In this document: in pieces, positions 1 through 33,380 of the stretch
Layout: each line of letters begins with the position of its first letter
Position numbering within the stretch: the first letter of the stretch is position 1
From: an uncultured Gammaproteobacteria bacterium
GTDB lineage: Bacteria > Pseudomonadota > Gammaproteobacteria > Arenicellales > JAANXG01
Direction: 5' to 3'
DNA: 33,380 nucleotides
Assembly: GCA_947259175.1 (NCBI GenBank)
Contig: CAMYKW010000004.1
Coordinates: 143,403 to 176,782, forward strand
Notes under the pieces: generated by a model
Database searches by the model: none
What the model was told of the DNA's origin: nothing
What the model saw: only the letters and a program-made list of their open reading frames with translations
Program-made: the position numbers and the translations under genes

Positions 1-753
1 CCAGTGAGCGTCGCCGGTGCGCCGTCCCCGGCGAACACGCCGATGGCGCCGTACAACGGCACGGCGGCGGCTCCCGTTGCCATACCGCCCGGGGCCGAAG
101 TCGCGGCTGGCAAACTGCCGGATGGCTTCGCGCAGATTTACCCGCACAGTGATTACGCCATCTCCGGCGAGCCGGCGGCAAGCTTCACGGTCGCCCGGGA
201 GCTCGGCCGGCAGATGCGTTCGCCGACGGCGTCGGTCACCGGCTCGCCGGCAGCCGCCATTCCGCCGGGTGCCGGAATTGCGCCGGCATCCTCGGGGCTG
301 GGGCCGAATCCGGCGAACACGGTGCTGATTGTGGATACGCCGCCGGCGCAGCCGGGTTTCGAGGCCGAATTGAACAACCGCATCCTGTGGATGACCCGGC
401 ACAATCTGCAAAGCGCGGAAATTCGGCTGAATCCGCCGCACCTCGGTCCTTTGGAAGTGCAGATAACGGTGTCCAAAGGCGAGGCCCATGTTTTGTTCAC
501 CTCCGCCCACGCGGTGGTGCGGGAGGCATTGGAGGCCGCGATTCCGCGCCTGCGTGAAGGCTTCAACGAGCAAGGGCTGGTGTTGGGCGAGGCGGATGTC
601 GCGGATGCCTTCGACCGCCAATCGGGTGAGGCCGGATTCAGCCCCCCCGGGGATCGGTGGCACGCGGCGACGGAGTTGTCCGCAGAGGACTCCCAGCTTG
701 AAACGGCGGTCGCTGTGCACCGCGGCGACGGATTGCTCGACGTCTACGCCTGA
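1..753 (+). CDS. fliK: Flagellar hook-length control protein FliK, C-terminal part (5' end outside window)
   Basis: FliK is the secreted molecular ruler that sets hook length and switches export specificity by contacting FlhB. The frame is open from the first base, so the gene is truncated by the window edge. The first 110 or so residues seen are a Pro/Ala-rich linker typical of the FliK middle. From about residue 120 to 200 comes the conserved Flg_hook domain, recognised by LNNRILWMTRHNLQSAEIRL followed by the NPPHLGPLEV segment and a VREALEAAIPRLRE helix. It ends at TGA 751-753, just before a terminator hairpin, so it closes the upstream transcription unit. An internal GTG at position 4 is not the native start. 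The identification rests on the C-terminal signature and on fliL following downstream. Confidence 0.93.
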   Translation, partial: PVSVAGAPSPANTPMAPYNGTAAAPVAIPPGAEVAAGKLPDGFAQIYPHSDYAISGEPAASFTVARELGRQMRSPTASVTGSPAAAIPPGAGIAPASSGLGPNPANTVLIVDTPPAQPGFEAELNNRILWMTRHNLQSAEIRLNPPHLGPLEVQITVSKGEAHVLFTSAHAVVREALEAAIPRLREGFNEQGLVLGEADVADAFDRQSGEAGFSPPGDRWHAATELSAEDSQLETAVAVHRGDGLLDVYA

Positions 754-799
754 GCGGAAACGGTGCGACCATACCGCCATGCGGTTGCCGCACGGCGCA

Positions 800-825
800 G
801 TCGCCGCGACCCGGCGACGGTTTTT
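800..825 (+). terminator. Rho-independent terminator after fliK
   Basis: A perfect 7-bp stem, GTCGCCG (800-806) with CGGCGAC (812-818), closes a 5-nt loop and is followed by GG and five T residues (821-825). It lies 47 bases after the fliK stop and before the sigma-54 promoter of fliL. It therefore separates the fliK transcription unit from fliL onward. Confidence 0.72.
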
Positions 826-927
826 CGACGGTTGACGGGCCTCGATGCGTGAACTGACTTAAGTTTTCATCGAGAAAACACGCCTAAGCTCCTGATACAT
901 TGCGTTATTAGTAAAATATCGACTGCC

Positions 928-943
928 TGGCACAGGTTTTGCT
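928..943 (+). promoter_or_regulatory. Sigma-54 (RpoN) -24/-12 promoter for the fliL operon
   Basis: TGGCACAGGTTTTGCT matches the RpoN consensus TGGCAC-N5-TTGC(A/T), with exactly 10 bp between the invariant GG (929-930) and GC (941-942). Transcription should start near 954-956, about 47 bases before the fliL ATG. In polarly flagellated gammaproteobacteria, basal-body operons are driven by RpoN with an enhancer-binding protein such as FleQ, FlrA or FlrC; that regulator is inferred and not in the window. Confidence 0.85.
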
Positions 944-1001
944 CAGTGACTGTTGAGGCGGTGTCATCCCGCATTTTTGCAGCGTCACAGGGGAGCGTTC
1001 C

Positions 1002-1565
1002 ATGGCTGAAGACGAAATCGAACTTGCCGGCGACGAAAACGGCGAGGCCGGCGGCAAGCCCGCCGCCAATCCGATCGTAAAGATTGCGATCATTGCCATT
1101 GCCGGACTGTTAGTGCTCGGCGGATCCGTGACGGCGACCTTGTATCTGACCGGTGAAGAGCCGCCGCAAGATACCGCGGCAAGCACCGCGGCAAACAATG
1201 ACGGCGAGGCAGAGGTCGTCCAGACGGAAGACGCGGCGCCCAAGGGGGAGGCCATCTATATGCCACTGGATCCACCGTTCACGGTGTCGCTGGACGGCGA
1301 CGAATCGCGCAAGTATCTGCAGGTTTCCATGTCGCTGATGTCGCGCAGCGACGGTGCGATCGACGCGGTGAGGAGACACCGTCCGCTGGTGCGTAACAAC
1401 CTGAACCTGCTTTTCTCCGGTTTGAAATACCGGGATATCACGACCCGCGAAGGAAAGGAGCAGCTGCTCGAGGACGCGCGGCAGGAAATCAATAAGGTTC
1501 TCGAACAGAACGGTGAAAAGTCGGAGGTGGAAGCCTTGTACTTCACCAGCCTGGTAATCGACTAG
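1002..1565 (+). CDS. fliL: Flagellar basal body-associated protein FliL
   Basis: FliL is a single-pass inner-membrane protein around the stator units that supports motor torque. The 187-aa product has an acidic cytoplasmic N-terminus, one membrane segment at about residues 26-49 (VKIAIIAIAGLLVLGGSV) and a periplasmic stomatin-like domain. Family motifs such as YMPLDPPFTVSL and the RKYLQVSMSL strand are visible. The ATG is preceded by GGGGAG at a good distance. It is the first gene after the sigma-54 promoter and fliM follows 4 bases after its stop, so it heads the operon. Confidence 0.93.
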   Translation: MAEDEIELAGDENGEAGGKPAANPIVKIAIIAIAGLLVLGGSVTATLYLTGEEPPQDTAASTAANNDGEAEVVQTEDAAPKGEAIYMPLDPPFTVSLDGDESRKYLQVSMSLMSRSDGAIDAVRRHRPLVRNNLNLLFSGLKYRDITTREGKEQLLEDARQEINKVLEQNGEKSEVEALYFTSLVID

Positions 1566-1569
1566 CGCC

Positions 1570-2571
1570 ATGAGCGAGTCCGATCTGTTATCCAAAGATG
1601 AAGTCGATGCGCTGCTCGACAACTCCCACGCCGAGGGCCCGGCGGACGGTAATGGCGTGCGCGACCACGACCTCGCCAACAACGACCGCATTGTGCGCGG
1701 ACGCCTTCCCGCCCTGGAGCTGGTTAACGAACGGTTCTCGCGTCTGTTGGAAACCAGTTTTTTCAGTCTGTTGCGGCAGTCTGTCGACGTGAATCCCGCC
1801 GGCATCAAGGGGCGCAAGTACGATGAATTTTCGACCAGTCTGCCAACGCCGTGCAGCGTCAATCTCGTCACGCTTGCGCCGCTGACCGGCACTGCGTTGG
1901 TGGTGTTTACACCGGAACTCATATGCAACCTGGTGGACCGTTTTTTCGGCGGCAGCGGTTGTCCGGCGGACTATCAACAGGACCGTGATTTCACCCCAAC
2001 TGAATTGGGGATCATGGATTTGCTGCTGTCGGATCTGATCGCGAACATGCGCGAGGCGTGGTCGGTGCTGCAACCGGTTGAAATAGCACGGATCGATTCT
2101 GAGACCAATCCGCGTTTCGCACAGATCGCGAATCCTCTCGATTTGGTGATCGACTGCGCGTTTCAAATTGAACTGGCGGAGCACAGCGGAACGCTGCACC
2201 TGACCTATCCGTATGCGATGCTGGAACCGATCCGCGATCGGCTCGAGAACGGCACCCAGAGCGACTCCAATAGGGTGGATGAGAGGTGGCTGACGACACT
2301 GCGCGAGGAAGTCGCCAGAGCGCAGGTGCGCCTGAGGGTGACCGTCGCTAGAACCGAGATCGCAATTCACGAACTCATGGAGATGAAGGCGGGTGATGTG
2401 ATCGCGATAGATATGCCGCAGACGGTGATCGCGCGCGCCGAAGGGGTTCCTCTATTCCGCGGCACGTTCGGTGTTCACAACTCCAAATACTCCATCAGGA
2501 TGTGCGAACCGATTCAATTTCGCATTGATTCCACGTCGCCGCAAGCCCCGGGACAGGGGTCCGGGGGATGA
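1570..2571 (+). CDS. fliM: Flagellar motor switch protein FliM
   Basis: FliM forms the middle of the C-ring and binds phosphorylated CheY to reverse rotation. The 333-aa length is normal for the family. The first residues contain LLSKDEVDALLD, equivalent to the LSQxEIDALL peptide that binds CheY-P in enteric FliM. A CheC-like middle domain follows (about 45-235, including ERFSRLLETSFFSLLRQSVDV), then a FliN-like SpoA domain at about 255-325. The CheY-binding peptide is kept although no che gene is found at this locus, so chemotaxis genes probably lie elsewhere in the genome. It starts 4 bases after fliL. Confidence 0.95.
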   Translation: MSESDLLSKDEVDALLDNSHAEGPADGNGVRDHDLANNDRIVRGRLPALELVNERFSRLLETSFFSLLRQSVDVNPAGIKGRKYDEFSTSLPTPCSVNLVTLAPLTGTALVVFTPELICNLVDRFFGGSGCPADYQQDRDFTPTELGIMDLLLSDLIANMREAWSVLQPVEIARIDSETNPRFAQIANPLDLVIDCAFQIELAEHSGTLHLTYPYAMLEPIRDRLENGTQSDSNRVDERWLTTLREEVARAQVRLRVTVARTEIAIHELMEMKAGDVIAIDMPQTVIARAEGVPLFRGTFGVHNSKYSIRMCEPIQFRIDSTSPQAPGQGSGG

Positions 2572-2614
2572 CCATCGCCGGCGACACTTCGAACCGCATA
2601 AAGCGAGGCGTTCA

Positions 2615-3061
2615 ATGAGTGACAAAGAAAACAGCACTGACGAAACACCGCAGGCCGGTGCGGACGGCGGCGAACCAGCGGCTCAGTCGACGGTTTCGGC
2701 ATCCAGCGCCGATCAGCCTGCGCCGGGTAACGGCGGCGGCGGAATGACGGCGGCTGAGTTCGGTGATCTGAACGAGACGCCAAGCGGCGAAGGCGCGGTG
2801 GGATGGGATCTGCAGATGCTTCGTGACATCCCGGTGACGCTCAGCGTGGAGGTTGGGCGCAGCGCGATCAGCATCAACAATCTACTGCAGCTCAGTCAGG
2901 GCTCGGTGGTCGAATTGGATCGCGCCGCCGGTGAGGCGCTCGACGTGATGGTAAACGGTTGCCTGGTCGCCCATGGGGAGGTGGTGGTGGTGAACGACAG
3001 GTTCGGTATCCGTCTGACCGATGTGGTCAGCCCTACGGAACGGGTCAAAAAGCTCAATTGA
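2615..3061 (+). CDS. fliN: Flagellar motor switch protein FliN
   Basis: FliN forms the base of the C-ring and helps dock export substrates. I chose ATG 2615 (MSDKENSTDE) because it follows an AAGCGAGG ribosome-binding site and does not overlap fliM; an upstream in-frame ATG at 2471 would lie inside fliM. The 148-aa product has a long low-complexity N-terminus rich in Ala, Gly, Ser and acidic residues (about 1-55). The SpoA/FliN domain follows, marked by LQMLRDIPVTLSVEVGRSAI, LSQGSVVELDR and the final FGIRLTDVVSPTERVKKLN. It sits between fliM and fliO in the standard order. Confidence 0.94.
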   Translation: MSDKENSTDETPQAGADGGEPAAQSTVSASSADQPAPGNGGGGMTAAEFGDLNETPSGEGAVGWDLQMLRDIPVTLSVEVGRSAISINNLLQLSQGSVVELDRAAGEALDVMVNGCLVAHGEVVVVNDRFGIRLTDVVSPTERVKKLN

Positions 3062-3070
3062 GGCGCTTGC

Positions 3071-3643
3071 ATGAATCACCTCGTTATCCGCCCCAAGCAG
3101 ATTCACGCCGCGTCGGCAGCGGGACTGAAGCAGGTTGCGCGCGGCGCGGTCCTGCTTTCGGGGTTGCTGGCGCAGGTCTCGTCGGCGGCACCGAACGCGA
3201 CGGGACTCGGCGCAACGGAGCATGCGTCCCTAGGCGCCGGCGTGCAGGCGCAGGTGCTGACCCAGGTGGGCCTGGCGTTGATCTTCATTATCGCGTTGAT
3301 TGTGAGTGGCGCGTGGCTGATGCGGCGCATGGGCCAGTTCAACCGTTCCGCCGACGGCGCAATGAAAATTATCAGCGTGCTGTCCCTCGGGTCGCGCGAG
3401 CGCGTGGTGCTGGTGCAGGTCGGCAGCGATCGCGATCATCAACTGTTGCTTGGCGTGGCCCCGGGACGGGTCACGGCCCTGCACGACTTTCACGGAAATC
3501 CTGTCGTGGCCGCGCCGAACGACAACGGCGGTGCGTTGGTGGCGGGCCCCTTTGCGGCGATGGTCAGGACCGTTCGCCGCGCCGCCGCGACGGGAAATTC
3601 GCAGTCGGGCTACAAAAGGTCGGGGAGCAGCGATGAACATTGA
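3071..3643 (+). CDS. fliO: Flagellar biosynthesis protein FliO
   Basis: FliO is a membrane assembly factor for the FliP ring of the flagellar type III export gate. The 190-aa product has a hydrophobic stretch near the N-terminus (about 20-40) that could be a signal sequence. A clear membrane helix follows at about 64-86 ([19 protein letters not shown]), then the conserved cytoplasmic segment with [20 protein letters not shown] and [15 protein letters not shown]. This is longer than some FliO proteins, mostly because of the N-terminal extension. Its end overlaps the fliP start by 11 bases, suggesting translational coupling. Sequence conservation in FliO is low, so the position between fliN and fliP is part of the evidence. 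Confidence 0.88.
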
Positions 3644-4418
3644 CCTTCATGACGGGCGTTTCCGCAAGCTTCCGTGGCTGGTGGCGCCGCTGCTGGCGGT
3701 GTCGGCTCTGATTGTCGCGGGCGGCGCTTACGGCGCCGATCTCGGTTTTCCGGCGCTGACCCTGCACACCGAAGCGGACGGACAGCAGACCTATTCCGTC
3801 AGCATCCAGGTTCTGCTGTTGATGACTGCGCTGACGCTGCTTCCCGGGGCGTTGATGATCATGACCTCGTTCACGCGAATCGTGATCGTGCTCGCCATTT
3901 TGCGGCAGGCGATGGGACTCAACCAGACACCGTCGAATCAAGTCATGGTCGCGCTGGCGTTGTTTTTGACGATGTTCATTATGGCGCCGGTATTCGAAAG
4001 ACTTTACGACGACGCGATCAAGCCGTATCTCGACGATCAGGCGACCCAGACCCAGGCCCTGGCGCAGGCCGGGAAACCGATGCGGCAGTTCATGCTCGCA
4101 CAGACGCGAACCGCAGACCTGAACTTATTCGTTTCCCTCAAGGGTGAGGACAAACTCGAGCAAATTGACCAGGTACCGTTTTCGGTGTTGATACCTGCGT
4201 TTATAACCAGTGAGTTGAAAACCGCGTTTCAGATCGGCTTCCTGCTGTTTATCCCGTTTCTGATCATCGATCTCGTGGTCGCCAGCGTGCTGATGGCGAT
4301 GGGCATGATGATGTTATCGCCGATGATGATCTCGCTGCCGTTCAAGATCATGTTGTTTGTGCTGGTTGACGGGTGGACGCTCATCATCGGCACCCTGGCA
4401 TCGAGTTTTCTTGTTTAG
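3633..4418 (+). CDS. fliP: Flagellar export gate protein FliP
   Basis: FliP forms the core ring of the flagellar type III secretion channel together with FliQ and FliR. I chose ATG 3633, preceded by CGGGGAG, which gives 261 aa with an N-terminal signal peptide ending near [11 protein letters not shown]. Four membrane segments follow. Diagnostic stretches include [56 protein letters not shown] and the terminal [17 protein letters not shown] longer reading from upstream ATG codons would lie inside fliO and is unlikely. fliQ follows after 18 bases. Confidence 0.96.
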
Positions 4419-4436
4419 TCCCTGGAGATTTTATTT

Positions 4437-4706
4437 ATGGGTCCGGAAGCCACCGTTGATATTTTCCACCAAACCATCGAGATCATACTGGTGATGGTGT
4501 CCGTTATCCTGGTGCCCGCGCTGGTCGTCGGCTTGCTGGTCAGCATGTTCCAGGCGGCGACTCAGATCAACGAAATGACCTTGAGTTTCGTTCCCAAGCT
4601 GCTGGTGACGGTGATGACGATCATGATCAGCGGGCCCTGGTTGTTTCGTATTGTGGTGGACTACACGCAACGCCTGTTCCACGACATCCCGTTTCTGCTG
4701 CAATGA
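4437..4706 (+). CDS. fliQ: Flagellar export gate protein FliQ
   Basis: FliQ is the small two-helix subunit of the FliPQR export channel. The 89-aa length is exact for the family. Both membrane hairpins are visible (EIILVMVSVILVPALVVGLL and LLVTVMTIMISGPWLF), joined by the conserved FQAATQINEMTLSFVPK loop. The start codon follows CTGGAG at a usable distance. It is followed at once by fliR. Confidence 0.96.
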   Translation: MGPEATVDIFHQTIEIILVMVSVILVPALVVGLLVSMFQAATQINEMTLSFVPKLLVTVMTIMISGPWLFRIVVDYTQRLFHDIPFLLQ

Positions 4707-4727
4707 GTGAATAAAGCGCCGGCAATA

Positions 4728-5504
4728 ATGAATATCAGCGCAGCGGACATTCATCACATGGTCGGCGCGTACCTGTGGCCGTTCCTGCGCATTGGAGCGG
4801 CGATCGGTGTGGCGCCGGTTTTCGGTGCCCGCACCGTGCCGGTCCGCACGCGTCTGGCATTGGCTTTGGTACTGACCGCCGTTGTCGCGCCCCTGGTGCC
4901 CGCCACCCCCGCTGCCGAATTATTGAGCGCCGAGGGCCTGCTGGTTGCCGCACATCAGATACTCATAGGCCTGCTGATGGGATTCGTGCTCCTCGTTGTG
5001 TTCGCGGCATTCGTGTTGGGTGGACAGGTGGTCGCCATGCAGATGGGCCTGGGGTTCGCCTCGCTGGTGGATCCGCAAAACGGCGTGCAAACCCCGATGG
5101 TGAGTCAATTGTATGTCCTGTTGGCGACATTGGTGTTTCTCGCCCTGGACGGGCATTTGACGCTGATACAGGTGCTTGCTGAAAGCTTTTACACCATGCC
5201 GATCGACGCTGCGGGGGTCGGCACCGCCGGGATCTGGCAGGTGATCCTTTGGGGGCGCGAGATCTTCGCGGGTGCGGTGATGATCGCCTTGCCGGCCATC
5301 ATCACGCTGCTGCTGGTGAATCTGTCGTTCGGGGTGCTCACCCGGTCCGCTCCACAGCTCAATATTTTCGCGGTGGGTTTTCCGGTGATCATCTTGTCCG
5401 GATACGTGGTGATCATGGTGACCCTGTGGACCGCGCTGCCGCGATTGAGCGACTTCGTCGAACGCTCGGTTTCTTTATTGACCAACCTTCTGATCAGGGG
5501 CTGA
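4728..5504 (+). CDS. fliR: Flagellar export gate protein FliR
   Basis: FliR is the third component of the FliPQR channel. A GTG at 4707, right after the fliQ stop, would add seven residues. I prefer ATG 4728 (MNISAADIHHMVGAYLWPFLRI) because its distance to the conserved WPFLR motif matches enteric FliR; neither start has a convincing Shine-Dalgarno sequence. The 258-aa product is almost entirely hydrophobic, with about six membrane segments. Family motifs include APVFGARTVPVRTRLALALV, GFVLLVVFAAFVLGGQVVAMQMGLGFASLVDPQNG and GVLTRSAPQLNIFAVGFP. flhB starts 4 bases after the stop. Confidence 0.94.
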   Translation: MNISAADIHHMVGAYLWPFLRIGAAIGVAPVFGARTVPVRTRLALALVLTAVVAPLVPATPAAELLSAEGLLVAAHQILIGLLMGFVLLVVFAAFVLGGQVVAMQMGLGFASLVDPQNGVQTPMVSQLYVLLATLVFLALDGHLTLIQVLAESFYTMPIDAAGVGTAGIWQVILWGREIFAGAVMIALPAIITLLLVNLSFGVLTRSAPQLNIFAVGFPVIILSGYVVIMVTLWTALPRLSDFVERSVSLLTNLLIRG

Positions 5505-5508
5505 AGCC

Positions 5509-6672
5509 ATGCCAGAGGATCAAGGCCAAGACCGTACCGAACCGGCATCACCGAAAAAGCTCAAGGAGGCCTCGGAAAAGGGACAGCTTCCCAGATCGCG
5601 TGAACTCACCACGGTCACGCTGCTGTTGACCGGCGCCGGCGGGGTGTTGATGCTGGGAGAGGGCATGGTTGACGGTGTGCGACAAGTGGCGCGCAACAGT
5701 ATGACCATCAGCCGCCGTGACATATTCGACGACTACGCGATGGTCAGCAATCTGCAGGGAGCGATAAGTGTCGTGTTGGATGCCTTGGCGCCTTTTCTTA
5801 CCCTGCTGGTCCTCGCTGCGATATTCGCGCCCATGGCCCTGGGTGGTTGGTCCTTCAGCCCCAAGGTGTTGTCGCTGAACTGGTCGAAACTGAACCCGAT
5901 ACAAGGCGCCAAACGTATCATCTCGTGGCGCGGTCTGATGGAGCTGGGCAAGTCGCTGATCAAATTCATCGTGGTGCTGACCGGCGCGGTGCTGCTTCTG
6001 CAAAGTCTGTTCGGCACCATCATCAATCTCGGAAGAGAACCCACGATGTCCGCGCTGGCGCATTTTGGCGACATCCTCAGCTGGAGCTTTTTGCTACTGT
6101 GCCTGCCGTTGATTCTGGTGGTGGCTGCGGACGTGCCGTTCCAGCTTTGGGACCATGCGCGCCGTTTGCGCATGACCCGCCAGGAAGTGAAGGACGAACA
6201 GAAGGAAACCGACGGCGATCCCCAGGTCAAACGCCGCGTTCGCGAGCGGCAGCGGGAAATCATGCAACGTCGGATGATGGCCCAGGTGCCGAAGGCCGAC
6301 GTGATCATTACCAACCCCACCCACTTCTCGGTAGCGCTCAAATACGATATCTCGAGCATGCCGGCTCCGGTGCTGATCGCAAAAGGCGCGGATCTGGTGG
6401 CCATGCAGATACGCCGGATCGCCGCCGAGTCCCGCATACCGCAGGTGTCGTCACCGCTGTTGGCGCGCGCGCTGTATTACACCACCGAGCTGGATCACGA
6501 GATACCGGTGGCGCTGTATCGCGCGGTGGCGCAGGTGCTGGCGCATGTGTACGAGCTGCGCGAGGTCGGTGCGGACACGGGGCGCGGACCGATCTCGATG
6601 GACGATGTCGAGGTCCCGGGGGAGTTGCTCCGGCGGCAACCCAACAGCGACCCGGAAGGGGCTGGACAATGA
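5509..6672 (+). CDS. flhB: Flagellar export specificity-switch protein FlhB
   Basis: FlhB regulates the switch from rod/hook to filament substrates when its cytoplasmic domain cleaves itself. The 387-aa product starts with the usual EPASPKKLKEASEKGQLPRSREL segment. Four membrane helices lie between about residues 35 and 215. The cytoplasmic domain carries the autocleavage motif NPTH at residues 269-272, the same numbering as in Salmonella FlhB. The Asn and Pro needed for cleavage are intact, so the switch should be functional and should respond to the FliK encoded at the start of the window. The C-terminus is slightly extended and hydrophilic. A 34-base gap leads to flhA. Confidence 0.96.
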   Translation: MPEDQGQDRTEPASPKKLKEASEKGQLPRSRELTTVTLLLTGAGGVLMLGEGMVDGVRQVARNSMTISRRDIFDDYAMVSNLQGAISVVLDALAPFLTLLVLAAIFAPMALGGWSFSPKVLSLNWSKLNPIQGAKRIISWRGLMELGKSLIKFIVVLTGAVLLLQSLFGTIINLGREPTMSALAHFGDILSWSFLLLCLPLILVVAADVPFQLWDHARRLRMTRQEVKDEQKETDGDPQVKRRVRERQREIMQRRMMAQVPKADVIITNPTHFSVALKYDISSMPAPVLIAKGADLVAMQIRRIAAESRIPQVSSPLLARALYYTTELDHEIPVALYRAVAQVLAHVYELREVGADTGRGPISMDDVEVPGELLRRQPNSDPEGAGQ

Positions 6673-6706
6673 CGTCTATGGAGACTGAGGAGCGGAGCGT
6701 ACCACG

Positions 6707-8788
6707 ATGCAGCACTTGACACTGCCTTTTGATACACAGAAGTTCGGCGCGCTGGGCATCGGCACGCCGGTGCTGCTGGTGGTCATCTTCGGCATGATGG
6801 TGGTGCCGCTGCCGCCGCTGTTGCTGGATGTATTTTTCACCTTCAACATCTCTCTGGCGCTGGTGGTGTTGCTGATGGTGGTGTACACACGGCGGCCGCT
6901 GGAGCTGTCCGTATTTCCCACCGTGCTGCTGATCACGACGCTGTTGCGGCTGGCGCTTAACATCGCGTCCACACGGGTGGTGTTGCTCCACGGCCACACC
7001 GGGCCGGATGCCGCGGGTAAGGTGATCGAGGCATTCGGACAATTTGTCGTGGGCGGCAATTACACCGTGGGCCTGGTTGTGTTCGCGATCCTGATCATCA
7101 TCAATTTCGTGGTGGTCACCAAAGGCGCCGGCCGGATATCCGAGGTCAGTGCGCGTTTCACCCTGGATGCGATGCCGGGCAAGCAAATGGCGATCGATGC
7201 CGACTTGAATGCCGGTTTGATCTCCCAGGACGAGGCGCGGACCCGACGCATGGAGATCGGCGAGGAAGCGGATTTCTACGGCTCCATGGATGGCGCCAGT
7301 AAATTTGTCCGTGGCGACGCCATTGCCGGCCTGCTCATTCTGGTCATCAATATTTTGGGTGGTCTGGCGATCGGCGTGCTGCAGCACGACCTGACGCTGG
7401 CGACCGCGGCGCAGTACTTCACGCTGCTGACCATCGGCGACGGACTGGTGGCCCAGATCCCGGCGCTGCTGCTGTCCACCTCCGCCGCCATGGTGGTCAG
7501 CCGCGTGTCCACCAGCCACGATATCGGACAGCAGGTGGTGACCCAGCTGTTTCGGCATCCCAAGGCCCTTTATGTCACCGCCGGGGTGATGGGCTTCATG
7601 GGCACGATTCCCGGTATGCCCCACATCGCGTTCCTGACGCTGGCGGCGATCACCGGGGCATCGGCGTACTTCATGGACCAAAAAATTAGAACCGCGACAG
7701 ACCCGCAACCGGTGGCGCCCGATGCGGCGCCGGCTGAACCGCGGGAACTGGGTTGGGACGACGTGCTGCCGGTGGACAGCATCGGCCTGGAGGTGGGCTA
7801 CCGCCTGATTCCGCTGGTGGACCGCAAGCAGGGCGGGGAGCTGATGGATCGCATCAAGGGCGTGCGGAAGAAACTCACCCAGGAGTTGGGATTCCTGATC
7901 CCCGCGGTGCATATCCGCGACAATCTGGAGCTCAACGCCAATTTCTACCGGGCGACGTTCATGGGCGTCGTGGTGGGCGAAGCGGAGATCCACCCTGATC
8001 GGGACATGGCGATCAACGCGGGGAAATCCTACGGCGAACTGCCGGGGATCGCGGGCAAAGACCCGGCGTTTGGTCTCGACGCGGTGTGGATAGAGCGCAA
8101 TCAGCGCGAGCGCGCGCAAAGCCTCGGCTACACCGTGGTCGACGCCAGCACCGTAGTCGCCACCCATCTCAGCCACCTGCTGCAACAACAAGCGCATGAG
8201 TTGCTGGGACGCGAGGAGACCCAGAAATTGCTCGAAAATCTCGCACGGTCCGCGCCCAAGCTGGTCGAGGAACTGGTGCCGAAAATTCTGCCCCTGGGGG
8301 TGGTGGTGAAGGTACTGCAGAACCTGCTCGCCGAGAGCGTCTCGGTCCGCGACATCCGCACCATCGCCGAATCCTTGGCGGAGCATGCCGGCCGGAGTCA
8401 AGATCCCGGCGTTCTCACCGCGTTTGTACGCGCCCGCCTGGGCCGCGCAATCGTGCAGGATGTGTTCGGCGTCGCCGCGGAATTGCCGGTCATCACTTTG
8501 AGTCCGGAGCTGGAACAGATCTTGCAACAAACTTTCAAGCTGGCGGACGACGAACACGGCGCCGCCGGGTTCGAACCGGGGCTGGCGGATCGCATCCACC
8601 AATCGCTGGTGCAGACGGCGCAAACCCAGATCGCGAACGGTCTCCCGGTGGTACTGCTGGCGGCGCCGAACTTGAGGCCGATGCTGGCCCAATTCGTACG
8701 CCATGCGATACCGGAAATGCGCGTATTGGCTTTTAACGAAATTCCGGAACAGAAGCAGATACGCATAGTGGGCACGATCGGAGCATAA
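6707..8788 (+). CDS. flhA: Flagellar export apparatus protein FlhA
   Basis: FlhA is the large export-gate subunit that couples proton flow to secretion and receives chaperone-substrate complexes through its cytoplasmic domain. The 693-aa length is normal. Eight membrane segments occupy about residues 20-320. The FHIPEP family signature is clear: GAGRISEVSARFTLDAMPGK, QMAIDADLNAGLISQDEART and FYGSMDGASKFVRGDAIAGL. The cytoplasmic part begins near residue 345 with LGWDDVLPVDSIGLEVGYRL and runs to the C-terminus. It ends 71 bases before flhF. Confidence 0.97.
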   Translation: MQHLTLPFDTQKFGALGIGTPVLLVVIFGMMVVPLPPLLLDVFFTFNISLALVVLLMVVYTRRPLELSVFPTVLLITTLLRLALNIASTRVVLLHGHTGPDAAGKVIEAFGQFVVGGNYTVGLVVFAILIIINFVVVTKGAGRISEVSARFTLDAMPGKQMAIDADLNAGLISQDEARTRRMEIGEEADFYGSMDGASKFVRGDAIAGLLILVINILGGLAIGVLQHDLTLATAAQYFTLLTIGDGLVAQIPALLLSTSAAMVVSRVSTSHDIGQQVVTQLFRHPKALYVTAGVMGFMGTIPGMPHIAFLTLAAITGASAYFMDQKIRTATDPQPVAPDAAPAEPRELGWDDVLPVDSIGLEVGYRLIPLVDRKQGGELMDRIKGVRKKLTQELGFLIPAVHIRDNLELNANFYRATFMGVVVGEAEIHPDRDMAINAGKSYGELPGIAGKDPAFGLDAVWIERNQRERAQSLGYTVVDASTVVATHLSHLLQQQAHELLGREETQKLLENLARSAPKLVEELVPKILPLGVVVKVLQNLLAESVSVRDIRTIAESLAEHAGRSQDPGVLTAFVRARLGRAIVQDVFGVAAELPVITLSPELEQILQQTFKLADDEHGAAGFEPGLADRIHQSLVQTAQTQIANGLPVVLLAAPNLRPMLAQFVRHAIPEMRVLAFNEIPEQKQIRIVGTIGA

Positions 8789-8859
8789 CGCCATGCATCG
8801 GCAAACAGCATACGGTTCGGTGTGCCATGAACGTGGACGCACGATGACGGGGGTTAGGT

Positions 8860-10152
8860 GTGAAGATTAAGAGATTCTTTGCTGCAGATATACGCGACGC
8901 GATCCGTCAGGTGCGCGACGAGCAGGGTCCGGATGCGGTGATACTTTCGAATACCTCCGTCGAGGGCGGTGTGGAACTCGTCGCGGCCGTGGATTACGAC
9001 GAGGATCTCGTCCAGGACCTGGTGCCGCAACTCGGATCGGGGAGGGAAGCCGCTGCTCAGGTTGGAGGGGAGGAAAGCATGACGGCGGAGGCGGCAAAAA
9101 TCGCGTCAAGCATCGCGGCGCCCACCACCACGCAAGACCCTCGGGACGTGGAGCGCAACGTCTGGTCGCAGGAGCCCACGCTGATCGCGATGCGCCGTCA
9201 AATCGACGACCTGCGTAATCTTCTCGAGCACCAACTGTCCGGACTGGCGTGGGGCTCCGCGGCGCGCGGCAATCCGAATCGCACTCAGTTGCTGCACATC
9301 ATGCTCGAGACCGGATTCAGTCCGCGCTTGTGCATGGAGATTGCCGAACAAGTCCCCAACGGGTGCGATTTTGCCACCGCCCGCCGCCGCGCCCTGGCAT
9401 TGCTCGCCCACCGGGTGAAAGTCTGGGACGAAGACATCGTCGAACGGGGAGGGGCCATTGCCCTGGTCGGACCCACCGGGGTTGGCAAGACCACTACGAT
9501 CGCGAAACTCGCCGCGCGATTCTCGTTACGCCACGGCGCCGAAAACGTTGTCCTGATCACCAGCGACAATTACCGCGTGGGCGCTTATGAGCAGTTGCGC
9601 ACCTACGCGAGCCTGCTCGACATGTCCTTGCACGTCACGCGCAGCAGCGCGCAACTGCGCGAGTTTCTCGACCGTGTCGACCCCAAGTCCCTGGTGTTGA
9701 TCGATACCCAGGGAATGAGTCAACGCGCCAAGACCATCGGCCACCAGCTGCAATTTCTCGCCAACGTGTCCGACCGGCTGAGTGCTTTTTTGGTCATGTC
9801 CGCCGCCGCCGAACCTGCAGTGTTGAATGAAATCGCGCATGTGTTCGGCGCCATGGACCTGGCGGGCTGCATACTCACCAAATTGGATGAAGCCGCGTCT
9901 TTGGGAGGCGCCCTCAGTGTGCTGATACAGCGGCGTTTGCCGGTGGCGTATGTCAGCAACGGCCAACAGGTGCCGGAAGACCTCGAGGTGGCGCGGGCGC
10001 ATCGGCTGATTTCCCGCAGCGTAGTGGTGCGCCAGTACCATCAGCGCTATGTAACCGGCGAGGAGCAGGACGGCGATCAAAAACAGACAGACGACTTAAC
10101 CCGCCATGTCGCGATGGCAAGCGCATTCAGGAGGACTTACTCAGGTGTTTGA
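8860..10152 (+). CDS. flhF: Flagellar placement GTPase FlhF
   Basis: FlhF is an SRP-type GTPase that recruits the first flagellar components to the pole. The 430-aa product starts with GTG 8860 (MKIKRFFAADIRDAIRQVRD), the conserved FlhF N-terminus, after GGGGGTTAGG. A variable basic/linker region covers about 60-130. The NG domain follows with G1 GPTGVGKTTTIAKLAAR (from residue 204), the substrate motif SDNYRVGAYEQL, G3 DTQG and G4 TKLD near ILTKLDEAASLGG. Its presence with flhG predicts polar flagellation. The last 8 bases overlap flhG. Confidence 0.95.
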   Translation: MKIKRFFAADIRDAIRQVRDEQGPDAVILSNTSVEGGVELVAAVDYDEDLVQDLVPQLGSGREAAAQVGGEESMTAEAAKIASSIAAPTTTQDPRDVERNVWSQEPTLIAMRRQIDDLRNLLEHQLSGLAWGSAARGNPNRTQLLHIMLETGFSPRLCMEIAEQVPNGCDFATARRRALALLAHRVKVWDEDIVERGGAIALVGPTGVGKTTTIAKLAARFSLRHGAENVVLITSDNYRVGAYEQLRTYASLLDMSLHVTRSSAQLREFLDRVDPKSLVLIDTQGMSQRAKTIGHQLQFLANVSDRLSAFLVMSAAAEPAVLNEIAHVFGAMDLAGCILTKLDEAASLGGALSVLIQRRLPVAYVSNGQQVPEDLEVARAHRLISRSVVVRQYHQRYVTGEEQDGDQKQTDDLTRHVAMASAFRRTYSGV

Positions 10153-11032
10153 ATCTGACGGCAGTTGTGACCAGGCCGAGGGGCTGCGGCGCATGAATCG
10201 CGCCAAGACGACTCAGGTGTTGGCCGTTACCAGCGGCAAGGGCGGCGTCGGCAAAACCAGTGTATCGGTGAACCTGGGGGTGGCGATGTCCCGTTACGGC
10301 AAGTCGGTGATGGTCATGGATGCGGATCTCGGGCTGGCAAACGTCGACATCCTGCTGGGCCTGCAGCCGCGATTCAATTTGTCACACGTCATCGAACAGA
10401 AATGCGGCATGCGGGACGTGATTGTGCCGGGACCCGCCGGCATCAGAATCGTCCCCGGTTCGTCGGGCATCACCAAGATGGCGTCCCTGAGCGTGGTGCA
10501 GCAGGCGGCGTTAATCGATGCCTTCAATGACGTCGGCGGCGACCTGGACGTGCTGCTGGTGGATACCTCCGCGGGTATTGGTGATTCGGTGTCGGCGTTT
10601 GTCCGTGCCTGTCAGGAAGTCGTCGTGGTGGTGTGCGACGAGCCGGCCTCCATCACCGACTCGTATGCGCTGATAAAGGTGCTCAGCCGCGACTATGAGA
10701 TCAATCGGTTTCATATTCTGCCGAATAGGGTGTCCTCGGTTCAGCACGGACGCGAACTGTTCCACAAGTTGACCCGGGTCACCGATCGTTATCTCGATGT
10801 GGTGCTCGATTTCATGGGCGTCATTCCGGAAGACGATTACGTGAAAAAAGCGATACAGCAGCAGCAGAGCGTTGTCGAAAGGTTTCCCGGGAGCAGGTCC
10901 GCTATGGCCTTCCGGCGGCTTGCCAAGGAAGCGGATGGCTGGCGGCACTCCAACCGGCCCAATGGTCATTTTCAATTCTTCCTGGATCGGTTGATTCGCG
11001 ACAATGTCTCCGACGGTGGATTGAACGAATGA
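10145..11032 (+). CDS. flhG: Flagellar number regulator FlhG (FleN, MinD-like ATPase)
   Basis: FlhG is a MinD/ParA-type ATPase that limits flagellar number, in part by stimulating the FlhF GTPase and restraining the master regulator. I chose GTG 10145: it has AGGAGG at 10129-10134 and keeps an N-terminal DQAEGLRR (residues 9-16), equivalent to the DQAxxLR motif known to activate FlhF. ATG 10106 lies deep in flhF and ATG 10193 would remove the motif. The 295-aa product has a deviant Walker A GKGGVGKTS, then DADLGLANVDILLG and LLVDTSAGIGDSV. It also ends with an amphipathic stretch, FQFFLDRLIRDNV, like the membrane-targeting helix of MinD. The stop overlaps the fliA start (ATGA). Confidence 0.93.
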   Translation: MFESDGSCDQAEGLRRMNRAKTTQVLAVTSGKGGVGKTSVSVNLGVAMSRYGKSVMVMDADLGLANVDILLGLQPRFNLSHVIEQKCGMRDVIVPGPAGIRIVPGSSGITKMASLSVVQQAALIDAFNDVGGDLDVLLVDTSAGIGDSVSAFVRACQEVVVVVCDEPASITDSYALIKVLSRDYEINRFHILPNRVSSVQHGRELFHKLTRVTDRYLDVVLDFMGVIPEDDYVKKAIQQQQSVVERFPGSRSAMAFRRLAKEADGWRHSNRPNGHFQFFLDRLIRDNVSDGGLNE

Positions 11033-11742
11033 CTGGGATCGCGGCCTACGCTCCGTCAGCGGCGGGCGATCAAGTTGACATCATGGAATACGCGGGGCTG
11101 GTGAAACGCGTGGCGAACCACATGATATGCAGGCTGCCGGCGAATGTGCAGATGGACGACCTCATCCAGGCCGGATTGATCGCATTGATGGAAGCGGCAA
11201 AGCAATATGATCCCGATCAGGGTGCGACTTTCGAGACCTACGCCACAATCCGCGTGCGCGGGGCGATGCTGGATGAGGTGCGCCACAACAACTGGGCGCC
11301 GCGCTCGGTGTTTCGCAAGGCGCGAATGCTTGCAAGCGCGGTGCGCGATGTTGAGAACCAACATGGCCGCGACGCGCGTCCCGCGGAAGTCGCCGCGGCG
11401 CTGAACATCACCCTGGACGAATACTATGAACTGCTCTCGGAGGCGAACTGCCACGCGTTGCTGAGCATCGACGCTTCGGGTTGTATGGAACACGAACAGG
11501 ACCGTACCGCGGATCCCTACCGTGAAATCGAGGAACAGGAATTCAAACAAGCCCTCGCGGAACGCATAACCGATCTGCCGGAACGTGAACGCCTGGTGCT
11601 CGCGCTGTACTACGATCAGGAGCTCAACCTGCGGGAAATCGGCGAAGTGCTGGGGGTCAGTGAATCCCGCGTGTGTCAGATACACAGCCAGGCTACTTTG
11701 CGGCTGCGCGCGCGCATGAGCGAATGGTTTGAACGAGATTAA
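11029..11742 (+). CDS. fliA: Flagellar sigma factor FliA (sigma-28)
   Basis: FliA directs RNA polymerase to late flagellar promoters such as those of flagellin and motor genes. The 237-aa product has region 2 (YAGLVKRVANHMICRLPANVQMDDLIQAG and the FETYATIRVRGAMLDEVR helix), region 3 (ARPAEVAAALNITLDEYYELL) and region 4 with the HTH LNLREIGEVLGVSESRVCQI. It shares 4 bases with flhG. Its presence supports the sigma-28 promoter found 4.6 kb downstream at 16361-16387. No anti-sigma factor FlgM is encoded nearby. Confidence 0.96.
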   Translation: MTGIAAYAPSAAGDQVDIMEYAGLVKRVANHMICRLPANVQMDDLIQAGLIALMEAAKQYDPDQGATFETYATIRVRGAMLDEVRHNNWAPRSVFRKARMLASAVRDVENQHGRDARPAEVAAALNITLDEYYELLSEANCHALLSIDASGCMEHEQDRTADPYREIEEQEFKQALAERITDLPERERLVLALYYDQELNLREIGEVLGVSESRVCQIHSQATLRLRARMSEWFERD

Positions 11743-11758
11743 TGGCACGGTTATTGCT
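11743..11758 (+). promoter_or_regulatory. Sigma-54 promoter overlapping the end of fliA
   Basis: TGGCACGGTTATTGCT fits the RpoN consensus TGGCACG-N4-TTGC(A/T) exactly, with 10 bp between GG and GC. It begins one base after the fliA stop codon. The predicted start near 11769-11771 is about 35 bases before the ATG at 11805. It should drive the 62-aa ORF, the DUF2802 gene and possibly the GGDEF gene behind them. Assignment is by consensus match; the activator is unknown. Confidence 0.85.
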
Positions 11759-11804
11759 AAAGTTTATACAAACGACGAAAAATCGGCGATGACAACGGTG
11801 TGTT

Positions 11805-11993
11805 ATGAGCGACATTCGCGATATCAAGCCTCTTGGTCCGGCCTGGCCGGTGACACCGGCGGACAAGGATAAGCATGAGGAGCGTCCCAAGGGCGGCACG
11901 CCGCCGCGGCCCGAGTCGGGGAACGGCCGTCCGCGGCCCGACGGCGAAGAAAAAGACGGCGATACGCCGTTACAAATAGACGAGTACGCATAG
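11805..11993 (+). CDS. Small charged Pro-rich protein of the flagellar cluster, function unknown
   Basis: I do not recognise a named family with certainty. The 62-aa product starts MSDIRDIKPLGPAWPV, has a middle rich in Lys, Glu, Gly, Pro and Arg that is probably disordered, and ends TPLQIDEYA. There is no membrane segment. From memory, short proteins with an N-terminal MSxIR and a C-terminal IDEY ending occur beside DUF2802 genes in other gammaproteobacterial flagellar clusters, but I cannot verify that here. Support for a real gene comes from the sigma-54 promoter 47 bases upstream and from its stop abutting the next ATG. The ribosome-binding site is weak. Confidence 0.68.
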   Translation: MSDIRDIKPLGPAWPVTPADKDKHEERPKGGTPPRPESGNGRPRPDGEEKDGDTPLQIDEYA

Positions 11994-12416
11994 ATGATGG
12001 ACTTTGGAGACTACACGCTGAATTTCGCGCCGCTGATCATTTTTGTCGCAGCGACGGCGGTAATCGTGCTGCAGATGATCTGGGGTTCACACTACCGCAG
12101 CGAGATCGTCAATCAGCAATTGCGCCTCGATCAGCTCGAAAAGCGGCTGGCCGCCACGCAGAAAGACAAAGCGCAACTTAAGCGCGGACTTGCCGAGATC
12201 AAACATCACCAACTGCGAAGCGAGGCGCGCAATGCCGCCATTAAGTCCGAGGGACGCACCGACCTGACCTATGAACTGGCGGTCAAGCTCGCGCGCAGCG
12301 GCATAGCGGTGGATGAATTGGCCAGGACCTGTGGTCTGACTCAAGGGGAAGCGGAGTTATTGTCCCTGGCCAATCGCGCAAGGCCGGCCAAATCCAAGGC
12401 TCATGGACGAGCCTGA
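11994..12416 (+). CDS. DUF2802 membrane-anchored protein
   Basis: The 140-aa product has an N-terminal membrane helix (about 10-28, LIIFVAATAVIVLQMIW) and a coiled-coil stretch (about 35-75, rich in Leu, Gln and Lys). Its C-terminal part is helix-turn-helix-like (YELAVKLARSGIAVDELARTCGLTQGEAELL). This matches the DUF2802 family, usually encoded at the end of the chemotaxis/flagellar cluster after cheW in gammaproteobacteria. Its function is not established; location suggests a motility or polar role. Here it sits next to fliA with only a 62-aa ORF between. ATG 11994 and ATG 11997 are both possible starts. Confidence 0.82.
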   Translation: MMDFGDYTLNFAPLIIFVAATAVIVLQMIWGSHYRSEIVNQQLRLDQLEKRLAATQKDKAQLKRGLAEIKHHQLRSEARNAAIKSEGRTDLTYELAVKLARSGIAVDELARTCGLTQGEAELLSLANRARPAKSKAHGRA

Positions 12417-12455
12417 CCGGTTTTTGCAGAACTCAGGAACAGAAAAAGGCACCTG

Positions 12456-13418
12456 ATGGATACTTCGAATCAATCGCTGATGCGCTCGCAAAAGCTTCGT
12501 ACTCATTCCGGTACACTGATGGTCAGTGACGGCGCTTCGGTGTTGACCGATGCAGTCAGCGACAACGGCGATGACTTATCGCCAAAACTGACGCCGTCCA
12601 TGGTGCGCACTTTGCGCGTCTCCACCGCGCTTCAGACCACCCTGGATCTGGAGCAGATCCTGCAATTGTTTTCGCAAGAAGTGTCCGCCTACGTGTATCA
12701 CGAGAGTCTGGTTTACGAAAAGGCGGATGCGGGAATCCTGCTGGAGTTCGGCACGCCGGCCGCCAACAGTTGCCAGTACGAGCTCGTGGTTTCCGGTAAC
12801 AACATCGGCAGCATTACGATCACCCGCCAACGTGTGTTCGATGAAGACGCCATCAAGGAATTCGAGACCCTGCTGTGCGGTCTGATCTATCCGTTGCTCA
12901 ACGCGATACTCTACCGCGATGCCGTGGAATCGGCGCATCGCGACCCTTTGACGCAGGTATTGAACCGGTCTGCATTGTTGACTTATGCGGTGCGGGAAAT
13001 AGATCTTGCCAAGCGGCAGGACCTGCCATTGTCCCTGCTGCTGATTGATCTCGATAATTTCAAATCCATTAACGACCGCTACGGGCATGCGGTGGGTGAT
13101 ACGGTCATCCAGCATGTTTCGAATCGATTTATGGCCTGCATCAGGAAAAGCGACCTGTTGTTCCGCTACGGCGGTGATGAATTTACGGTACTCATGAGTA
13201 GCACCGACACACAGCAAGCGCTCAAAGTCGTCAATCGGTTGCTGCGGTGCATCCGCGAGCCGGTATCCACGAACGGCCACGGCTGGTTCAAGCTGTCCTC
13301 CAGCATCGGCGTCGCCGGCCTGCGGCCGGAGGATAACTATTCGACCCTGGTCAAACGCGCGGACGGCGCCATGTATCAGGCCAAAACCAGCGGCGGCAAC
13401 ACCTTTCGAGTCGCCTGA
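12456..13418 (+). CDS. Diguanylate cyclase with an N-terminal sensory region
   Basis: The product should make cyclic di-GMP from two GTP. The 320-aa protein has no membrane segment. Residues of about 50-150 look like a compact GAF-like sensor (TTLDLEQILQLFSQEVSAYV and VVSGNNIGSITITR). The GGDEF domain follows from about 165: DPLTQVLNRSALL, LIDLDNFKSINDRYGH and RYGGDEF with an intact GGDEF at 239-243. RKSD at 230-233 lies exactly five residues before it and forms an intact RxxD inhibitory site, so product inhibition is expected. It follows the DUF2802 gene after 39 bases with no clear terminator and may be read from the sigma-54 promoter at 11743. The GAF call is an inference. Confidence 0.88.
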   Translation: MDTSNQSLMRSQKLRTHSGTLMVSDGASVLTDAVSDNGDDLSPKLTPSMVRTLRVSTALQTTLDLEQILQLFSQEVSAYVYHESLVYEKADAGILLEFGTPAANSCQYELVVSGNNIGSITITRQRVFDEDAIKEFETLLCGLIYPLLNAILYRDAVESAHRDPLTQVLNRSALLTYAVREIDLAKRQDLPLSLLLIDLDNFKSINDRYGHAVGDTVIQHVSNRFMACIRKSDLLFRYGGDEFTVLMSSTDTQQALKVVNRLLRCIREPVSTNGHGWFKLSSSIGVAGLRPEDNYSTLVKRADGAMYQAKTSGGNTFRVA

Positions 13419-13448
13419 ACCCGCATATCGCGCCGCTCAACACCCTTG

Positions 13449-13500
13449 GCGGCGGCTTTCAGCCGCGAACAATAAAATCGCGCTTGAAAAGCGCTCCCAC
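13449..13500. repeat. REP/BIME-like element between convergent GGDEF genes
   Basis: It holds a GGCGGCTTTCAGCCGCGAA hairpin arm and, after a short spacer, GCGCTTGAAAAGCGCTCCCAC, the inverted partner. The unit recurs at 16166, 18786, 24376, 24586 and in degraded form near 21142 and 26037. It lies where two convergent genes meet and could end transcription from both sides. No REP-associated transposase is present in the window. Confidence 0.75.
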
Positions 13501-13546
13501 CTTCCAGGTGGTCATTTCGAACAAAACTGCGAGTTTGGTATGCCGC

Positions 13547-15154
13547 TCACTGCCCCGGCAGCTTGGGATCGGTGTGCACCTGATTGCGCCCGTTTTGTTT
13601 CGCCTGATAAAGCGCAGCGTCGGCGCGGGCCAACATGGCTTCCGCGGTATCTGTCGGCTGAAAGCACGTCACTCCCGCGGATACGGAGATGGGCACTTTA
13701 TTTCCACGGTATCGGAAGTTGCTGGACGCGATGCGCCCGCGTATTTCTTCCGCGAGAGCCCGCGCGGCCGGCAGGTCGGTCTCCGGCAGCAGGCAAACGA
13801 ATTCCTCACCGCCATAACGGGCGACGAAGTCGGTCTCGCGCTGCCGTCGTTGCAACAGGCCGCCAAACGCTTTTATCACCTTGTCACCCGCGGGATGTCC
13901 GTACTCGTCATTGACTTTCTTGAAGTGATCCAGATCCCATACGATAATGGAAAAAGGGACACCGTAGCGCGTGCACCGATTCACTTCCTGTTCCAGTTGT
14001 TGATCGAGCGCGGCTCGGTTGTACAGATCAGTCAACGGATCACGCATCGCGCGCGCCCGCTCCTGCGTAACCTGCACGCGCAGTTTGCAGGTTTCGTTTT
14101 CCAACTCCTCCATACGGTTCAGCAATCTATTAATTTCACTCTGCGTTTTACTGGACGCTTGCTCTTGTTTCAGGATCCCGGCGGCGATCGACACCTCAAT
14201 CGATTCCAGGTCCGACTGAACCGACTGTTTGAGCCGCGAAATGTCGTTCTCGGAATCCAGTGAGATTTGAATGTGTTTGAGATCGGCGCGCACCGTATCA
14301 CCCATGGTGCGGGTGTTGTCCGCGGACTCCGCGCTATGTTTTGAATACAGCTCGACGTGTTGTTCGATATCCTTGAGTTTGTCGGAAACGCTGCGCAGAA
14401 ACCTTTGAAATTCGTTCGCTTGTTCGCGCACGTTGCGGCGGATATTCGCGCTCAGCGACAGAAAATCCTCCAGCGTATGCGGCAAGTTCGCTTCGCTGAA
14501 ATCGGTTTGCAATGCTTGCTTGATCCGTTCCGCTTCCTCGTCCAATGCGGGCGGCACCGGAAGCGCCTCCAGGACGTCCAGCAATGCGCGGTTCAGATCG
14601 CCCGCGTCGATTGGTTCGCGGGTCTGTTGCGTTGTCCCGGTTTCCAATTGCCGGGTGACGAAACCGTGTATGCTTGCTGCCAGATCTTCAATGACCGCCC
14701 GTTGCGCGTCCCGTGCGGAGGCTTCTGCGAGCCGTTTTGCGTACCCCTCCTCGTCATTCGCGGAGAGCAATTCCTGTCGCCGCAGGCTGTTGACAAACAC
14801 CTGCCAGGGAACGGCGTCGTCGCCCGGTGCGTGCCGCGATGACGCTGCGCCGGGGGCGTCACGCACGGTGGGATGAACGACGCGATTGGCGAGACCGGAG
14901 ACGCGGTCCAGACGCTCGCATATGTCCGGCAAATCTTCGCCTTCGCGGATCTTGGCGCGTAGTTGGTCAAGCTGTGCGTCCACCCCGGGGTCGCCCTCCG
15001 GGATCAACAGGGTAAGGCGCGACAAGCCGCGTTTCAGGATGTTCTCGAACTTGCGCCACTGGTTTTCCGCCGCCGTCGCATCGTGCAGCAGGGTGCGGTA
15101 TTTAGCCTCCCAGTCGTCATCCTGGGGCGGCTGCGTTTCTGTATATCTGGCCAT
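13547..15154 (-). CDS. Diguanylate cyclase with a long N-terminal coiled-coil region
   Basis: The product should synthesise cyclic di-GMP. I chose ATG 15154 (MARYTETQPPQDDDWEAKYRTLL), giving 535 aa; a TTG at 15229 would add 25 unlikely residues. No membrane segment is seen. The N-terminal 370 residues are mostly helical, with WRKFENILKRGLSRLTLL near the start and a long predicted coiled coil at about 240-375. The GGDEF domain begins at about DPLTDLYNRAALDQQLEQEV and has GGEEF at 448-452, with RETD (439-442) five residues before as an inhibitory RxxD site. It is convergent with the other cyclase gene and divergent from the secretin-N gene. Confidence 0.9.
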   Translation of the reverse strand: MARYTETQPPQDDDWEAKYRTLLHDATAAENQWRKFENILKRGLSRLTLLIPEGDPGVDAQLDQLRAKIREGEDLPDICERLDRVSGLANRVVHPTVRDAPGAASSRHAPGDDAVPWQVFVNSLRRQELLSANDEEGYAKRLAEASARDAQRAVIEDLAASIHGFVTRQLETGTTQQTREPIDAGDLNRALLDVLEALPVPPALDEEAERIKQALQTDFSEANLPHTLEDFLSLSANIRRNVREQANEFQRFLRSVSDKLKDIEQHVELYSKHSAESADNTRTMGDTVRADLKHIQISLDSENDISRLKQSVQSDLESIEVSIAAGILKQEQASSKTQSEINRLLNRMEELENETCKLRVQVTQERARAMRDPLTDLYNRAALDQQLEQEVNRCTRYGVPFSIIVWDLDHFKKVNDEYGHPAGDKVIKAFGGLLQRRQRETDFVARYGGEEFVCLLPETDLPAARALAEEIRGRIASSNFRYRGNKVPISVSAGVTCFQPTDTAEAMLARADAALYQAKQNGRNQVHTDPKLPGQ

Positions 15155-15347
15155 GGGCAGTGGGTGTTGATCCGCTGTAATTCCGCCCGCCGGTGACGAG
15201 TGCCGCATGGCGTGCGGTCCTGTTTTCAAGTGTAGCCAAAAACCGCGGCAATGCCGGTGTTTGCGGTGGCGCGCAGGGACGGCGGCGATTTGCTATGCTC
15301 GATATGAAACAACCGATTCCGGAGTTGACGAGTCGTTGACAGCGTGG

Positions 15348-16100
15348 ATGAGATCCTCGTTCCATATGGCCGCGGTATTGCTACCGTGGCTGCTTGTGTG
15401 GGCGAATTCGGCCGCGAACGACATCCACACCATCGAACTGAAATACCGACACGCGGAGCAGGTGTTGCCGGTGTTGCGACCGATGCTGGCGCCGGGTGAG
15501 ACGGTCAGCGGCCAAGACCGGGTATTGGCGCTGCGTGCCGCACCGGATACCGTGGCGCAACTGCGCGCCTTGATCGCGCGCCTTGATCGTGCGCCGCACA
15601 ATCTGCAGATCACCGTGCGGCTAACGTCGGGCGGCGCCGGCGAGCGTCCGTCACAGGAACTCCGGCGTATCCAAACCCATGATCGCGCGCCGCGCGTACA
15701 TCGTGTGCGCGTGAGCGAGGGTCAGCCGGTATCGATCTTTACCCGATCGCGGCAGGCGGACGTTGGGCTGGACGTGCTGGTGGCGGCTTATCCCATCGTG
15801 GTGCGCACCCGCAGCGACGACCGGCCGGTCGAATCCGGGTTCGCCGCCGTCGCATACATGGTGGATGACAAGGTGTTGCTGGACCTCTATACCTTGAATG
15901 AAACCGCCGCCGGTTGGCGGCCCGCCGGGCCCGTGGCATCGAGTGAACTGGCCACCCGCGTACGGACAAACCCGGGCGAGTGGCTGGAGCTCAGCCGCGT
16001 GTACGCACCGCCGGCGCTCGAATCGCAACGCGCACGCAGAACCCTGCGCACCGGAAATCGCGGTACCGCCATTGCGGTGAAGGTGGAACGGCTGGATTAG
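15348..16100 (+). CDS. Secretin N-domain-like periplasmic protein
   Basis: The 250-aa product starts with a signal peptide (MRSSFHMAAVLLPWLLVWANSAAND, cleavage near 22-25). Residues of about 26-90 match the secretin_N (NolW-like) pattern: IHTIELKYRHAEQVLPVLRP, a GETVSGQDRVLALRAAP strand, TVAQLRALIARLDRAP and LQITVRL. The remainder (about 95-250) is a beta-rich domain I do not recognise. There is no secretin beta-barrel, so it is not a full outer-membrane secretin but an isolated N-domain protein. It may interact with a pilus or type II secretin, or with peptidoglycan-spanning machinery; this is an inference. ATG 15348 is preferred over upstream codons that lack a signal peptide. Confidence 0.75.
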   Translation: MRSSFHMAAVLLPWLLVWANSAANDIHTIELKYRHAEQVLPVLRPMLAPGETVSGQDRVLALRAAPDTVAQLRALIARLDRAPHNLQITVRLTSGGAGERPSQELRRIQTHDRAPRVHRVRVSEGQPVSIFTRSRQADVGLDVLVAAYPIVVRTRSDDRPVESGFAAVAYMVDDKVLLDLYTLNETAAGWRPAGPVASSELATRVRTNPGEWLELSRVYAPPALESQRARRTLRTGNRGTAIAVKVERLD

Positions 16101-16165
16101 TCCAGCGTCGTCGCCGACGAGGGGGGTGGGCGAGAGCGGCTTTTCCTGCAGCTGCTTTGCACCAT

Positions 16166-16189
16166 GTGGGAGCGGCTTGTAGCCGCGAA
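16166..16189 (+). repeat. REP-like palindromic element
   Basis: GTGGGAGCGGCTTGTAGCCGCGAA is written here only by its parts: the leading GTGGGA, the stem GCGGCT/AGCCGC and the trailing GAA. It is the cleanest single REP copy in the window and resembles the REP family of Pseudomonas and relatives. No inverted partner follows. Confidence 0.8.
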
Positions 16190-16253
16190 TGGGACGCTCG
16201 CAATGTCGACTCCACTCTCGGGATCGCCGCTCCGGTTGGCTGGGAATAATTAA

Positions 16254-16333
16254 GGAACCTCTGATTAATGCAGAGGTTCCGCCGGTACAGGGATGTACCG
16301 ACATAGATCAATCACCTATGTGGTTGATCTATG
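16254..16333. repeat. Array of three perfect hairpins
   Basis: Three inverted repeats follow each other with almost no spacer. GGAACCTCTG (16254-16263) pairs with CAGAGGTTCC (16271-16280) around a 7-nt loop. CGGTACA (16283-16289) pairs with TGTACCG (16294-16300) around GGGA. CATAGATCAA (16302-16311) pairs with TTGATCTATG (16324-16333) around 12 nt. None is followed by a T-run, so they are not typical rho-independent terminators. They lie 28-107 bases before the sigma-28 promoter and could be operators, a transcription barrier or a small mobile-element remnant. Confidence 0.8.
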
Positions 16334-16360
16334 GAGAAAAACGAAAATAGAAAAAATACC

Positions 16361-16387
16361 TAAAGTTCCCGGTGCAGCGGCCGATAA
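16361..16387 (+). promoter_or_regulatory. Sigma-28 (FliA) promoter of the repeat protein gene
   Basis: TAAAGTTC (16361-16368), an 11-base spacer and GCCGATAA (16380-16387) reproduce the FliA consensus TAAAGTTT-N11-GCCGATAA with one mismatch. The start of transcription should be near 16394, about 50 bases before the ATG at 16447. A match this close is rare by chance and marks the downstream gene as a late flagellar gene, expressed after hook completion. Confidence 0.88.
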
Positions 16388-16446
16388 CACCTTGGGGAGG
16401 GTCCGTGCCGGGCCCGTTCAGTACAGTTTACGCAAGAGGAAGGTCG

Positions 16447-18774
16447 ATGATTTCGGGGATCGGAAGTTTTCCGTTCGTGTCCGTCATCAGCGCGTATCAA
16501 AACGACGCGCGCAGCGAGCCGTTGCGTCTTCCCGAACCGGAACTGCGCACCGATGAGCTGAAACAGTCATTTCGCGACATCGTCGCGCTGCGCACTTCGC
16601 TGGAAGCGCTGGTCGATGCGCTGGGCGTGCGGCGGTCGAGCGGGGAGACCCTGCCGGCGGCGGTGAGCTCCAAGGTCCTGGGGCTCAACATGAATGCCAG
16701 CCCGGCGCAAAATGTCCTCACCGCGCCGGAGATCAACGCCACCCCGACCTCGATTGCGCCCTTCGGTCCCACGTTTGCCGGCGCCTCCACCACGTTGCCG
16801 GAGATCGACGGCGCCTACACCGGGGCCGCCGACGACACCTTTACCTTCAAGGCCCAGGACAACGGCGCCATCGGCGGCACCAAGCGGCTGCGCTTCGAGG
16901 TGCGCAACGGCGCCGGTCAGAAGATCGACCAGATTATCATCCCCGAGAACACCCCCGCGGATACCCAATTTGCCCTCAGCAACGGCCTGGTGGCGTCATT
17001 CTCGGCAGGTGACGTGGTCAAGAACGACACCTTTCAAGTGCAGGCGTTCGCCAACATCGGCAGCGTCGTCGACCCGGATAAACCGTTCGACGGCGTGCGT
17101 GACAACCGGCCGAATTTCGAGTTCGGCAAGTCGGTCACTGCGGGCAGCTTCGACGTCAACGGGGTCACGCTTCAGGTGTACGCCAACGACACCATCAACA
17201 CGGTGCTGGATCGTATCAACCAGTCCGGCACCGGCGTGCAGGCGGTTTTCAACGCCGCCGGCGAATCGATCAGCCTGACGCAGGAGGGCTTCGGCCCGCT
17301 GGCCTTCACCCTGGACAACGATAGCTCGGGTTTCTTGAGCGCCACCAAGCTCGGCGGAGCCAGCGATCTGATCTTCAGCACCCTGACCTCGAGCGAGGTC
17401 AACGCCACCGCGACCTCCCTGGGGCCGTTCGGGCCGGCGTTTGCCGGCGCCTCCACCGCGTTGGCGACAGTGGGCGGGGTATACACCGGCAGCACCAACG
17501 ATTCCTTAAGCTTCGAGGTCAAGAAAGGCGGCACGGTCGGCAGTAACGATCAGATCAAACTGGACGTGCGCGACGGCACCGGCAGCAAGATCGACCAGAT
17601 CGTGATCAACCCGGGCACCCCCGCCGACACCGCGTTCACCCTGGACAACGGCGTCACGGTGTCGTTCTCCGCCGGTGATCTGGTCAAAGACGACACCTTT
17701 GCGGTCAACGTATTCGCCACCGTCGGCAGCGTGGTCGATCCCGACAAGCCGTTCAACGGCACCCGTAACGACAACCCGAACTTCGACGCCGGTAAGTCGG
17801 TTACCGCCGGCAGCTTCACCGTCAACGGTGTGAGCATCGACGTTTTCGCCAACGATACCATTAACACGGTGCTGGATCGCATCAACGCTTCGGCGGCGGG
17901 CGTCGAGGCCAATTTCTATGCCGGAGCGGAGATCGTACAACTGCGGCAGACTACCGCGGGGCCCGTCGACATCACGGTGGGCAACGACACCTCGGGTTTT
18001 CTCGACGCCGTCAAGCTGCTCGGGAAGACCGCGGAGCTCGGCACGTATATTCCCAGCGATGCGGATAGCGCGCTGTCCGGCGTCAGCCAGTTCTCGGGGA
18101 TTACCGCGGGGACCTTTACCGTCAATGGCGTGTCGATCGGCGTCGATCCGGACAGCGACTCGTTGCTCGACGTGCTCGATCGCATCAACTTCTCCGGCGC
18201 CGGGGTGAATGCGGTGCTCGATCCGTCGGGCAGCCAGGTGAGCTTCCAGGCCTCCGACCAGGTCACTCCCATCGTGCTGGCCGACGGTAACGCCAACTTC
18301 TTCACCGCCCTGGGCATTACGCCCGGGACCTATGCACCGACGATCACCAAGTCCGGCGGCAAGGTACGCGCCCACAGCGCCACCGAGCTGTTGAAGGATG
18401 CCGCCGACGCTTTGAACGGCCTGTACCGGCAGACCACGCAGTCCGCCACCGTGCTCGGTGTGCGCAACGATCTGCAATCCATCATCCAGGACGTGTTCGA
18501 TAACGACGCGCCTGTGCTGCGCACCGACTTCGGCGTCTCCTTCGACTTCCGACAGCAAGCCAACCATATCTTCTCGTTCTTCGGCAGCGAGCAGGCGAGA
18601 TTCCGGGGAGCCTTGCGCAGCGATCTCGACACCGTGCGCGACTTCTTCCTCGAGCCGCGCACGGGAGAAGAACTCGGCTTCGCGCAAAAGCTGATTGAGC
18701 GCCTGCAAGCCGCGGAATCCGATATCCAAGGCAAACTGGGTTCCGTCGGTCTGTTCGTGTCCGTGTTCGCTTGA
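16447..18774 (+). CDS. Putative late flagellar axial or secreted protein with hook_IN repeats
   Basis: The 775-aa product starts at ATG 16447 after GAGGAAGG. It has no Cys and no Trp, no signal peptide and no membrane segment, like proteins exported through the flagellar channel. Residues of about 97-318 and 319-540 are two copies of a 222-aa unit. Each has an NATxTSxxPFGPxFAGAST start, a beta-rich part (KIDQI, FSAGDxVKxDTF, GSVVDPDKPF) and a hook_IN-like motif (KSVTAGSF.VNGV.., then NDTINTVLDRIN) at about 228-300 and 450-522. A third hook_IN-like motif stands alone at about 552-620. The C-terminal 110 residues are helical and unlike the FliD, FlgK or flagellin termini I know. It could be a filament-associated, cap-like or surface-exposed secreted protein; FliD itself is unlikely because FliD_N and FliD_C are not evident. 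Confidence 0.82.
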   Translation: MISGIGSFPFVSVISAYQNDARSEPLRLPEPELRTDELKQSFRDIVALRTSLEALVDALGVRRSSGETLPAAVSSKVLGLNMNASPAQNVLTAPEINATPTSIAPFGPTFAGASTTLPEIDGAYTGAADDTFTFKAQDNGAIGGTKRLRFEVRNGAGQKIDQIIIPENTPADTQFALSNGLVASFSAGDVVKNDTFQVQAFANIGSVVDPDKPFDGVRDNRPNFEFGKSVTAGSFDVNGVTLQVYANDTINTVLDRINQSGTGVQAVFNAAGESISLTQEGFGPLAFTLDNDSSGFLSATKLGGASDLIFSTLTSSEVNATATSLGPFGPAFAGASTALATVGGVYTGSTNDSLSFEVKKGGTVGSNDQIKLDVRDGTGSKIDQIVINPGTPADTAFTLDNGVTVSFSAGDLVKDDTFAVNVFATVGSVVDPDKPFNGTRNDNPNFDAGKSVTAGSFTVNGVSIDVFANDTINTVLDRINASAAGVEANFYAGAEIVQLRQTTAGPVDITVGNDTSGFLDAVKLLGKTAELGTYIPSDADSALSGVSQFSGITAGTFTVNGVSIGVDPDSDSLLDVLDRINFSGAGVNAVLDPSGSQVSFQASDQVTPIVLADGNANFFTALGITPGTYAPTITKSGGKVRAHSATELLKDAADALNGLYRQTTQSATVLGVRNDLQSIIQDVFDNDAPVLRTDFGVSFDFRQQANHIFSFFGSEQARFRGALRSDLDTVRDFFLEPRTGEELGFAQKLIERLQAAESDIQGKLGSVGLFVSVFA

Positions 18775-18785
18775 AGATCGTCCCA

Positions 18786-18808
18786 GTGGGAGCGGCTTTT
18801 TGCCGCGA
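18786..18808 (+). repeat. REP-like palindromic element after the repeat protein gene
   Basis: GTGGGA, then GCGGC, a run of five T, and GCCGCGA. The stem GCGGC/GCCGC sits 12 bases after the stop codon of the 775-aa protein and may act as a weak transcription end. It is the same family as the copy at 16166, so the gene is flanked by REP elements on both sides. Confidence 0.72.
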
Positions 18809-18958
18809 TGTCTATCTCTAGGAGCCACCGGGCAGCGCGCAGTGGACTAATTGCTAATGTCTTGGTTCCCCGGACCAGAGCATCGAACATTCGGTCAGCA
18901 TAGTCGATGTTTACGCGCCGCGAGCCTGTTTCCAGCGGTATGATGACCCGCGTAATCC

Positions 18959-20002
18959 TCAGTCCACGGAACCGCCTGTGTGCCGGATCATGGCGGCGAT
19001 GCTGTCACTGGCGTTGATGGCCCGCAGTTGAATGCTTGGATGCTGTGAAGTGAACACCCGGAATACTTCGTCAGCGAATCCTTGACCCAGGTATTTGACG
19101 TCCCGCATATCGAGCTCGATTTCTGAGAACTTGTCCAGGTTGAGAAGCAACCGCTTGGCTTCAGACCGTGACACATATTCGTTCTGCAGGAGTTTGACCA
19201 AAACCCGGGTCTTCTGAAACTGGTAATCGTATGCCTCGGGAGCGAACTCGGCGAAAACCGCCTTCAGTTGTGTACGGGAATCACGGTAGATTTCGAACAA
19301 GACGGTAGTGCCCTTTTTGAAACGGGGCGTCGAGACAAATACGTCGTCACGCGCACGGCTCCATTCGATTTGAATCTTGTGGGATCTTAGCACCAGGCGA
19401 TCCGCCGCGCGGGCGGTGAAAAAGATTCCTTCCCCGGAATGTTCCTCGGGCATGGTAGTGGTTTTGCCCTTCACGAGTTCGATCATCGCCGCCGGTTCGT
19501 CGGACAAGTCGAGCTTGTCGGCGATAGACCGGAACACACCAATACCGGTTTCTCGCACCTCGAAGGATAGTTTTCCGGCTTCCAGGCGCACCTCGATATG
19601 GCAACGATCCGCCTGGGAATGGTCAATGGCATTGTTGAGCATCTCGGTGAAGGCGTAGCGGACGATGTTCTCCACGTTGGGGCGCAGTTGCCGCGCAAGG
19701 TTTAAGGTGAGGGCAACACGTTCATACACTTCGGCCTCATCGAGACCGCTAAGATGAAAAACCGTCGAGAAGACGTCGGGTGAAGGCGCTGCAGTGGCGG
19801 GATAGTAACGGGCGCCACGGGTCGAACCGGTCTTGACAATCTCTCCTCGCTCAATCAGCTGCCGAAGATGTAGATTGATGGCCTGGCGCGTGATGTTCAG
19901 GTGTTTAGCCAGGTCCGTACTGGTCGCTGATCCTTGCCGGTCCACAAAGGCGAGGATCGCGTCGGGAGTCGATAAGGCGCGTGGCTTGGAACGTTTTGAC
20001 AA
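18959..20002 (-). CDS. Winged-HTH / HATPase / DUF4325 regulatory protein
   Basis: The 347-aa product joins three parts. Residues 10-70 are a winged helix-turn-helix (TPDAILAFVDRQGSATSTDL and LNITRQAINLHLRQLIERGEI). Residues of about 95-235 form a GHKL-type ATPase fold with N-box FTEMLNNAIDHS, a G1-like RETGIGVF and G2-like EEHSGEGIFF; the usual Asp-Asn of the G1 box is Glu-Thr. Residues of about 240-345 match the STAS-like DUF4325 (LLLNLDKFSEIELDMRDVKYLGQGFADEVFRVF). This resembles a DNA-binding protein with an anti-sigma-factor-like kinase and anti-anti-sigma module in one chain; the function is unknown. Translation seems to begin at TTG 20002 without a clear ribosome-binding site. The gene and its upstream DNA are more AT-rich than the neighbours. 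Confidence 0.85.
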   Translation of the reverse strand: MSKRSKPRALSTPDAILAFVDRQGSATSTDLAKHLNITRQAINLHLRQLIERGEIVKTGSTRGARYYPATAAPSPDVFSTVFHLSGLDEAEVYERVALTLNLARQLRPNVENIVRYAFTEMLNNAIDHSQADRCHIEVRLEAGKLSFEVRETGIGVFRSIADKLDLSDEPAAMIELVKGKTTTMPEEHSGEGIFFTARAADRLVLRSHKIQIEWSRARDDVFVSTPRFKKGTTVLFEIYRDSRTQLKAVFAEFAPEAYDYQFQKTRVLVKLLQNEYVSRSEAKRLLLNLDKFSEIELDMRDVKYLGQGFADEVFRVFTSQHPSIQLRAINASDSIAAMIRHTGGSVD

Positions 20003-20024
20003 GATATTAGCAAGAATATTAAAT

Positions 20025-20102
20025 AATAATTATCAATTAAATGTAAGTGCCGATAGAATAATTGTCAAGTAATAAGCAATAATGTTACAAAATAATTATC
20101 AA
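20025..20102. repeat. Three direct repeats AATAATTRTCAA (possible operator)
   Basis: AATAATTATCAA occurs at 20025-20036 and 20091-20102, and AATAATTGTCAA at 20057-20068. Spacing from start to start is 32 and 34 bases, close to three helical turns, so the sites could lie on nearly the same face of the DNA. They surround the promoter of the wHTH/HATPase gene and are a plausible binding array for its own winged helix. This is an inference from layout. Confidence 0.6.
20040..20068 (-). promoter_or_regulatory. Sigma-70 promoter of the wHTH/HATPase gene
   Basis: On the minus strand, TTGACA (20068-20063), a 17-base spacer and TACATT (20045-20040) give a perfect -35 and a 4/6 -10. Transcription would start near 20033, about 30 bases before the TTG start codon. 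The -35 box is part of one of the three direct repeats described separately, so a protein bound there would block or position polymerase. Confidence 0.62.
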
Positions 20103-20330
20103 GTTCACTGCGTGAATGACAGTTGGTCTTGTCCATTCCTACGACACTCTAGGAGCCTCTCTGATACGCGGCAGGTCTTGATTCGGCCACCGCGACGTCC
20201 ATAGCCAAAAAGGGGTCGATGCTGGGCACCAATGTCTTAGGGCTAGGGGGCGGCGCTGTTACGCTTGCTCTGTTTGATTGCTGCAGATCGAGGCTTGACC
20301 CCACCTTGCCGTGGTTTGCAGAATGTAGCA

Positions 20331-20810
20331 ATGAAAGATCTGCCCCCATCTTCGGAAACAAGCTATAACGCCGGCAGCCCGATCAGGATAGGCCGGCACG
20401 CCTATCATCACTACGCGATTATTTCGGATCGCGTCGCGGATGGTAAGCCGATGCTCATTTCACTGAGTTACCGTACCGGCACCGTGGCCGAAGAGCGTTG
20501 GGATAACGTTGTGCGCGGTCGCAGTGTGCGGCCGAGTAGGCTGATATCGGACATTTCGCCGGCACAGGTCGTCGAACGTGCCCGTGCCCAGATTGGCCGG
20601 CGGCGTTACAACCTGCTGACCAGCAACTGTGAGCATTTCGTGCGCGATATGCTGGGACTGCCGGCACGCAGCCGACAGCTTAGCGCCGCCGCGGGCGTCG
20701 GCATTACCGCGTTATTACTCGCGTTGCGTATGGCGCGAGGCCATCCCGCCATCGCCATCGCGAGCACCGTTGCCGGGCTAATGATCGGATCGCGATTCTC
20801 CGCAAAGTAA
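20331..20810 (+). CDS. LRAT-domain (NlpC/P60 superfamily) small membrane protein
   Basis: The 159-aa product has the lecithin:retinol acyltransferase-like core of the permuted papain fold. The catalytic His candidate is in RHAYHHYAII (H26/H27), and the nucleophile is C100 in the hallmark NCEHFV (99-104). A hydrophobic tail follows (about 119-153, AAGVGITALLLALRM and AIAIASTVAGLMIGS) and should anchor it in the membrane. Eukaryotic relatives are acyltransferases or phospholipases; the bacterial role is not established. ATG 20331 is the start that fits best. It lies between the wHTH/HATPase gene (divergent) and tRNA-Leu, in an islet unrelated to the flanking flagellar and housekeeping genes. 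Confidence 0.8.
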   Translation: MKDLPPSSETSYNAGSPIRIGRHAYHHYAIISDRVADGKPMLISLSYRTGTVAEERWDNVVRGRSVRPSRLISDISPAQVVERARAQIGRRRYNLLTSNCEHFVRDMLGLPARSRQLSAAAGVGITALLLALRMARGHPAIAIASTVAGLMIGSRFSAK

Positions 20811-21281
20811 ACATCATTTTGACTAGACAAGCCGTCCTGCGACTCGCACGGCATAAGAGAGGGTCAGTGACGAATGATTCTCTTTGTCACCGATCCCTTT
20901 TCGATAATCCCCGCTGCTTGCTTGAGTTGGGTACTACATGAACACAGATAGGATAGTCAGCGCGCGGTTGGATTCATTGATCCACGACAACCAATCAGTC
21001 TGTAGAAAAAGGCGGGTAAAAACCTAGTGCTTCAGTAAACGAAAAAACCGAAACGAAAAAACCGCAAAAATTATTCTCTGACCCGGTTTTCCGCTTAACC
21101 AATCTCACCGGTGTGAGATGTTCGCTGTGGTAGCGGTTGCCCGTGGGGTTTATAACCGCGATCATTGCGGTACGAGGTCGCTTATGCCAGGCTCGGCTGA
21201 CGCGAATATGAGAAGACATGGGGACGAGCTATCGCATCGAAAGTTAGACGATATGCCCGAGACTCTTTAATATTATATAAG
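20811..21281. other. Gene-free stretch between LRAT gene and tRNA-Leu
   Basis: I see no credible gene in these 471 bases. They contain a hairpin at 20867-20890 (GTGACGAA with TTTGTCAC, one G-T pair), which could end the LRAT transcript. They also contain a perfect 14-base tandem repeat AAACGAAAAAACCG at 21037-21050 and 21051-21064, and a degraded REP-like piece (GTGGGGTTTATAACCGCGAT) at about 21143-21162. An AT-rich segment precedes the tRNA 3' end. No second copy of the tRNA end that could be an attachment site was found. Confidence 0.6.
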
Positions 21282-21368
21282 TGGTACCGAGGAGAGGACT
21301 TGAACCTCCACGGGGTTACCCCCACTAGCACCTGAAGCTAGCGCGTCTACCAATTCCGCCACCTCGGC
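21282..21368 (-). tRNA. tRNA-Leu (anticodon CAG)
   Basis: Read on the minus strand, the 87-nt gene starts GCCGAGG and ends CCTCGGT-A with an encoded CCA (complement of 21282-21284). The D-loop GGAATTGGTAGACGCGC, the anticodon stem-loop GCTAG-CTTCAGG-TGCTAG with anticodon CAG, a long variable arm (TGGGGGTAACCCCG) and the T-loop GGTTCAAGTCC are all present. The layout closely follows the Escherichia coli Leu-CAG tRNA. Confidence 0.96.
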
Positions 21369-21393
21369 ATGCGTGTCGCCGGAAGGGCGGAGA

Positions 21394-21422
21394 ACTCTAA
21401 CCAGCGACGCTGATGATGTCAA
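21394..21422 (-). promoter_or_regulatory. tRNA-Leu promoter overlapping the rnr start
   Basis: On the minus strand, TTGACA (21422-21417), 17 bases and TAGAGT (21399-21394) form a strong sigma-70 promoter. The following TCTCCGCC is a GC-rich discriminator, as in stringently controlled stable-RNA promoters. The -35 box overlaps the first codons of the divergent RNase R gene, so the two genes share very little control DNA. Confidence 0.72.
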
Positions 21423-23596
21423 AAAAAAGTAAAACACAAGCACAAGCGCCCACCCGCGGGGCGATTCTCAAATACCTCGCCGAGCGTAACCAGCCGTTGA
21501 CCGAAGCGGCGCTGTTTCGCGCCTTCGCGCTACGCCAGGCCAAGGACAAAAAGGCTCTGCGCGAGCTGTTGGGAAAAATGGAACGCGATGGGATTCTGAT
21601 CAAGAACCGCAAGGGACGCTACGCGCTGCCCTCCCACATGGATATGATTCAGGGCCGCGTCACCGGGCATGCCGATGGTTACGGGTTTCTGATTCCCGAT
21701 CAAGGTGGTCCGGACCTTTATTTGTCGCCGCGGGAGATGCGCAACGTTCTGCACGGCGACCGGGCGGTGGCGCGGGTCGCGCGCGTCGACCGCCGCGGCC
21801 GGCTGGAGGGCACCATCGTCGCCGTTACCGAGCGCGGCAACAACCAGGTGGTCGGACGCTATGTGCTCGAGAACGGCATCGGTATTTTGATTCCCGACGA
21901 TCAGCGCATCAGCCAGGATATCGTCATCCCGCCCGACCAGGCCGGCGCCGCGAAACATCACGAGATCGTAGTCGCCGAGATCGTGCGCCAGCCCAATAAA
22001 AAAATGCAGCCGGTGGGACGCATTATCGAAGTGCTGGGTGAGCACATGGCCCCCGGCATGGAGATCGAGATTGCGATGCGCAAGTACGACCTGCCGCACC
22101 GCTGGTCGTCCGGCGTCGACGATGAACTCGCGCAGATACCGGACGAGATCACCGCCGATCTGAGCGCGCGCGAGGACCTTCGCGACCTGCCGCTGGTAAC
22201 CATCGACGGCGAGGACGCCCGCGATTTCGACGATGCGGTGTACTGCGAGAACACCGGGGACGGGTGGCGCCTGGTGGTCGCCATCGCCGACGTGTCCCAC
22301 TATGTGGGGGTCGGCGGTGCGCTGGACGACGACGCCAGGCAGCGCGGAACCTCGGTGTATTTCCCCGAACGCGTGATCCCGATGCTGCCGGAGAAGCTCT
22401 CCAACGGCTTGTGTTCCTTGAACCCTAAAGTCGACCGCTTGTGTTTTGCCTGCGAGGTGCAGGTCGATGCCGAAGGCGAGCTCGGCGAGTATCGCTTTTT
22501 CGAGGCGGTGATGCGTTCCAAGGCGCGCCTCACCTACACCGAGGTGGCTGCGATTCTGGTGGATAAAGCGCTTGAGGTGCTTGCCGAGTATCGCCCCCTG
22601 GTCGGACATCTCGAGGAACTGTACGCGCTGTCCCAGGCATTGCGCGCACGCCGCATGGCGGACGGCAGCATCGATCTCGACTTGCCCGAAACCAAGATCG
22701 TGTTTGACGAACAACGTAAGATCGAACGCATCGAACCTGTGGAGCGCAACGACGCGCACAAGCTCATCGAGGACTGCATGCTGGCGGCCAACGTATGTGC
22801 GGCGGACGTGATGCTGCGGCGCGATGCGCCGGGGCTGTACCGCGTGCACGACCAACCCGACCCGCTCAAGATCGAGGACATTAAAAAGTTCCTGACAGAC
22901 TTCGGCCTCACGCTGGGTGGCGGCCGCCAGCCAAAGCCCGGCGACTTTCACGAGGTCGTCGTGCAATGCGCCGGTGCACCCCATAGCCACATCGTACAGA
23001 CCGCAATGCTGCGCAGCCTCAAGCAGGCGACCTATTCGCCGCAGAACAACGGGCATTTCGCCCTCGGCTTCGATCGCTATGCGCATTTCACATCCCCCAT
23101 CCGCCGCTATCCGGACCTGTGGGTGCATCGCGTCATCAAGCAGTTGCTCGCGGGAAAGCAGTTCGACGCGCCGGATGACGAACCCGATGTGGAGCTGGAG
23201 CGGCTTGCCGATCACTGTTCGCTGACCGAGCGGCGCGCCGACGAGGCCACCCGCGACGTGGAGAAGTGGCTCAAGGCGGAGTACATGCTCGATCGCATCG
23301 GTGAGCAATTCACCGGGGTGATTTCCGGGGTCACCGTTTTTGGTATCTTCGTCGAGTTGACCCAGGTCTTTGTCGAGGGGCTGGTGCATGTGACCGGATT
23401 GGGCAATGATTATTTTCATTTCGATCCAGCCCGGCACCGTCTGACCGGGGAGCGCAGCGGTGTCACCTACAACCTGGGCGATCAGGTGGAGGTCAAGGTG
23501 GTGCGCGTCGACCTGGATTCGGCAAAGATCGATTTCGAACTGGCGGATCAGACGGCCGGGCGCAGGGGCCGGCGACGGCGGCGGGCGAAGCAGTGA
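21413..23596 (+). CDS. rnr: Ribonuclease R
   Basis: RNase R is a processive 3'-5' exoribonuclease acting on structured RNA and in trans-translation quality control. The 727-aa product is shorter than the 813-aa E. coli enzyme, mostly at the basic C-terminus. Order of domains: a winged-helix N-terminus (GAILKYLAERNQPLTEAALFRAF), cold-shock domains (GRVTGHADGYGFLIPD), and the RNB catalytic domain from about 215 with DGEDARDFDDAVYC (about 265-278). A C-terminal S1 domain follows (about 631-705, FTGVISGVTVFGIFVELTQV), then a short basic tail. ATG 21413 or 21416 are both possible starts. The stop overlaps rlmB by 4 bases. Confidence 0.95.
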   Translation: MMSKKSKTQAQAPTRGAILKYLAERNQPLTEAALFRAFALRQAKDKKALRELLGKMERDGILIKNRKGRYALPSHMDMIQGRVTGHADGYGFLIPDQGGPDLYLSPREMRNVLHGDRAVARVARVDRRGRLEGTIVAVTERGNNQVVGRYVLENGIGILIPDDQRISQDIVIPPDQAGAAKHHEIVVAEIVRQPNKKMQPVGRIIEVLGEHMAPGMEIEIAMRKYDLPHRWSSGVDDELAQIPDEITADLSAREDLRDLPLVTIDGEDARDFDDAVYCENTGDGWRLVVAIADVSHYVGVGGALDDDARQRGTSVYFPERVIPMLPEKLSNGLCSLNPKVDRLCFACEVQVDAEGELGEYRFFEAVMRSKARLTYTEVAAILVDKALEVLAEYRPLVGHLEELYALSQALRARRMADGSIDLDLPETKIVFDEQRKIERIEPVERNDAHKLIEDCMLAANVCAADVMLRRDAPGLYRVHDQPDPLKIEDIKKFLTDFGLTLGGGRQPKPGDFHEVVVQCAGAPHSHIVQTAMLRSLKQATYSPQNNGHFALGFDRYAHFTSPIRRYPDLWVHRVIKQLLAGKQFDAPDDEPDVELERLADHCSLTERRADEATRDVEKWLKAEYMLDRIGEQFTGVISGVTVFGIFVELTQVFVEGLVHVTGLGNDYFHFDPARHRLTGERSGVTYNLGDQVEVKVVRVDLDSAKIDFELADQTAGRRGRRRRRAKQ

Positions 23597-24339
23597 CGCC
23601 AACCGTAATCTACGGGATACACGCGGTCGACGCGGTGCTGCGCCGGCATTGCGAGCGCATCATGCGTATCTGGCGCGACGCCAGACGCCAGGATGCCCGG
23701 CTGCACGCACTGGACGCCCGGGCGCGGGATGCCGGGATCGCGGTCAGCGGCTGCGACGCGCGCAAGCTGCAGGCGATCACCGGCGGCGACCATCACCAGG
23801 GTGTGGCGGCCGAGGTGCGCGCGTTGCCGATGCAGGATGAGCAAGGGCTCGCGCCGTTGCTGCGCGAGCTCGACCATCCCGCGTTGTTATTGCTGTTGGA
23901 CGGCATCCAGGACCCGCACAACCTCGGCGCGTGTCTGCGCTCGGCGGATGCGGCGGGGGTGGACGCGGTGGTATTGCCCAAGGACCGGGCGTGTCCGGTG
24001 AACGCCACGGTGCACAAGGTGGCGTCCGGCGCGGCGGCATTGATCCCGATTTTCCGCGTCACCAATCTGGCGCGCGGCATGCAGCGCCTGCAGGAGGAGG
24101 GGGTGTGGCTGGTGGGCGCCGCGGAGGACGCGCCGCGATCGGTGTACGACGCGCGGCTCGACGGCCCCCTGGGCCTGGCGGTCGGCGGCGAGGGCCGCGG
24201 CCTGCGGCGCCTGACCCGCGAGCGCTGCGACGACCTGGTGCACATCCCGATGCATGGTTTCGTATCCAGCCTCAACGTGTCGGTGGCGGCGGGGGTGTGC
24301 CTGTTCGAGGTGCGCCGGCAGCGCGGCGGTTGCGGTTAG
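23593..24339 (+). CDS. rlmB: 23S rRNA (guanosine-2'-O-)-methyltransferase RlmB
   Basis: RlmB is a SpoU-family enzyme that methylates G2251 of 23S rRNA in E. coli. The 248-aa product starts at GTG 23593, overlapping the rnr stop (GTGA), which indicates coupling and matches the common rnr-rlmB pairing. An L30e-like substrate-binding domain (about 1-75) is followed by the knotted SPOUT domain. The three SpoU motifs are clear: LDGIQDPHNLGACLRSADAA, LAVGGEGRGLRRL, and IPMHGFVSSLNVSVAAGVCL. The length is normal. Confidence 0.95.
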   Translation: MTPTVIYGIHAVDAVLRRHCERIMRIWRDARRQDARLHALDARARDAGIAVSGCDARKLQAITGGDHHQGVAAEVRALPMQDEQGLAPLLRELDHPALLLLLDGIQDPHNLGACLRSADAAGVDAVVLPKDRACPVNATVHKVASGAAALIPIFRVTNLARGMQRLQEEGVWLVGAAEDAPRSVYDARLDGPLGLAVGGEGRGLRRLTRERCDDLVHIPMHGFVSSLNVSVAAGVCLFEVRRQRGGCG

Positions 24340-24370
24340 TGCGCCGGCGTAATCTGGTCGGATGGATAAC

Positions 24371-24787
24371 AAAACTGTGGAAGCGGTTTGTAACCGCGAA
24401 GCAAACAATCGTGCTTGCAAAGCGCTCCCACAAGAGATGTTTATTTGCGGGGTAGACTCCATCCATACCTGTCATCCTGAGCCGCGTAGCGCCGAAGGAT
24501 CTTGTACCGCTCAAAGATGTCGTGAGTGGCTGGGCACCCGACACACAAAAGATTCTTCGCGTTGCTCAGAATGACAGAGAAAAAACTGTGGGAGCGGCTT
24601 GTAACCGCGAAGCAAACAATCGCGCTTACAAAGCGCCTCCAGAAGAGATGTTTATTGCGGGGTAGACGCCATCCATACCTGTCATCCTGAGGCGCTTCGC
24701 GCCGAAGGATCTTGTACCGCTAAAAAATGTCGTGAGTGGCTGGGCACCCGACACATGAAAGATTCTTCGCGTTGTTCAGAATGACAG
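24371..24787. repeat. Tandem duplication (period 211 bp) of REP plus GTCATCCTGAG repeat
   Basis: Copy A (24371-24577) and copy B (24582-24787) share the same order of parts. First is a REP pair (TGTGGGAGCGGCTTGTAACCGCGAA and, after a spacer, GCGCTTACAAAGCGC...). Then comes a GTTTATTGCGGGGTAGAC link, then GTCATCCTGAG...GAAGGATCTTGTACCGCT. The unit closes with AGATTCTTCGCGTTG(C/T)TCAGAATGACAG, which pairs with the preceding arm. Differences are single-base and small. The array fills nearly all of the 452-base gap between rlmB and the convergent thioredoxin gene, which otherwise holds nothing I can identify. Confidence 0.88.
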
Positions 24788-24791
24788 CGGA

Positions 24792-25862
24792 TCAATTAAT
24801 TTCGCGTTTGCCGTGCCACTGCTGATAGGTCAGGCTGGTGCCGTAGCCACGGTTGGCGACGTACTCCAATACCCGGCCGAGGCGATACACGTGCACTACG
24901 GAGGCGATGCGCAACACCTCTTTGCCGCCCTCATCGAAAAACACCAGCGTCGGCGCGAAAAACACCCCCAGCTCCTTGCTCCACTCAACCACCGGCAGCT
25001 TACGACCGTCGGGGGTGAATATCGGGTTCGCGGACCACATGTCGAGCTGAATGACATCGAAGTCCCGGAGCTGTGCGCGCACCTCGGAGTCGGTGAGCGG
25101 TTGGGTGTGCAATACGTCGCACGCATGGCAGTCACGCTGCTCGAAAACCACCAATAGCGGGCGCTGGCCCGGGATTCGCGAGCGGTCCAGCATGTGCGGC
25201 GGGGGCAGAAAGAAATCCTGCTCGTTGAGATCGCCGACCTCGAACTTGGGCGGCGGATCGGCGCGCTCCAGGTACTCGCGATAGCTCTCCTTTTTATAAT
25301 GTGCATCGGCGACGTACTCCAGCGCGGCGCGGAACTTGTACGGCGGGTAGTATCCGCGCAGGCGCAGCGCCAGTTCACCATCCTGGTCGTAGAACAGCAG
25401 CGCGGGAGTGAAATTGGTGCCGTGGAAGATGGCGAAATCGTGTTCGCTGTAGCGGTCGCCGTCGAGGTCGGTGAGTTCGCGGCTGCCCCACAAATCGAGT
25501 TCGATCACATCGAAGTGGCGTTGGGTGTACTCGGCGATGTCCTCGGCGCCGAAATTATTTTTGATCAGCGCCTCGCAGTAGGGGCAATTCTCCTGGCCGA
25601 CATAAATCACGATACCGCGCTTTCCCGCCTGTTTCGCGTCCGCCAGGTCTTCGCGCAGATCCAGGAAGCTGGCTTTGAACCACGGCGGGTGTTCGATGTA
25701 CCGTTCCTTGGGGCGGTCGTCGAAACTGAGTGGATCGCTGCCGGCGGTCTGGGCGTTGGCGTCGAGCGCCACCCCGAGCAAAGCGGCCGCGGCCAGCATG
25801 CGCACCAATGAATACAGTGCCGGCCGCCGGCCGTATTCGACCTGTCGCTGGATTGCCCTCAT
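24792..25862 (-). CDS. Secreted protein with two thioredoxin-like domains
   Basis: The 356-aa product has a basic N-terminus and a hydrophobic signal segment (LVRMLAAAALLGVALDANAQ, cleavage near 38). Two thioredoxin folds follow. Domain 1 (about 65-190) has the active-site motif CPYC at 93-96 and a cis-Pro candidate at TP153. Domain 2 (about 225-345) has CHAC at 245-248 and AP304. The halves are similar to each other (DVIELDLWGS.../DVIQLDMWSA..., TPALLFYDQDGE/APTLVFFDEGGK), pointing to an internal duplication. It resembles SoxW-like periplasmic thioredoxins in each half. A periplasmic disulfide-exchange role is inferred; the partner is unknown. ATG 25862 is used; a start at M22 would also leave a signal peptide. 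Confidence 0.85.
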   Translation of the reverse strand: MRAIQRQVEYGRRPALYSLVRMLAAAALLGVALDANAQTAGSDPLSFDDRPKERYIEHPPWFKASFLDLREDLADAKQAGKRGIVIYVGQENCPYCEALIKNNFGAEDIAEYTQRHFDVIELDLWGSRELTDLDGDRYSEHDFAIFHGTNFTPALLFYDQDGELALRLRGYYPPYKFRAALEYVADAHYKKESYREYLERADPPPKFEVGDLNEQDFFLPPPHMLDRSRIPGQRPLLVVFEQRDCHACDVLHTQPLTDSEVRAQLRDFDVIQLDMWSANPIFTPDGRKLPVVEWSKELGVFFAPTLVFFDEGGKEVLRIASVVHVYRLGRVLEYVANRGYGTSLTYQQWHGKREIN

Positions 25863-25940
25863 CGGCCCATTATCGCTAATTGGGCGTGACGATTCATCTA
25901 CTCGACCGCGCGACGCCGGAAAAAAGCCACTGCTGGAGAT

Positions 25941-26030
25941 GTCATCCTGAGGCGCGCCGCGCCGAAGGATCTTGGGCTAGGTGCCGGTTGTTGCTTGCGC
26001 CAAGATTCTTCGCGTTGCTCAGAATGACAG
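25941..26030. repeat. Third copy of the GTCATCCTGAG repeat
   Basis: GTCATCCTGAGGCGCGCCGCG and AAGGATCTTGG are followed by a diverged middle and by AAGATTCTTCGCG plus CTCAGAATGACAG. The two ends form an imperfect inverted repeat (GTCATYCTGAG and AAGRATCTT pairs). It is the same family as in the tandem array at 24371, but the inner loop differs. Confidence 0.82.
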
Positions 26031-26036
26031 CAATGC

Positions 26037-26092
26037 CTGTGGGGTTTCCAACCGCGAGAAAAATTGATCGCGCTTGTTTGTGCCGTGCTCCG
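26037..26092. repeat. Degraded REP pair
   Basis: TGTGGGGTTTCCAACCGCGA, then a spacer, then ATCGCGCTTG and GTGCTCC. This keeps the order of the REP pair seen in the tandem array, but the stems are partly broken. It lies 6 bases after the third GTCATCCTGAG repeat, in the reverse order to the array. With the promoter at 26176 it accounts for most of the 352-base gap between the divergent thioredoxin and pncC genes. Confidence 0.55.
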
Positions 26093-26175
26093 TTTACGGC
26101 AAAAGGCGCTGCCACTAAACGCATAAGAAATTGGAATCCCTTCTGCTGCGAGGACGCCGATCTTTGCCATCAAGA

Positions 26176-26184
26176 TGATATAGT
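26176..26184 (+). promoter_or_regulatory. Extended -10 promoter for pncC-thpR
   Basis: TGATATAGT carries a TG extension one base before a 5/6 -10 box (TATAGT, 26179-26184). No good -35 box stands 17 bases upstream, as is usual for extended -10 promoters. Transcription would start near 26191, some 24 bases before the pncC ATG. Confidence 0.5.
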
Positions 26185-26214
26185 CAGGCGCCGCCGAACC
26201 CAAATGCAGAACCG

Positions 26215-26718
26215 ATGAATCCGGACCGCGAACACGAAGCCCAACGGCTGGCGACGCTCGCCCAGGACACCCTGCGCACGCGCGGGCTGATGTGTACAGC
26301 GGCCGAGTCGTGCACCGGCGGTTGGATCGCCCAGGTGTTGACCTCGATCTCCGGCAGCTCGGAGTGGTTCGAGCGCGGTTTCGTGGTGTACAGCAACGCC
26401 GCCAAGGTGGAATTGCTCGGCGTAGCGCAAGACGTGCTCGACACCCATGGCGCGGTCAGCGAACCGACCGCGCGCGCCATGGCGCTCGGCGCCGTGGCGC
26501 ACAGCGCGGCGCAAGTGGCGATGGCGGTGACCGGACTCGCCGGACCCACTGGCGGCACCGTGGACAAGCCGGTGGGCACGGTGTGCTTCGGCTGGGCCCT
26601 GGACGCGGAACGGGTGGACACCGAGACCCGGCGCTTTGACGGCGACCGCGCTGCGATCCGTTGGGCGGCGGTGCGGCATGCCGTCGAGGGGTTGTGTCAG
26701 CGACTCCAATCCGAGTGA
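26215..26718 (+). CDS. pncC: Nicotinamide-nucleotide amidohydrolase (CinA C-terminal type)
   Basis: PncC deamidates nicotinamide mononucleotide, recycling the by-product of NAD-dependent DNA ligase. The 167-aa product is a stand-alone CinA C-terminal domain, as in many gammaproteobacteria. Motifs: TAAESCTGGWIAQ with catalytic Ser32, FVVYSNAAKVELLGV, SEPTARAMALGA, AVTGLAGPTGGT and KPVGTVCFGWA. It directly precedes thpR and recA, a frequent cinA-recA neighbourhood. The stop overlaps the thpR start by 4 bases. Confidence 0.93.
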   Translation: MNPDREHEAQRLATLAQDTLRTRGLMCTAAESCTGGWIAQVLTSISGSSEWFERGFVVYSNAAKVELLGVAQDVLDTHGAVSEPTARAMALGAVAHSAAQVAMAVTGLAGPTGGTVDKPVGTVCFGWALDAERVDTETRRFDGDRAAIRWAAVRHAVEGLCQRLQSE

Positions 26719-27245
26719 ATCGGGTGAGTACGGACAGCGAACGTTTGTTCCTGGCGTTGTGGCCGGACGCGGAGGTGCGCCGGCAGCTCGCCGAGCTGGT
26801 GAGCGCCTGCCGGTCGCAGGTGAGCGGGCGGCCGGTGGCGCCGGAGAAGTTGCATGTCACGCTGGCGTTTCTCGGCGAGGTGCCGACCACGGCCGCCGGA
26901 GCGGTTGCGGCGTGTGTCGACGAGCTGCCCGGTCTCGACACCCAGGTGCGTCTCGACCGGCTGGGTTTCTGGCCGCGCAACGGCATCCTCTGGGCCGGCA
27001 GCCGCGAGGTCGACCCCGCGCTCGCGGCGTTCGCCGCCGACCTGCACGCGCGCCTGGCGCGGCTGGGATTTCGCCTCGACCGGCGCCCGTTCAGCCCCCA
27101 CGTCACCCTGATGCGCCGGGTGCGCCGGCGCCCGCGCCTGCCCAGCCCCGGGATCGACTGGGCGGTGCACGGGATCGTGTTGGTACGCTCGCAACTCGCG
27201 TCCGCGGGATCGACCTACGAAGTGGTGCGGCGTTGGAGCGGTTGA
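26715..27245 (+). CDS. thpR: RNA 2',3'-cyclic phosphodiesterase (2'-5' RNA ligase family)
   Basis: Members of this 2H phosphoesterase family open 2',3'-cyclic phosphate RNA ends and can form 2'-5' bonds. The 176-aa product has both signature HxTL motifs: HVTL at 47-50 (KLHVTLAFLGEV) and HVTL at 129-132 (FSPHVTLMRRV). RLFLALWPDAEVRRQL is the typical N-terminus. I chose GTG 26715, which overlaps the pncC stop (GTGA). GTG 26724 is an alternative, and a longer start inside pncC is unlikely. Confidence 0.9.
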   Translation: MNRVSTDSERLFLALWPDAEVRRQLAELVSACRSQVSGRPVAPEKLHVTLAFLGEVPTTAAGAVAACVDELPGLDTQVRLDRLGFWPRNGILWAGSREVDPALAAFAADLHARLARLGFRLDRRPFSPHVTLMRRVRRRPRLPSPGIDWAVHGIVLVRSQLASAGSTYEVVRRWSG

Positions 27246-27409
27246 CAGCCTTAGGCGTATTCTGACCGTTGCGGGCAGGTCGGAGAGCGAGAACAGCGGG
27301 TCGAAGATGCGAGGAGCATAGCCACCTGTTGGACAGCAAGCGCCGGCGAGGCGGGCATTTGGCCCGCATTCGCACCGGAGCAAGAATCCACGGACGGGCT
27401 CCTATGCGG

Positions 27410-27424
27410 CATAACGCCGTTATG
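27410..27424. promoter_or_regulatory. Perfect palindrome upstream of recA
   Basis: CATAACG-C-CGTTATG is a 15-base perfect inverted repeat 54 bases before the recA ATG, at the position expected for an operator. The rest of the 233-base thpR-recA gap holds a small GCGGGC/GCCCGC hairpin (27351-27366) and no CTGT-N8-ACAG LexA box. Whether this palindrome binds LexA or another regulator is unknown. Confidence 0.42.
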
Positions 27425-27478
27425 AAATAATTGAGTTGTTGTAATCAGGCCAACCCACCCTTAAAACGGAGATCAGGA

Positions 27479-28505
<1,027 letters not shown>

Positions 28506-28516
<11 letters not shown>

Positions 28517-28976
28517 CCCGCAGACAACGCCGGACCCACATCAGCATGCGTTAGCCGTGGCGATGCGCATGCTGGTGCGGCGCGAGCACGGCGAGCAAGA
28601 ACTCCTCGAGAAATTGGCGGCCAAAGGATGCGGGCGCGCGGTCGCCGCTGAGGTCGTCGCCGAGCTGAAGGCCCAGGATCTGGTGTCCGACCGGCGCTTC
28701 GTCGAGGCGTTGGTGGACAGCCGCATGCGGCGCGGTTACGGGCCGCTGCGCATCCGCCACGAGCTGCAGCAACGCGGCATCGATGCGGCGCTGATCGACG
28801 ATACGGTGGATGTGAACGACGCCGTGTGGCTGAAGCAGTTGCGCGCGGTGTGGGCAAAGAAGTTCGGCGCAGCCGCGCCGGACGATTATCGGCAGTGGGC
28901 GCGGCAGGCGCGTTTCCTGCAAGGCCGCGGCTATAGCGCCGAGCAGATTAAACAGGTGGTACCGCAAGTGCCATAA
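28506..28976 (+). CDS. recX: Regulatory protein RecX
   Basis: RecX binds and limits RecA filaments. The 156-aa product has the three-helix-repeat pattern of the family: [57 protein letters not shown] and [17 protein letters not shown] start it at TTG 28506, inside the last codons of recA, because no ATG or GTG before residue 18 would keep the conserved N-terminal helix. Overlap with recA implies translational coupling. Start assignment is less certain than function. Confidence 0.88.
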
Positions 28977-28986
28977 ATTGCGATAA

Positions 28987-31584
<2,598 letters not shown>

Positions 31585-31609
31585 CCGCCCCGATACCTAC
31601 GGAGTACGG

Positions 31610-31638
31610 TTTACGCCGGGGTAAAAAACCGCTTTAAT
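31610..31638 (+). promoter_or_regulatory. Sigma-70 promoter candidate for lysC
   Basis: TTTACG (31610-31615), a 17-base spacer and TTTAAT (31633-31638) match -35 at 4/6 and -10 at 5/6. A start near 31645 leaves a leader of about 28 bases before the lysC TTG. No lysine riboswitch fits in such a short leader. Confidence 0.5.
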
Positions 31639-31672
31639 CCGCCTCCCTTAAGACACACCATCGGAACCCTCA

Positions 31673-32908
31673 TTGGCACTACTGGTAGAAAAATACGGCG
31701 GCACCTCGGTCGGTGATGTCGCGCGCATCAACGCGGTGGCCGACAAGGTGGCGAGCTCCCACGCCCAGGGCAACGACATGGTGGTGGTGGTGTCGGCGAT
31801 GAGCGGCGAGACCAACCGGCTTTCGGAACTGGCCGTGGAGGTCAACCCGCTGGCGCCGGCCCGCGAGGTGGACGTGCTGCTGTCCACCGGCGAGCAGGTC
31901 ACCATCGCCTTGCTGTCCATGGCGCTGCATAAGCGCGGCGTGTACGCCCGCTCGTACACCGGCAGTCAGGTGCATATTCGCACCGACAGCGTTCACGGCC
32001 GGGCGCGTATTGTGGACATCGATGACGCACGGGTACGCAACGACATTGCCCAGGGCAGGGTGGTGGTGGTGGCCGGGTTTCAGGGCGTCGATGAGGACCA
32101 GAACATCACCACCCTGGGGCGCGGCGGTTCCGACACCACCGCGGTGGCGATGGCGGCGGCGTTGCGCGCCGACGAGTGCCGCATCTACACCGACGTCGAC
32201 GGTGTGTACACCGCCGATCCGCGCATCGTGCCGGAGGCGCGGCGTCTCGACCACATCACCTGCGAGGAGATGCTGGAGATGGCCAGTCTGGGCGCCAAGG
32301 TGCTGCAAACGCGCTCGGTGGAATTCGCCGGCAAGTACCGGGTGCCGCTACGCGTGCTGTCGGCATTCGAAGACGGACCGGGCACGTTGATCACTTACGA
32401 GGAGTCGACAATGGAACAACCTATGATCTCGGGTATCGCGTATAACAAGGACGAAGCCAAGTTAACTATACGCGGCATTCCCGACGAACCGGGTATCGCC
32501 TACCGCATCGTGGGCCCGATTTCCGATGCCCACGTCAATGTCGATATGATCGTGCAGAACGTCGGCGCCGACGGCACCACGGACCTGACCTTCACCGTAC
32601 ATCGTAACGATTACCAGAAGGCGTTGGACACACTCACGGAAATTGCCAAAGAATTGAAAGCCCGTGACGTGGGGGGTGACGATGATATCGCCAAGCTCTC
32701 GGTGGTGGGTGTGGGCATGCGCTCGCATGCCGGCATCGCCAGCACGATGTTCCATGCCCTGGCCGAGGAAGGCATCAACATTCAAATGATTTCCACCTCG
32801 GAAATTAAGATTTCCGTGGTGGTGGAGGACAAATACCTGGAGCTCGGGGTGCGGACCCTGCACAAGGCATTTGGCCTGGAAAACGGCCGCGCCGCGCAAT
32901 CCGAGTAA
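31673..32908 (+). CDS. lysC: Aspartate kinase
   Basis: Aspartokinase makes aspartyl phosphate, the first step to lysine, threonine, methionine and diaminopimelate. The 411-aa product has the kinase signature KYGGTSVGD (7-15), LLSTGEQVTIALLSMAL, the GRGGSDTTAVAMAAAL loop and YTDVDGVYTADPR. Two ACT domains occupy about 265-411 and should bind lysine and threonine for feedback inhibition. The start is TTG 31673 (MALLVEKYGG), as no ATG or GTG is available near the conserved N-terminus; the Shine-Dalgarno sequence is weak. The alaS-lysC-csrA order is typical of gammaproteobacteria. Confidence 0.95.
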   Translation: MALLVEKYGGTSVGDVARINAVADKVASSHAQGNDMVVVVSAMSGETNRLSELAVEVNPLAPAREVDVLLSTGEQVTIALLSMALHKRGVYARSYTGSQVHIRTDSVHGRARIVDIDDARVRNDIAQGRVVVVAGFQGVDEDQNITTLGRGGSDTTAVAMAAALRADECRIYTDVDGVYTADPRIVPEARRLDHITCEEMLEMASLGAKVLQTRSVEFAGKYRVPLRVLSAFEDGPGTLITYEESTMEQPMISGIAYNKDEAKLTIRGIPDEPGIAYRIVGPISDAHVNVDMIVQNVGADGTTDLTFTVHRNDYQKALDTLTEIAKELKARDVGGDDDIAKLSVVGVGMRSHAGIASTMFHALAEEGINIQMISTSEIKISVVVEDKYLELGVRTLHKAFGLENGRAAQSE

Positions 32909-32954
32909 GCGTGGGGGGCTTTTCCCGGCGTTCGCTGTGGTTGTACATCTGGTA

Positions 32955-33033
32955 TATAATTTATTGGCTTACCCTGGGAGGCTGGTCTCCCAACTTAAAG
33001 CCATTCTAAATAGGACCTAGGAGTCTTCAGGAG
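32955..33033 (+). promoter_or_regulatory. csrA promoter -10 and leader with GGA motifs
   Basis: A perfect TATAAT lies at 32955-32960; no strong -35 box is seen. The leader holds a hairpin with stem TGGGAG (32975-32980) and CTCCCA (32987-32992). Three spaced GGA triplets follow at 33013-33015, 33020-33022 and 33030-33032, the last within the AGGAG ribosome-binding site. CsrA binds GGA motifs and represses its own translation in E. coli, so autoregulation is likely here; that is an inference from motifs. Confidence 0.6.
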
Positions 33034-33043
33034 AAAACGAGAG

Positions 33044-33277
33044 ATGCTGATTTTAACCCGACGTATAGGCGAGACTTTGAATATCGGCGACGATGTTCAA
33101 GTAACCGTTCTCGGGATTAAAGGGAATCAGGTCCGCATCGGTATCAATGCACCCAAGGAAGTGCCGGTGCATCGAGAAGAGATTTACGAGCGGATCAAGC
33201 AGGAACAAAAACAAAAAGAATCGGAAGCAACAACCGAGGGTCATGGCGAAGCCACCGCCGAGGGCAGTCAGGACTGA
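33044..33277 (+). CDS. csrA: Carbon storage/translational regulator CsrA (RsmA)
   Basis: CsrA is a dimeric RNA-binding protein that controls translation of carbon, biofilm and motility genes. The 77-aa product has the conserved core [40 protein letters not shown] and [13 protein letters not shown], with the RNA-binding L4, R6 and R44-region residues in place. The C-terminal tail (about 58-77) is acidic and longer than the 61-aa E. coli protein. AGGAG at 33029-33033 is a good ribosome-binding site. tRNA-Ser follows 12 bases after the stop, as in Pseudomonas-like genomes. Confidence 0.97.
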
Positions 33278-33289
33278 ATTTAATTGCCA

Positions 33290-33379
33290 GGAGAGATGGC
33301 CGAGTGGCTGAAGGCGCTCCCCTGCTAAGGGAGTATGGGGCTGATAACTCCATCGAGGGTTCGAATCCCTCTCTCTCCG
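33290..33379 (+). tRNA. tRNA-Ser (anticodon GCT), CCA end cut by window
   Basis: The gene begins GGAGAGA and closes TCTCTCC-G, with the D-arm GGCCGAGTGGCTGAAGGC, the anticodon stem-loop CTCCC-CTGCTAA-GGGAG, a long variable arm (TATGGGGCTGATAACTCCATC) and the T-loop GGTTCGAATCC. Only the first C of a following CCA is inside the window. It is very close to the csrA stop and may be co-transcribed with csrA. Confidence 0.95.
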
Positions 33380-33380
33380 C

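What the first reader, a model, noticed from the sequence alone, without database searches (positions are those of the whole stretch)
16361..18774. A sigma-28-controlled, Cys/Trp-free hook_IN repeat protein that is not a recognisable flagellin, FlgK, FlgL or FliD
Seen: a FliA promoter (TAAAGTTC-N11-GCCGATAA) about 50 bases upstream of a 775-aa ORF with no Cys, no Trp, no Sec signal and three hook_IN-like motifs. Known: hook_IN motifs occur in flagellin- and hook-associated axial proteins, and FliA drives late export substrates. Inferred: this is an additional late flagellar protein, possibly a filament cap or sheath-like component, or a surface adhesin exported by the flagellar channel. The termini do not look like known axial families.
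Basis: partly seen in the sequence, partly recalled or inferred. Interest (0 to 1): 0.78.

Follow-up and report, generated by a model that had tools for sequence, protein, structure and literature searches.

The report
Accessory relative of flagellar cap protein
A bacterial gene with a near-perfect flagellar-late promoter encodes an extra protein distantly related to the flagellum's tip cap but without the parts that grip the filament, so it is probably a dispensable accessory of the flagellum whose exact job is untested.

Summary
An exact sigma-28 (FliA) site (16361-16387) lies 59 bases before a 775-aa, Cys/Trp-free ORF (16447-18774) with three Flagellin_IN stretches, 4.6 kb downstream of fliA. 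The genome encodes ordinary FlgK, FlgL, FliC, FlaG, FliD and FliS elsewhere on the contig, so this protein is extra. Relatives were found in 22 genomes. In the nearest 14 genomes, 14 have a sigma-28-like site (12 with at most 3 of 15 mismatches); of 8 more distant ones, none has a site at that level. dN/dS to the orthologue is 0.16. It lacks FliD_N and the roughly 70-residue C-terminal end of FliD, so it should not be called FliD. The 775-aa form contains a 222-aa internal duplication of a ~550-aa family. Best reading: a dispensable late flagellar substrate, a FliD-derived head-like protein without legs, acting at or near the tip or released outside. Export and site of action are inferred. New variant of a known kind.

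The parts
16361..16387 (+). sigma-28 (FliA) promoter, TAAAGTTC-N11-GCCGATAA
   Evidence: exact match, only one in window; sites of 0-4 mismatches upstream in the 14 nearest genomes, this one included
16436..16443 (+). ribosome-binding site GAGGAAGG
   Evidence: sequence read directly
16447..18774 (+). 775-aa FliD-related hook_IN repeat protein
   Evidence: translation; purifying selection dN/dS 0.158 against the orthologue
16549..16620 (+). N-terminal helix, residues 35-58, aligned with a helix-like stretch in the family; no detectable FliD_N similarity
   Evidence: secondary structure from a low-confidence model; family alignment and profile comparison
16729..17394 (+). internal repeat 1 (residues 95-316): beta-rich module plus hook_IN 1
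   Evidence: 222-aa period, 55% aa identity to repeat 2; Flagellin_IN at 17137-17280
17395..18060 (+). internal repeat 2 (residues 317-538): beta-rich module plus hook_IN 2
   Evidence: Flagellin_IN at 17809-17925
18103..18246 (+). third hook_IN-like motif (about residues 553-600)
   Evidence: Pfam reports three stretches; limits set by eye from the family alignment; not among the genome-search matches
18364..18714 (+). C-terminal helical domain (about residues 640-756) related to the FliD D1 C-terminal half
   Evidence: hhalign E 1.8e-5 against 60 FliDs, controls far lower; alignment shown; domain start set by eye
18715..18771 (+). 19-residue tail, where FliD continues for roughly 70 residues; family motif LG.sG..vDT.A
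11029..11742 (+). fliA (sigma-28), regions 2, 3 and 4
   Evidence: Pfam

Best explanation
It is an accessory late flagellar protein of FliD descent. Sigma-28, encoded 4.6 kb upstream, transcribes it once FlgM is exported (shown: promoter sequence and its conservation; inferred: regulation). The product is probably exported by the flagellar type III apparatus (inferred: no visible Sec signal, no Cys, FliD relatedness). It keeps and multiplies the FliD head modules (hook_IN) and part of the FliD helical leg domain, but lacks FliD_N and the C-terminal end that form the FliD coiled coil engaging the filament. It is therefore unlikely to cap a filament as FliD does; most likely it associates with the cap or with the filament surface, or is released at the tip, adding an adhesive or protective surface (inferred).
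For: Exact sigma-28 site. In the 14 nearest genomes the best upstream match has 0-4 of 15 mismatches (12 with at most 3; in 11 no shuffle of 200 was as good, in the others 2, 3 and 8), although neighbouring genes mostly differ. Own flagellin has a comparable site with the same spacing. Carriers track flagella: in family f172, 11 of 12 carriers have FliD over the cut-off against 23 of 89 non-carriers, Fisher p 1.7e-5, not corrected for kinship; 18 of 22 carriers have a Flagellin_N match and a 19th has FliD. FliD relatedness: 21 relatives against 60 FliDs, 237 aligned columns, score 73.0, E 2.9e-8 (reversed FliD 21.1, flagellin 22.4, FlgL 18.9; best of 39 column shuffles 20.7); C-terminal domain alone 43.7, E 1.8e-5 (reversed 18.5, flagellin 15.8, FlgL 14.5; best of 38 shuffles 21.6). 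Missing ends: no FliD_N hit, where the same genome's FliD scores 5.6e-28; 19 residues after the aligned end against 72 in FliD L092 and a median near 74 by proportional mapping. Purifying selection, dN/dS 0.158. PMC8533109 (abstract sentence and passages): exchanging FliD helix alpha1, alpha5 or alpha6 impairs motility, while heads are interchangeable.
Against: None of 8 more distant relatives has a strict-pattern site with 3 or fewer mismatches; two (L143, L146) have 4, one of them inside the coding region. With a relaxed pattern, L149 and L152 show one-mismatch matches that 7 and 4 of 150 shuffles equal, undecided; the other six are at chance. Flagellins of three of those eight genomes do match the relaxed pattern. 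Three of 22 carriers (G979, G987, G1040; fragmented drafts) show no flagellin match; FliD was not sought in them. Most flagellated genomes lack the gene: 23 of 34 FliD-positive f172 genomes, and 2 of 4 flagellin-positive among 12 f1 genomes tested, so it is dispensable. Nothing here shows export or location. AlphaFold models were poor (mean pLDDT 44.2 and 41.6) and the structure search of the full model found nothing at E <= 0.001. With only 13 relatives the C-terminal match was not decisive: against the FliD C-terminal part it scored 22.9 and the reversed control 25.9. The N-terminus shows no FliD relatedness.
Confidence: 0.5

Rival explanations
1. It is a soluble adhesin or other extracellular protein that merely borrows the flagellar channel and sigma-28, like the flagellum-secreted non-flagellar proteins of Campylobacter, and never joins the filament or cap.
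For: No FliD-type filament-docking ends; repeat-rich and duplicated beta modules; precedent of non-flagellar proteins leaving by the flagellar apparatus (PMC2764114 and PMC5223770, starts of abstracts).
Against: The conserved FliD D1-like helical domain and terminal motif would be unnecessary for a free adhesin; no known adhesion domain among the Pfam hits.
Confidence: 0.3
2. It is an ordinary FliD, a second filament cap with enlarged head domains.
For: FliD relatedness of the hook_IN and C-terminal parts; FliD_C-matching frames of about 780 aa occur in family f218.
Against: No FliD_N; FliD_C in only 2 of 12 members, best E 0.04; all 21 aligned members end at the same tail motif, by eye; the genome already has a complete FliD beside FliS.
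Confidence: 0.05
3. It acts inside the cell or periplasm, for example as a late checkpoint or chaperone for FliD or flagellin, and is not exported.
For: Lacks the axial terminal helices that carry export signals in classical late substrates (recalled); most distant relatives show no sigma-28 site.
Against: hook_IN modules are otherwise known from exported axial proteins (recalled; Pfam name); no Cys in the 23 family sequences counted, usual for exported axial proteins (recalled).
Confidence: 0.12
4. It is a decaying duplicate of an axial gene without function.
For: Patchy distribution; a truncated copy in G003.
Against: dN/dS 0.158 overall and 0.10-0.25 in the five segments; promoter conserved while neighbours differ; long open frames in several families.
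Confidence: 0.03

Closest known systems
FliD (flagellar filament cap, HAP2; Pfam FliD_N, Flagellin_IN, FliD_C)
   Same: Late flagellar gene; hook_IN motif followed by a C-terminal helical domain with the FliD D1 pattern, aligned over 237 profile columns.
   Different: No FliD_N, no FliD C-terminal end, several hook_IN motifs and an extra repeated beta module; coexists with a normal FliD.
FlgL/FlgK hook-filament junction proteins with hook_IN inserts (for example R. sphaeroides FlgK1, passages of PMC7277832)
   Same: Multiple hook_IN motifs thought to arise by internal duplication; weak NCBIfam match to an FlgL model through the repeats, far below its cut-off.
   Different: No Flagellin_N/Flagellin_C or FlgK domains; profile comparison with 11 FlgL-type sequences fails; FlgK was not compared by profile.
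Sigma-28-dependent proteins secreted through the flagellum in Campylobacter (recalled; starts of abstracts)
   Same: Late flagellar regulation without being part of the core filament is a known pattern.
   Different: No sequence relation was tested.

Membership tests
FliD filament cap | FliD_N (PF02465) N-terminal domain | tested here: not met
   No hit in the window protein and not among the families matched by 12 members; control: own FliD 5.6e-28. Profile comparison of N-termini also fails.
FliD filament cap | FliD_C (PF07195) over the curated cut-off | tested here: not met
   No hit in the window protein; 2 of 12 members, best E 0.04. Profile-profile comparison supports remote homology of part of it.
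FliD filament cap | C-terminal end of the coiled coil docking on the filament | tested here: not met
   Protein ends 19 residues after the aligned D1 part; FliD goes on for about 70. That this end is the coiled coil is from PMC7316729 and PMC8533109 passages.
FliD filament cap | hook_IN motif | tested here: met
   Flagellin_IN E 8.5e-10, three stretches; 11 of 12 members.
FliD filament cap | Oligomeric cap at filament tip | not testable with these tools
   Needs microscopy or biochemistry.
Flagellin / FlgL | Flagellin_N and Flagellin_C domains | tested here: not met
   None; the Flagellin_N search of the genome gives two other places, which are FliC and FlgL; profile scores at control level.
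Sigma-28 regulon | Conserved sigma-28 promoter | tested here: met
   Exact in the window, 0-4 mismatches in the 14 nearest genomes; but none of 8 distant relatives at 3 or fewer mismatches, two undecided with a relaxed pattern. Expression not tested.
Flagellar type III export substrate | fliH/fliI/flhA-dependent export | not testable with these tools
   No bench data.

The most novel reading that the evidence does not exclude
A legless FliD relative: an exported protein that docks through head and D1 contacts on the normal FliD cap, forming a second, removable layer at the flagellar tip, so that some bacteria carry a two-protein cap whose outer layer can change surface contact without touching filament assembly.
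Probability: 0.2. Interest if true: 0.75.

Novelty: new variant of a known kind. Interest (0 to 1): 0.48.

Why it matters
FliD is usually regarded as the only filament cap protein (recalled). A recurring, selected, sigma-28-controlled relative that keeps the head side and drops the filament-docking ends would suggest that tip function can be divided between two proteins, and it offers a natural test of which FliD parts serve assembly and which serve the outside world. It also gives a family that the three libraries scanned with it (Pfam, NCBIfam, PHROGs) do not name.

Tried and rejected
Single-sequence and shallow searches: Pfam finds only hook_IN above its cut-off, NCBIfam only FlgL/FliD models far below cut-off, PHROGs and the solved-structure sequences nothing convincing. 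Scan of viral contigs: none of 109 pattern matches encodes a relative; plasmids: only a Thermomicrobium FliD, residues 183-652 of the query. The one scan of genome contigs found only the orthologue already known. AlphaFold with two sequences: unusable confidence; Foldseek on the full-length model gave nothing at E <= 0.001; the C-terminal model was not searched. First profile comparison with a narrow FliD set (31) failed; with 13 relatives and 60 FliDs the whole protein matched (E 2.2e-5) but the C-terminus was equivocal (27.7 against the whole FliD profile, reversed 23.4; 22.9 against its C-terminal part, reversed 25.9); it became clear with 21 relatives. Two hhalign runs failed and could have left old scores; one search repeated the comparisons with a guard: the real and reversed scores were the same, and 5 of 140 shuffle runs failed and were left out. 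Conserved gene neighbourhood: looked for and not found; a family-2 glycosyltransferase lies upstream in 3 of 15 loci, two of which share further neighbours; neighbours of the distant relatives were only read by eye. The FliC and FlgL control sets are smaller (18 and 11) than the FliD set (60); one FliC row (69 aa) and one FliD row (128 aa) are wrong frames and were kept. Partial relatives L030, L031 and L152 were left out of the family alignment; L024, without upstream DNA, was left out of the promoter count (its genome is counted through L031). A resemblance of the C-terminal tail motif to YjfB-type motility proteins came to mind (recalled) and was only searched for in papers, without result.

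Full report
Observation. The window lies on a 177-kb contig of a 4.18-Mb draft genome. The E. coli-type FliA consensus (recalled) matches exactly once in the window, at 16361-16387; no other position on either strand has 1 to 3 mismatches, and about 1e-5 exact matches are expected by chance. The -10 end is 59 bases before ATG 16447, which follows GAGGAAGG. The ORF is 775 aa without Cys or Trp and has three Flagellin_IN stretches (E 8.5e-10). Upstream in the window lie a FliK-domain ORF, fliL, fliM, flhB, flhA, an SRP54-type GTPase gene (flhF by position), a ParA/MinD-type gene (flhG by position) and fliA.

It is an extra protein. About 13-23 kb before the window start the same contig encodes FlgK, FlgL, FliC, FlaG, FliD and FliS, all recognised by Pfam; FliD_C rings once in the genome and Flagellin_N twice. 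The own flagellin carries a comparable sigma-28 site with the same spacing.

Relatives. A full-length orthologue (72%) occurs in one other genome of the genus, 30 kb or more from that genome's flagellin and FlgL-type genes on the same contig, with a truncated C-terminal copy on another contig; the contig is that of an uncultured gammaproteobacterium. In the order, 2 of 109 genomes match; in a class sample, 3 of 369, one of them (G431) only through a short stretch at E 9.7e-4; in family f172, 12 of 101; in that family's order, 20 of 386, including those 12. Leaving out G431, this gives 22 genomes. A phylum sample (27 of 398 matching) added, beyond the window's own genome, only matches within model positions 224-403, the repeat region, several of them in frames that the FliD_C search also finds. 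Full-length relatives outside this genus are 541-562 aa. The 775-aa form arose by duplication of a 222-residue unit (55% aa identity between copies) before the two species of this genus split, because corresponding copies are about 75% identical between species. dN/dS between the orthologues is 0.158, and 0.10-0.25 in each of five segments.

Regulation. In the 14 genomes of genus g1 and family f172 that carry the gene, the best match upstream has 0-4 mismatches of 15 (12 with at most 3). In 11 no shuffle of 200 was as good; in L029, L020 and L021 2, 3 and 8 were. The two with 4 mismatches have it where their close relatives have better ones. Neighbouring genes are mostly unrelated. As a positive control, 18 flagellin loci were scanned: 4 gave no start by my motif, and of the other 14, 12 have their best match 94-101 bases before the start, with 1-5 mismatches; the four genus g1 flagellins, including this genome's, each have a relaxed-pattern match. 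None of the eight more distant relatives has a strict match with 3 or fewer mismatches (4-7; the 4 of L146 lies inside the coding region). With a relaxed pattern, needed because the f279 flagellins deviate from the strict one, six of the eight are at chance and L149 and L152 have one-mismatch matches equalled by 7 and 4 of 150 shuffles, which I leave undecided; these two come from genomes without a flagellin match (G987, G1040). Sigma-28 control is therefore shown only for part of the family.

Link to flagella. In f172, 11 of 12 carriers have FliD over the cut-off against 23 of 89 non-carriers (Fisher p 1.7e-5, not corrected for kinship); the exception, G566, has flagellin. Of 22 carriers, 18 have a Flagellin_N match; G549 lacks it but has FliD; G979, G987 and G1040 show none. 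Of 10 non-carriers of family f1 tested, 2 have a match and 8 do not. The gene is thus tied to flagella but dispensable for them.

What the protein is. Pfam scans of 12 members give FliD_C for only 2, at best E 0.04, and no FliD_N. Profile-profile comparison improves with depth: 13 relatives against 31 mostly close FliDs, only a hook_IN-level match at E 0.12; 13 against 60 FliDs, E 2.2e-5 over 262 columns, but the C-terminus alone not clearly above reversed decoys; 21 against 60, E 2.9e-8 over 237 columns, and the C-terminal 150 residues alone E 1.8e-5 with score 43.7 against 18.5 reversed, 15.8 flagellin and 14.5 FlgL. One search repeated these with a guard against failed runs: same scores; best shuffle 20.7 of 39 for the whole protein and 21.6 of 38 for the C-terminus. 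The alignment runs through the FliD D1 pattern (R..L, Gi..d, D...L...L, v..fl, Gl...l) and ends at P0001 residue 756. FliD goes on for about 70 residues (visible in the own FliD); this family ends 19 residues later with a shared motif, LG.sG..vDT.A. The N-terminus has a short similar segment and one helix-like stretch but no detectable FliD_N similarity. Secondary structure of the poor AlphaFold models has the helix-helix-strand-strand-helix-helix-helix order in the C-terminal domain; I give that little weight.

Mechanism. [quoted passage not shown] Passages of PMC7316729 and PMC12221982 place the D0 ends of FliD at the filament and flagellin contact. A protein that keeps the head modules and part of D1 but lacks both ends should not insert at the filament end. 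Shown: promoter sequence, its conservation, relatedness, missing ends, selection. Inferred: transcription by sigma-28, export, site of action. I favour an accessory at or near the tip or filament surface, with a free extracellular protein as the main rival.

Literature. Searches for hook_IN, FliD paralogues, FliD-like proteins and sigma-28-dependent secreted proteins listed no paper that, judged by title and start of abstract, describes such a family; most of these lists are only the top of longer ones, and the library holds open-licence papers only. R. sphaeroides FlgK1 has at least three hook_IN motifs attributed to internal duplication (passages of PMC7277832), so repeated hook_IN modules as such are known.

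Verdict. The claim that the ends fit no named family is right for single-sequence searches and for the N-terminus, wrong for the C-terminal domain. It is a FliD-related variant, not a FliD and not a categorically new kind.

Noticed in passing
window 18959-20002 (-): ORF combining a MarR/winged-helix domain, a histidine-kinase-type ATPase domain and a STAS-like DUF4325 domain, just downstream and convergent.
   Followed up: no
window 20265-20810 (+): Protein with a lecithin-retinol-acyltransferase (LRAT) domain, E 1e-11.
   Followed up: no
window 16254-16280 and 16302-16333: Two hairpins (10-nt arms 100% and 14-nt arms 93% complementary) shortly before the sigma-28 site; terminator or small mobile repeat not decided.
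   Followed up: partly
L015:5458-9378: A 1306-aa TPR plus double family-2 glycosyltransferase lies between flgL and the flagellin gene in the same genome, suggesting filament glycosylation; a 1773-aa multi-domain glycosyltransferase lies beside the orthologue in G003.
   Followed up: partly
L006:1273-1926: Truncated second copy (mainly the C-terminal domain) in G003, flanked by what look by eye like CheY-, HDOD- and CheA-type genes.
   Followed up: partly
family alignment, C-terminal 15 residues: Conserved tail LG.sG..(V/I/L)(D/N)T.A in most of 21 members, including distant ones; no explanation.
   Followed up: no
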